Source: Zhihengliuella sp. (GTDB lineage: Bacteria > Actinomycetota > Actinomycetes > Actinomycetales > Micrococcaceae). From it: a DNA stretch of 64,000 bases. The notes beneath the pieces are model-generated. The model made no database searches, was not told the origin of the DNA, and saw nothing but the letters and a program-made list of their open reading frames with translations. The DNA is taken from contig NZ_JAPSJL010000003.1 of NCBI RefSeq assembly GCF_031178195.1, positions 419,390 through 483,389 on the forward strand. The letters run 5' to 3'. Positions 1-64,000 of the stretch are shown piece by piece (position 1 is the stretch's first letter; each line of letters opens with the position of its first letter). A program made the position numbers and the translations under genes.

Positions 1-978
1 GCCGAAGCGCCGCAGCACCGCCGTCAGGCCCAGCGCCACGAGCTGGCAGGCGCCGAGGGCCGCGAGTGCCGAACCGGTGACGTGCAGCAGGTCCAGGGGT
101 GCCGACGTGTGCGGGGCGGCGAGCGCGAACCACCACGGGGTCGGCTCCGTCGCGTCGAAGTAGTAGCCCGTCCCCAACGCCAGTTCGAGCTGCGCCGCGT
201 CGACGCCCAGAGCCTGCGCGAGCGCGGGCCGCGCCCCGGGCAGGCCGAGCAGCCAACCGCTCAGCAGGCGCGCCGCGACCGCGAGGACGCCGCCGCCGAA
301 CGTCAGGAGCAGGGCGACCGGCGGGTGCTGGAGCCGCAGCCGGCCCGCCCAGAGTCCCACGAGCACGAACGAGACCCACACGACCACCGGGTAGTACCCG
401 GTGAGGAGCAGGTTCCCGGCCAGCGCCGCCGGGGAGCCGAGGTCGGTGAACGTCGGCGCCGCGCCGCCGCCGGGCAGCTCCAGCGCCGGACCCAGCGGCG
501 AGCCCGCCAGCCAGAGCCCGGCGGCGTAGAGCACCACCGGGGAGACCAGGATCCAGCCGACGGCCCACAGCAGGAGGGTCCGCGGCCGCGCGCCGAGGAA
601 GGGGACGGCGGCCAGGAACAGGAGGCCGTAGTGGACGAGGATGACGGCGACGTTCGTGCTGAGCATCCCGCAGGCCAGGCCGATGGCGGCGATCACGAGG
701 GCGCGGACGACGACGGAGCGGCGCGCCCCGGCGAGCCGCGCCGCCGTCGGTCCGGCCGAGCCGCCGGTCAGCAGCGCCAGCCCGACGCCGGCCAACACGG
801 CGAACAGGGCCGACGCGCGCCCGGCGAACCACTCGGCCGCCCACGTGGTGGCGAACCCGCCGTCGGCCGTGGAGGCGGCCAGGGGCACGAGGTGCGTGGC
901 CATCATCCCCAGCAGCGCGATCCCGCGCGCCGCGTCGACGCCGGCCACACGGGCGCTGGCGGGGGAGGAGTGGCTCAT
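1..978 (-). CDS. Multi-pass membrane protein, HGSNAT/DUF1624-DUF418-like acyltransferase family (3' end truncated by window edge)
   Basis: Absent from the ORF track because it runs off the edge. Manual reverse translation from ATG at 978: MSHSSPASARVAGVDAARGIALLGMMATHLVPLAASTADGG...; open to position 1 with repeated hydrophobic segments and the GVDAARGIALLGMMATH motif. Confidence 0.8.
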   Translation of the reverse strand, partial: MSHSSPASARVAGVDAARGIALLGMMATHLVPLAASTADGGFATTWAAEWFAGRASALFAVLAGVGLALLTGGSAGPTAARLAGARRSVVVRALVIAAIGLACGMLSTNVAVILVHYGLLFLAAVPFLGARPRTLLLWAVGWILVSPVVLYAAGLWLAGSPLGPALELPGGGAAPTFTDLGSPAALAGNLLLTGYYPVVVWVSFVLVGLWAGRLRLQHPPVALLLTFGGGVLAVAARLLSGWLLGLPGARPALAQALGVDAAQLELALGTGYYFDATEPTPWWFALAAPHTSAPLDLLHVTGSALAALGACQLVALGLTAVLRRFG

Positions 979-1091
979 GGGGGACAGCCTATGGCCGCGC
1001 CCGCCCGACGTGCGCGCCGGACGCGTCGGCGGACCGGAACGCGGCGTCTCCGACGCGACGCGCGGTCCGCCCAGACGGTAACGTGGGGGCC

Positions 1092-2021
1092 ATGTCTGAC
1101 ACCGCCGCCGCCCCCGCAGTCGCTGCCGCCCGCCCGGACCTCCCGTTCGGCACGCTCTCCGTCGCCATGGCCACCCCGTTCACCCGCGACGGCGGCGTCG
1201 ACTACGAGCAGGCGGCCGCCCTGGCGACCAAGCTCGTCGACGAGGGCTGCGACTCGCTGGTCGTCACCGGCACCACGGGTGAGACCTCCACCCTGACGGA
1301 CGAGGAGAACCTGGGCATGTTCCGGGCCGTGGTCGAGGCCGTGGGCGGCCGCGCCAAGGTCATCGCCGGCTCGACGACGAATGACACCCGCCACTCGATC
1401 CACCTCACCACCGAGGCCGCCGAGCTCGGGGTCGACGGCGTGCTGGTCACCGCCCCGTACTACAACAAGCCCAGCCAGGCCGGCGTCATCGCCCACGTCG
1501 AGGCCATCGCCGCGGCCACCGAGCTGCCGATCATGCTCTACGACATCCCGGGCCGCTCCGGCATCGCGCTGTCCACCGAGACGATCATCCGCCTGGCCGA
1601 CCACCCGCGCGTGATCGCGCTCAAGGACGCCAAGGCCGACTACCAGGCGACCACGCGCGTCCTGGCGAACACCGACCTGCACGTCTACTCGGGCGACGAC
1701 GGTCTCACGCTGCCGCTGATGGCCGCCGGCGCCGTCGGCGTCGTCTCCGTGACGGCCCACGTGGCCGCACCGCTGTTCCGCGAGCTCGTCGACGCGGTAC
1801 ACGCCGGCGATCTGGCCGCGGCCCGCCGGGCCCACTTCGCGATCGACCCGATCCAGCGCGCCGTGATGACCCACGCGCAGGGCGCCGTCGCGGCCAAGGC
1901 CGTCCTCCACTGGCAGGGCGTCCTGCCGAACCCGGCCGTCCGCCTGCCCCTCGTCGAGCCGTCCGAGTCCGAGGCCGCGGCGATCCGCGCGGACCTCGCG
2001 GAGGCCGGCTGGGACCTGTAG
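1092..2021 (+). CDS. dapA: 4-hydroxy-tetrahydrodipicolinate synthase
   Basis: Protein MSDTAAAPAV...GTLSVAMATPFTRDGGVDYEQ...VTGTTGETSTLTDEE...YYNKPSQAG...LYDIPGRSG...ALKDAK is typical DapA. Confidence 0.95.
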   Translation: MSDTAAAPAVAAARPDLPFGTLSVAMATPFTRDGGVDYEQAAALATKLVDEGCDSLVVTGTTGETSTLTDEENLGMFRAVVEAVGGRAKVIAGSTTNDTRHSIHLTTEAAELGVDGVLVTAPYYNKPSQAGVIAHVEAIAAATELPIMLYDIPGRSGIALSTETIIRLADHPRVIALKDAKADYQATTRVLANTDLHVYSGDDGLTLPLMAAGAVGVVSVTAHVAAPLFRELVDAVHAGDLAAARRAHFAIDPIQRAVMTHAQGAVAAKAVLHWQGVLPNPAVRLPLVEPSESEAAAIRADLAEAGWDL

Positions 2022-2031
2022 GGGGAGCCCC

Positions 2032-3738
2032 GTGAGCGCGACCTCCGTGGCCCTGGCCGACGACGCCCGCCTGAACCAGCCGCCGGAACTCCAGCCCGGG
2101 ACGCTCCGGGTGGTGCCGCTCGGCGGCATCGGCGAGATCGGCCGCAACATGACCGTCTTCGAACTGGACGGCAAGCTGCTGGTCGTCGACTGCGGCGTCC
2201 TCTTCCCCGAGGAGACCCAGCCCGGTGTGGATCTGATCCTCCCGGACTTCTCCTACCTCCGGGACCGGCTGGACGACGTCGTCGGCGTGGTCCTCACGCA
2301 CGGGCACGAGGACCACATCGGGGCGGTCCCGTACCTGCTCCGGCTCAAAGCCGATCTCCCGCTCATCGGCTCCCGGCTGACCCTCGCCCTCGTCGAGGCC
2401 AAGCTGGCCGAGCACCGCATCAAGCCGTTCACGCTCGTGGTCGCCGAGGGCCAGCGCGAGCGGCTGGGCCCCTTCGACTGCGAGTTCATCGCCGTCAACC
2501 ACTCCATCCCCGACGCGCTGGCCGTGTTCGTCCGCACCACCGCCGGGACCGTGCTGCACACGGGCGACTTCAAGATGGACCAGCTGCCCATCGACGGCCG
2601 GATCACGGATCTGCGCGCCTTCGCCCGCGTCGGCGAGGAGGGCGTGGATCTGTTCCTCCCCGACTCCACGAACGCCGACGTCCCCGGCTTCACGACGGCG
2701 GAGCAGGAGATCGGCCCCGTCCTCAGCCGGCTCATGGCTGCAGCCCCGAAGCGCGTCATCGTCGCCTCCTTCTCCTCGCACGTCCACCGCGTCCAGCAGG
2801 TCCTCGACGCCGCTCGCGAGCACGGGCGCAAGGTCGCCTTCGTCGGCCGCTCGATGGTGCGCAACATGGGCATCGCCGCCCAGCTCGGCTACCTCGACGT
2901 CCCGGAGGGGATCCTCGTGGACCTGAAGCGGATCGACGAGGTCCCGGAGGACCGCCAGGTCCTGATGTCCACCGGATCCCAGGGCGAGCCCATGGCCGCG
3001 CTCTCGCGCATGGCGAACGGCGACCACGCGGTCCGCGTCGGAGCCGGCGACACCGTCGTCCTGGCCTCCTCGCTCATCCCCGGCAACGAGAACGCCGTCT
3101 TCCGGGTGATCAACGGGCTGATGCGCCTGGGCGCGGAGGTGGTCCACAAGGGCACGGCCCGCGTCCACGTCTCCGGCCACGCTTCCGCCGGCGAGCTGCT
3201 CTACTGCTACAACATCATCAAGCCCCGGAACGTCATGCCCGTGCATGGGGAGACCCGGCACCTGATCGCCAACGGCCGCCTCGCCGAGGCCACGGGGGTT
3301 CCCGCGGAGAGCGTCCTGCTGACCGAGGACGGGTCCGTCGTGGACCTGCGCGACGGCGTCGCACGCCAGGTCGGCCAGATCGAGTGCGGCTACGTGTACG
3401 TCGACGGGTCCAGGGTCGGCGCGGTCACCGATGACGACCTCAAGGACCGGCGGACCCTCGGCGAGGAGGGGTTCGTCTCCGTGATCTCCGTGGTCAACCG
3501 CCAGGACGGCACCATCGTGTCCGGCCCGGACATCCACGCCCGCGGCGTCGCCGAGGACGACGCCGTGTTCGAGGAGATCCGGCCCCGCATCGCGGAGGCC
3601 CTCGCCGAGGCCGTCCGGAACAATCCCACACACACCACGCACCAGCTCCAGCAGGTGGTGCGACGGGTCATCGGCGCGTGGATCGGGCGCAAGCTGCGGC
3701 GCCGTCCGATGATCGTGCCGGTGGTCCTCGAGGCCTAG
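2032..3738 (+). CDS. rnj: Ribonuclease J (metallo-beta-lactamase/beta-CASP)
   Basis: GGIGEIGRNMTVFE, LTHGHEDHIGAVPYLL, HVSGHAS and PVHGETRHL motifs. Confidence 0.95.
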   Translation: MSATSVALADDARLNQPPELQPGTLRVVPLGGIGEIGRNMTVFELDGKLLVVDCGVLFPEETQPGVDLILPDFSYLRDRLDDVVGVVLTHGHEDHIGAVPYLLRLKADLPLIGSRLTLALVEAKLAEHRIKPFTLVVAEGQRERLGPFDCEFIAVNHSIPDALAVFVRTTAGTVLHTGDFKMDQLPIDGRITDLRAFARVGEEGVDLFLPDSTNADVPGFTTAEQEIGPVLSRLMAAAPKRVIVASFSSHVHRVQQVLDAAREHGRKVAFVGRSMVRNMGIAAQLGYLDVPEGILVDLKRIDEVPEDRQVLMSTGSQGEPMAALSRMANGDHAVRVGAGDTVVLASSLIPGNENAVFRVINGLMRLGAEVVHKGTARVHVSGHASAGELLYCYNIIKPRNVMPVHGETRHLIANGRLAEATGVPAESVLLTEDGSVVDLRDGVARQVGQIECGYVYVDGSRVGAVTDDDLKDRRTLGEEGFVSVISVVNRQDGTIVSGPDIHARGVAEDDAVFEEIRPRIAEALAEAVRNNPTHTTHQLQQVVRRVIGAWIGRKLRRRPMIVPVVLEA

Positions 3739-3791
3739 CGCCGACCGTGTAAATCCGGGGCGAGCGCGGCCCCAGGCGGTACGGTGGGCCC

Positions 3792-6773
3792 ATGGCCACC
3801 CGCACCGCACCCCGCCGGCCCAGTTCCAACGCGCGTTCCCAGTCGACGCGCTCCTCCGGCGCGCGCGGGTCCGGATCGACCGGCAAGGCCAAGGGCGGGG
3901 CGAAGAACGCCCCGGTCCAGCACGACTTCCCGTGGCCCGTCCGGGCCGTCCGCGGCGCCTGGATGGGCATCGCCCGCATGGTGGGCGGCGCCTTCCGCCA
4001 GATCGGCAGCACGGTTCGTCCCGAACTCGAGGTGCGCCGCGACGGGACCGGGCTCTTCCTCGTCGTCGTGGCGCTCGTCGTCGCCGTCGTCGAGTGGTGG
4101 GGGCTGCGCGACGTCGGCGGATTCGGCACCTGGGTGCACAACATCGCCGCCGGTTCCATCGGGTACATGGCCGTTCTGCTGCCGCTGGTCCTGCTGATCG
4201 GCGCGCTCCGACTCTTCCGCTACCCGGAGGACGACGCCACCAACAACCGCGTCGGCATCGGCTTCGCCGTCGGCATCGCCGGCGGTGCGGGCATCGCCCA
4301 CTGCGTCGCCGGGATCCCGACCGTGAACGACGCCTTCGAGCAGCTCTGGGCCGGCGGCGGCGTCCTCGGCTACCTGCTCACGTCGCCGCTGGCGGGCCTG
4401 CTCTCGCGCTGGGGCGCTCTGGCCGTCATGGCGCTGCTGGTCCTCCTGTCCCTGATGATCACGACGGCGACGCCCCTGAAGCGCATCCCCGAGCGCGTGC
4501 GGACCGGGTACCGCTGGCTCGTCGGCCAGGACGCGGAGTCGGACGCGCAGTGGGAGCGCGAGAAGCGCCAGCGGCAGGAGGAGCACGACCAGAGCTACCT
4601 GTACGAGCGGGACAAGGCCGGTGCGGCGGGCGGGAAGCCGCCCAAGGAGAAGCGCAAGTCGCTCTTCTCCCGCGACCGGAAGGGCCAGGACGAGGTCTTC
4701 GACGCCGAGGACGAGGGCTTCACCGGCGACGCGGCCTACGAGCAGGCCGTCATCGCCGAGTCCGACGACGACGCCGGCGAGGCGAAGACCGAGGCCATCG
4801 ACCTGGCGGCCGCACCCTCCGTGCCGCCGGGCGTCCGCCGTCCGACGGCGGCCGAGAAGGCCATGGCCCGGATGAAGGAGCAGATCGGGCTCGGCGGGCC
4901 CGAGGCCGACCCGGCGGCCGCGACGCCGTCGTCCGCCTCCAGCGCGGGCACCCCCGCCGAGCCGGCCACCGAGGCCCTGGACGCGGACGCGGTCAACCAG
5001 GCGCTCGCCCCCGAGAACGCGACCCGGCCCATCGCCAAGGCGCCGCTGCCGCCGATCCCGCAGCGCACCGAGCAGCTCCAGCTGGCCGGCGACGTCGCCT
5101 ATACCCTGCCGCCCTCGGAGTTCCTCCCGCCGGGCCCGCCCGCCAAGGAGCGCTCCGAGGCGAACGACGCCGTCGTCGAGGCCCTCACACAGACCCTCGA
5201 CCAGTTCAAGGTCGACGCGCAGGTCACCGGGTTCAGCCGCGGGCCGACGGTCACCCGCTACGAGATCGAGCTGTCGCCGGGCACCAAGGTGGAGAAGGTC
5301 ACCGCGCTCTCCAAGAACATCTCCTACGCGGTCGCGTCCTCGGACGTGCGCATCCTCTCGCCGATCCCGGGCAAGAGCGCCATCGGCATCGAGATCCCGA
5401 ACGCCGACAAGGAGGTCGTCGTCCTCGGCGACGTGCTCCGCTCCAACGCCGCCCGCAAGACCGACCACCCGATGGTCATGGGCGTCGGCAAGGACGTCGA
5501 GGGCGGGTTCGTCGTCGCGAACCTGGCCAAGATGCCGCACATGCTCGTCGCCGGCGCCACCGGCGCGGGCAAGTCCTCGTTCGTGAACTCGATGATCACC
5601 TCCATCCTCATGCGGGCCACGCCGGACGAGGTGCGCATGGTGATGGTCGACCCCAAGCGGGTGGAGCTCACCGCCTACGAGGGCGTGCCGCACCTGATCA
5701 CGCCCATCATCACGAACCCGAAGAAGGCCGCCGAGGCGCTCCAGTGGGTCGTCAAGGAGATGGACACCCGGTACGACGACCTCGCCAACTTCGGCTTCAA
5801 GCATCTGGACGACTTCAACAAGGCGGTCCGCGCCGGTAAGGTCACCCCGCCCCCGGGCAGCGAGCGCGTCCTGCGCCCCTACCCGTACCTGCTGGTGATC
5901 GTGGACGAGCTCGCGGACCTGATGATGGTCGCCCCGCGCGACGTCGAGGACTCGATCGTCCGCATCACCCAGCTCGCCCGCGCCGCCGGCATCCACCTGG
6001 TCCTCGCCACCCAGCGCCCCTCGGTCGACGTCGTGACCGGCCTCATCAAGGCCAATGTCCCCTCGCGCATGGCGTTCGCGACGAGCTCGGTCACCGACTC
6101 CCGCGTCGTCCTCGACCAGCCCGGCGCCGAGAAGCTCCTCGGCCAGGGCGACGCCCTGTTCCTGCCCATGGGCGCCTCGAAGCCCATGCGCGTCCAGGGT
6201 GCCTGGGTGACGGAGTCGGAGATCCACCGGGTCGTCGAGCACGTCAAGAGCCAGCTCTCGGCCGTCTACCGGGAGGACGTCGCCGTCGAGGCGCCGAAGA
6301 AGCAGATCGACGAGGAGATCGGCGACGACCTGGAGGTGCTCCTCCAAGCCACCGAGCTCGTCGTCACCACCCAGTTCGGCTCCACCTCGATGCTCCAGCG
6401 CAAGCTGCGCGTCGGATTCGCCAAGGCCGGCCGGCTCATGGACCTGCTCGAGTCCCGCGGCGTCGTCGGGCCGTCGGAGGGCTCGAAGGCCCGCGACGTC
6501 CTCGTGAAGCCGGACGACCTCCCCGGGGTGCTCGCCGCGATCAGGGGCGACACGCCCCCGGCCGGCGCCTCCGACGTCTCCGCCGCCGACGCCGCGCTCG
6601 TGGACAACGCCAACGCCAACCACACTGAGGAGACGCGCGAGTACGCCAGTGCCCAGCAGTACTCCAACGACGTGCTGGCGGACCAGGAGGCCGGCGTCCC
6701 GGAAGCCGTCGACTACTACGACGGCGACGACGACAGTGGCGACGACGACGCCTGGCAGCTGACCGGCAGGTAG
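3792..6773 (+). CDS. ftsK: DNA translocase FtsK/SpoIIIE family
   Basis: N-terminal TM segments, acidic/Ala linker, Walker A VAGATGAGKSSFVNSM, C-terminal gamma winged-helix domain. Confidence 0.95.
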   Translation: MATRTAPRRPSSNARSQSTRSSGARGSGSTGKAKGGAKNAPVQHDFPWPVRAVRGAWMGIARMVGGAFRQIGSTVRPELEVRRDGTGLFLVVVALVVAVVEWWGLRDVGGFGTWVHNIAAGSIGYMAVLLPLVLLIGALRLFRYPEDDATNNRVGIGFAVGIAGGAGIAHCVAGIPTVNDAFEQLWAGGGVLGYLLTSPLAGLLSRWGALAVMALLVLLSLMITTATPLKRIPERVRTGYRWLVGQDAESDAQWEREKRQRQEEHDQSYLYERDKAGAAGGKPPKEKRKSLFSRDRKGQDEVFDAEDEGFTGDAAYEQAVIAESDDDAGEAKTEAIDLAAAPSVPPGVRRPTAAEKAMARMKEQIGLGGPEADPAAATPSSASSAGTPAEPATEALDADAVNQALAPENATRPIAKAPLPPIPQRTEQLQLAGDVAYTLPPSEFLPPGPPAKERSEANDAVVEALTQTLDQFKVDAQVTGFSRGPTVTRYEIELSPGTKVEKVTALSKNISYAVASSDVRILSPIPGKSAIGIEIPNADKEVVVLGDVLRSNAARKTDHPMVMGVGKDVEGGFVVANLAKMPHMLVAGATGAGKSSFVNSMITSILMRATPDEVRMVMVDPKRVELTAYEGVPHLITPIITNPKKAAEALQWVVKEMDTRYDDLANFGFKHLDDFNKAVRAGKVTPPPGSERVLRPYPYLLVIVDELADLMMVAPRDVEDSIVRITQLARAAGIHLVLATQRPSVDVVTGLIKANVPSRMAFATSSVTDSRVVLDQPGAEKLLGQGDALFLPMGASKPMRVQGAWVTESEIHRVVEHVKSQLSAVYREDVAVEAPKKQIDEEIGDDLEVLLQATELVVTTQFGSTSMLQRKLRVGFAKAGRLMDLLESRGVVGPSEGSKARDVLVKPDDLPGVLAAIRGDTPPAGASDVSAADAALVDNANANHTEETREYASAQQYSNDVLADQEAGVPEAVDYYDGDDDSGDDDAWQLTGR

Positions 6774-6782
6774 CCTGAAACC

Positions 6783-7415
6783 GTGACAGAACCCCGCTCG
6801 AACCCCGCCCCGGTGCCCACGCTGAACATCGCCAACGTGCTGACCGTCCTGCGCATCGTCATGGTGCCGCTGTTCGCCTGGCTCTTCGTCCTGGACGCCC
6901 CCGGCGGAGAACCGCAGTACGCCGGATGGCGCTGGGCCGCGGCCGGCGTGTTCGCCCTGGCGATGTACACGGACAAGCTCGACGGCGACCTCGCGCGCAG
7001 CCGCGGCCTCATCACGGACTTCGGCAAGATCGCGGACCCCATCGCCGACAAGCTCCTCACCGGTGCGGCGCTGGTGCTCTTCTCCCTCTACGGCGAGCTG
7101 TCCTGGTGGGCCACCGGCATCATCCTCGTGCGCGAGTGGGGCATCACCGTCATGCGATTCGTGGTGATCCGCTACGGGGTCATGCCCGCCTCGAAGGGCG
7201 GCAAGCTCAAGACCGTCACGCAGGCGCTCGGGATCTTCCTCCTGCTGCTGCCGATCGCCCATACCATCGCGTGGCTGGGAGTGGTTGCCCTGGCGATCAT
7301 GTGGCTCGCCGTGGCACTCACGCTGTACACCGGCATCGTCTACGTCGTCGACGCCATCCGGCTCCGCGCTGCCGCCACCTCGGGGCGCGAGGCCGACGGA
7401 GGCGAGCGTTCGTGA
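6783..7415 (+). CDS. pgsA: CDP-diacylglycerol--glycerol-3-phosphate 3-phosphatidyltransferase
   Basis: CDP-alcohol phosphotransferase fold, DKLDGDLARSRGLITDFGKIADPIADK; GTG start. Confidence 0.93.
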   Translation: MTEPRSNPAPVPTLNIANVLTVLRIVMVPLFAWLFVLDAPGGEPQYAGWRWAAAGVFALAMYTDKLDGDLARSRGLITDFGKIADPIADKLLTGAALVLFSLYGELSWWATGIILVREWGITVMRFVVIRYGVMPASKGGKLKTVTQALGIFLLLLPIAHTIAWLGVVALAIMWLAVALTLYTGIVYVVDAIRLRAAATSGREADGGERS

Positions 7416-7951
7416 GCGGCTCGAGTCGTGGCCGCCGTGCGGCGCCCGGCGCCGTGCCGTCCGGTGAGGGGGCGGAGCTCGCCGCGGCGATCGTGGCGAG
7501 TGGGACGGAACAGGGTCTGACCGTCGCGACGGCCGAGTCGCTGACGGCCGGCCTCGTCGCTGCCGCCCTTGCCGACGTCCCCGGATCGTCGGCGGTTCTG
7601 CGCGGGGGAGTGGTGAGCTACCACAACGCGGTCAAGTCCGGGCTGCTGGGGGTCCCGGAGGAGCTCCTCGCCGAGCGCGGGAGCGTCGATCCGGAGGTGG
7701 CGCGGAGCATGGCCGCCGGAGCGCGGGCGGCCTGCGGCGCCGACATCGCGGTCTCGACGACCGGCGTGGCGGGGCCCTCGGCCCACGACGGCAAGCCGGT
7801 CGGCACCGTGTACATCGGGTGGGCCGATGCGGAGGGGACGGGCGTCGTCGAACTGGATGCGGCGGGGACGCGGGTGCAGATCCGGCACGCGGCGCGGGAC
7901 GCCGCACTCGCAGCGTTGGCCGATCGGATCGTCGAGCGTCCGGTCGCCTGA
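7412..7951 (+). CDS. cinA: CinA C-terminal domain protein (nicotinamide-nucleotide amidohydrolase)
   Basis: GTG start overlaps the pgsA stop by 4 bp; TVATAESLTAGLVAAALADVPGSS...SVDPEVARSMAAGAR...STTGVAGP. Confidence 0.92.
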   Translation: MSGSSRGRRAAPGAVPSGEGAELAAAIVASGTEQGLTVATAESLTAGLVAAALADVPGSSAVLRGGVVSYHNAVKSGLLGVPEELLAERGSVDPEVARSMAAGARAACGADIAVSTTGVAGPSAHDGKPVGTVYIGWADAEGTGVVELDAAGTRVQIRHAARDAALAALADRIVERPVA

Positions 7952-8094
7952 CCGCAAGCTCAGCATTCCCCACATGTGACGTGCGTCTACTGGTGATCCC
8001 CGCCGCGCTGCGGCTAGGGTGAGGGCATCGGGAACAAAAACCCCGGCGGCACCGTTGGACAGGATGAAGGGCTTCAGCGAACAGCGAGCCCCTT

Positions 8095-8112
8095 ACATCG
8101 CACACGGCGGTG
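8095..8112. promoter_or_regulatory. Candidate ClgR box upstream of clgR
   Basis: acatCGCacacgGCGgtg fits CGC-N5-GCG; two mismatches to the Corynebacterium-type consensus as I recall it. Confidence 0.4.
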
Positions 8113-8140
8113 TTTTCTATGAAGGAGAACGGCAATACCA

Positions 8141-8569
8141 ATGGTCAAGCAGCCCATCACCATCAACGGCGTCGTCCGTTGGCGTGACGTGGGCACGGCA
8201 GAAGAAGATCGTCGAGACCACAAGGAGCGCAGCATGGTTGTCCTACGCCACGAGATCGGCGAGGTCCTCCGGGACTTCCGTCAGCGTCAGGGTCGCACCC
8301 TCCGCGAGGTGTCGCACAACGCCCGCGTCTCCCTGGGCTACCTGTCCGAGGTTGAACGGGGCCAGAAGGAAGCATCGTCCGAGCTCCTGTCGTCCATCTG
8401 CGGGGCGCTGGACGTTCCGCTCGCGCTCATGCTCCGCGAAGTCAGCGATCGCGTCGCCCTCGCCGAGGGGGTCGGCGTGCCGGACACCGTCCCGAGCGAG
8501 CTGACGAACGAGTTCGGCAAGAACCTCACTCCGGAATGGCCGAAGTCGCCGCAGCCCATGGCCTCCTAG
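8141..8569 (+). CDS. clgR: XRE-family HTH regulator, ClgR type (ATG 8234 is an alternative start)
   Basis: [58 protein letters not shown]; conserved pgsA-cinA-clgR context. Confidence 0.9.
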
Positions 8570-8593
8570 GCCCCACGACCAGTCGATGACGGC

Positions 8594-8620
8594 GGCCCTC
8601 CTGCTCGGCGCAGGAGGGCC
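8594..8620. terminator. Hairpin after clgR
   Basis: GGCCCTCCTG-ctcggcg-CAGGAGGGCC perfect stem, followed by gtccgtgttt. Confidence 0.7.
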
Positions 8621-8649
8621 GTCCGTGTTTCCAGGGAGGAGCCAGCGCC

Positions 8650-9516
8650 ATGGACGTGCTGTGTACCGTCGCCGGGTTGGGGCTCGTGCTCTTCGGGGCG
8701 GTGGACATGTTCCAGACCCTGCTCCGCCCGACGGGCCAGGGGAGGACCAGCCGCTTCGTGCTGCGGGGGGTGTGGCGGATCTCGAAGGGGCTCGGCCACC
8801 GCCTCGGATCCGCCGTGGGGCCTGTCGCGATGGTCCTCGTCATCTGCCTCTGGGTCATGCTCATCGCCCTGGGCTGGGCGCTGGTGTACCTCCCCCACCT
8901 GCCGGAGGGCTTCGTCGTCGGGAGCGGGCTCGACCCGAGCGACTACTCGGGCCTCGCCGACGCCCTGTACGTCTCCGTCGTCGCGCTCTCCACGCTGGGC
9001 TACGGCGACGTCGTCCCCGTCGACCCGTGGCTGCAGGTCGTCGCGCCGCTCGAGGCCCTCAGCGGGTTCGCCGTGCTGACGGCCGCGCTGACCTGGTTCA
9101 CGCAGATCTATCCGCCGCTCTCGCGTCGACGCTCCCTCGCGGTGAAGCTCTCCGGCCTGGACAGGACGGGAGCCGCCGAGACGATCCCCCGCCTCGAGGC
9201 GGACGGCCTGGCGCGCCTGCTCGAGGGGCTCGCCGACGAGATCGGGCGCGTGCGGGTCGACTTCGCCCAGCATCCGGAGGCCTTCTACTTCCAGGAGGCC
9301 AGCAGCGACCTGTCCCTGGCCGGCGTGCTGCCGTGCGCCCTGGGCATCCGCGACGCCGCGAGTCCGCGTCCGGAACCCTCCGTGCAGCTCGCCGCACGCC
9401 AGCTCGACTTCACGCTCGAGCAGCTGGCAGAGATTCTGCGCCGCGAGTTCTTCCAGTCGGCCGAGACGACCGAGGAGGTCTTCGCCGCCTACGCCGAGAG
9501 CACGGCCCTCGGCTGA
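8650..9516 (+). CDS. Potassium channel family protein (two-TM ion channel)
   Basis: YVSVVALSTLGYGDVVPVDPWLQ selectivity-filter motif with flanking TM helices. Confidence 0.88.
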   Translation: MDVLCTVAGLGLVLFGAVDMFQTLLRPTGQGRTSRFVLRGVWRISKGLGHRLGSAVGPVAMVLVICLWVMLIALGWALVYLPHLPEGFVVGSGLDPSDYSGLADALYVSVVALSTLGYGDVVPVDPWLQVVAPLEALSGFAVLTAALTWFTQIYPPLSRRRSLAVKLSGLDRTGAAETIPRLEADGLARLLEGLADEIGRVRVDFAQHPEAFYFQEASSDLSLAGVLPCALGIRDAASPRPEPSVQLAARQLDFTLEQLAEILRREFFQSAETTEEVFAAYAESTALG

Positions 9517-9559
9517 GGACACGGCAGGCGAGGAGCACGCGGTCCCGTCCGGATCCGCG

Positions 9560-10033
9560 TCAGAGCTGGTCCTTCTGGTAGGTCCGGTTCAGCTTGCCGA
9601 GGAGGCCCGCGAGTTCGGCGAGTTCCTCGTCCTGCCAGTCCTCCAGCAGGGTGTGGAAGACCCGACGGCGGGCGGTCTGGGCCGCTGCCAGCTGCTCGGC
9701 CCCCGCCGGAGTGAGGGAGATGGTCTGCGCACGCCCGTCGCTGGGGTCGACCTCCTTGCTGACGACGCCGATGGACTCGAGCATCGAGACCTGCCGGCTG
9801 ACCGTCGGCTTGCCGACGCCGATCTCTGCCGCGAGCTCCGTCAGGCGCATCGCGCCGCAGCGCTGCAGCGTGCGGAGCAGACCGTAGGCGCCCGGCTCCA
9901 TGTCCGGGTGGACGCTGCGGGCGACCTTGTTGCCGATGGCCCGGGACCGCCGCCAGAGCAGGCTCAGCTGCTCCTCCATGGCATTGATGGCCTCTTGGCG
10001 CTCGGCATCGGACGGGACCTCGTGCGAACTCAT
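9560..10033 (-). CDS. MarR-family transcriptional regulator
   Basis: GLLRTLQRCGAMRLTELAAEIGVGKPTVSRQVSMLESIGVVSKEVDPSDGRAQTISLTPAG. Confidence 0.92.
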   Translation of the reverse strand: MSSHEVPSDAERQEAINAMEEQLSLLWRRSRAIGNKVARSVHPDMEPGAYGLLRTLQRCGAMRLTELAAEIGVGKPTVSRQVSMLESIGVVSKEVDPSDGRAQTISLTPAGAEQLAAAQTARRRVFHTLLEDWQDEELAELAGLLGKLNRTYQKDQL

Positions 10034-10136
10034 GGCTCAATCCTAGAGCGCCCGCCCTCCACGGGAGGGGTTGTGCTGCGCGGGCCGCAACGTGGGCCGA
10101 TGCCTCCGCCGCGGCGCCGCATGCCACAATGGCCGC

Positions 10137-10358
10137 GTGCGAAACAGCGATTTCTGGCGGCTCATGGAGGACGAGTTCGGGACCGGCTACGCCCACGTCC
10201 TGGCCGAGGACCTGGTGCTCCCGGGCTTCGGCGGTCGGACCGCCGTCCGTGCACTGAGGGACGGCAGCGATCCCCGCGACATCTGGCTGGCCATCTGCGA
10301 GATGCAGGAGGTGCCGGAGGCCAGAAGGCTCGGGCGCGACGTGAAACCGCCGCGGTGA
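10137..10358 (+). CDS. DUF3046 small protein upstream of recA
   Basis: GTG start; MRNSDFWRLMEDEFGTGYAHVLAEDLVLPGFGGRTAVRALRDGSDPRDIWLAICEMQEVPEARR. Confidence 0.88.
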   Translation: MRNSDFWRLMEDEFGTGYAHVLAEDLVLPGFGGRTAVRALRDGSDPRDIWLAICEMQEVPEARRLGRDVKPPR

Positions 10359-10490
10359 GGCCGGCGGCCCCGCGGCCGCACGCCGGCCGGCCGTCCGGGC
10401 GCGGATCCTCGCCGTGCCCTGTTTCGAATCGTGTGGGCATCGCTCGACCGCCGGTTCGAACACGGGGGACGACACGCCGCAGCCTGCATT

Positions 10491-10504
10491 CGAAAATGTG
10501 TTCG
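10491..10504. promoter_or_regulatory. LexA (SOS) box upstream of recA
   Basis: CGAAAATGTGTTCG versus CGAACRNRYGTTYG: one mismatch. Confidence 0.85.
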
Positions 10505-10656
10505 GTCGGCGGTAGGCTGGGGTCCAGTGAACTTCCCAGTCCACGGTGCGGCTTTTTCCACAGAAGGCAGCCGCCGGATCCATACTGTGGGTGACGGCGT
10601 CTAGCGTGGGGATCAATGGAAAACGCCGCGCAGGCCAGAACAACTTGAGGTGAATC

Positions 10657-11706
10657 ATGGCACCAGCAATGGATCGCGAGAAGGCGCTTGAGTCCGCTCT
10701 CGCGCAGATCGACAAGCAGTACGGTAAGGGTTCGATCATGCGCTTGGGCGACGACGTCCGCGCACCGATCGAGACCATCTCGACCGGCTCCATCGCGCTG
10801 GACGTGGCGCTGGGCATCGGCGGTCTGCCGCGGGGCCGAGTCGTCGAGATCTATGGGCCGGAGTCCTCGGGCAAGACGACGGTCGCGCTCCATGCGGTCG
10901 CCAACGCGCAGCGGAACGGCGGCATCGCCGCGTTCATCGATGCGGAGCACGCCCTCGATCCCGAGTACGCCAAGAAGCTCGGGGTCGACACGGACGCCCT
11001 CCTGGTCTCCCAGCCGGACACCGGCGAGCAGGCACTGGAGATCATGGACATGCTCGTCGGTTCCGGCTCCCTCGACATCGTGGTCATCGACTCGGTCGCC
11101 GCGCTTGTGCCGCGCGCCGAGATCGAGGGCGAGATGGGTGACAGCCACGTCGGCCTCCAGGCCCGCCTGATGAGCCAGGCCCTGCGCAAGATTGCCGGCC
11201 GACTCAGCCAAACCAAGACCACGGCCATCTTCATCAACCAGCTCCGTGAGAAGATCGGCGTCTTCTTCGGCAGCCCGGAGACGACCACGGGCGGCAAGGC
11301 CCTGAAGTTCTACGCGTCGGTACGCATCGACATCCGTCGGATCGAGACCCTCAAGGAGGGCACCAACCCGGTCGGCAACCGCACCCGGGCCAAGATCGTC
11401 AAGAACAAGATGGCCCCGCCCTTCCGGCAGGCCGAGTTCGACATCCTGTACGGCGTGGGTATCTCGCGCGAGGGCAGCCTGATCGACATGGGCGTCGAGC
11501 ACGGCATCGTCAAGAAGTCGGGCGCTTGGTTCACCTGCGACGGCGACCAGCTCGGCCAGGGCAAGGAGAACGCGCGCCGATTCCTGCGCGACAACCCGGA
11601 CCTGGCGGTCGAGATCGAACGCCGCATCAAGGAGAAGCTCGGCGTCGGCGTTGTCGCGGAGCCCGAGGAGGAGACGACTCTCCGGGCCGTCGGCGACGAC
11701 GACTAG
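10657..11706 (+). CDS. recA: Recombinase RecA
   Basis: [32 protein letters not shown]...[17 protein letters not shown]. Confidence 0.98.
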
Positions 11707-11714
11707 AGTCGGCC

Positions 11715-11748
11715 AAGCGCAGCGGGAACCACGGTCCCCGCTGCGCTT
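11715..11748. terminator. Hairpin between recA and recX
   Basis: AAGCGCAGCGGG...CCCGCTGCGCTT perfect 12-bp stem. Confidence 0.75.
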
Positions 11749-11792
11749 CGTCGTCTCCACCGGCACCCGTCCGAGCCGACCGAAAGGCCACC

Positions 11793-12833
11793 ATGTTGCC
11801 ATCAGGATCCCCGCCGGACTGGTCCGGCCTGACCGACGCAGGCGACGGGACCGCCGGGCCCCGTGCCCGGGCCGGGACGCCGGGCGCACGCAGCCGCGGA
11901 GCCGACCACCGCGACCCCGCCGCCGGGCGGCGCTCCCGGAAGGCCGGACCGGCGACGGCCAGCCCGGCGGGCGGATCCTCGACGCGACGAAGGAAGGGTG
12001 GGGCCGCCCCGACTGAAGGCGAGGACGCCACGGCGGACACCCCCGCGTGGGTCCTCGAGGCCACGCAGGGCCTCGAGCCACCGGACTGGTTCGCCGCCGC
12101 GGCCGTCCAGTCCGCGAGCAGCGAGCCGTCCGGGGACACCGCCGGCTCGGCAGCCTCCGGCCCCGAACCCCGGGATCCATCCTCCACGGGCGCTCCCCCC
12201 TGGGGCGTTCCGGCCGGGGCGGACGCGGCGGATCCCTTCGCTGCGGGCGAGGCTCGGCCTGGACGGAAGCGGGCCAACGGCGGACGCGGAGGCGGGGAGA
12301 GCGATGACCTCGAGCTGACCCCGGAGGAAGCCGAGGCCAAGGCCCGCGCCATCATCCTGCGCCAGCTCTCGATGGTCGCCCGGACGCGCCAGCAGCTCGC
12401 CGAGAAGCTGGCCGCCGGCGAGGTCCCGCAGGACACCGCCGACGCCCTCCTCGACCGGTTCGAGGAGCTCGGACTGGTCGACGACCGGGCCTTCGCCATG
12501 ATGTGGGTCCGCACCCGGTCCACTACGCGCCGGCTCGCCGCCAGCGCGCTGAGGCGCGAACTGCTCCAGCGGGGAGTAGATCCGGAGTACATCGCCGAGG
12601 CGCTCGAGCAGCTGAGCGATGACGACCAGCGTGCGGCGGCCCGCGAGCTCGTCGACAAGAAGCTCCGCGTCCGCAGGCCGGGGGAGCCCCGGGACAAGAC
12701 GGTCCGTCGGCTCGTCTCGATGCTGGTCCGCAAGGGCTATGGGGGCGGCATGGCCTTCGGAGTCGTCAACGAGGCCCTCGCGGCCGCCGGCGAGGACGGC
12801 GACCCGGACGAGTTCGATACCCTAGACGGGTGA
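11793..12833 (+). CDS. recX: Regulatory protein RecX with long low-complexity N-terminal extension
   Basis: C-terminal [69 protein letters not shown] is RecX; ATG at 11793. Confidence 0.9.
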
Positions 12834-14377
12834 GTCTGACAACCCCCGCGATCGCAGCCCCCGGCGCAAGCACCCCGGACGCCGCCGAAACGCGCACCTA
12901 CGAGGTGCGGACCTTCGGATGCCAAATGAACGTCCACGACTCCGAGCGCCTCTCCGGCCTGCTCGAGGGCGCGGGGCTCGTCCGGGCCGAGAGCGGGGCG
13001 GAGCCCGCCGATGTCGTGGTCTTCAACACGTGCGCTGTGCGCGAGAACGCGGACAACAAGCTCTACGGCAACCTCGGCATCCTGGCGCCGGTGAAGGAGA
13101 AGCGGCCCGGCATGCAGATCGCCGTCGGCGGCTGCCTCGCCCAGAAGGACCGCGAGACGATCCTGGAGAAGGCGCCCTGGGTCGACGTCGTCTTCGGCAC
13201 GCACAACGTCGGTTCCCTCCCGGCGCTCCTCGAGCGGGCCCGCCACAACGACGAGGCGCAGCTGGAGATCCTCGAGTCGCTCGAGGTCTTCCCCTCGACG
13301 CTGCCGACCAAGCGCGACAACGTGTACTCCGGCTGGGTCTCCATCTCCGTCGGCTGCAACAACACGTGCACCTTCTGCATCGTCCCCGCGCTCCGCGGCA
13401 AGGAGCGCGACCGCCGCCCGGGCGACATCCTCGCCGAGATCGAGGCCCTCGTCGCGGACGGTGCCGTCGAGGTGACGCTGCTCGGGCAGAATGTGAACAC
13501 CTACGGTGTCGAGTTCGGCGACCGTCTCGCCTTCGGCAAGCTGCTGCGCGCGTGCGGCGGGATCGAGGGCCTCGAGCGCGTCCGCTTCACCAGTCCGCAC
13601 CCCGCGTCCTTCACCGACGACGTCATCGACGCGATGGCGGAGACCCCCAACGTGATGCCGCAACTGCACATGCCGCTGCAGTCGGGCTCCGACAAGGTCC
13701 TCAAGGACATGAGGCGCTCCTACCGGTCCAAGAAGTTCCTCGGCATCCTCGAGAAGGTGCGGGAGCGCATGCCCGACGCCGCCGTGACCACCGACATCAT
13801 CGTGGGCTTCCCCGGCGAGACGGAGGAGGACTTCCAGGCCACACTCGACGTTGTCGAGCAGTCCCGCTTCTCCAGCGCCTTCACCTTCCAGTACTCGAAG
13901 CGGCCCGGCACACCCGCCGCCGAGCTCGCCGACCAGCTGCCCAAGGCCGTGGTGCAGGAACGCTACGAACGGCTCATCGCGCTGCAGGACCGGATCAGCG
14001 CTGAGGAGAACCGCAGGCAGGTCGGCAAGACCCTCGAACTGCTGGTCACCGCCCAGTCGGGACGCAAGTCCAGCGAAACGCACCGGCTCTCCGGGCGGGC
14101 ACCGGATCAGCGGCTCGTGCACTTCTCCGTACCGAAGGGCGCCGAGGCCCCGCGGCCCGGCGACTTCGTGACCGTCCCCGTCACTGCGGCCGCCCCCTTC
14201 CACCTGCTCGCGGACCCGGCGGGACCGGAGCAGTACCGCCTGCGGCGCTCCCGCGCCGGCGACGCGTGGGACCGGGCCCAGGCCGAGTCCTGCGGGGCCC
14301 CGGCGCAGGCACCCGCCGCCGGCGGCAAGGGCGTCTCGCTGGGCATGCCGACGATCCCCGGCCGTGCCGGCAACTGA
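12830..14377 (+). CDS. miaB: tRNA (N6-isopentenyl adenosine(37)-C2)-methylthiotransferase MiaB
   Basis: [20 protein letters not shown], radical [18 protein letters not shown] domain; GTGA overlap with recX. Confidence 0.95.
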
Positions 14378-15302
14378 TCCCGCCGACGCCCGGCCGGTCG
14401 TCGCCGTCGTCGGACCGACGGGCACCGGGAAGTCGGACCTCGCGGTCGGTCTGGCCGAGCAGCTCGGAGGCGAGGTCGTCAACGCTGACGCGCTCCAGTT
14501 CTACCGCGGCATGGACATCGGCACGGCCAAGCTGCCCGTCTCCGAGCGTCGGGGCATCCCGCACCATCTCCTAGACATCATGGAGGTGACGGAGGAGGCC
14601 AGCGTCGCGCGATTCCAGCGGGACGCGCGGGCCGCGTTCGACGACATCGCCTCGCGCGGTCTGCACCCGATCCTCGTCGGCGGGTCCGGGCTGTACGTCC
14701 GTGCCGCCCTCGACGCCCTCGAGTTCCCGCCCACCGACCCGGCCGTCCGCCATCGACTCGAGGGGGAGCTGCGCAGCGCCGGCGAAGCCGTCCTCCGCCG
14801 GCGTCTGGCCGCCGTCGACCCGGAGTCGGCCGAGCGCGTCGGCGACGCGCGCCGCCTCGTCCGCGCCCTCGAGGTCCACGCGCTGACCGGCAGACCGTTC
14901 AGTTCCTTCATGCCCCAGCGACGCTACGTCCGCCCGACGGTCCAGATCGGGCTCGACCTGGACCGACCCGAACTCCACGCCCGGCTCGCCCGACGCGTGG
15001 ACGCGATGGTGGCCGGAGGCCTGCTCGGCGAGGTGCGGCGGTTGGAGGCGGCCGGGCTCCGTGAGGGCCGGACCGCCTCGAGAGCGATCGGGTACGCCCA
15101 GTTCCTCAGCGTCCTCGACGGGCGGCTCGACGAGGCAGGGGCCGCCGAGGCCACCGTCGTCGCGACCCGGCAGTTCGCCCGGCGCCAGGTGACGTGGTTC
15201 CGCGCGGACCCGCGCGTCACCTGGCTGGACCCCCGGAGCCCCGGCCTGATGGCCGAAGCGCTCGACGCCGTCGTCCGCGCACCGACTACGCTGGAACCAT
15301 GA
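14364..15302 (+). CDS. miaA: tRNA dimethylallyltransferase
   Basis: [43 protein letters not shown]. Confidence 0.95.
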
Positions 15303-16228
15303 CTTCCGCCGCCGCATCCCTGACCGACCTCGCCGGCCTGCCGTTCGCCAAGGGCCACGGGACCGGCAACGACTTCGTCCTCGTCGCCGACCCGGAGTCG
15401 CGCCACGACGTCAGCGCCGCCCACGTGGCCGCGCTCTGCGACCGGCACCAGGGGATCGGCGGCGACGGCTTCATCCGCGCCGTCCGGACCCGCGACCTTC
15501 CCGAGGCGGCCGACCTCGCCGCCGCCCACCCCGAGGCCGAATGGTTCATGGACTACCGCAACTCGGACGGCTCGATCGCCGAGATGTGCGGCAACGGGGT
15601 CCGGGTCTTCGTGCACTTCCTGCTGGACCAGGGACTGACCGAGCTGAACGACGGCGACGTCCTGCCCGTCGGAACCCGGGCCGGGCTGAAGCTCGTCACC
15701 CGCAGCGACAACGGCTACGCCGTCGACATGGGCACCTGGCGCTTCACGTTCCCCGGCAAGGCGGCCGAGCGGGCCCTTGACTCCCTCGTGGAGACCGGCG
15801 GGATCGAGGCGGGACGCCCCGGCCTCAGCGTGGACATGGGCAACCCGCACACCGTCGTCGCGCTGTCGGACGCCGGGGAGCTCGAGCGCGCGCGGCTCCA
15901 CGACATACCCGTGGTCGAGCCACTGCCGCCGCACGGGACCAACGTCGAGTACGTGCTGCCCGCGGAGCCCTTGGTCCAGGACGGCGTGGGGCGGATCAGG
16001 ATCCGCATCCACGAGCGCGGAGTCGGCGAGACGCAGTCCTGCGGTACCGGGGCGTGCGCTGCCGTCGTCGCGACCAGGCACTGGAGCGGAGGCGTCCCCG
16101 CGGAGCGCTGGGACGTGGAGGTGCCCGGCGGCGTGGTGACCGTCAAGTTCCTGACCGGGACCGAGGGCGAGGAACGCGTCGAGCTCTCCGGGCCAGCGGT
16201 CATCGTCGCGCACGGCGTGCTCGGCTGA
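15299..16228 (+). CDS. dapF: Diaminopimelate epimerase
   Basis: [12 protein letters not shown]...[16 protein letters not shown]...[12 protein letters not shown] overlap with miaA. Confidence 0.95.
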
Positions 16229-16268
16229 GCAGCGTCGCGCGAGGCCGGTCGAACCGCGTCGACCTGTG

Positions 16269-16886
16269 TCAGTCGTCCATCGGGCGGGCGACGCGGAGGA
16301 TGCGGAAGGACTTGGCCGTCGAGACCCGTTCGACGTCCCAGTCCGCCGGCATGCTCCGCCGGAGCCAGGCCAGCAGCGAGTCGGCGCCGAGGTTCTTCTG
16401 CACCACCAGCCAGGCGGATCCGCCCGGTGCGAGCCGGGGAAGCCACGTCAGCAGCAGCTCGTGGAGGGCGTCCTTGCCGATCCGGATGGGCGGGTTGGAC
16501 CAGATGGTGCCGAACGTCAGGTCTGCCGGCACGGATGCGGGCAGACCCGCCACAACATTGTCCAGACCCAGCGCGGCCGCGTTGTCCCGGGTGAGCCCCA
16601 GCGAGCGCTCGTTGACGTCGACGGCGTGCACCGTCGCCTCCGGTGAAGCCAGAGCCATGGTGAGCGCGATCGGGCCCCAGCCGCACCCGATGTCCAGGAG
16701 ATGGCCCGTCGCCGCCGGAGCCGGGACCTCCGAGAGGAGAACGGCCGTGCCCTTGTCTATCCCGTCCGGGCTGAAGATGCCTCCGGCTGTCTGGACGCGA
16801 CGCTCGGAGCCGCCCAGGTGGACGCTGATGGTCTTGCGCTTCTCCGGGGTTGCCGGCTGCGCGCTGAAATAATGCTCCGAACCCAT
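16269..16886 (-). CDS. Class I SAM-dependent methyltransferase (RsmC-like)
   Basis: MGSEHYFSAQP...GHLLDIGCGWGPIALTMALASPEATVHAVDVNERSLGLTRDNA...TIWSNPPIRIG. Confidence 0.9.
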   Translation of the reverse strand: MGSEHYFSAQPATPEKRKTISVHLGGSERRVQTAGGIFSPDGIDKGTAVLLSEVPAPAATGHLLDIGCGWGPIALTMALASPEATVHAVDVNERSLGLTRDNAAALGLDNVVAGLPASVPADLTFGTIWSNPPIRIGKDALHELLLTWLPRLAPGGSAWLVVQKNLGADSLLAWLRRSMPADWDVERVSTAKSFRILRVARPMDD

Positions 16887-16930
16887 GGGTGGAAGATTAT
16901 TCTCTGCCGGCGCACCCGGGCGAATCCACG

Positions 16931-16954
16931 AGTGATAGAGTTTTCTCTATGACT
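16931..16954. promoter_or_regulatory. Imperfect 24-nt palindrome overlapping a putative -10 and the start of a mini-ORF
   Basis: AGTGATAGAG-TTTT-CTCTATGACT; core ATAGAG/CTCTAT perfect. Confidence 0.5.
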
Positions 16955-16969
16955 TTCCTCCCTGCCTGA
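16949..16969 (+). CDS. Putative leaderless mini-ORF (MTFLPA*) upstream of hflX
   Basis: TAGAGT (16936-16941) + 7 nt + ATG, the same geometry as other leaderless starts in this window. Confidence 0.35.
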   Translation: MTFLPA

Positions 16970-16989
16970 CGAGCCCCCGGGGGACACCC

Positions 16990-17006
16990 GCTCGGGTCGC
17001 CCGAGC
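16990..17006. promoter_or_regulatory. Hairpin 1 in hflX upstream region
   Basis: GCTCGGG-tcg-CCCGAGC perfect. Confidence 0.5.
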
Positions 17007-17155
17007 AGAGGGCGGCACTGCCAGGCCGTGCCCCGCAACCCTGGCCCGACGGTCGGCCACGCGTCGTTGCCGACTCACCTCGCCGAGCCGGCGTCCGGTC
17101 GGAACCTGTCCGGAGCGTGCGGTCGAACCCGTCCCGAGGACCCCGGCTCGCCGTC

Positions 17156-17171
17156 ACGGGGCTCACCCCGT
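17156..17171. promoter_or_regulatory. Hairpin 2 in hflX upstream region
   Basis: ACGGGG-ctca-CCCCGT perfect. Confidence 0.5.
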
Positions 17172-17279
17172 CCTCCGGTGCTGCCGAGCCGGGACGGATT
17201 CGCCCTCGGCTGAGGCGCTGAGCTCCAATTCGTCGGTGGCGGCGACTATTCTTGATGTACCAGTCATTGCAAAGGAAAT

Positions 17280-18959
17280 ATGACCAACCAAAAGCACCCC
17301 GATTCGTCCTCCAGCTCGCCGAGGCCTCCCGGCTCCGAGAACACGGCGGAGCCGGCCGCGGACCCCGGCAGCACTGAGGACCACGGCCATGGCTTCAGCG
17401 AGCCGACGGCCGCCGAGCGAGCGGACGCGGAGATCAAGTCCGTCATCGACCGAATTCTCAGTACCGAGGCCGGCCCGGCGGCGTCGCCCGCCCCCAGCCG
17501 GAGGGGACTCGACGGCCGCGCCCGCGAACTCTCCGACCTCGAGGCCGAGCACAGCGAGCACGACGGCGAGCAGCAGGATCTTGCGGATCGTCGCGCGCTC
17601 CGGCGCGTGGCTGGTCTGTCGACAGAGCTCGAGGACGTCACCGAGGTCGAGTACCGGCAGTTGCGCCTCGAGCGCGTCGTGCTCGCGGGCGTGTGGTCGG
17701 AGGGCACGGCCGAGGATGCGGAGAACTCGCTGCGCGAGCTCGCCGCCCTGGCCGAGACCGCCGGTTCCGAGGTCCTCGACGGCGTCATCCAGCGCCGGCT
17801 CAAGCCCGATCCCGGGACGTTCCTCGGCTCCGGCAAGGCCGCCGAGCTCCGGGACATCGTCGCGGCGACCGGCGCCGACACCGTGGTCGTCGACTCCGAG
17901 CTCGCGCCGTCCCAGCGCCGCGGACTCGAGGACATCGTCAAGGTCAAGGTCATCGACCGCACCGCCTTGATCCTGGACATCTTCGCCCAGCACGCCAAGA
18001 GCCGCGAGGGCAAGGCCCAGGTCGAGCTCGCGCAGCTCGAGTACCTGCTGCCGCGTCTGCGCGGCTGGGGCGAGTCGATGTCCCGGCAGGCCGGCGGCCG
18101 CGTCGGCGCCGCAGGCGGCGGCATCGGCTCCCGCGGGCCCGGCGAGACGAAGATCGAGCTGGATCGTCGGCGCATCCGCAGCCGGATGTCCAAGCTGCGC
18201 CGCGAGATCGCCGCCATGAAACCCGCCCGTGAGGCGAAGCGCGCCAACCGCAAGCGGAACACCGTGCCGGCGGTTGCGATCGCGGGCTACACCAACGCCG
18301 GCAAGTCCTCGCTGCTGAACCGCCTGACCAACGCCGGGGTCCTCGTGGAGAACGCGCTCTTTGCGACGCTCGACCCGACCGTGCGCAAGGCGCAGACCCC
18401 GGATGGGGTCGGCTTCACTCTTGCGGACACCGTGGGCTTCGTCCGCTCCCTGCCCACGCAGCTGGTCGAGGCCTTCCGGTCCACGCTCGAGGAGGTCGCC
18501 GACTCGGACCTCATCCTGCACGTGGTCGACGGCTCCCACCCGGACCCGGAGAGCCAGATCCGTGCCGTGCGCGAAGTCCTCCGCGAGGTCGACGCCCATC
18601 TCGTGCCGGAGGTCATCGTCCTGAACAAGGCCGATGCAGCCGACCCGTTCGTCATCGAGCGGGTGCGTCAGCGCGAGCCGAGCACGGTGGTGGTCTCGGC
18701 CCGCACCGGCGCCGGCATCGACGAGCTGATCGAGGTGATCTCGCAGCGGATCCCGCGGCCCAACGTGCTCCTGGAGCTCCTCGTCCCGTACAGCCACGGC
18801 GAGGTCGTCAACCGGCTCCACGCCAATGACGCGGAGATCCTCTCCACCGAGCACGAGGAGACCGGTACGCGCCTGCGCGTCAAGGTCCGCGAGTCGCTCG
18901 CACCAGAGCTCGAGCCTTATCGGGTCGACCGCGCCGACGACGACGCCGCGGCCCAGTAG
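17280..18959 (+). CDS. hflX: GTPase HflX (ribosome-splitting factor family)
   Basis: GPGETKIELDRRRIRSRMSKLRREI...VAIAGYTNAGKSSLLNRLT...DTVGFVRSLP; RBS aaagga before ATG. Confidence 0.95.
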   Translation: MTNQKHPDSSSSSPRPPGSENTAEPAADPGSTEDHGHGFSEPTAAERADAEIKSVIDRILSTEAGPAASPAPSRRGLDGRARELSDLEAEHSEHDGEQQDLADRRALRRVAGLSTELEDVTEVEYRQLRLERVVLAGVWSEGTAEDAENSLRELAALAETAGSEVLDGVIQRRLKPDPGTFLGSGKAAELRDIVAATGADTVVVDSELAPSQRRGLEDIVKVKVIDRTALILDIFAQHAKSREGKAQVELAQLEYLLPRLRGWGESMSRQAGGRVGAAGGGIGSRGPGETKIELDRRRIRSRMSKLRREIAAMKPAREAKRANRKRNTVPAVAIAGYTNAGKSSLLNRLTNAGVLVENALFATLDPTVRKAQTPDGVGFTLADTVGFVRSLPTQLVEAFRSTLEEVADSDLILHVVDGSHPDPESQIRAVREVLREVDAHLVPEVIVLNKADAADPFVIERVRQREPSTVVVSARTGAGIDELIEVISQRIPRPNVLLELLVPYSHGEVVNRLHANDAEILSTEHEETGTRLRVKVRESLAPELEPYRVDRADDDAAAQ

Positions 18960-18962
18960 CCG

Positions 18963-20978
18963 ATGTCGCAGGAGGTACTCGACCTACTGGAGACAGCGGT
19001 CGCCAAGATGGGCGGCACCAGCCGGACCGGACAGCAGGAGATGGCCAAGCACGTCGCCGAGTCCCTCGGCACGGGCAGGCACCTCCTCGTGCAGGCCGGC
19101 ACAGGCACCGGCAAATCGCTGGCCTATCTCGTCCCCGCGCTGCTCCATGCGGTCGATGCGGACAAGCCGGTCATCGTGTCGACGGCAACGCTCGCGCTGC
19201 AGGCGCAGATCGTGGGCCGGGATGTGCCCCGGCTGCTGTCGCATCTGAAGGACGAGCTGCCGCGCCCGATGGAGGTTGCGATCGCCAAGGGGCGGGGCAA
19301 CTACGTCTGCAAGTACAAGCTCGGTGGCGGGTACCCGGACGACGACGACGGCGCGCTCTTCGCCCTGACGGAGGACGGGGCCTCGAGACAGCAGGCCAAC
19401 GCCGGGCCCTCGACGCAGCTCGGCCGCGAGGTCGTGCGGCTCCGTGAGTGGGCCGAGGAGACCGAGACGGGCGATCGCGACGATCTCGTCCCCGGCGTTC
19501 CCGACCAGGCGTGGCGTCAGGTCTCCGTCTCGGCGCGCGACTGCCTGGGCGCGCAGCGGTGCCCCATGGCGGAGGAGTGTTTCAGCGAGCTGGCCCGGGC
19601 CCGGGCCGCCGAGGCGGATCTGGTCATCACCAACCACGCGATGCTCGCCATCTCGGCGTTCGACGGGCTCGCCGTCCTGCCGGACTTCGACACCGTCGTC
19701 ATCGACGAGGCGCATGAGCTGCAGGACCGAGTGACGGGTTCCGTGACGCGCGAGCTCTCCGGCAGCATGGTCCTCACGGCCGCAAGCGCGGCCCGCAAGC
19801 ACTGCCGTGTCAGCGTGGACGCGCTGACGCAGGCGGCCAAGGCCCTGGAGAAGTCGGTGACGGGCCTGCCGGCCGGACTGCTGCCGAAGGGCATCACCGA
19901 GGAGCAGTCGGCCGCCGTGGAGCAGGTCGCCGACGCCGCGCGCGTGGCGCTCTCGGACTCGAAGCCCGAGCCCAATGAGCAGGCCGACGGCGCCAAGCAG
20001 ATGGCCCGCGCCCAGCTCTCCTATCTCGTCGAGATCGGGGACCGGCTGCTGAACTCGCACGAGAGTCGCGAGGTCGTCTGGGCTTCTCGTCCCGGCGGCT
20101 ACGTCCCCGGGCAGGGATACGTGCAGCCGGACGAGTCGACGCCGGCGACCCTCTACATCGCACCGCTCTCCGTGGCGGGCAAGCTGCGCGAGGGCCTCTT
20201 CGACGGTCGGACGATCGTCCTCACCTCGGCGACGCTCGCCGTCGGGGCCGCCTTCGACCATGTCGCTGGCGACCTCGGGCTCATGGGGGAGGGCGCTCCC
20301 AGCTGGGAGGGCATCGACGTCGGGAGCCCCTTCGACTACCCGAAGCAGGGCGTGCTCTACGTGGCCAAGCACCTGCCCAAGCCCGGCCGCCAGGTCTCCC
20401 GCGAGGCGCTCGACGAGATCGCCGACCTGATCCACGCCTCCGGTGGCGGCGCGCTCGTCCTCTTCTCGTCCAAGCGCGCCGCCGAGGAAGCCGCGGAGGT
20501 CCTGCGGGAGCGGGTGAGCGAGACGATCCTCTGCCAGGGCGAGTCCGGGATGTCCGCGCTGGTCCAGCAGTTCGCGGACGAGCCGGACACCTGCCTCTTC
20601 GGAACCATGACGCTCTGGCAGGGCGTCGACGTCCCGGGGCCGTCGTGCCGACTGGTCGTCATCGACCGGATCCCCTTCCCGCGCCCCGACGACCCGCTCT
20701 CGACCGCGCGCAGCCGTGACGTCGCCCAGCGCGGGGGCAACGGCTTCATGGCGGTCTCGGCGACGCATGCGGCCGTCCGACTCGCCCAGGGGGCCGGGCG
20801 TCTGATCCGCTCCGCGGACGACCGGGGCGTGGTGGCCGTGCTGGACTCGCGTCTCGCCACCGAGCGGTACGGTGCCTTCCTGCGGTCGTCGCTGCCACCC
20901 ATGTGGCCGACCGTCGACAAGCCGACGGTCCTCGGGGCATTGCGCCGGCTCTCCGAGACAGCGGCCTCCACGGCATAG
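18963..20978 (+). CDS. ATP-dependent DNA helicase, DinG/XPD family
   Basis: LLVQAGTGTGKSLAYLVPALLHA...VVIDEAHELQD...TLWQGVDVPG. Confidence 0.92.
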   Translation: MSQEVLDLLETAVAKMGGTSRTGQQEMAKHVAESLGTGRHLLVQAGTGTGKSLAYLVPALLHAVDADKPVIVSTATLALQAQIVGRDVPRLLSHLKDELPRPMEVAIAKGRGNYVCKYKLGGGYPDDDDGALFALTEDGASRQQANAGPSTQLGREVVRLREWAEETETGDRDDLVPGVPDQAWRQVSVSARDCLGAQRCPMAEECFSELARARAAEADLVITNHAMLAISAFDGLAVLPDFDTVVIDEAHELQDRVTGSVTRELSGSMVLTAASAARKHCRVSVDALTQAAKALEKSVTGLPAGLLPKGITEEQSAAVEQVADAARVALSDSKPEPNEQADGAKQMARAQLSYLVEIGDRLLNSHESREVVWASRPGGYVPGQGYVQPDESTPATLYIAPLSVAGKLREGLFDGRTIVLTSATLAVGAAFDHVAGDLGLMGEGAPSWEGIDVGSPFDYPKQGVLYVAKHLPKPGRQVSREALDEIADLIHASGGGALVLFSSKRAAEEAAEVLRERVSETILCQGESGMSALVQQFADEPDTCLFGTMTLWQGVDVPGPSCRLVVIDRIPFPRPDDPLSTARSRDVAQRGGNGFMAVSATHAAVRLAQGAGRLIRSADDRGVVAVLDSRLATERYGAFLRSSLPPMWPTVDKPTVLGALRRLSETAASTA

Positions 20979-21030
20979 CTCGCCCGGGAGGCGCTCCCGA
21001 CGGCGCAGTCGGGGAGGGCCGGGGACACAG

Positions 21031-21068
21031 CAGGAGCGGCGCGGGCCCGAAGGCCCGCGCCGCTCCTG
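21031..21068. terminator. Bidirectional hairpin between convergent dinG-like gene and lexA
   Basis: CAGGAGCGGCGCGGGCC-cgaa-GGCCCGCGCCGCTCCTG perfect 17-bp stem. Confidence 0.85.
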
Positions 21069-21087
21069 GATCCAGTCGCCGGCGCGG

Positions 21088-21804
21088 TCAGAGAGAGCGC
21101 AGGACCGAGACGACCTTGCCCATGATGGTCGCATGGTCGCCGAGGATGGGCTCGTACTGCCGGTTCTGCGGCAGCAGCCACGTGTGCCCGTCGCGCTGGC
21201 GGAACGTCTTGACCGTGGCCTCCTCGTCCAGGAGGGCGGCGACGATGTCGCCGTTGTCGGCCGAGCTCTGGCGGCGCACGACGACCCAGTCCCCGTCGCA
21301 GATGGCCGCGTCGACCATCGAGTCGCCGCTGACCTTCAGCATGAACAGCTCGCCCTGCCCCACGAGCTGGCGTGGCAGCGGGACCACGTCCTCCACCGTC
21401 TGCTCCGCCAGGATCGGTCCGCCGGCGGCGATCCGTCCGACCAGCGGCACCATCGCCGTGTCCACAGCGCTCGTCAGCTCGGAGACCGAAAGACCGCCCA
21501 CGGCGGTCAGGCCCGGCCCGTCGGCGGACTCCGGGGCAGCCTCGGAGAGCGTCAGCGGCTGCAGGATCTCCATGGCCCGCGGGCGCCTCGGGTCGCGACG
21601 GAGGTAGCCGAGCTTCTCCAGCTGCGAGAGCTGGTGGGTGACGCTCGAGAGGCTGGCCAGTCCCACGGTGTCGCCGATCTCTCGCATGGAGGGCGGGTAG
21701 CCGTGTGCCGCGATCGAGCGCTGGATGGTCTCGAGGATCTTGCGCTGCCGCAGTGTCAGGCTCTTCCGATCCCGGTGTGGCTTGGAGGTTTCCGTCGCGG
21801 CCAT
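21088..21804 (-). CDS. lexA: SOS repressor LexA
   Basis: [62 protein letters not shown] and autocleavage/Ser-Lys protease domain. Confidence 0.98.
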
Positions 21805-21936
21805 CTGTACATCCTTGCTGTTCTCGGTGCCCGCTGCGATGTTTCGCGGGGCCCCGCGTCTCTAATCTGTGGGACCTGACTGGTGCAGTAGCTCTACGAA
21901 CCACCTGCTTCAACCCTAGTGGCGCACGGCGCGGAT

Positions 21937-21952
21937 TCAAAGGTTTGTTCGA
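21937..21952. promoter_or_regulatory. Candidate LexA box, lexA-proximal
   Basis: TCAAAGGTTTGTTCGA; three mismatches to TCGAACRNRYGTTYGA. Confidence 0.45.
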
Positions 21953-22004
21953 ACGTGTCTCGACAACCATCGCTCAAGGGTGCTAAACATGGACCAGCAG
22001 AGTT

Positions 22005-22018
22005 CGAAGACATGTTCG
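22005..22018. promoter_or_regulatory. LexA (SOS) box in the lexA/LysM divergent region
   Basis: CGAAGACATGTTCG versus CGAACRNRYGTTYG: one mismatch. Confidence 0.85.
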
Positions 22019-22096
22019 AGTCTCAGTTTCGAATCGAACACCGATACCGCAGAAAACAGTCGGCCCCGGCGCGGGGCCGTCCACGGGAGGTACACC

Positions 22097-22447
22097 ATGA
22101 CCACGATGGCTCTGGCCGATCAGGCCGTCACCGAGGCGCCGCTCCGGCTGACCCGCCGAGGACGCTTCGTCCTCATCGGACTGCCCCTCATGCTCGTCGC
22201 AGCAGGAGGGCTGATGCTCCTCGGGCTCTGGACCTCTCCGGTCAGCGCCGCAGGGAGCAGCGACGCGGCCGCGATCCAGTACGAGTCGGTGACCGCGCTG
22301 GAGGGCGACACGCTGTGGAGCCTCGCCCTCGAGTTCGTCCCCGAGGCCGACCCGCGGATCGTCGTCGACGAGATCGTGGAGCTCAACGACCTCCCCGGCA
22401 ACACCGTGCACGTCGGCCAGGAGATCTACCTGCCCGTCTCCGAGTAG
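22097..22447 (+). CDS. Single-TM LysM-domain protein, candidate SOS cell-division inhibitor (ChiZ/DivS/YneA-like position)
   Basis: GRFVLIGLPLMLVAAGGLMLLGLW TM; ESVTALEGDTLWSLALEFVPEADPRIVVDEIVELNDLPGNTVHVGQEIYLP LysM; RBS gggagg before ATG 22097. Confidence 0.85.
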   Translation: MTTMALADQAVTEAPLRLTRRGRFVLIGLPLMLVAAGGLMLLGLWTSPVSAAGSSDAAAIQYESVTALEGDTLWSLALEFVPEADPRIVVDEIVELNDLPGNTVHVGQEIYLPVSE

Positions 22448-22539
22448 TGGTGGCCCGCTGGCGGGTGCCCGCGGTGAGCTTTGTTACCTCGCGACGCAGT
22501 CTATTCAGTACCGGCCCGGCCGGGTTCTAGACTGTCGCG

Positions 22540-23640
22540 GTGAGTGATGTCCTAGCGCGCATGAACCAGCTCCCCCTTCGAGAGAACCTCCGCGGCCTGC
22601 AGCCCTACGGTGCGCCGCAACTCGATGTGGCCATCCAGCTGAACGTCAACGAGAACACCCATCCCATGCCGGCCGAGGTCGCGCGCGCCATCACCGACGA
22701 GGTCTTCGCCGCCGCGCAGAGCCTGAACCGGTACCCCGACCGCGAGTTCGTGGAGCTGCGCCAGCGTCTCGCCGGCTTCCTCGGGCACGGGGTCACCGCT
22801 GATCAGGTGTGGGCCGCCAATGGCTCCAACGAGGTCCTCCAGCAGATCCTGCAGGCGTTCGGTGGCCCGGGGAGGTCCCTCCTCAGCTTCCCGCCCACCT
22901 ACTCCATGTACCCGCTCCTCGCGAGCGGCACGGACACCGCGTACATCGCCGGCGAACGGGAGGCCGGATTCGCGCTGAGCGCCGAGTCCGCCGCACGACA
23001 GGTCCGCGAGCAGGCCCCGAGCGTCGTATTCCTCTGCTCCCCGAACAACCCCACCGGGACCGCACTCGGGCTCGATGTGGTCGAGGCGGTCTACGCAGCG
23101 GGCGAGGCCAGCCAGACGATGGTCGTCGTGGACGAGGCGTACGCCGAGTTCCGGCACGAGGGGACGCCGTCCGCCCTGGAACTGCTCCCGGGGCGGCCGC
23201 GCCTGATCGTCAGCCGCACCATGAGCAAGGCCTTCGCCCTGGCCGGTGCCCGGCTCGGCTACCTCGCCGCCGCGCAGGAGGTGACCGCCGCCCTGCGCCT
23301 GGTCCGGCTCCCGTACCACCTCTCCGCCGTGACGCAGGCGACAGCCATCGCCGCCCTGAAGCACGTCGATGCGCTGCTGGCCAACGTGGAGGACATCAAG
23401 CGCCAACGCGACCGGATCGTCACGGAGCTGACCCGGCTCGGGCTCGAGCCCGCTGCGAGCGATTCGAACTTCGTGTTCTTCGGCGGTCTCGACGACGCCC
23501 CCGGCCTCTGGCGCCGGCTCGTCGACCGCGGGGTCCTGATCCGCGACGTCGGCATCCCGGGGCACCTGCGCGTCACCGCGGGGACCGAGGCGGAGACGAC
23601 CGCCTTCCTGTCCGAGCTCGAGGACCTGCTCTCCGCGTGA
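22540..23640 (+). CDS. hisC: Histidinol-phosphate aminotransferase
   Basis: QLNVNENTHPMPAEV...SPNNPTGTALG...VDEAYAEF...SRTMSKAFALAGARLGY; GTG start. Confidence 0.94.
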   Translation: MSDVLARMNQLPLRENLRGLQPYGAPQLDVAIQLNVNENTHPMPAEVARAITDEVFAAAQSLNRYPDREFVELRQRLAGFLGHGVTADQVWAANGSNEVLQQILQAFGGPGRSLLSFPPTYSMYPLLASGTDTAYIAGEREAGFALSAESAARQVREQAPSVVFLCSPNNPTGTALGLDVVEAVYAAGEASQTMVVVDEAYAEFRHEGTPSALELLPGRPRLIVSRTMSKAFALAGARLGYLAAAQEVTAALRLVRLPYHLSAVTQATAIAALKHVDALLANVEDIKRQRDRIVTELTRLGLEPAASDSNFVFFGGLDDAPGLWRRLVDRGVLIRDVGIPGHLRVTAGTEAETTAFLSELEDLLSA

Positions 23641-23828
23641 TCCGTCGCGTGCCCGCGTCATCCGTCCGGGCCTCGCGGGCCCGACCGGCCGTGCACCGAT
23701 AGACTTGACCGCGAGCCGACGGCACCGCCCCAGCGGTCCGGCGTCCCGCGGCGCTCCACCGGGCGGTTCGATCACCAGCCGTCCGACCCCGAGCCCCCGC
23801 ACCGAGGGGCTGGGATCGGCTCCACCCG

Positions 23829-23846
23829 CCGCGGCCTCGGCCGCGG
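23829..23846. promoter_or_regulatory. Hairpin upstream of hisB
   Basis: CCGCGGCC-tc-GGCCGCGG perfect stem 22 nt upstream of hisB. Confidence 0.4.
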
Positions 23847-23867
23847 TCCCGATACGCAAGGAACCTG

Positions 23868-24488
23868 ATGTCTGCTGAACTGATCTCCGGCCGCCGCGCA
23901 CGCATGGAGCGCAAGACCAGCGAGTCGTCCGTCTATGTCGAGCTCGATCTGGACGGGACGGGCGCGGCCCGCATCGAGACGACAGTTCCCTTCTACGACC
24001 ACATGCTGACCGCGCTCGCCCGGCACTCGATGATCGACCTGACCGTCGAGGCCACCGGCGACACCCACATCGACGTGCACCACACCGTCGAGGACGTCGC
24101 CATCACCATCGGCGAAGTGCTCCGCACCGCCCTGGGCAACAAGGCCGGCATCCGCCGGTTCGGCGAGGCGACCATCCCCCTGGACGAGGCCCTCGCGCAC
24201 GCCGTCGTCGACATCTCCGGGCGTCCCTACCTGGTCCATGACGGCGAGCCCGCCGGCCAGGAGTACCACCTCATCGGGGGGCACTTCACGGGCTCGCTCA
24301 CCCGACACGTGTTCGAGGCCCTGACCCTGCACGCCCAGATCTGCATGCACATGCGGGTGCTCGGCGGGCGGGATCCGCACCACATCGTCGAGGCGCAGTT
24401 CAAGGCGTTCGCCCGCGCGCTGCGCGAGGCCGTCGAGCCGGACGCCCGACTCGGCGGCGAGATCCCCTCCACGAAGGGGGCGCTGTAA
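23868..24488 (+). CDS. hisB: Imidazoleglycerol-phosphate dehydratase
   Basis: [43 protein letters not shown]. Confidence 0.96.
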
Positions 24489-24490
24489 CC

Positions 24491-25126
24491 ATGGCGGCCT
24501 CTCGCGTCACGGTCCTGGACTACGGGTCCGGGAACATCCGGTCGGCGGTCCGCGCGCTCGAGCACGTCGGCGCGGACGTCACCCTCAGCAGCGATCCCAG
24601 GGACGTCTCCGAGGCGGACGGGCTCCTGGTCCCCGGCGTCGGCGCCTTCGCCGCCGTGATGGAGGCGCTCAGGAAGGTCGGCGGACTGCAGAAGATCGGC
24701 CGCCGGGTAGCCGGCGGCCGTCCCGTGCTCGGCATCTGCGTCGGGCACCAGATCTTCTTCGACGAGGGCGTCGAGCACGGCGTCCGGACCGCCGGCATGG
24801 GCGAGTGGCCCGGGACCGTGGAGCGGCTGCAGGCCGACGTCGTGCCCCACATGGGCTGGAACACCGTGGAGGCACCGGAGGGCACGGTGCTCTTCGACGG
24901 CATCCAGGACGAGCGGTTCTACTTCGTCCACTCCTACGGCGTGCAGAAGTGGGAATTCGACGTCACTCAGCCGAAGATGAAGCCGCCGCAGGTCACCTGG
25001 TCCACGCATGGCACGCGGTTCGTCGCTGGAGTGGAGAACGGCCCGCTCTCGGCCGTCCAGTTCCACCCGGAGAAGTCCGGCGACGCCGGGCTGCAGCTCC
25101 TGAAGAACTGGCTCGGGACCCTCTGA
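24491..25126 (+). CDS. hisH: Imidazole glycerol phosphate synthase subunit HisH
   Basis: [23 protein letters not shown]...[17 protein letters not shown]...FYFVHSYGV. Confidence 0.95.
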
Positions 25127-25287
25127 TGTACTCCATCCTCCTCATGGCGCTCGGCGGCATCCTCGCCGGCGGGGCCATCTCGCTGCGCCAGCAGAAGGCG
25201 CACAGGTCCTGGATCATCACCTGCTGGGTGCTCGCCGGGCTCGCGCTGCTCGCCGCATACGTCCTGACCCTCGACCTCTCCAGCTGA
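25126..25287 (+). CDS. Small two-TM membrane protein in the his operon
   Basis: [56 protein letters not shown] shares one base with the hisH stop. Confidence 0.75.
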
Positions 25288-25321
25288 CGCACGACTCCAC
25301 CGATCGAAGAGGAAACCACGA

Positions 25322-26062
25322 ATGAGCAACGACATCCTTGAGCTCCTGCCGGCCGTCGACGTCGCCGGGGGCCAGGCGGTCCGCCTGGTCCAGGGCGAGG
25401 CCGGCAGCGAGACCGGCTACGGAGACCCCCTCGAGGCCGCACTGGCCTGGCAGAACGACGGCGCCGAGTGGATCCACCTGGTGGACCTCGATGCCGCGTT
25501 CGGCCGCGGGCACAACACCGAGATCCTTCGCCGCGTCGCCGACGAGCTGAGCATCAAGGTGGAGCTCTCCGGCGGGATCCGCGACGACGAGTCGCTGGAA
25601 CGGGCGCTGGAGTTCGGCGCCACCCGCGTCAATCTCGGCACGGCGGCACTGGAGAACCCGGAGTGGACGGCCCGGGTCATCGAGCGCCACGGCGACCAGA
25701 TCGCCGTCGGGCTGGACGTGCGCGGCACCACGCTCGCCGCCCGCGGCTGGACCCAGGAGGGCGGGGACCTCTGGGAGGTCCTGCAGCGGCTCGAGGACGC
25801 TGGCTGCGCCCGCTACGTGGTCACGGACGTGACCAAGGACGGGACCCTGCGCGGGCCGAACGTCGAGCTGCTGCAGCAGATGTGCGAGCGCACCGACAAG
25901 CCGGTCGTCGCCTCCGGCGGGATCTCCAGCCTCGACGATCTGCGGGCGCTGCGCGACCTGGTGCCGCTCGGCGTCGAGGGCGCCATCATGGGCAAGGCCC
26001 TCTACGCCGGCAAGTTCACGCTGCCGGAGGCCCTCGACGTCGCCGGCCGCCGCTCCGCCTGA
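25322..26062 (+). CDS. hisA: Phosphoribosyl isomerase HisA/PriA
   Basis: [58 protein letters not shown]. Confidence 0.94.
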
Positions 26063-26158
26063 CCCGGAGACCGAGCGACGCCGGGTCCGTCTGAGATCCC
26101 GGAGACCCGCCGCGGCTCCGGCCGTGTCCCGGGCCCGCCGGCGCGGTTAGATGGTTCC

Positions 26159-27130
26159 ATGAGCACATCAGACTTCGCATCCCCGCACTGGGCCGGCCGC
26201 ACCGACGGCGACGGCCCCGAGCACCGGCGGTGGCACCAGGCCGTGAGCAGCGCCGCAGCCCCCGGCGAGAACGCTCCCGCCGCCGCGCGGGCAGCCCTGA
26301 TCGGCTTCGCCTGCGACGCGGGCGTCGCCCGGAACCGCGGCCGGGTCGGCGCCGCCGGGGCCCCTGCGGCGCTGCGCACCGCCCTGGGCTCGCTCGCCTT
26401 CCGGGCGGACGCCGGCTCGGTGCACGACGCCGGCGACGTGGTCGTCCACGGCGACGACCTGGAGGCCGGGCAGCAGCGCCTCGGCGAGACGGTCGCCGCG
26501 CATCTGGGCGAGGGCCGGTTCGTCACCGTCCTCGGCGGCGGTCACGAGACCGCCTACGGTACCTACCTCGGCCTCTCCGGTTCCGGCGCACTCGACGCCG
26601 ATGGCGCGCCCCGGCTCGGCATCCTCAACCTCGACGCGCACTTCGACCTGCGCGAGGACCCCCGCCCGAGCTCCGGCACCCCGTTCCTGCAGATCGCCGG
26701 CGACGAGTCCGCGGCCGGCCGCGACTTCCAGTACGGAGTCGTCGGCATCAGCCGGTCGAACAACACGACGACCCTCTTCAAGACCGCCGAGCGGCTCGGC
26801 GTGCAGTATCTGCTGGACGAGGACAGTCAGGAACGTGCCCGCGTCCAGGCATGGGTGGAGGACTTCGCCGCCGACGTCGACGTCCTCTACCTGACCATCG
26901 ATCTCGACGTGCTCCCGGCGGCCGTCGCACCGGGTGTCAGCGCGCCGGCCGGCTACGGCGTCCCGTTCGACGTGATCCGGGCCGCCGCCCTCGCCGCGGC
27001 CCGCACCGGCAAGCTGGCGGTCTTCGACGTCGTCGAGCTCAATCCGGAGTACGACGTCGACGCACGCACCGCGCGCTCGGCCGCCCGGCTGATCGACGAC
27101 GTCGTCCACGCGGTTCTGGCCGGGGCGTAG
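26159..27130 (+). CDS. hutG: Formimidoylglutamase (ureohydrolase family)
   Basis: LGGGHETAYGTYLGL...LNLDAHFDLRED...LTIDLDVLPAAVAPGVSAPAGYG; adjacent to other hut genes. Confidence 0.92.
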   Translation: MSTSDFASPHWAGRTDGDGPEHRRWHQAVSSAAAPGENAPAAARAALIGFACDAGVARNRGRVGAAGAPAALRTALGSLAFRADAGSVHDAGDVVVHGDDLEAGQQRLGETVAAHLGEGRFVTVLGGGHETAYGTYLGLSGSGALDADGAPRLGILNLDAHFDLREDPRPSSGTPFLQIAGDESAAGRDFQYGVVGISRSNNTTTLFKTAERLGVQYLLDEDSQERARVQAWVEDFAADVDVLYLTIDLDVLPAAVAPGVSAPAGYGVPFDVIRAAALAAARTGKLAVFDVVELNPEYDVDARTARSAARLIDDVVHAVLAGA

Positions 27131-27165
27131 GCGCGACGACGGGACGCCATCGCAGGAACTGTCCG

Positions 27166-27206
27166 GGCACGGACGGACCCGGCACGGACGGACCCGGCAC
27201 GGACGA
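27166..27206. repeat. 15-bp tandem repeat GGCACGGACGGACCC x ~2.7
   Basis: Direct reading of the hutG-hutH intergenic region. Confidence 0.85.
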
Positions 27207-27214
27207 ACTGGGCA

Positions 27215-27265
27215 GAGACGGGAGGAGCCCTGCGACCCATCGGGTCGCAGGGCTCCTCCCGTCTC
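27215..27265. terminator. Perfect 24-bp inverted repeat between convergent hutG and hutH
   Basis: GAGACGGGAGGAGCCCTGCGACCC-atc-GGGTCGCAGGGCTCCTCCCGTCTC. Confidence 0.9.
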
Positions 27266-27307
27266 ACGTCCAGCTCCTCCCGGAGAGGGGGCCGCGGGAC
27301 GATGCGG

Positions 27308-28873
27308 TCAGGCGGCGGGCAGGCTGCCGCCCAGCGGGCCGGTCGCCGTCTCGGCGCTGGCGCGGACGCCGCCCTCGGCCACGAGCTGCTCGGCGGCGAG
27401 CAGGTCGGGGGAGAGGAAGCGGTCCGGGCCCGGACCGGCGACCCGCTCGCGCAGGGCGGCCAGGACGGCACCGGTGGCCGGGCCGGGCGTCAGCGGCGAG
27501 CGCAGGTCGAGCCCGCGGGCCGAGGCGACCAGTTCGATGGCCAGGACGCGGCGCAGGTTGTCCACCGAGGTGCGCAGCTTGCGGGCCGCGTGCCAGCCGA
27601 GCGAGACGTGGTCCTCCTGCATGGCCGAGGACGGGATGGAGTCCACGGAGGCCGGGACGGCGAGCCGCTTGTTCTCCGCCACCAGGGCGGCCTGCGTGTA
27701 CTGGGCGATCATCAGGCCGGAGTCCACGCCCGGGTCGTCCGCCAGGAAGGGCGGCAGGCCATGGGAGCGGGCCGGGTCCAGCAGGCGGTCGGTGCGGCGC
27801 TCCGCGATGGACGCGACGTCGGCCGAGACCACGGAGAGGAAGTCCAGCACATAGGCGACCGGAGCGCCGTGGAAGTTGCCGTTGGAAGTGACGGTGCCGT
27901 CCGGCAGGACCACGGGGTTGTCGATCGCCGCGGCGAGCTCGCGCTCGGCGACCAGGGCGGCGTGGGCGACGGTATCGCGGGCGCCGCCGGCGACCTGCGG
28001 GGAGCAGCGCAGCGAGTACGCGTCCTGCACGCGGGTGTCGCCCTCGCGGTGGCTCGCCACGATCGGGGAGTCGGCGAGCACGCGGAACATGTTGGAGGCG
28101 CTGGCGGCCTGGCCCGGGTGCGGACGCAGCGGCAGGTGCAACTCCGGGCGGAACACCTGGTCGGTGCCCAGCAGGGCCTCCACCGACATGGAGGCGGTGA
28201 TGTCCGCCGCCGTCAGCAGCTCCTCGAGGTCCTCGATGGCCAGGATCAGCTGGCCGAGCATGCCGTCGGTGCCGTTGATGAGGGCCAGGCCCTCCTTCTC
28301 CTCCAGGGTGACCGGCGTGAGGCCGGCCTCGGCGAAGAGCTCGGGGACGGGGCGCTGGACGCCGTCGCGGTCCGTGGCCTCACCCTCGCCCATCAGGACC
28401 AGGGCGCAGTGGGAGAGCGGGGCCAGGTCGCCGGAGCAGCCGAGCGAGCCGTACTCGCGCACGATCGGGGTGATGCCGGCGTTGAGCAGGCCCACCATGG
28501 TTTCCAGGACCACGGGGCGCACGCCGGTGCGGCCGGAGGCGAGGGTCTTGGCGCGCAGGAACATCAGCGCGCGGACGACCTCGCGCTCGACCGGCTCGCC
28601 GCTGCCGGCGGCATGCGAGCGGACCAGGGACTTCTGCAGCTGCACGCGCTGGTCGGTGGGGATGTGACGCGTGGCGAGGGCGCCGAAACCGGTCGAGATG
28701 CCGTAGACGGGCGTCTCGGCGTGGGCCAGGTTCTCGATGTGGGCGCGCACGCTGGCGACCTCGGCGAGGGCCTCGGGGGCGATCTCGATGCGCGCGTCGC
28801 GGCGGGCGACGGCGACGACGTCGGCGCGCGTGGCGCCGTGCGTCGAGAGGATGACGGTGGGGTTCTCGGTCAT
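27308..28873 (-). CDS. hutH: Histidine ammonia-lyase
   Basis: YGISTGFGALATRHI...GSLGCSGDLAPLSHCAL (ASG-type MIO motif region). Confidence 0.95.
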   Translation of the reverse strand: MTENPTVILSTHGATRADVVAVARRDARIEIAPEALAEVASVRAHIENLAHAETPVYGISTGFGALATRHIPTDQRVQLQKSLVRSHAAGSGEPVEREVVRALMFLRAKTLASGRTGVRPVVLETMVGLLNAGITPIVREYGSLGCSGDLAPLSHCALVLMGEGEATDRDGVQRPVPELFAEAGLTPVTLEEKEGLALINGTDGMLGQLILAIEDLEELLTAADITASMSVEALLGTDQVFRPELHLPLRPHPGQAASASNMFRVLADSPIVASHREGDTRVQDAYSLRCSPQVAGGARDTVAHAALVAERELAAAIDNPVVLPDGTVTSNGNFHGAPVAYVLDFLSVVSADVASIAERRTDRLLDPARSHGLPPFLADDPGVDSGLMIAQYTQAALVAENKRLAVPASVDSIPSSAMQEDHVSLGWHAARKLRTSVDNLRRVLAIELVASARGLDLRSPLTPGPATGAVLAALRERVAGPGPDRFLSPDLLAAEQLVAEGGVRASAETATGPLGGSLPAA

Positions 28874-28913
28874 GGTGTCCTTCAGTGGTGGTCGGAAGTC
28901 TGGTGGAGGGTGG

Positions 28914-30152
28914 TCACCGGGCGCGCACGCCGGCGCGCCAGACCGCGTGGGTCAGGGGCATGCCGGGCCGGTAGGCCAGGTGGATCGCGGCGGGGGCGTC
29001 CAGCACATGGAGATCGGCCCGGTGCCCGACGGCGACGCGGCCGATCGGCGCTTCGCCGGCGACGGGCCGGGGCCGGGTGCCGGCCGCGAGGGACTCGGCG
29101 TCGCGGCGCAGGGCGCGCGCCCCGCCGAGCGTCGCGGCCCGGATCGCCTCCTCGAGGCTGAGGTGCATCTGGAGGACGGCGGTGCCGACGCAGAAGTTCA
29201 TCGACGATGTGTAGGACGTTCCGGGGTTGCAGTTCGAGGCCAGTGCCACGGTGGCACCGGCGTCGAGCAGCCTCCGCGCCGGCGCCAGCGGCGCCCGCGT
29301 GGAGAGGTCGCAGGCCGGCAGGACGGTCGCGACCGTCTCGTGGCCCGGACGACGGCGCCCGGCGGCGTCGGTGCCCGAGGCCGCCAGGGCGGCGACGTCG
29401 TCGTCGGAGAGGAAGTTCAGGTGGTCCACCGAGGCGGCGCCGAACTCGACGGCCAGCGCCGCGCCGGCCCCCTGCTCGAGCTGGTTGCCGTGCAGGCGCA
29501 GGCCCAGGCCGGCGGCCCGGCAGGCCTCCAGCACGCGCCGCGTCTGCTCGGGTGTGAAGGCCCCGCGGTCGCAGAACACATCCGCCCAGCGCACGTGCGG
29601 CCCGACGGCGTCGAGCATCGCGCCGCACACCAGCTCGGTGTACTCCTCGGCGTCCGCGCCAGCCGGCACCAGGTGCGCGCCCAGGTATGTGACCTCGTCG
29701 GCGGACTCACCGGCGATCCGGGCGCTGCGCTCCTCGTCGGGCACGGTCAGGCCGTACCCGGTCTTCGTCTCCAGGTAGGTGGTGCCGCCGGCGACGGCCT
29801 CGGCCACGCGGCCCGCGACGAGGCCGCGGAGGCGCTCGTCGTCGGCCGCGCGGGTGGCCGAGGTGGTGACGCCGATGCCGCCGGCCGCGTAGGCCTGGCC
29901 CGCCATCCGGGCCTCGAACTCGGCGGCACGGTCGCCGTCGAACACGAGGTGGCTGTGGGAGTCGACCCAGCCGGGCAGGGCGGCGCGGCCGCCGAGGTCC
30001 ACGACGTCGTCGCAGGCCGGGGCCTCCGCGGCCGGGCCCACCCACGCGAAGAGGCCGTCCTCGATGACGACGGCGGCGTCGCGCAGGGTGCCCAGCGCGT
30101 CGTCGACCGTCGTCAGCTCGGAGAGGCCGGTCAGCAGGGTGGAGCGGCTCAT
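28914..30152 (-). CDS. hutI: Imidazolonepropionase
   Basis: [21 protein letters not shown]...[20 protein letters not shown]...[25 protein letters not shown] overlap with hutU. Confidence 0.93.
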
Positions 30153-31843
30153 CGCGTCTCGCGCATCGGGATCCGGACGCCGCGCTCGGCGGCGACCTCG
30201 ACGGCGCGGTCGTAGCCGGCGTCGACGTGGCGGATGACGCCCATACCCGGGTCGTTGGTCAGCAGCGCGGTCAGCTTGGCCGCGGCCAGCTCGGTGCCGT
30301 CGGCGACGCCGACCTGACCGGCGTGGATGGAGCGGCCGATGCCCACACCGCCGCCGTGGTGAATCGAGACCCAGGTGGCGCCGGAGGAGGTCGCCGTCAG
30401 GGCGTTGAGCAGCGGCCAGTCCGCGATCGCGTCGGAGCCGTCCTTCATGGCCTCGGTCTCGCGGTACGGCGAGGCGACGGAGCCGGAGTCCAGGTGGTCG
30501 CGGCCGATGACGATCGGCGCGGAGACCTTGCCCTCGGCGACCAGCTGGTTGAACAGCAGGCCGGCCTGGTGGCGCTCGCCGTAGCCGAGCCAGCAGATGC
30601 GCGCCGGCAGGCCCTCGAACTCCACGTGCTCCTGGGCGGCGTCGATCCACCGGTGCAGGTGCTCGTTCTCGGGGAAGAGCTCCTTGATGGCCTCGTCGGT
30701 GACGCGGATGTCCTCCGGGTCGCCGGAGAGCGCGACCCAGCGGAACGGGCCGAGGCCCTCGCAGAAGAGCGGGCGGATGTAGGCCGGGACGAAGCCCGGG
30801 AACTCGAAGGCCCGCTCGTAGCCGGCGTGGCGCGCCTCGTCGCGGATCGAGTTGCCGTAGTCGAAGACCTCGGCGCCCTCGTCCTGGAACTCGACCATCG
30901 CGCGGACCTGGGCCGCCATGGCCTCGCGGGACTTCTTGGTGAAGCCCTCGGCGTCGGCGTCGGCCTCGCGCTGCCACTCGTCGACCGTGTACTCGGTCGG
31001 CAGGTAGGACAGCGGATCGTGGGCGGAGGTCTGGTCAGTCACGATGTCGACGGCGATCTCGCCGGCGCGGTGGCGGCGCAGGAGCTCGCCGAAGACCTCG
31101 GCGGCGTTGCCGACGTAGCCGACGGAGAGGGCGCGGCGCTCGTTCTTCGCGGCGGTCACCTTGGCGAGCGCGGCGTCGAGGTCCGTCTCGACGTCGTCGA
31201 GGTAGCGCTTGGCCTGGCGGCGGCGCAGGCGGGTCTCGTCGACGTCGACGATCAGGCAGGCGCCGCCGTTGAGCGTCACGGCCAGCGGCTGGGCGCCGCC
31301 CATGCCGCCGCAGCCGCCGGTCAGGGTCAGGGTGCCGGCGAGGGTCGGCTCGGAGATGCGTCCGTCGGCGTGCATCTTCTTGGCGACGGCGGCGAACGTC
31401 TCGTAGGTGCCCTGCAGGATGCCCTGCGTGGCGATGTAGATCCAGGAGCCGGCCGTCATCTGGCCGTACATGGTCAGGCCCTCGGCCTCGAGCTTGCGGA
31501 ACTCCGGCCAGTTGGCCCAGTCGCCGACGAGGTTGGAGTTGGCGATCAGCACGCGCGGGGCCCACGCGTTGGTGCGGAAGACGCCGACGGGCTTGCCGGA
31601 CTGGACCAGGAGGGTCTCGTCCTCCTCGAGGTCCTTCAGGGTCTCGACGATCGCGTCGTAGGCCTCCCACGAGCGGGCGGCGCGGCCGGTGCCGCCGTAG
31701 ACCACCAGGTCGTCGGGGCGCTCGGCGACCTCGGGGTCGAGGTTGTTCATCAGCATGCGCAGGGGGGCCTCGGTCTGCCAGCTCTTGGCGCTGAGATCGG
31801 TGCCGCGGTCGGCGCGGACGGGGCGTGCTCCGGGGAGGGCCAT
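30149..31843 (-). CDS. hutU: Urocanate hydratase
   Basis: [39 protein letters not shown]...[19 protein letters not shown]. Confidence 0.96.
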
Positions 31844-31953
31844 GGTGATTCCTTCGGCGTCGGGGAGGCGTGCGTCGTCGCAGGCCTCGGAACTGCTGTC
31901 CCGTCTATCTGAGCACGCACGGGCGGGGTCGCGGGAGGGCCTCCGGGACGCTG

Positions 31954-31971
31954 TGTCCGGTATTCCAGACA
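31954..31971. promoter_or_regulatory. Candidate IclR/HutR operator upstream of hutU
   Basis: TGTCCGGTATTCCAGACA, 14/18 self-complementary. Confidence 0.6.
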
Positions 31972-31975
31972 GGGT

Positions 31976-32749
31976 TCAGGCGGTGCGGGGGCCGTGCAGG
32001 CGCTGGGAGAGGGCGTCCGCGGTCTGGCGCAGGCGCTCGATGATGTGCTCGCGGCGCTCGGGCTCCATCCGGTACGCCAGATAGGTCACCGCGAGGCCGG
32101 CGACGGGCAGCCCCCGGTGGTCGAGCGCGGCCATGCCGACCGACGCGAAGTCGTCCGTGACGTCGCCGTCCTCCTCGGCCCAGCCGCGCTCGCGGGTCCG
32201 GCGCAGCTCCGCGGCCAGCTGCTGCGGGCCGGTGATGAGCGTCCGCGCCGAGCGGGTGCCGAACGACTGCCGATTCGGGTAGAGGGCCCGGAGCTGCGCC
32301 GGGGAGAGACGCGCCAGCATGGAGCGCCCGGACGCGGTGAGATGCGCCGGCATGCGGACCCCGACGTCGGTCACGAGGCTGGGGCGGTGCCGGGCCCGCT
32401 CCTCGACCAGGTAGACGACCTCGTGCCCGTCGAGCACGGCCAGGTGGGCGCTCTCGCCGACGTCGTCGACCAGCGTGCGCAGCATCGGCGCGGCCAAGCG
32501 GGCGAGTCGGTCCTGGCGGACGTACGCGTTCGAGAGCTCGAAGGCGCTGACGCCCAGACCGTAGAGGTGCTCCTCGGGCAGGTGGACCACGAAGCCCTGG
32601 GCCTCCATGACGGCCAGCAGGTGGTAGACGCTGGAGCGCGGCAGCTCGAGCTCGCGGGCGATCGCCGCTGCGCTCACGGGGCGATGGCGCTCGGCCAGCC
32701 AGCGCAGGATGCGCAGGGTGTTCTCGGCGGCGGGGACCTTGGAGGCCAC
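31976..32749 (-). CDS. IclR-family transcriptional regulator, probable hut regulator
   Basis: ENTLRILRWLAERHRPVSAAAIARELELPRSSVYHLLAVMEAQGF...HLTASGRSMLARLSP; GTG start at 32749. Confidence 0.92.
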   Translation of the reverse strand: MASKVPAAENTLRILRWLAERHRPVSAAAIARELELPRSSVYHLLAVMEAQGFVVHLPEEHLYGLGVSAFELSNAYVRQDRLARLAAPMLRTLVDDVGESAHLAVLDGHEVVYLVEERARHRPSLVTDVGVRMPAHLTASGRSMLARLSPAQLRALYPNRQSFGTRSARTLITGPQQLAAELRRTRERGWAEEDGDVTDDFASVGMAALDHRGLPVAGLAVTYLAYRMEPERREHIIERLRQTADALSQRLHGPRTA

Positions 32750-32797
32750 GGCGACTCCTCGGGACGACGGGACGGGCCGCGCTGCGGCTCCGGAACC

Positions 32798-32815
32798 TAT
32801 CTTGTATCCCAGACT
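32798..32815. promoter_or_regulatory. Second copy of the candidate hut operator, upstream of the iclR gene
   Basis: TATCTTGTATCCCAGACT, 13/18 identical to the 31954-31971 site. Confidence 0.5.
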
Positions 32816-32854
32816 GCCCCGCTGCCAAGTGGGCCCGCCGATAGCATGGAGCCC

Positions 32855-33739
32855 ATGACTGACACCAGCCCCGGATCCGACGGCGGCGCGCAGCGCCATC
32901 TGCCCGGCCACATCGCGGCGGCGCTGGCGCGGGCGGGCGAGCGGACCGACTCGGCCGGGCAGCCCTGGGAGGGGCGGGACCTCTCCGGCGAGGGGAACCC
33001 GCTGCACAACTTCGACGACGACGACGGCCTCACCGATGCCGGGTACGCCGCCGCGTTGGCGGACCTGGTCGCCGGGCGGGGGAGTGAGGAGGCGGTGATC
33101 GCCTCGCTCGCGACGGCCCGCGTGTTCGTCCCGGTCGTCGCCTCGCTCGCCGAGGGCGGGATCGGCGAGCACGGCTTCGCCGAGGACAAGGAGGCGGACA
33201 TGGCTCTGGTGACCATCAAGGCCCCGGACGGCCGCTCCGCCCTGCCCGTTTTCACCTCGGTCGCCGCGCTGCAGGCGTGGCATCCGGAGGCCCGCCCGGT
33301 GGCCGTGTTCGCGCCCCGGGCGGCACTCTCGGCGGTGCAGGAGGAGGCCCAGCTCCTCGTCGTGGACCCCGGTGCGGACGTCACCTTCGTGGTCCGCCGG
33401 CCGGCCCTGTGGTCGCTGGCCCAGCAGCGGACCTGGACTCCGAGCTACCGGGACGAGGGCCTCGTGGAGCTCGTGCAGCGGGTCGCGACCGCCGACGAGG
33501 CCGTCCAGGTGCTGGCCCTGTCGCCGGGCGGCGGCGTCGCCAGCCGCAGCCGGAGCGGCGACGTCCTCGCCGGCGGCGGCGCCGGGCCGGAGCTGCGCCT
33601 GACTGTGACCTTTCGCCCGGGGGTCCCGCCGGAGGCGGCCCGCGAGGTGGCGGGGCGACTGCAGCAGCAGCTGTCCGCCACCCGCGAATTCGCCGAGGCC
33701 GTCGACTCGCTCGAGATCCGGCTCGCCTCCGCGTCCTAA
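32855..33739 (+). CDS. SseB-family protein
   Basis: DMALVTIKAPDGRSALPVFTSVAALQAWHPEARPVAVFAPRAALSAVQEEAQLLVVDPG. Confidence 0.85.
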   Translation: MTDTSPGSDGGAQRHLPGHIAAALARAGERTDSAGQPWEGRDLSGEGNPLHNFDDDDGLTDAGYAAALADLVAGRGSEEAVIASLATARVFVPVVASLAEGGIGEHGFAEDKEADMALVTIKAPDGRSALPVFTSVAALQAWHPEARPVAVFAPRAALSAVQEEAQLLVVDPGADVTFVVRRPALWSLAQQRTWTPSYRDEGLVELVQRVATADEAVQVLALSPGGGVASRSRSGDVLAGGGAGPELRLTVTFRPGVPPEAAREVAGRLQQQLSATREFAEAVDSLEIRLASAS

Positions 33740-33804
33740 AAGAGCGGAGGGCCGGACGGTTCAGCCCGGCACCGGTTGCCCCCCCGGGGGCACGCGCCGC
33801 TTAA

Positions 33805-33846
33805 ACACCGAGGGCGGCCCCCGCTGTGCGGGGCCGCCCTCGGTGT
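33805..33846. terminator. Bidirectional terminator hairpin
   Basis: ACACCGAGGGCGGCCCC...GGGGCCGCCCTCGGTGT perfect 17-bp stem between convergent genes. Confidence 0.9.
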
Positions 33847-33873
33847 ACGGACTGCTGGAGTCCTCGGTGCGTC

Positions 33874-34239
33874 CTAGTTGACCGGGCCCGTGTACTTCTC
33901 GCCGGGGCCCTGGCCGGGTGCATCGGGAATCAGCGAGGCCTCGCGGAACGCCAGCTGGAGCGACCGCAGGCCGTCGCGCAGCGGGGCCGCGTGCTGGCTG
34001 CCCACCTCCGGGGCGGCCGCGGTGATCAGGCCCGCCAGGCCCGTGATCAGCTTGCGGGCCTCGTCGAGATCCTTGAGTTCCTCGGCGTCGGGCCCCTCGG
34101 CGAGGCCGCACTTGACGGCCGCGGCGCTCATGAGGTGCACGGCCGCCGTCGTGATGACCTCGACGGCGGGGACCTCGGCGATGTCGCGGACGGCCGCGGA
34201 CTCGGGGGCGCTGACCGGATTGGTTTCTTCGGTGCTCAT
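33874..34239 (-). CDS. DUF1844 domain protein
   Basis: MSTEETNPVSAPESAAVRDIAEVPAVEVITTAAVHLMSAAAVKCGLAEGPDAEELKDLDEARKLITGLAGLI; typical position next to infC. Confidence 0.88.
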   Translation of the reverse strand: MSTEETNPVSAPESAAVRDIAEVPAVEVITTAAVHLMSAAAVKCGLAEGPDAEELKDLDEARKLITGLAGLITAAAPEVGSQHAAPLRDGLRSLQLAFREASLIPDAPGQGPGEKYTGPVN

Positions 34240-34401
34240 ACTGCTAAGCTTGGCACAGACCGACTTGAAACGTGCATTCGCATGCCATGGGTCCCGACCG
34301 CTCGGCGGCCGGGAGCGGGGCGTCGATTCACGGATCGAGCATGCAAGTGGAGGCCAACTCCCACCCGCTGCGACCGCGACAGGCCGCCGGGTCGATTCGG
34401 T

Positions 34402-34489
34402 ACCGGAGACCACGCGTCTCCGGTCCGCACCCTACGGTGCGGGCAATCGAATTCATGGCCTCCGCCTGCCTCGCAGACGGAGGCCTTTT
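34402..34489 (+). promoter_or_regulatory. infC operon leader: two hairpins followed by an intrinsic-terminator-like stem with T-tract
   Basis: ACCGGAGAC-cacgc-GTCTCCGGT; CCGCACC-ctac-GGTGCGG; GGCCTCCG...CGGAGGCC-TTTT, 46 nt before the infC start. Confidence 0.75.
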
Positions 34490-34534
34490 CCGTTGGCGGG
34501 CGGCATCCAGTACACGAACAAGCAGGAGTGACAC

Positions 34535-35260
34535 ATCAGCGATCCACGCATTAACGATCGAATCCGCGTCTCCGAGGTGCGGTTGGTTGGACCGAACGGT
34601 GAACAGGTGGGCGTAGTTCCCACGGACGACGCGTTGCGTCTCGCGGCGGAAGCCGACTTGGACCTGGTCGAGGTTGCGCCCAATGCGAAGCCTCCGGTGT
34701 GCAAGCTGATGGACTACGGCAAGTTCAAGTACGAGGCCGCCGTCAAGGCTCGCGAGTCCCGGAAGAACCAGACGAACACGGTTCTGAAGGAGGTCCGCTT
34801 CCGCCTCAAGATCGACAAGCACGATTACGAGACGAAGAAGGGCCATGCTCTCCGCTTCCTGGCGGCGGGCGACAAGGTCAAGGCCATGATCCAGTTCCGC
34901 GGCCGTGAGCAGCAGCGCCCCGAGATGGGCATCCGCCTGCTGCAGAAGTTCGCCGAGGACGTCGCCGAGGTCGGTGCCGTGGAGTCCACTCCGCGGATCG
35001 ACGGCCGCAACATGGTCATGGTGATCGGCCCGCTCAAGACGAAGGCGGAGGCCAAGGCCGACGCGCGTCGTCAGGAGCAGAAGGACGAGGCCCGCCGTGC
35101 CCGCAAGGAGCGCGTCGACACGCAGCAGGGCGAGCCGGAGATGACGCAGTCGCTCGCGGACAACATGTCCGAAGAGGACCGCGCGAAGCTGGCCCAGGCG
35201 TCCGGGGAGTCCGCCGAGGCGGCCGAGCCGGAGACGCCCAAGTCGGGAGAGGCCGAGTAA
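34535..35260 (+). CDS. infC: Translation initiation factor IF-3 (ATC start codon)
   Basis: AGGAG-tgacac-ATC; frame reads (I/M)[25 protein letters not shown]..., completing the conserved N-terminus missing from the ORF track. Confidence 0.93.
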
Positions 35261-35436
35261 CCCTCGGCTCGAACTCCTCCGCCTGCCGCTGCGACGGCGG
35301 GCGGCACCAGAAGTTTCACTCGTCGCGGATGCGTCCGTGACGGAGTGCGCATTCACCCTGGAGGGCATCCGAGCACGGATGCCCGCAACAGATCCCCGGC
35401 CTTCCGGCACGGGAGCACGTAAGGAGAACGGCGGAT

Positions 35437-35631
35437 ATGCCGAAGTTCAAGACTCACAGCGGTGCCAAGAAGCGCTTCAAGCTCACCGGCAGCGGCAAGC
35501 TCAAGCGCCAGCAGGCCAACCGCCGCCACTACCTGGAGCACAAGCCCTCCACGCTGACCCGCCGCCTCAAGAGCGACCAGCTGGTCGCCAAGGCGGACGT
35601 GAAGACCATCAAGCGGATGCTGGGCCTCTAG
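35437..35631 (+). CDS. rpmI: 50S ribosomal protein L35
   Basis: [36 protein letters not shown]. Confidence 0.98.
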
Positions 35632-35718
35632 GCCGCACGGCCACCGGACGAAGACAGACACCCGTCCCGCAGGACGCCCCCACGGGCGCGCGGGACAACT
35701 AGATAAAGGAGTACACAC

Positions 35719-36387
35719 GTGGCACGTGTGAAGCGGGCGGTCAACGCCCACAAGAAGCGTCGCGTCGTTCTGGAGCGCGCCAAGGGCTACCGCGGTCAGC
35801 GTTCGCGCCTGTACCGCAAGGCGAAGGAGCAGCTGCTCCACTCGTTCGTCTACAGCTACAACGACCGCCGCAAGCGCAAGGGCGACTTCCGCCGCCTGTG
35901 GATCCAGCGCATCAACGCTGCAGCCCGCGCCAACGGCATGACCTACAACCGCCTGATCCAGGGCCTCAAGGCCGCCGAGATCGAGGTCGACCGCCGCATG
36001 CTGGCCGAGCTGGCCGTCTCCGACGCCGCCACGTTCACCACGCTGGTCAAGCTGGCCAAGGACGCCCTGCCGAGCGACGTCAACGCGCCGGCCGCCAAGG
36101 CCGCCCAGTCTGCTCCGGCCGCCAAGAGCGCCCCGGCCCCGAAGGCCGCTCCGGCCGCCGCCGGCGACATCGCCGTCTCGGACAACGAGGGCGCCGTGAA
36201 GGCCGTCGAGGGTGAGGACGCGCCCGAGGGCTACGTCATCAAGGGCAACCAGTCGAAGAAGTACCACGTGCCGGGTTCGACCTGGTACGACCAGACCACC
36301 GCCGAGTGGTGGTTCAACTCGGTCGAGGCCGCCAAGGCCGCCGGCTTCGAGCCCGCCGGTGGCGAGTCGCGCCAGCAGTGGAAGTAG
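35719..36387 (+). CDS. rplT: 50S ribosomal protein L20 with C-terminal sunset-like domain extension
   Basis: [43 protein letters not shown] (L20), then [24 protein letters not shown] linker and [44 protein letters not shown]. Confidence 0.95.
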
Positions 36388-36429
36388 GTCGGACTCGCGT
36401 CTGACACTCCGGCCGCCAGGCCGACGCTC

Positions 36430-36459
36430 GAGGGGCGGGATCCGCGGATCCCGCCCCTC
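36430..36459. terminator. Hairpin after rplT
   Basis: GAGGGGCGGGATCC-gc-GGATCCCGCCCCTC perfect palindrome. Confidence 0.88.
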
Positions 36460-36513
36460 TTCGCATGTCCTCCCCGGCATCGCCCGGGACCTCCACCAGA
36501 TAGGGTCACTCGC

Positions 36514-37419
36514 ATGAACGACGACGCAGGCCGGCCCCCGGTCATGGCCAACCCCCGCGCCGAGCGCGTCCGGGAGGTGGCGCGGCTCGCGACACGCAGC
36601 GGCCGCAGCCGCTCCCTGCGCTTCCTCGTCGAGGGCCCGCAGGCCGTCCGCGAGGCCGTCCGGCTGCACCAGGAGCGCAGCACGGATGGAGGCGACGCCG
36701 TCGTGCACCAGATCTACGCGACCCCCGAGGCCGCCGAGCGGCACCCCGACCTGCTCGCCGACGTGCCCGGCGTCGAGCCGCGACTGGCCGAGCCCGCGGT
36801 GATCGCCGCGATGGCGGACACGGTCTCGCCGCAGGGGATCGTCGCCGTCTGCCACCAGCCGCAGGCCGGGCTCGTGGACGTGCTCGCCGCGAAGCCGCGC
36901 CTGATCGCGGTGCTGTGCGAGGTCCAGGACCCGGGCAACGCGGGCACCATCCTCCGCGCCGCCGACGCGGCCGGGGCCGACGCCGTCGTCGCGACCACCG
37001 GCAGCGTCGACCTCTTCAACCCCAAGGCCGTGCGCTCGACCGTGGGCTCGATCTTCCACCTCCCGATCGTCACCGGCGTCGACTTCGACGACCTGGCCGC
37101 CACGCTCCGCCGGAGCGGCACGGGCATCCTGGCCGCGGACGGCTACGGCAGCGCCGATCTCGACGAGCTCCAGGACCGCGCCGCAGCGCACCGCCTGGGT
37201 TCCCCCGACGATGCCGATCCCGTCCTCGAGCGCCCGACGGCGTGGCTGTTCGGCAATGAGGCCGCAGGCCTGGGCGAGCAGCAGCTCGAGGCGGCCGACC
37301 TGCGCGTCGCCGTCCCGCTCTACGGGGTCGCCGAGTCCCTCAACGTCGGCACGGCCGCGACCGTCTGCCTCTACGCGTCCGCCCGCGCCCAGCGCAGGAG
37401 CCGCCGGCCGGGGCAGTAG
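36514..37419 (+). CDS. TrmH/SpoU-family RNA methyltransferase
   Basis: FLVEGPQAVREAV...CEVQDPGNAGTILRAADAAGADAVVATTGSVDLFNPKAVRSTVGSIFHLPI...LFGNEAAGL. Confidence 0.94.
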   Translation: MNDDAGRPPVMANPRAERVREVARLATRSGRSRSLRFLVEGPQAVREAVRLHQERSTDGGDAVVHQIYATPEAAERHPDLLADVPGVEPRLAEPAVIAAMADTVSPQGIVAVCHQPQAGLVDVLAAKPRLIAVLCEVQDPGNAGTILRAADAAGADAVVATTGSVDLFNPKAVRSTVGSIFHLPIVTGVDFDDLAATLRRSGTGILAADGYGSADLDELQDRAAAHRLGSPDDADPVLERPTAWLFGNEAAGLGEQQLEAADLRVAVPLYGVAESLNVGTAATVCLYASARAQRRSRRPGQ

Positions 37420-37556
37420 GCGCCCGGCGCGCTCGGGCGCGGCCGTATCTCGGCAAAGCCCTCGGGTCGCCGATAGGATCGCCAGCGAGGAACGCCGGCC
37501 ACGCACGGCCGGCCGCCGCCGCCCGGCGGCGACTACAGACGCGAAGGGAACACACG

Positions 37557-38519
37557 ATGGCAGCATCCGGCGGTACCAAGGCGGTCGTCGCGGCGCTCTG
37601 CGCCAACCTGACGATCGCAGTCTTCAAGTTCGTGGCCTGGGTCGTCACCCAGTCGTCCTCGATGCTCGCAGAGGCCATCCACTCCGTCGCGGACTCCGGC
37701 AACCAGGTCCTCCTGCTCGTCGGCGGCAAGGCCGCGAAGAAGCAGGCGAGTCCCGAGCACCCCTTCGGGTACGGCCGCGAGCGCTACATCTACTCGTTCA
37801 TCGTCTCGATCGTCCTCTTCAGCGTCGGCGGGCTGTTCGCCCTGTACGAGGCCTGGCACAAGTTCAAGGACCCCCACGGCATCGAGGGGCCCTGGTGGTG
37901 GGTCCCGCTGGCGGTCCTGATCGGCGCGATCATCGCGGAGACGCTCTCCTTCCGCACAGCGATCATCGAGTCCAACCGGGTCCGGGGGGACAAGTCCTGG
38001 ACCGAGTTCGTGCGGCGCGCCAAATCGCCGGAGCTGCCGGTCATCCTGCTGGAGGACCTCGGCGCGCTCCTGGGCCTCGTGTTCGCCCTCATCGGCGTCA
38101 CCCTCACCCTGCTCACCGGCGACGGACTCTACGACGCGCTCGGCACCGCCGCCATCGGCGTCCTGCTCGTCATCATCGCCGTCGTGCTCGCGGTGGAGAC
38201 CCGCTCGCTCCTGCTCGGCGAGTCCGCGACCAAGGAGCACGTGGCCGCGATCGAGGCCGCGATCCGCGAGGACGGGACCCACATCATCCACCTCAAGACC
38301 CTCCACATCGGCCCCGAGGAACTGCTCGTCGCCGGCAAGATCACCGTCCGGCCCGAGGCGGACGGGCAGCAGATCGCGGACGGGATCAACGCGCTCGAGG
38401 AGCGGATCCGCGAGGCCGTGCCGATCGCGCGGGTGATCTACCTCGAGCCCGACGTCAGCCGGACGGCACCGCAGCCGGAGGAGGCCTCCAGCCTCGAGGG
38501 TCCCCGGCCGGTCGAGTGA
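37557..38519 (+). CDS. Cation diffusion facilitator family transporter
   Basis: SSMLAEAIHSVADSGNQVLLLVGGKAAKKQASPEHPFGYGRERYIYSF. Confidence 0.92.
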   Translation: MAASGGTKAVVAALCANLTIAVFKFVAWVVTQSSSMLAEAIHSVADSGNQVLLLVGGKAAKKQASPEHPFGYGRERYIYSFIVSIVLFSVGGLFALYEAWHKFKDPHGIEGPWWWVPLAVLIGAIIAETLSFRTAIIESNRVRGDKSWTEFVRRAKSPELPVILLEDLGALLGLVFALIGVTLTLLTGDGLYDALGTAAIGVLLVIIAVVLAVETRSLLLGESATKEHVAAIEAAIREDGTHIIHLKTLHIGPEELLVAGKITVRPEADGQQIADGINALEERIREAVPIARVIYLEPDVSRTAPQPEEASSLEGPRPVE

Positions 38520-38998
38520 GCCAGACGCCTGCCGGCGACGGCATGCACGACGGCGGCGCCGGCGGGGACGCGGACACCGGCGAGCGGCTCCGGCAGATCG
38601 TGGGGGCCGCGCTCGTGGACCGACTCGAGGCGCCGACCCGGCTGCTCGTCGCCCGCCGGACCCGCCCCGCCGCGCTGGCCGGGCTGTGGGAGTTCGCCGG
38701 CGGCAAGGTGGACCCGGGGGAGACCTGCGAGCAGGCGCTGGTGCGTGAGCTCGCGGAGGAACTCGGGGTGACCGCGCGCCTGGGCGCGGAGATCGCCGGG
38801 CCGCTGGCGCAGGGCTGGCCCCTCGCCGGCCGGGCCGCCATGCGGGTCTGGTTCGCGGAGGCCGACGCCGGACAGCCCCTCCCGCGCGAGGACCACGACC
38901 TCCTGCGCTGGCTGCCGCTGGACCGCAGGGCGCTGGCGGTCGACTGGATCCCGGCGGACCTGCCCATCGTCGAGGCGCTGCTCGACCAGACCTCCTGA
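38516..38998 (+). CDS. NUDIX hydrolase, MutT-like
   Basis: GLWEFAGGKVDPGETCEQALVRELAEELGV NUDIX box; GTGA overlap with the CDF gene. Confidence 0.9.
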   Translation: MSQTPAGDGMHDGGAGGDADTGERLRQIVGAALVDRLEAPTRLLVARRTRPAALAGLWEFAGGKVDPGETCEQALVRELAEELGVTARLGAEIAGPLAQGWPLAGRAAMRVWFAEADAGQPLPREDHDLLRWLPLDRRALAVDWIPADLPIVEALLDQTS

Positions 38999-39070
38999 GG
39001 GCGCCCCGGCCGGGGCCGACCCAGCCGTCCCGGTCCTGACCTGCGCTCCCGGGCTGGCACAATCGAGGGC

Positions 39071-40384
39071 ATGGTCGAAAAAGCGTCGCCGCCGCCCGTG
39101 TGGCGCATGCCCGGTATGCCCGCCCTCCTGCTGATGACCGCGTTCGGATTCTCTGGCTTCTCCGTCCTGATGCCCACGGCACCGCTCTGGACGCTCGAGG
39201 GCGGTGCCGGCACCGACGGGGCCGGACTCGTCAACGGCATGCTCATGCTCTTCACCGTGCTCGCCCAGCCGTTCGTGCCCTGGGCGCTGCGGCGCTTCGG
39301 ATGGGGAGCCGTGCTGACCACGGGGATGGTCCTGCTCGGGGCGCCGCCGCTGGTGTTCGCGCTCTCCGCCGACCTGCCGAGCGTGCTGGCCCTCTCCGCG
39401 GTCCGCGGCCTCGGATTCGGCATCCTGACCGTCTCCGGCAGCACAGCCGTCGCCGAGCTCGTGGAGCCGGCCCGCCGCGGCAAGGCCGTCGGCGCCTACG
39501 GGCTCGCCATCGCGGTGCCGCAGGTCGTGCTCCTGCCGGCGGCCCCTTGGATCGCGCAGAACGTGGGCTTCTGGCCCGTGTTCCTCCTCGGCGCGCTGCC
39601 GCTGCTGAGCATCCTGCCCGCCTTCCGCCTCGCCGGGCACCTCGGCGCCCTGCCGGCGGCTCCGGAGCACCCGGCCGACGAGGTCCAGACCGCCCGCCGC
39701 TTCCTGCCGCTGGCCCGTCCGATGGCCCTGCTGCTGGCGGTGACCCTCGCCGGCGGGGCGTTCATCACCTTCGCCCCGCAGATGAGCTCCAACCCCGGTG
39801 CGACGGCCATCGGACTCCTGCTGCTCACGCTCACCGCCGCGGTGAGCCGGTGGGGGTTCGGCGGCCTTGTGGACCGCTTCGGGGCCCGGCCCTTCATCCT
39901 GCCGCTCGTGGTGCTCACGATGGCGGGACTGGCGCTCGGCGCCTGGGCCGTGGAGGATCCCGAGCAGACCGTCATCGCCGCGCTGATCGTCGCGATGGCC
40001 GTCGTGGGCATCAGCTACGGCGGGCTGCAGAACCTCACGCTCGTCGAGTCGTTCGCGGTGGTGCGCCGTCGCGACTACGGGGTCGCCAGCGCCGTGTGGA
40101 ACGTGGGGTTCGACGCCGGCACCGGACTCGGATCCGTCCTCGTGGGAGCGCTCGCAGCCGGCTGGTCGTTCCCGTCCGCGCTGCTCGCCTGCGCCGCGTT
40201 CTCGCTCGTCACCGTGCCCCTGGCGCTGGTCCGGCACCGCCGCCCGGCCGGCGTCGACGACCCGGATCCGGCGGAGCCGCGCAGCGGCCTGCACTCCCTG
40301 GTCGAGAAGGACGGCGGCGTCGAGAAGGAGGGCGGCGTCCCGGGGAACGAGGAGGGGTCCGGTCCCGCCGACGGGCGGGGATGA
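39071..40384 (+). CDS. Major facilitator superfamily transporter
   Basis: About 12 hydrophobic segments; VVGISYGGLQNLTLVESFAVVRRRDYGVASAVWNVGFDAGTGLGSVLVGAL. Confidence 0.9.
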   Translation: MVEKASPPPVWRMPGMPALLLMTAFGFSGFSVLMPTAPLWTLEGGAGTDGAGLVNGMLMLFTVLAQPFVPWALRRFGWGAVLTTGMVLLGAPPLVFALSADLPSVLALSAVRGLGFGILTVSGSTAVAELVEPARRGKAVGAYGLAIAVPQVVLLPAAPWIAQNVGFWPVFLLGALPLLSILPAFRLAGHLGALPAAPEHPADEVQTARRFLPLARPMALLLAVTLAGGAFITFAPQMSSNPGATAIGLLLLTLTAAVSRWGFGGLVDRFGARPFILPLVVLTMAGLALGAWAVEDPEQTVIAALIVAMAVVGISYGGLQNLTLVESFAVVRRRDYGVASAVWNVGFDAGTGLGSVLVGALAAGWSFPSALLACAAFSLVTVPLALVRHRRPAGVDDPDPAEPRSGLHSLVEKDGGVEKEGGVPGNEEGSGPADGRG

Positions 40385-40393
40385 CTGGCGCTT

Positions 40394-40491
40394 GGGGCCC
40401 TGTTCTCGGGGCCCTGTTCCCGCGCCCCGGTGCTCGGGGTCCTGTTCTCGCGGCCCGGTGCTCGGGGCCCGGTTCTCGCGGCTCTGCGCTC
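40394..40491. repeat. 14-bp tandem repeat, seven degenerate units, alternating in 28-bp period
   Basis: GGGGCCCTGTTCTC / GGGGCCCTGTTCCC / GCGCCCCGGTGCTC / GGGGTCCTGTTCTC / GCGGCCCGGTGCTC / GGGGCCCGGTTCTC / GCGGCTCTGCGCTC. Confidence 0.9.
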
Positions 40492-40512
40492 CGCCCCTCT
40501 GGTCTCGGGAGC

Positions 40513-44320
<3,808 letters not shown>

Positions 44321-44323
44321 CCC

Positions 44324-46867
44324 ATGCGTATTCCGCTCTCTTGGCTGCGCGAGTTCGCGCAGGTACCGGCCGACGCCACGGCCGAGGACGTCATGGCGGA
44401 CCTGGTCCGGGTCGGTCTCGAGGAGGAGGACGTCCACCGTCCCTCCGACGAGCTGTCGGGGCCGATCGTCGTGGGGCAGGTCCTCTCGCTCGAGAAGGAG
44501 CCGCAGAAGAACGGCAAGACCATCAACTGGTGCCAGGTCCGGGTCGTCCCGGAGGGCGCCGAGCAGACCCTGACCGGCGAGGGCATCGACCCCTCCGGCG
44601 TGCAGGGCATCGTCTGCGGCGCCCACAACTTCGAGGTCGGCGACAAGGTCGTCGTCACGCTGCCCGGCGCCGTCCTGCCCGGGGACTTCCGGATCTCCCC
44701 GCGCAAGACCTACGGCCACGTCTCGGCCGGCATGATCGCCTCCGCGCGCGAGCTCGGTCTCGGCGACGAGCACGACGGCATCATCGTCCTCTCCGATCTC
44801 GGGCTGGACCCGGAGATCGGCATGGACATCTTCGAGCTCCTCGGGCTCGACGACGAGGCCGCCGAGATCAACGTGACACCCGACCGCGGCTACTGCTTCT
44901 CCCTGCGCGGCGTCGCCCGGGAGTACGCGCTCGCCACCGGGACCGCGTTCGTGGACCCCGTCTCCCGCGTGAGCGTGGACGAGCCCACTGGCGAGGACTA
45001 CCCGGTCCGGCTCGAGGACCAGGCGCCGATCTACGGCACCGCCGGATGCGACCGGTTCGTCGCCCGCACCGTGCGCGGCGTTGACCCGACGCGCCCGACG
45101 CCGCCGTGGATGGCCTCCCGCCTGCGTCTCGCCGGCATGCGCTCCATCTCGCTGATCGTGGACATCTCGAACTACGTCATGCTGGAGCTCGGTCAGCCGC
45201 TGCACTTCTACGACGCCGAGAAGCTCCGGGGCCCGATCGTCGTCCGGCGCGCGAACCCGGGCGAGAAGCTCGAGACCCTCGACGGCAAGGTGCGCGAGCT
45301 CTCCACCGAGGACCTGCTGATCACCGACGACCGCGGGGCCATCGGCCTCGCCGGCGTCATGGGCGGCGCCGAGACCGAGGTCGGCGACGGGACGTCGACC
45401 GTGCTCATCGAGTCCGCGCACTTCGACGCCATCTCGATGGGCCGGACCCGTCGTCGGCACCGCCTGCCGTCCGAGGCGTCGAAGCGCAACGAGCGCGGCG
45501 TCGACTGGGCGCTCGCCGACGTCGCCGCCCAGCGTGCCGCCGACCTGCTCGTCGAGCTGGCCGGCGGCACGGCCGAGACCACGGTCACCGACGTCCAGGT
45601 GCGGCCGGAGCCGGCGGTCATCGACCTGCCGGACGGATTCGCGGCCCGCCTCATCGGGATCGACTACACCCGCGAGCAGCAGGTGTCGGCGCTCGCCGGG
45701 ATCGGTGCCGACGTCCAGGAGTACGACGCCGGCCTCCGCGTCACCGCGCCCACCTGGCGGCCGGACCTGGCCATCAAGGAGGACCTCGTCGAGGAGATCG
45801 CGCGGCTGGTCGGGTACGACCAGATCCCCGCGACCCTCCCCGTGGCGCCCCCCGGCCGCGGCCTGACCCGCACCCAGCAGCAGCGCCGCCGTGTCCTCCA
45901 GGGCCTCGCCGACGCCGGACTGACCGAGGTGCTGAACTACCCGTTCGTCTCCACGGCCCAGAACAACCGGTTCGGCACTCCCGTCGAGGGCGAAGAGGTG
46001 CCGGCGGTGAAGCTGGCGAACCCGATCTCCTCCGAGTTCGGCTACCTGCGCCGCTCCCTGCTCCCCGGCCTGCTGGAGGCGGCGCGCCGCAACCACGCCC
46101 GCGGCTTCCGCGACCTGGCGCTGTTCGAGGCCGGCCTCGTCTTCGAACCCGGCGAGCAGCTCGGTTCCGCGGTTCTGCCGCCCCTGGGCGCCAAGCCCGC
46201 GGACGAGGTCCTCGACGAGCTCTACGCCGGCATCCCGGAGCAGCCCTGGCACCTCGGCGGCGTGCTGACCGGCCACGAGGCGCCCCCGGCGGCCGGCTAC
46301 GCGCCGCGGCCGTGGGAGTGGTCGGACGCGCTCGATGTCGCACTGACCGTCGGCGAGCTGCTCGGCGTGGAGGTCGTCGCCGCGCAGGGCCGCCACCAGG
46401 CGTTCCACCCGGGCCGGACCGCGCGGCTGTCGCTGCGCACGGGCGAGCACATCGGCTTCGCCGGCGAGCTGCACCCGGGCCTGCTCAAGGAGCAGGACCT
46501 CCCGGCTCGCTCGGCGGCGTTCGAGCTGGATCTGGAGGCGCTCATGGAGGCGGCGGCCGACGTCGTCGTCGCCCGTCCCATCTCCACCTTCCCGGTCACC
46601 ACGCAGGACGTCGCGCTCGTCGTGGACGAGGCCACGGTCGCCGGGGACGTGCTGGAGACCCTCCGCGAGGGCGCCGGCGAGCTGCTCGAGGACGTCGCAC
46701 TGTTCGACGTGTACTCGGGCGCCGGCATCGAGGACGGGCGGAAGTCGCTGGCCTTCGGGCTCCGGTTCCGCGCGGCCGACCGCACGCTGACGGCGGACGA
46801 GGCCTCGGAGGCGCGCGCCGCCGCCGTCGCGCTGGCCGCCGAGCGTCACGGGGCGGTCCAGCGGTAG
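44324..46867 (+). CDS. pheT: Phenylalanine--tRNA ligase beta subunit
   Basis: MRIPLSWLREFAQVP...B3/B4, B5 and FDX-ACB regions. Confidence 0.97.
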   Translation: MRIPLSWLREFAQVPADATAEDVMADLVRVGLEEEDVHRPSDELSGPIVVGQVLSLEKEPQKNGKTINWCQVRVVPEGAEQTLTGEGIDPSGVQGIVCGAHNFEVGDKVVVTLPGAVLPGDFRISPRKTYGHVSAGMIASARELGLGDEHDGIIVLSDLGLDPEIGMDIFELLGLDDEAAEINVTPDRGYCFSLRGVAREYALATGTAFVDPVSRVSVDEPTGEDYPVRLEDQAPIYGTAGCDRFVARTVRGVDPTRPTPPWMASRLRLAGMRSISLIVDISNYVMLELGQPLHFYDAEKLRGPIVVRRANPGEKLETLDGKVRELSTEDLLITDDRGAIGLAGVMGGAETEVGDGTSTVLIESAHFDAISMGRTRRRHRLPSEASKRNERGVDWALADVAAQRAADLLVELAGGTAETTVTDVQVRPEPAVIDLPDGFAARLIGIDYTREQQVSALAGIGADVQEYDAGLRVTAPTWRPDLAIKEDLVEEIARLVGYDQIPATLPVAPPGRGLTRTQQQRRRVLQGLADAGLTEVLNYPFVSTAQNNRFGTPVEGEEVPAVKLANPISSEFGYLRRSLLPGLLEAARRNHARGFRDLALFEAGLVFEPGEQLGSAVLPPLGAKPADEVLDELYAGIPEQPWHLGGVLTGHEAPPAAGYAPRPWEWSDALDVALTVGELLGVEVVAAQGRHQAFHPGRTARLSLRTGEHIGFAGELHPGLLKEQDLPARSAAFELDLEALMEAAADVVVARPISTFPVTTQDVALVVDEATVAGDVLETLREGAGELLEDVALFDVYSGAGIEDGRKSLAFGLRFRAADRTLTADEASEARAAAVALAAERHGAVQR

Positions 46868-46971
46868 GGGGCGCCTGCGGCGTCGTACGACGGCGCACCG
46901 CTCCTTGCGAGGCAGCGCAACCGACCACGTAGCGCAACCGATCACGGAGGGCGCCCGATCACGGCGCGTGC

Positions 46972-47010
46972 CACAGGGCGGCGGGCATCGGCCCGCCGCC
47001 CTGTGTTTTT
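46972..47010 (+). terminator. Intrinsic terminator after pheT
   Basis: CACAGGGCGGCGGGC-atcg-GCCCGCCGCCCTGTG-TTTTT. Confidence 0.93.
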
Positions 47011-47051
47011 CGCAGGTGGTGCCGCCCGCGGGCAGGGCCGTCTGCGGGTGC

Positions 47052-47462
47052 TCAGGCCCGCCCGGCGGCGAGGGCCCCGATGCCGGCGGCGAGCAGGCCC
47101 GCCGTGAGGACCGCGGCTCCGATCGGCACGAGGACAGCGGCCCGGCCGGGCCGCTGCGGATCCTTGCCCAGCACCCCGAGGAAGAAGCCGGCCGGCATGA
47201 GGATGGCCGCCACGGGGACCCCGGAGCGGGCGAGCCAGGTGGCCCACGCGGGCAGGTCGAAGGCGTCGGTGTACGGCAGGATCGCCAGGGACAGGACGAG
47301 GAGGACCGCGGCGTGCGCGTGCCCGGCGCGGTACCAGTTCTTCTGGAGGTCGTTGGCGGGGTGGCCGCCGGTCGTGACGCGCAGCAGGAACGCGCCGCCG
47401 GACTCGACCGTGATGAGGGCCAGCAGGAGGATGCCGGCCAGGGTGAGGGTCGCGGGCTCCAT
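47052..47462 (-). CDS. Small 4-TM membrane protein
   Basis: MEPATLTLAGILLLALITVESGGAFLLRVTTGGHPANDLQKNWYRAGHAHAAVLLVLSLAI. Confidence 0.85.
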   Translation of the reverse strand: MEPATLTLAGILLLALITVESGGAFLLRVTTGGHPANDLQKNWYRAGHAHAAVLLVLSLAILPYTDAFDLPAWATWLARSGVPVAAILMPAGFFLGVLGKDPQRPGRAAVLVPIGAAVLTAGLLAAGIGALAAGRA

Positions 47463-47512
47463 CGAAGTGCCTTCCGTGGGAATGGACGCTGCCGTAGCGT
47501 TGGGTACCAGCA

Positions 47513-47539
47513 CTATCTACGATAGATAGCAGAGCTATC
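47513..47539. promoter_or_regulatory. Two overlapping perfect palindromes between the divergent membrane protein and MerR-type genes
   Basis: CTATCTA-cga-TAGATAG (47513-47529) and GATAGC-aga-GCTATC (47525-47539). Confidence 0.75.
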
Positions 47540-47555
47540 CATGACAAGGGGTGGA

Positions 47556-48191
47556 ATGCGGATCTCCGAACTGGTTGAGCGCACGGGTGTCCCGCTGGCG
47601 ACCGTGAAGTACTACCTGCGCGAGGGGCTGCTGCCTCCGGGGCGCGCGGTCGGGGCGAAGCTGTCGCTCTACGGCGAGGAGCATGTCCGCCGACTCGCGC
47701 TCATCCGCGCCCTCCGGGACACCGCCGGCCTCCCGCTGGCCGGCGTGCGGACGGTCGTGGCCGTCATCGACGAGCCGTCGCCGGACCCCGTGGCCTCGCT
47801 CGGGCGCGCGGTGGCCGCGCTGCCGCCCGCGATCGCCGAGGACCGGCACGGGCCCTACCCCCGCGCGGCGGCTGTGGCGCGGGAGATCGGCGAGCACATC
47901 GATCCCGAGAGCACGGCCATGGCCCAGCTCGAGGACGCCCTCGCCGCGGCGGAGTCCGTCGGCCTGGGCATCAGCCCCGAGCGGGCCCGCTGCTACGCGG
48001 AGCACGTGCGCGCCATGGCGGAGTACGACGTCGCGCACGTGCCGTCCGGCGAGGCGGCGCGGTCCATCGAGCACGTGGTGCTGGGCACCGCCCTGTACGA
48101 GCCGGTCATCGCCGCCATGCGGCGCCTGGCCCACCAGGACGTGGCACGGTCGGCGGGCGCCGGGGGAGTGCGCGCGGAGGCGGAGGACTAG
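47556..48191 (+). CDS. MerR-family transcriptional regulator
   Basis: MRISELVERTGVPLATVKYYLREGLLPPGRAVGAKLSLYGEEHVRRLALIRALRDTAGLPLAGVR. Confidence 0.92.
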   Translation: MRISELVERTGVPLATVKYYLREGLLPPGRAVGAKLSLYGEEHVRRLALIRALRDTAGLPLAGVRTVVAVIDEPSPDPVASLGRAVAALPPAIAEDRHGPYPRAAAVAREIGEHIDPESTAMAQLEDALAAAESVGLGISPERARCYAEHVRAMAEYDVAHVPSGEAARSIEHVVLGTALYEPVIAAMRRLAHQDVARSAGAGGVRAEAED

Positions 48192-48200
48192 GCTGGCGGC

Positions 48201-48671
48201 ATGACTGAACTCGAGACGCCCGCCGTCCGCGCGGCGCGCGAGGCCGGCATCGACTTCGAAGTGACGCGGCACGGCCCCGTCGGCAGCCTCGAGGAGGCCG
48301 CGGCGGCACGGGGCATCGAGCCGCGGGACCTGATCAAGACCCTGGTCCTGCGCCGTTCCGACGAGGACTACCTCCTGGTGCTGATCCCCGGCGACCGGAG
48401 GTTCTCCTGGCCCAAGGTCCGTGCCCTCCTGGGCACGAGCCGCCTGTCGATGCCGGACGCCGAGGTCGCGCGCCGGGTCACCGGCTACGAGCGCGGCACC
48501 ATCACACCGTTCGGGACCAGCGTCCCGCTGCCGGTGGTGGCGGACGAGCATCTCGTCGGACGGCGCGTCTCGATCGGCGCCGGGGCGCACGGGGCGGGCC
48601 TGACGGTCCACGGGGACGACATCCTCCGGCTCTTCGAGGCCAGGGTCGCCGACATCTCCGACGTCCAGTAG
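48201..48671 (+). CDS. YbaK/EbsC-type aminoacyl-tRNA deacylase
   Basis: EEAAAARGIEPRDLIKTLVLRRSDEDYLLVLIPGDRRFSWPKVRALLGTSRLSM. Confidence 0.9.
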   Translation: MTELETPAVRAAREAGIDFEVTRHGPVGSLEEAAAARGIEPRDLIKTLVLRRSDEDYLLVLIPGDRRFSWPKVRALLGTSRLSMPDAEVARRVTGYERGTITPFGTSVPLPVVADEHLVGRRVSIGAGAHGAGLTVHGDDILRLFEARVADISDVQ

Positions 48672-48744
48672 GCCGCCGGGCCGGCGAGGGATTCGGCCCG
48701 GCGCCGCCCTGCCGCCCGGCGCCCGCCGCGGCTAGGGTAGTGAT

Positions 48745-48786
48745 ATGACCGTCACCACCGCTCGCCGCGTCCGGGACGGCGCCTAG
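48745..48786 (+). CDS. Putative leaderless 13-codon uORF (MTVTTARRVRDGA*)
   Basis: TAGGGT (48733-48738) + 6 nt + ATG; stop TAG lies one nt before the ATG of the next ORF. Confidence 0.35.
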   Translation: MTVTTARRVRDGA

Positions 48787-48787
48787 C

Positions 48788-49477
48788 ATGGCCGCCATCC
48801 CCGGGGTCCGACTCGCCGCGCTGCCGCTGAGCTTCGCGGCCGGCCTGCCGGGGGACTGGCTCACACCCGCGGAGCGCGACCGCGCCGCGGAGTACGACGA
48901 CGGCCCGTCCCGGCGCGACTTCGTCGCGGGACGGCTCGGCGCGCGCTTCGCGGCGGCCGCCGTGCTGCCGCACGCGGCCGGGCGGCCCGAGCGCATCGGC
49001 CTCACGGGCCACTGCCCGCGCTGCGGGGAGACGACCCACGGGATCCCCGCGCTGAGCGTCGACGGCGAGCCGGGCGACCGGCCGATCAGCTACGCGCGGG
49101 CGGAGGGATGGCTGCTCGTCGGCTTCGCGGCGGCGGGGCAGCGGATCGGCGTGGGCCTGTGCCCGCCGTTCGGCGAGGAACTGGACCTCTTCACCGCCAC
49201 GCAGCAGGCCGCCCTGCGGCTCTTGCCCAGGAGCCGGCGCCGCATCGAGGCGGGGCGGCGCTGGGCGCTGCTCACCGCCCGCGGGAAGGCGGTCGGCATC
49301 GGAACCGACGTCGTCGAGCCGGAACGGCTCGCCACCGAGGTGGCCCAGCGCCGCGAGCGCGCCGGCACCCTGGCGGCCGTCGGTGTCACCGTCCTCGCCA
49401 CGGGCGAGGACACGCCCGGCGAGGTCGCGAGTCTCGGCCGACTGCTCGCGGCCGTCGTGGTGGACGAGGTCCGCTGA
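48788..49477 (+). CDS. 4'-phosphopantetheinyl transferase superfamily-like protein
   Basis: SRRDFVAGRLGARFAAAAVL...CPRCGETTHGIPAL...SYARAEGWLLVGFAAAGQRIGVGL; later PPTase motifs weak. Confidence 0.65.
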   Translation: MAAIPGVRLAALPLSFAAGLPGDWLTPAERDRAAEYDDGPSRRDFVAGRLGARFAAAAVLPHAAGRPERIGLTGHCPRCGETTHGIPALSVDGEPGDRPISYARAEGWLLVGFAAAGQRIGVGLCPPFGEELDLFTATQQAALRLLPRSRRRIEAGRRWALLTARGKAVGIGTDVVEPERLATEVAQRRERAGTLAAVGVTVLATGEDTPGEVASLGRLLAAVVVDEVR

Positions 49478-49515
49478 GCGATCCGCTGAGCGGCTCGTCG
49501 GAGCCGTTCCGTTGA

Positions 49516-49538
49516 AGCCGGCCCTGACGAGGCCGGCT
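49516..49538. terminator. Hairpin between convergent PPTase-like and quinone oxidoreductase genes
   Basis: AGCCGGCC-ctgacga-GGCCGGCT perfect 8-bp stem. Confidence 0.6.
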
Positions 49539-49565
49539 CCAACCTCGTCTCTCAGGCCGGCTCCC

Positions 49566-50546
49566 TCAGGGGATCAGGACGAGCTTGCCGGTGGTGTTCC
49601 GCGACTCGAGGTCCGCATGGGCCCGGCGGGCCTCCTCCAGCGGGTAGGCCCCGCCGATCCGCACCTTCAGCTCGCCGGAGGCGACCTGCCCGAAGACGTC
49701 GCGGCCGCGCCAGGCGCGTTCGTCGGCGTCGAGCAGGTGATCGCCGAGCTTGGGCCGGGTCACGAACAGCGAGCCGGCGGCGTTGAGCCGCTGCAGGTCG
49801 AAGGGCGGGACCTGGCCGGACGCGCCGCCGAAGAGCACGAGCGTCCCGCGCTTGCGCAGCGCGGCGAGCGAGGTCTCGAACGTGGCCTTGCCGACGCCGT
49901 CGTACACCACGTCCACCCCGCGGCCGCGCGTGACCTCGTCGACGGTCGCCTCCACCTCGCTGTACCCGACCACGTGATCGGCGCCGGCCTCGGCGGCCAG
50001 GCGCGCCTTCTCCGGGGTCGACGTGGTGGTGATGACGGTGGCCCCGAGCCGCTTGAGCATCTGGGTGAGCAGGCCGCCGACGCCGCCGGCACCCGCGTAG
50101 GTGAGGACGACGTCGCCCGCGCGCACCTGGTACGTGGAGTGGACGAGGTAGTGCGCCGTGAAGCCCTGCAGCGGGACGGCCGCCGCGGTCTGCAGGTCCA
50201 CGCCGTCGGGCACCCGCACGGCGCGCCCGGCATCCAGGAGCACGTGCGAGGCGTAGGCGCCGTCGGCCTCGGCGGTGGCGACGCGGTCCCCGGGCGCGAA
50301 GTCCGTGACGCCGTCGCCGACGGCGGCCACCGTGCCGGCGCACTCGCTGCCCGGCACGAACGGGTACTCGACCGGGTAGACACCCGAGCGCTGGTAGGTC
50401 TCGATGAAGTTCACGCCGACGGCGGCGACCTCCACGAGCAGCTGGCCCGGACCCGGCTCCGGCAGCGTGAGCTGGACGCGTTCGAGGACCTCCGGGTCCC
50501 CGGCCTGCGGGACGTGTACGGCGTACGGCAAGTTCCCTCCAACCAC
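49566..50546 (-). CDS. Zinc-binding-like NADPH:quinone oxidoreductase
   Basis: GVNFIETYQRSGVYPVEYPFVPGSECAGTVAAVGDGVTDFAPGDRVA...YAGAGGVGGLLTQMLKRLG. Confidence 0.93.
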   Translation of the reverse strand: MVGGNLPYAVHVPQAGDPEVLERVQLTLPEPGPGQLLVEVAAVGVNFIETYQRSGVYPVEYPFVPGSECAGTVAAVGDGVTDFAPGDRVATAEADGAYASHVLLDAGRAVRVPDGVDLQTAAAVPLQGFTAHYLVHSTYQVRAGDVVLTYAGAGGVGGLLTQMLKRLGATVITTTSTPEKARLAAEAGADHVVGYSEVEATVDEVTRGRGVDVVYDGVGKATFETSLAALRKRGTLVLFGGASGQVPPFDLQRLNAAGSLFVTRPKLGDHLLDADERAWRGRDVFGQVASGELKVRIGGAYPLEEARRAHADLESRNTTGKLVLIP

Positions 50547-50607
50547 TCGGATGCGATGCCGCCACCTTACTGGGTGGGCAGCCGGGACCGCCCGCCGCGC
50601 GTCGCAA

Positions 50608-50641
50608 TGAATAATTATTAGCGACCGTGCATAGAAACGAC
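50608..50641. promoter_or_regulatory. Tandem ARG boxes (ArgR operator) upstream of argC
   Basis: TGAATAATTATTAG (50608) and TGCATAGAAACGAC (50628), start-to-start 20 bp. Confidence 0.75.
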
Positions 50642-50653
50642 TATGGTGGGGCC

Positions 50654-51685
50654 ATGACGATTTCAGCTGCCGTGTCCGGAGCCAGCGGTTACGCCGGGGG
50701 AGAGGTCCTCCGTCTGCTCAGCCGCCACCCCGAGGTCGAGATCGGCGCGATCACCGCCCACAGCAACGCCGGGCAGCGCCTCGGCTCCCTCCAGCCCCAC
50801 CTGCTCGGTCTGGCCGACCGCGAGCTCGTCGACACCACGGTCGAGCACCTCGCCGGGCACGACGTCGTGTTCCTGGCCCTGCCGCACGGCGCCAGCGCGG
50901 AGATCGCCGCGCAGCTGCCCGAGGACGTCCTGGTGATCGACGCCGGCGCCGACCACCGGCTCGAGTCCGCCGACGCGTGGGAGCAGTTCTACGGCTCGCC
51001 CCACGCCGGGACCTGGCCGTACGGGCTGCCCGAGCTGCCCGGGGCCCGCGAGCAGCTGGTCGGGGCGCGCCGCATCGCGGTGCCCGGGTGCTACCCGACG
51101 AGCGCCCAGCTGGCCCTGGTGCCGGGGTTCGCCGCCGGGCTCCTCCAGCCCGACGACGTCGTGATCGTCTCCGCGTCCGGTACGTCCGGTGCGGGCAAGG
51201 CGCTGAAGCCGCACCTGCTCGGCTCCGAGTCCATGGGCGGCATGAGCCCCTACGGCGTCGGCGGCAGCCACCGCCACACCCCGGAGATGGAGCAGGGCTT
51301 CTCCCGCGCGGCCGGGGGCCCGGTCACCGTCTCCTTCACGCCCACGCTGGCCCCGATGCCGCGCGGCATCCTCACCACGGCCACGGCGAGGGTCCGGCCG
51401 GGCACGACGGCGGCGCAGCTGCGCTCGGCGTGGGAGGAGGCCTACGCCGGCGAGGCGTTCGTCCACCTGCTGCCCGAGGGGCAGTGGCCGTCCACCAAGC
51501 AGGTCCTGGGCTCCAACCACGCCGTCCTGCAGCTGGCGTTCGACGAGCGGATCGGCCGCGTGATCGTGGTCGCCGCGATCGACAACCTGACCAAGGGCAC
51601 CGCCGGCGGCGCCGTCCAGTCCATGAACCTGGCCCTCGGCCTGCCGGAGCTGGCGGGCCTCGACTTCGAAGGACTCGCCCCGTAG
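50654..51685 (+). CDS. argC: N-acetyl-gamma-glutamyl-phosphate reductase
   Basis: [36 protein letters not shown]...[13 protein letters not shown]. Confidence 0.96.
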
Positions 51686-51702
51686 GGCGCAGGAGGAACC
51701 GC

Positions 51703-52914
51703 ATGAGCACCCCAGCACTCCCGCAGACCGCCACGGCGGAGCAGGGCCCCTTCGGGATCGCCGCCCCGGCCGGCTTCCGCGCCGCCGGCGTCCCCGCCGG
51801 GCTGAAGTCCACGGGCAGGCCCGACGTCGCCGTCGTCGTCAACGACGGACCGCTGAAGTACGCCGCCGCCGTCTTCACCTCCAACCGCGTGGCCGCCGCG
51901 CCCGTGCACTGGTCCCGCCAGGTGGTCTCCGACGGGCGCGCCGACGCCGTCGTCCTGAACTCAGGCGGCGCCAACGCCTGCACGGGGCCGGAGGGCTTCG
52001 GCAACACGCACCGCACCGCCGAGCACGCCGCCGAGCGGCTGGGCGTCAGCGCGGCCGACGTCGTCGTCTGCTCCACCGGATTGATCGGCGTGCAGCTGCC
52101 CATGGACCGGCTCCTCCCGGGCGTGGACGCCGCCGTCGAGGCGCTCGGCACCGGCGGCGGGCACGACGGCGGGGCTGCCGCGGCGGAGGCGATCATGACC
52201 ACCGACTCCGTCCCGAAGCAGTCCGGGTTCGCCGGCACGGGCTACAGCATCGGCGGGATGGCCAAGGGCGCCGGCATGCTGGCGCCCGGCCTGGCCACGA
52301 TGCTCGTGGTGCTCACCACCGACGCAGCGGTCGAGCCGGCGGAGCTGGACCGGGCCCTGCGCGCGGCCACGCGGGTCAGCTTCGACCGCGCCGACTCCGA
52401 CGGCTGCATGTCCACCAACGACACCGTGGTCCTGCTGGCCTCCGGGGCCGCCGGCGCCCCGGCCGATCCGGACGAGTTCGCCGCCGGGCTGACCGCCGTC
52501 TGCACCGACCTGGCGCTGCAGCTCATCCACGATGCCGAGGGTGCCGCCCACGACATCGCGATCCGCACGTTCAACGCCGCGAGTGAGGCCGACGCCGAGA
52601 CGGTCGGCCGCGCCGTCGCACGCTCCAACCTCTTCAAGACCGCGATCTTCGGGCAGGACCCCAACTGGGGCCGCGTGCTCTCCGCCGTCGGCACCACCGA
52701 CGCCGCGTTCGAGCCCGACCGGCTGAACGTCTCCATCAACGGGGTGCAGGTCTGCCGCGCCGGTGGCGTCGGCGAGGACCGCGACCTGGTGGATCTCTCC
52801 GGCCGGGAGGTCACCGTGGAGATCGACCTGGCCGCCGGCGACGCCGAGGCCACCATCTGGACCAACGATCTCACGCACGACTACGTGCACGAGAACTCCG
52901 CCTACAGCAGCTAG
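51703..52914 (+). CDS. argJ: Bifunctional ornithine acetyltransferase/N-acetylglutamate synthase
   Basis: [33 protein letters not shown]...[25 protein letters not shown]. Confidence 0.96.
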
Positions 52915-52921
52915 GGAGACC

Positions 52922-53889
52922 ATGGAACACGACGCCACCACCGCGCCGGCACGCCCCGCCGCCCCGACGCTCCACGGCCGGGAGCACTTCCCGAGCGCCC
53001 AGCGGAAGGCCGAGGCCCTCATCGAGGCCCTGCCGTGGATCCAGCGCTACGCCGGGACCACCATGGTCATCAAGTACGGTGGCAACGCCATGGTCAACGA
53101 CGCCCTCCGGCGCGCGTTCGCCGAGGACATCGTGTTCCTGCACCACGCCGGCATCCACCCTGTGGTGGTCCACGGCGGCGGCCCGCAGATCAACCGGATG
53201 CTCGAGCGCGTCGGCATCGAGTCCGAGTTCCGCGGCGGCCTGCGTGTCACCTCGCCCGAGGCGATGGACGTGGTGCGCATGGTGCTCACCGGTCAGGTCC
53301 AGCGCGAGCTGGTCGGCCTGATCAACTCCCACGGGCCCTACGCCGTCGGACTCTCCGGCGAGGACGGCGCGCTGCTGCGCGCCCGCCGGACCGGGACGGT
53401 CGTCGACGGCGAGCCCGTCGACCTGGGCCTCGTCGGCGAGGTGGTCGGCGTCGAGCCCGGCCAGATCACCGACCTGCTCGCCGCCGGCCGGATCCCCGTC
53501 ATCTCCTCCGTCGCCCCCGAGGTACACGACGACGGCGGCCCCACCGGCGAGGTCCTCAACGTCAACGCGGACACGGCCGCCGCCGCGCTCGCCGGGGCGC
53601 TGGGTGCCTCCAAGCTGGTCATCCTCACCGACGTCGAGGGACTCTACGCGGACTGGCCGGACCGCGACTCGCTGATCTCCTCGCTCACGGCCGCCGAGCT
53701 GCGCGCCCTGCTGCCGAGCCTGGAGTCCGGCATGATCCCCAAGATGGAGGCCTGCCTGGCCGCGGTCGACGCCGGCGTCGGACGGGCGGCGATCGTCGAC
53801 GGCCGCCAGCCGCACTCGATGCTCCTGGAGGTCTTCACCACCGCGGGCATCGGCACCGAGCTCGTCCCCGACGCCGAGGAGGCCGACCA

Positions 53890-53893
<4 letters not shown>
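52922..53893 (+). CDS. argB: Acetylglutamate kinase
   Basis: [48 protein letters not shown]. Confidence 0.97.
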
Positions 53894-56827
<2,934 letters not shown>

Positions 56828-56854
56828 CCGGACCGCGCAGGGCAGCGCCTGCAA

Positions 56855-58389
<1,535 letters not shown>

Positions 58390-58446
58390 GCGCCCGGCCC
58401 CGAGGAGGCCGGCCCCGAGGAGGTCGGCCCTGGGTACGCTGGGGCC

Positions 58447-59151
58447 ATGACGCACACAGGCTCCGCAACCGCGCACCTCCTGGCCGAACCGGCCCGCGTC
58501 GTGGCCCCGCGCCTGCTGGGCAGCACGGTCTCCACCTGCGTCGACGGGCGCACGGTCTCCATCCGCCTCACCGAGGTGGAGGCCTACGAGGGCGGCATCG
58601 ACCCGGGCTCGCACGGCTACCGCGGCCGCACGGCCCGGAACTCGGCGCTCTTCGGCCCGCCGGGCACGCTGTACGTGTACTTCACCTACGGCATGCACCA
58701 CTGCGCCAACATCGTCTGCGGGACGGACGGCACCGCCTCGGCAGTCCTCATGCGCGCCGGCGAGGTCGTCTCCGGCGTCGACACCGCCGTCGCGCGGCGG
58801 GGACGGGCCGGCGCGCCGGGCCCGCAGCTGGCCAGCGGTCCGGCCCGGCTGGCCCAGGCGCTCGGCCTGACCCTCGAGCACACCGGGCTGCCAGTCGACC
58901 ACGGCACCGCGGGCATCCACGGCGTCGGGACGATCGCCCTCGAGCACGTCGCGGACCGGGCACCGCTGCACTCCACGGGTCCGCGCACCGGCGTCTCCGG
59001 GCCCGGCGGCGGCCCCGAGTACCCGTGGCGGTTCTGGCTCGAGGGAGAGCGCTCCGTCTCCCGCTACCGCCCGGCCGCGGTCCGGCGCAGAGAGTCCGGC
59101 GGCCGCCCGGCGGGCGGCGCAGCGGCAGGCGCCGCCGGGCCGCGCGGCTAG
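58447..59151 (+). CDS. DNA-3-methyladenine glycosylase (AAG/MPG family)
   Basis: LTEVEAYEGGIDPGSHGYRGRTARNSALFGPPGTLYVYFTYGMHHCANIVCG. Confidence 0.94.
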   Translation: MTHTGSATAHLLAEPARVVAPRLLGSTVSTCVDGRTVSIRLTEVEAYEGGIDPGSHGYRGRTARNSALFGPPGTLYVYFTYGMHHCANIVCGTDGTASAVLMRAGEVVSGVDTAVARRGRAGAPGPQLASGPARLAQALGLTLEHTGLPVDHGTAGIHGVGTIALEHVADRAPLHSTGPRTGVSGPGGGPEYPWRFWLEGERSVSRYRPAAVRRRESGGRPAGGAAAGAAGPRG

Positions 59152-59162
59152 AATCTTCTACC

Positions 59163-59699
59163 GTGCAGAACTCTGAGGAACCTATCGCCGACCTGCTCGA
59201 CCGGCTCGCCGCCGTCGTCCCGGACTATCCCCGCCCGGGGATCTCCTTCAAGGATCTGACGCCGGTCTTCGCCGACGCGGAGGGTCTGAAGCGGATCGTC
59301 GACGAGGTCATCGCCCCCTTCGCCGGGCGGTTCGACGTCATCGCCGGGCTCGAGGCCCGCGGTTTCGTCCTGGCCGCCGCCGGCGCCTACGCAGCCGGCA
59401 CCGGGATGGTCACGCTCCGCAAGAAGGGCAAGCTGCCCCGGGAGGTCCACACCGAGGACTACCTGCTCGAGTACGGGACCGCGACGCTCGAGCTGCACCG
59501 CGACGACATCGCCCCCGGCACCCGGGTCCTCCTGCTCGACGACGTCCTCGCCACCGGTGGGACGGTCGGCGCGGCCGTGCGCCTGGTCGAGCGCGCCGGC
59601 GCCGAGGTGGTCGGCATCGGCGTCGTGCTTGAGCTCGACGGGCTCGGCGGCCGCGAGAGGCTCGCACCGCACGAGGTCCACGCGCTCCAGCGCGTCTAG
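59163..59699 (+). CDS. apt: Adenine phosphoribosyltransferase
   Basis: VVPDYPRPGISFKDLTPVFADAEGLKRIVDE...VLLLDDVLATGGTVGAAVRLVERAGAEVVG; GTG start. Confidence 0.95.
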   Translation: MQNSEEPIADLLDRLAAVVPDYPRPGISFKDLTPVFADAEGLKRIVDEVIAPFAGRFDVIAGLEARGFVLAAAGAYAAGTGMVTLRKKGKLPREVHTEDYLLEYGTATLELHRDDIAPGTRVLLLDDVLATGGTVGAAVRLVERAGAEVVGIGVVLELDGLGGRERLAPHEVHALQRV

Positions 59700-59861
59700 T
59701 CGGGCACTCCGAGGGCGCGGCCGGCGCGGTCCGTCCGGTTGCGGCCGCGTGGCGCCGAGCCGGCAGATCCGGCCTCCGGCCGCGTTGCACCCGGGGCCCC
59801 GGTACGACGGCGTAGACTGGTACGCCCTTCATTTCCGCTTCACCTTCAGTCAGGAGCATCC

Positions 59862-62189
59862 ATGGTCGACGTACCGACGTCAGCCTCGGACTTGGATTCG
59901 ACGACGGATCTGGACCGCGAGCGCCAGCACGTGGCGACCCTCTACCGGCGGCTGGACGAGCTGCGCGCGGAGAAGACGGAGCAGCTGGCCCGGATCCGCC
60001 GCCAGGGAGCCGTCGGCTCCCTGCAGAATCAGTCCGAGCGCGACTCCTACGCGACGCTCTACGAGGACCGGCTGGCGCAGCTGAACGCCGTGGAGGAGCG
60101 CCTGGTCTTCGGCCGGCTGGACATGGACGGCGTCGACCTCGCCGGCGCCTCCGGCGACGACGCCGTCGACCTCGAGGCGCTCGAGGCCGGGGCGACGCGC
60201 TACATCGGCCGCATCGGCCTGACGGACCAGGAGCAGCGCCGGCTCATGATCGACTGGCGCGCCCCGGAGGCCGGCGCGTTCTACCAGGCGACGGCCCACG
60301 AGCGCCTCGGCGTGCGCCGCCGCCGTCACCTGCTCCTGAAGGGCCGCGGCGTCGTCGGGCTCGAGGACGACGTGCTGGACGAGACGCTGCTCGACGAGGT
60401 GGCCGTGCACCAGGGCGAGGGCGCCCTGCTGGCCGCTCTCACCCAGCGCCGCACCGGCCGGATGGGGGACATCGTCTCCACCATCCAGTCCGAGCAGGAC
60501 CGGATCATCCGCACCCCGATGTCGGGCGTCCTCGTGGTCCAGGGCGGCCCCGGCACCGGCAAGACCGCCGTGGCGCTCCACCGCGCCGCCTACCTGCTCT
60601 ACGAGCACCGCGAGCGGCTGAAGTCCGCCGGCGTGCTCCTGGTCGGCCCGTCGCAGTCGTTCATGCGCTACATCGAGCGCGTGCTGCCCTCCCTCGGCGA
60701 GACGGGCGTGGTCATGGCCAGCATCGGCCAGCTGATGCCGGGCGTCGACGCCGTCGCCGAGCCGTCCCGCGAGGCCGGCCGCCTCAAGGGCGATCTGCGG
60801 ATGGCCGACGCCGTCAAGCGCGCCGTGGCCCGCCGGCAACGGCTCCCGCAGGGGGATCGCCGCGTCGTCGTGGAGGGGACGCCGCTGACGCTGACCGTCA
60901 AGCAGGTCAAGCGCGCCCGCGACAAGGCCCGGGCCACCGGCAAGCCCTACAACGAGGCCCGCGCGACGTTCGTCAAGTCCCTCGTCAAGGAGCTCGCCGA
61001 CCAGCTGGAGGCGAAGCTCGAGGAGTCCTCGGGCGGTGGGAACAAGGCCGACCGCTCCTACCTCGTGGAGGACGTGCGCGCCGCGCGCGACGTGCGGATC
61101 GCGCTGAACCTGTGCTGGATGCCCATCACCCCGCAGAAGCTGATCGCGGACCTGCTCTCCCGACCCGAGCAGCTCGTCGCGGCCGCGCCCCACCTGAGCG
61201 CCCGCGAGGTCCTCACCCTGCTGCGTCCCGCGGACGCCCCGTGGACCGAGGCCGACGTCCCGCTGCTCGACGAGGCGGCCGAGCTCCTCGGCGACTACGC
61301 CGAGGCCGCCGGGCACGCCGCGGAGGCCTCCAAGCGGGACCGGGAGCTCGCCGAGGCCACCATCGAGGCGACCAACGCCATGCTCGAGGAGAAGGGCAAC
61401 GACGGCCTCGTGACCGCCGACGAACTGCTCGACTTCAACCGCGAGACCGGCCCCGCCGTGAGCGCCGCCGAGCGCGCGCGGCTGGACCGCACCTGGGCGT
61501 ACGGCCACGTGGTGGTCGACGAGGCCCAGGAGCTCTCGCCGATGCAGTGGCGGTTGCTGATGCGCCGGTGCCCCATGAAGTCCTTCACGGTCGTGGGGGA
61601 CATCGCACAGGCGTCCTCGGCCGCGAGCGCCACCAGCTGGGACGGCGCCCTGGAGCCGTTCGTGGGGGACCGGTTCCGGCTCGAGGAGCTGACCGTCAAC
61701 TACCGCACGCCCACCCAGATCGCCGAGGCGGCCGCCCGCGTGGCGCAGCGCGCCGGGCTGACGGTCTCCACGCCGCGGGCCGTCCGCGACGGCCAGTGGC
61801 CGCCGGTCGTGGACCACGTGGAGGGGAACGACGTCGTCGCGCACCTCGCCGAGGTCCTGCCCGGCGAGGTGGAGAAGGCCGAGGGCGGGCTGACGGCCGT
61901 CATCGCGCCCAGGACACTCCTCGCCCAGGCGCGGCGCGCTGCCGTCGGGCTGTTCGGCCGGCGGGTCGGCATCGGGTCCGGCGGGGTCGAGCAGGACGTC
62001 GTCGTCACCACGGCGCACGAGGCCAAGGGACTGGAGTTCGACGTCGTCGTGCTCCTCGAGCCGGAGGACCTCGTCGCCGAGGCCGACGGCGGGCTCGGGG
62101 ACCTCTACGTCGCGATGACGCGCGCGACCCAGCGGCTGCGGGTGATCGCCGCCAAATCGGTGCCGGAAGGTTTCGAGCCGGGTTCCTGA
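59862..62189 (+). CDS. helD: HelD-like UvrD-family ATPase (RNA polymerase recycling factor)
   Basis: Coiled-coil N-terminus (DRERQHVATLYRRLDELRAEKTEQLARIR), VVQGGPGTGKTAVALHRAAYLLYEHRERL, VVDEAQELSPMQWRLLMRR. Confidence 0.88.
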   Translation: MVDVPTSASDLDSTTDLDRERQHVATLYRRLDELRAEKTEQLARIRRQGAVGSLQNQSERDSYATLYEDRLAQLNAVEERLVFGRLDMDGVDLAGASGDDAVDLEALEAGATRYIGRIGLTDQEQRRLMIDWRAPEAGAFYQATAHERLGVRRRRHLLLKGRGVVGLEDDVLDETLLDEVAVHQGEGALLAALTQRRTGRMGDIVSTIQSEQDRIIRTPMSGVLVVQGGPGTGKTAVALHRAAYLLYEHRERLKSAGVLLVGPSQSFMRYIERVLPSLGETGVVMASIGQLMPGVDAVAEPSREAGRLKGDLRMADAVKRAVARRQRLPQGDRRVVVEGTPLTLTVKQVKRARDKARATGKPYNEARATFVKSLVKELADQLEAKLEESSGGGNKADRSYLVEDVRAARDVRIALNLCWMPITPQKLIADLLSRPEQLVAAAPHLSAREVLTLLRPADAPWTEADVPLLDEAAELLGDYAEAAGHAAEASKRDRELAEATIEATNAMLEEKGNDGLVTADELLDFNRETGPAVSAAERARLDRTWAYGHVVVDEAQELSPMQWRLLMRRCPMKSFTVVGDIAQASSAASATSWDGALEPFVGDRFRLEELTVNYRTPTQIAEAAARVAQRAGLTVSTPRAVRDGQWPPVVDHVEGNDVVAHLAEVLPGEVEKAEGGLTAVIAPRTLLAQARRAAVGLFGRRVGIGSGGVEQDVVVTTAHEAKGLEFDVVVLLEPEDLVAEADGGLGDLYVAMTRATQRLRVIAAKSVPEGFEPGS

Positions 62190-62220
62190 ACCCGTTCCCG
62201 GAACTGCTACGTTAAGGCGC

Positions 62221-63537
62221 GTGTCACCGACTGAATCCAACGCCGTTCTGGCGCAGCAGAAGAACGATCCGAGCTTCGAGAACATCTGGCAGGAGCTCAA
62301 GTGGCGCGGCGTCGTGCACGTGTCCACGGACGAGGCCGCGCTCGAGGAACTGCTGGCCGGTGACCCGATCACCTACTACGTCGGCTTCGACCCGACGGCT
62401 CCGTCCCTGCACCTGGGGCATCTGGTCCAGCTGCTGAACATGCGCCGGATCCAGCTGGCCGGACACCGCCCGCTCGGGCTGGTCGGCGGCTCCACGGGTC
62501 TCATCGGGGACCCCCGGCAGACCGCCGAGCGCGTCCTGAACACCCGCGAGGTCGTGGGGGAGTGGGTGCGCAAGCTGGAGGCCCAGGTCGCCAACTACCT
62601 CTCCTTCGAGGGCGCGAACGCCGCCCGGATGGTCAACAACCTCGACTGGACGGCCCCGCTGTCGGCCATCGACTTCCTGCGCGAGGTCGGCAAGCACTTC
62701 CGCGTCGGCACGATGATCAAGAAGGAGATCGTCGCCGCGCGCCTGAACTCCGACGAGGGCATCAGCTACACCGAGTTCAGCTACCAGATCCTGCAGGCCA
62801 TGGACTTCCTGCAGCTCTACCGCGACTACGACTGCGTGCTGCAGACCGGCGGCTCGGACCAGTGGGGGAACCTCACCGCGGGCACCGAGCTGGTGCGCAA
62901 GGTCGAGGGCCGGTCGGTGCACGCGTTCGGCACCCCGCTCATCACCAATGCGGACGGGACCAAGTTCGGCAAGAGCGAGGGCAACGCCATCTGGCTCGAC
63001 CCGGAGATGTGCTCGCCGTACACCTTCTACCAGTTCTGGCTGAACACCGCAGATGCCGATGTCGCGGAGCGGCTCAAGGTGTTCACCTTCCTGGGCCGCG
63101 AGGAGATCGAGGCGCTCGAGACCGCGACGGCGGAGCGCCCCTTCGCCCGCGAGGCGCAGAAGCGCCTCGCCTGGGAGGTCACCGCGCTCGTCCACGGCGT
63201 CGACGCGACGGAGAAGGTCATCGCTGCGTCGCAGGCCATGTTCGGCAAGGGCGACATCACCGAGCTGGACGAGTCCACGCTGCGCGCCGCGACGGCCGAG
63301 CTGCCGAGCGCCGAGTACGCCGGCGAGCTGAACATCGTCGAACTGCTGCTGGCGTCGGGTCTGGTGGACTCGAAGTCGGCCGCCCGCCGCGCCGTCGCCG
63401 ACGGCGGCGCCTACGTCAACAACACGAAGGTCGCCGACCCGGAGACCGTCATCGCCCGCGAGGAGCTGATGCACGGACGCTTCCTCCTGCTCCGCCGCGG
63501 CAAGAAGAACCAGGCGATGATCGAGGTCACCGCCTAG
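62221..63537 (+). CDS. tyrS: Tyrosine--tRNA ligase
   Basis: YYVGFDPTAPSLHLGHLVQLLNMRRIQLAGHRPLGLVGGSTGLIGDPRQTAERVLNT...KFGKSEGNAIWLD; GTG start. Confidence 0.97.
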   Translation: MSPTESNAVLAQQKNDPSFENIWQELKWRGVVHVSTDEAALEELLAGDPITYYVGFDPTAPSLHLGHLVQLLNMRRIQLAGHRPLGLVGGSTGLIGDPRQTAERVLNTREVVGEWVRKLEAQVANYLSFEGANAARMVNNLDWTAPLSAIDFLREVGKHFRVGTMIKKEIVAARLNSDEGISYTEFSYQILQAMDFLQLYRDYDCVLQTGGSDQWGNLTAGTELVRKVEGRSVHAFGTPLITNADGTKFGKSEGNAIWLDPEMCSPYTFYQFWLNTADADVAERLKVFTFLGREEIEALETATAERPFAREAQKRLAWEVTALVHGVDATEKVIAASQAMFGKGDITELDESTLRAATAELPSAEYAGELNIVELLLASGLVDSKSAARRAVADGGAYVNNTKVADPETVIAREELMHGRFLLLRRGKKNQAMIEVTA

Positions 63538-63653
63538 CCGGTCCCTCGGTCGTTCCCGGGCGGCGGGCTGCGACGTCCCGCAGCGGAGCTGAGGGGGAGA
63601 AGCCCGGAATACCGCGGATTCTGGGACGACACGCCCGGGCGTTCACCCCGATT

Positions 63654-63681
63654 TTGCGGGGTGCTGGTTTCTGTGTAGAGT
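63654..63681 (+). promoter_or_regulatory. Putative rrn promoter P1
   Basis: TTGCGG - 16 bp - TAGAGT. Confidence 0.6.
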
Positions 63682-63866
63682 ATTTCGAGTCGTCGCGACG
63701 AGGACAGCACGGAGAGATCCGGGGCTGAGGATCGAAGCGGTGGCGGAACCCTTTTTTCCTTTTTCTCTGAACCGTTTCGGCGGGTGTTCTCGAACGCCCT
63801 GGGAATGGTGGCGGGGAAAGGGGGTTGCGGGTTCTCCGGTGTGGTGCGGGTCGCAGGTTCTGCGGT

Positions 63867-63895
63867 TTGCATCGGCGGGGGGATGCGGGTAAGGT
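63867..63895 (+). promoter_or_regulatory. Putative rrn promoter P2
   Basis: TTGCAT - 17 bp - TAAGGT. Confidence 0.6.
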
Positions 63896-63904
63896 ATTCG
63901 AGTT

Positions 63905-63919
63905 GCTTCGGAGCGAAGC
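63905..63919 (+). promoter_or_regulatory. Short hairpin in rrn leader
   Basis: GCTTCG-gag-CGAAGC. Confidence 0.45.
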
Positions 63920-63959
63920 GGTCGGGATGAATGGTCCTGGTTGTGGTAGTCCGGGGTGT

Positions 63960-64000
63960 CTGTTGTTTGAGAACTCAATAGTGTGCCAAGTTTGTTGATA
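63960..64000 (+). promoter_or_regulatory. rRNA operon leader with boxA-like antitermination element; 16S gene begins beyond the window
   Basis: TGTTGTTTGAGAACTCAATAGTGTGCCAAG is the motif found in actinobacterial pre-16S leaders. Confidence 0.85.

Follow-up and report, generated by a model that had tools for sequence, protein, structure and literature searches.

Organization of the hflX locus

The window, that is, the whole 64 kb stretch of DNA analyzed here, belongs to a 3.15 Mb genome of the Micrococcaceae, a family of soil and skin bacteria. At the locus, a methyltransferase gene on the minus strand is followed by hflX, a gene for a DinG-like helicase, and then lexA, again on the minus strand. 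The methyltransferase gene (16269..16886, minus strand; Pfam MTS domain, 1.8e-29) is divergent from hflX (17280..18959, plus strand), the product of which carries the domains GTP-bdg_N (2.4e-32), GTP-bdg_M (6.1e-29), and MMR_HSR1 (1.2e-21). This divergent order is kept in most Micrococcaceae loci. hflX is a conserved gene for ribosome rescue and intrinsic macrolide tolerance, and its product splits 70S ribosomes. It is the sole full-length copy in the window genome, and one match per genome was obtained at E<=1e-100 in this genome and its relatives.

Between the two genes, a palindrome, AGTGATAGAG-TTTT-CTCTATGACT (16931..16954, not assigned to a strand), overlaps both a promoter and the start of a very short reading frame. 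The promoter is the extended -10 element of the leader transcript, TG-A-TAGAGT (16933..16941, plus strand), in which TG occupies 16933-16934 and TAGAGT occupies 16936-16941. The reading frame is a leaderless mini-ORF, ATG ACT TTC CTC CCT GCC TGA (MTFLPA*; 16949..16969, plus strand), and its position, length class, and stop are conserved in relatives. The hflX leader that follows (16970..17270, plus strand) is poorly conserved in sequence even within the genus, and the 3' arm conserved elsewhere was not found in it. The leader contains two perfect plus-strand hairpins, GCTCGGG-TCG-CCCGAGC of 7 bp (16990..17006) and ACGGGG-CTCA-CCCCGT of 6 bp (17156..17171), both at chance level. On the same strand lie a -10-like TATTCT (17247..17252), which by its conservation is a probable second, basal hflX promoter; AGTCAT (17262..17267), a 6-nt complement of the mini-ORF start and a weak candidate 3' arm that is not conserved in the sister species; and the hflX Shine-Dalgarno (SD) sequence AAAGGA (17271..17276). 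The hflX ATG follows at 17280. A first-pass annotation had listed the palindrome, TAGAGT, the mini-ORF, the hairpins, a longer GCCGAG...CTCGGC pairing, and the hflX RBS, and all of them are present in the sequence at the positions it gave.

Known regulatory signals were also searched for. No Rfam family matched at its gathering score in the window, and none matched at E<=5 around the leader. The WhiB7/WblC site, GAAAWY, is absent from the plus strand of 16860-17290, and an intrinsic terminator scan of the window returned a single weak match at 17230-17245, with 0.3 expected, which was not convincing. By geometry, the divergent methyltransferase gene also appears leaderless, with a putative -10 TAATCT (16894..16899, minus strand) 7 nt before its ATG (TAATCT-7nt-ATG, 16899-16886).

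Distribution and probable translation of the mini-ORF

For comparison, the methyltransferase-hflX intergenic regions of Micrococcaceae were reduced to 180 distinct sequences, and a mini-ORF was counted where TAnnnT was followed, at a spacing of 6-7 nt, by an ATG opening a frame of at most 10 codons. The leaderless mini-ORF that the first-pass annotation had proposed proved to be a recurring element, as it was present in 88 of the 180 intergenics, compared with a mean of 1.7 (maximum 6) in dinucleotide shuffles and 1 in the reverse complement. On both strands of the 64 kb window, the element at 16933-16969 is the sole instance, and the count was 0 in sampled hflX loci of other families. When 8-nt spacing and longer ORFs are allowed, 98 intergenics are included. 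In these, the -10 element lies 6-8 nt before the ATG, the spacing is 7 in 74, and TGn, the mark of an extended -10, is present in 69. The inner bases of the -10 vary freely before an unchanged peptide, with TA...T kept.

The ORFs are usually 3-7 codons long, reaching 12-15 in a few genera, and their peptides recur by lineage: MFLIFE in Arthrobacter, Pseudarthrobacter, and Paenarthrobacter; MTYL in Paeniglutamicibacter; MTLIYS in Glutamicibacter; and MRLFK in Sinomonas and others. MTLIFV, MTFVFV, and MTLFFV form one recurring group; MLIFL, MWIFLR/MWIYLR, and MFLLFV were also found, and the shortest are MKK, MWNK, and MANK. Judged by position, promoter, and form, the window mini-ORF is a member of this family. 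Intergenic regions that contain a mini-ORF are long (median 416 nt), whereas the median is 146 nt for those without, of which 70 of 82 are under 200 nt. On an HflX tree, built quickly and with many of its forks unresolved, the trait required 15 changes compared with 31 in shuffles; this is as expected if losses of the mini-ORF accompany shortening of the leader.

Selection at the peptide level was assessed from substitution patterns. Pooled over peptide classes, pN/pS was 0.47 in the ORF and 1.02 directly downstream; constraint was weakest in the class of the window mini-ORF (MT, 6 codons), for which the value was 0.79. For MFLIFE, the ORF had an entropy of 0.48 bits per site, whereas the preceding spacer had 1.45 and the stretch that follows had 1.41. 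Stop codons interchange at a fixed place (46 TGA, 29 TAA, and 23 TAG), and in the longer MWIHLTYSRPRG class the changes are synonymous only. Since peptides recur, pN/pS is 0.47, and stop codons interchange, the mini-ORF is probably translated, in line with the first-pass suggestion that it may be. These comparisons support the view that, in much of Micrococcaceae, a long hflX leader begins with a leaderless mini-ORF that is constrained at the protein level.

Pairing of the mini-ORF with downstream RNA

In the clade that carries the palindrome, 18 leaders have a segment around 98-144 that complements nucleotides 1-9 of the mini-ORF. The corresponding helix, AUGACUYUG/CARAGUCAU, shows 88.9% standard pairs over 13 distinct sequences, which were picked because they pair and are also mutually related. 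Seven cells are altered on both sides, and the covariation score is 0.242; neither value was reached in any of 500 shuffles, and slid registers gave at most 0.104. At pair 7-18, nine sequences have U-A and four have C-G. In the MFLIFE clade, it is the 3' half of the ORF that pairs, its partner being UACUYGRAG at a distance of 110-167 nt downstream (CUUYGAGUA/UACUYGRAG), with compensatory changes in two leaders (L057 and L170). In L182, L187, and L025, the 3' arm is followed by a U-rich tract.

The clearest mechanistic case is provided by the ACETYLTRANSFERASE operons, in which the mini-ORF and hflX are separated by an acetyltransferase (GNAT) gene (L010, L021, L030, L069, L202, L211, L225, and L228, of which L069 is Micrococcus lylae). 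In L030 and L228, the mini-ORF is ~870-1050 nt before hflX. All of these lineages show complementarity between the mini-ORF and the RNA around the GNAT ribosome-binding site (RBS). In L030, GUUCCU and GUUCGUC of the mini-ORF match AGGAAC and GACGAAC at the GNAT RBS region, and in L021, AUGUGGAUCUUC is complementary to GAGGAUCCACAU, the GNAT start codon included. This pairing is present in most MFE folds of the GNAT leaders, and the duplex was significant at p<=0.01 in 5/8 and not significant in 3/8. From this complementarity, a ribosome on the mini-ORF would be predicted to free the GNAT RBS.

Over all 98 leaders, the duplex between the mini-ORF and downstream RNA had a mean z of -0.44 compared with +0.11 for control windows, and just 11/98 leaders reached p<=0.05 singly. 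Compared with shuffles (8 for each of 83 leaders), the leaders are slightly more structured, with a mean z of -1.1, and no k-mer beyond composition is common to all of them. A general rule in which the mini-ORF directly masks the hflX SD was rejected, as SD accessibility changed by +0.003 on blocking the mini-ORF compared with +0.011 in shuffles; for the acetyltransferase RBS, such masking does apply in most leaders that have that gene.

The serial hairpins that the first-pass annotation had emphasized did not withstand comparison. The window leader contains 2 perfect hairpins of at least 6 bp, compared with 0.81 in shuffles (p 0.21), and its longest stem gave p 0.24. Folding of the whole leader gave z values of -0.57 and, in a second run, +0.68 against shuffles, and the named hairpins are not conserved in the alignment of four same-genus leaders. 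Hairpins at the level of composition, unconserved and in a leader no more structured than shuffles, were rejected as a conserved switch.

The palindrome at the mini-ORF promoter

The start of the mini-ORF falls inside the right arm of the palindrome, which is present in exactly one copy per genome in the window genome and its relatives. In seven sampled genomes, the palindrome exists without a mini-ORF (L005, L013, L023, L159, and L161, and in degenerate form L130 and L139); in the first five it reads AGTGAT-N12-ATCACT or near, and hflX is 49-99 nt away from these copies without a mini-ORF. The right arm is TATGACT with a mini-ORF and AATCACT or near without one. The palindrome is a DNA element separate from the mini-ORF. 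Because it is single-copy, no regulon or regulator can be named for it, and the palindrome as the operator of a regulon was rejected. The first-pass alternative that it serves as an operator is partly upheld in that the palindrome persists in genomes without a mini-ORF and is weakened by the single site.

Looser TGATTG...CAATCA palindromes that resemble the one at hflX occur elsewhere in relatives: before ABC transporter genes (L251, L255, and L256), before paaZ-like genes (L246 and L250), and before acetyltransferase-like genes after rplA (L247 and L252), the gene names beside these sites having been read from sequence.

Proposed regulation of hflX

In the relatives, leaderless geometry, peptide constraint, and pairing with compensatory changes occur at the same locus. 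We assign a probability of about two in three to the reading in which the mini-ORF is a leaderless-uORF attenuator of hflX, or of GNAT-hflX, in Micrococcaceae. The extended -10 would place the transcription start at or beside the A of the mini-ORF ATG; because the transcript would begin there, a ribosome would load at the RNA 5' end without an RBS and would then translate the 3-7 codons. The mini-ORF RNA would double as the 5' arm of a long-range helix with its 3' arm ~100-165 nt downstream. When the ribosome finishes and departs, the helix would form and expression would be off; when a ribosome is held on the mini-ORF, the helix would stay open and expression would be on, so that HflX would be expected to increase when ribosomes stall. 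The controlled step would be translation in the acetyltransferase lineages and probably transcription elsewhere; in leaders without GNAT, a different step is probable because masking the mini-ORF leaves hflX SD accessibility unchanged. Because of HflX biology, a macrolide or lincosamide is a plausible inducer, and MRLFK and the IFV-like peptides presumably resemble known arrest peptides. If this reading holds, the rescue factor, encoded by the only hflX copy, would itself be switched by the state of the ribosome, through a very small attenuator design in which one ORF doubles as anti-RBS or pairing arm, and whether leaderless initiation reports free 70S ribosomes would become testable. Several observations stand against it: for drug-dependent stalling, peptides such as MKK and MTYL are very short; hflX SD accessibility shows no general gain when the mini-ORF is masked; single-leader significance is limited to the 11 leaders noted above and misses three of the eight acetyltransferase leaders; the window has no convincing intrinsic terminator; and most hflX mRNA may come from the proximal promoter.

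The window species itself poses a difficulty. At its usual place, the conserved 3' arm is absent from the window species (L001) and from its sister (G001; L002), though two congeners of the window species, L003 and L004, keep one. The window duplex test gave z +2.1 and p 1.0, and only AGTCAT at 17262-17267 (6 nt) and UUUCCU against the SD AGGAAA remain as complements. As the conserved 3' arm is missing there, an attenuator function can only be inferred for the window genome. The refolding of the leader by a ribosome stalled on the mini-ORF, proposed in the first-pass annotation, gains from the compensated pairing in relatives and lacks its conserved arm in the very sequence for which it was proposed. 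A tentative explanation, to which we give clearly less than even odds, is that the window species carries a remnant attenuator, which has kept its promoter and mini-ORF but not the RNA switch, with hflX transcribed from the proximal promoter at 17247-17252. A leader no more structured than shuffles fits a remnant, as does the absence of a mini-ORF from L005 of the same genus. The conserved proximal -10 also agrees with it: GACTATYCTTRA is conserved in the genus, CACTATTCTG is found in Arthrobacter-type leaders just before hflX, and TATTCT at 17247-17252 probably supplies basal hflX transcription. However, the mini-ORF, its exact 7-nt spacing, and its stop are all intact in the window, and one of the two remaining complements could act as a new arm replacing the old one. 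That the palindrome is instead the operator for an hflX repressor or activator, perhaps shared with the methyltransferase gene, and that the mini-ORF is incidental in this clade is rather unlikely. Such an operator would suit the persistence of the palindrome, mostly with AGTGAT...ATCACT arms, close to hflX in genomes without a mini-ORF, a TTTTCYCT spacer more constant than promoter function requires, and the related palindromes that relatives carry upstream of paaZ-like, ABC-transporter, and acetyltransferase genes. It would leave a single copy per genome with no regulon, and mini-ORFs are present even in clades without the palindrome; moreover, an operator accounts for the palindrome but not for the ORF, its stop codon, or the pairing.

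It is very improbable that constraint on RNA pairing alone shaped the mini-ORF, the frame being untranslated and its hydrophobic peptide sequences following incidentally from pyrimidine-rich arms. The mini-ORF is indeed a pairing arm in several clades, but pairing alone does not agree with the pN/pS difference from the adjoining stretch, with three stop codon types at a fixed place, with the synonymous-only changes of the longer MWIHLTYSRPRG class, or with an ATG kept 6-8 nt after TAnnnT. A further idea concerns what the attenuator would sense. Initiation on leaderless mRNAs and AUGs is carried out mainly by undissociated 70S ribosomes (PMC9031893). Because leaderless mRNAs bind mainly intact 70S, the substrate of HflX, the mini-ORF might sense idle or unrecycled 70S ribosomes and set hflX by feedback, as a sensor of the HflX substrate and not of one drug; we consider this a long shot. 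If true, it would explain why a 5'-terminal start is kept in every mini-ORF lineage despite variation from MKK to MWIFLR, as the ribosome on the mini-ORF would do little beyond initiating and terminating.

Comparison with known systems

Control of hflX-family genes by a uORF is already known. In Listeria, the 14-codon RLR ORF of rli80 controls hflXr via transcription attenuation (PMC6310831). As in the attenuator proposed here, a short ORF in the leader precedes an hflX-family gene, segments of the leader pair, and a ribosome on the ORF switches the gene. However, the Listeria system belongs to a Firmicute, regulates an accessory resistance paralogue, and uses a 14-codon ORF with RLR and an intrinsic terminator, whereas the Micrococcaceae ORF is leaderless, has 3-7 codons as a rule, serves itself as the pairing arm, and precedes the only full-length hflX copy per genome. 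The RLR motif of the rli80 type is absent from MTFLPA in the window, and MRLFK of some relatives has only MRL. The uORFC-6-1 motif, found before hflX mostly in Bacillales with a conserved RLR peptide (PMC8632094), likewise combines a uORF with covarying RNA upstream of hflX. It is set apart by description, as its structure lies wholly downstream of the uORF start codon, while the Micrococcaceae mini-ORF is leaderless and has no RLR.

The acetyltransferase-hflX lineages resemble erm-type translational attenuators (PMC11264731) in that the start of the next gene is sequestered and would be freed by a ribosome on the uORF; in erm, hairpins between the uORF and the gene switch, whereas here the mini-ORF pairs with the RBS itself. 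In mycobacteria, conserved cysteine-rich uORFs have been proposed as attenuators (PMC4633059). These also are conserved short uORFs before an actinobacterial operon, but cysteine sensing via Cys codons is proposed for them, and the hflX mini-ORFs have no Cys codons. In Streptomyces, hflX is a member of the WblC regulon (PMC7157823), which also ties an actinobacterial hflX to translation stress; unlike the mini-ORF, WblC/WhiB7 is a protein activator that acts at GAAAWY 3 nt upstream of the -35, a site that the hflX strand of the window lacks. A Micrococcaceae hflX leader, or a leaderless actinobacterial version of this control, was not found in the literature searched, which covered papers available without subscription.

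Additional features of the leaders

In MFLIFE leaders (e.g., L047, L049, and L051) and L185, a conserved RNA-like element, GCGAYGCAGG-loop-CCUUCCGC, lies 12-71 nt past the mini-ORF stop. Its variable apical stem keeps pairing (AGGU/ACCU and AGGC/GCCU); the element is real in the MFLIFE clade and missing from most others. A GUAACC/GGUUAC hairpin lies right after the mini-ORF stop in L025, L179, L180, L182, L183, and L187, and a second GGUAACC further down in this genus makes a 1:2 versus 2:3 switch possible.

An in-frame RBS and start upstream of the usual hflX ATG were observed in L018, L032, L040, L049, L011, L025, and L026. This upstream start spans the conserved proximal -10, CACTATTCTG being read as His-Tyr-Ser, which suggests that a longer HflX isoform may be made from the long transcript. 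Finally, the record of L033 (WNZI01000016.1), titled Vibrio cholerae strain 35D, contains an Arthrobacter-type hflX locus and is a mislabelled or contaminated record.
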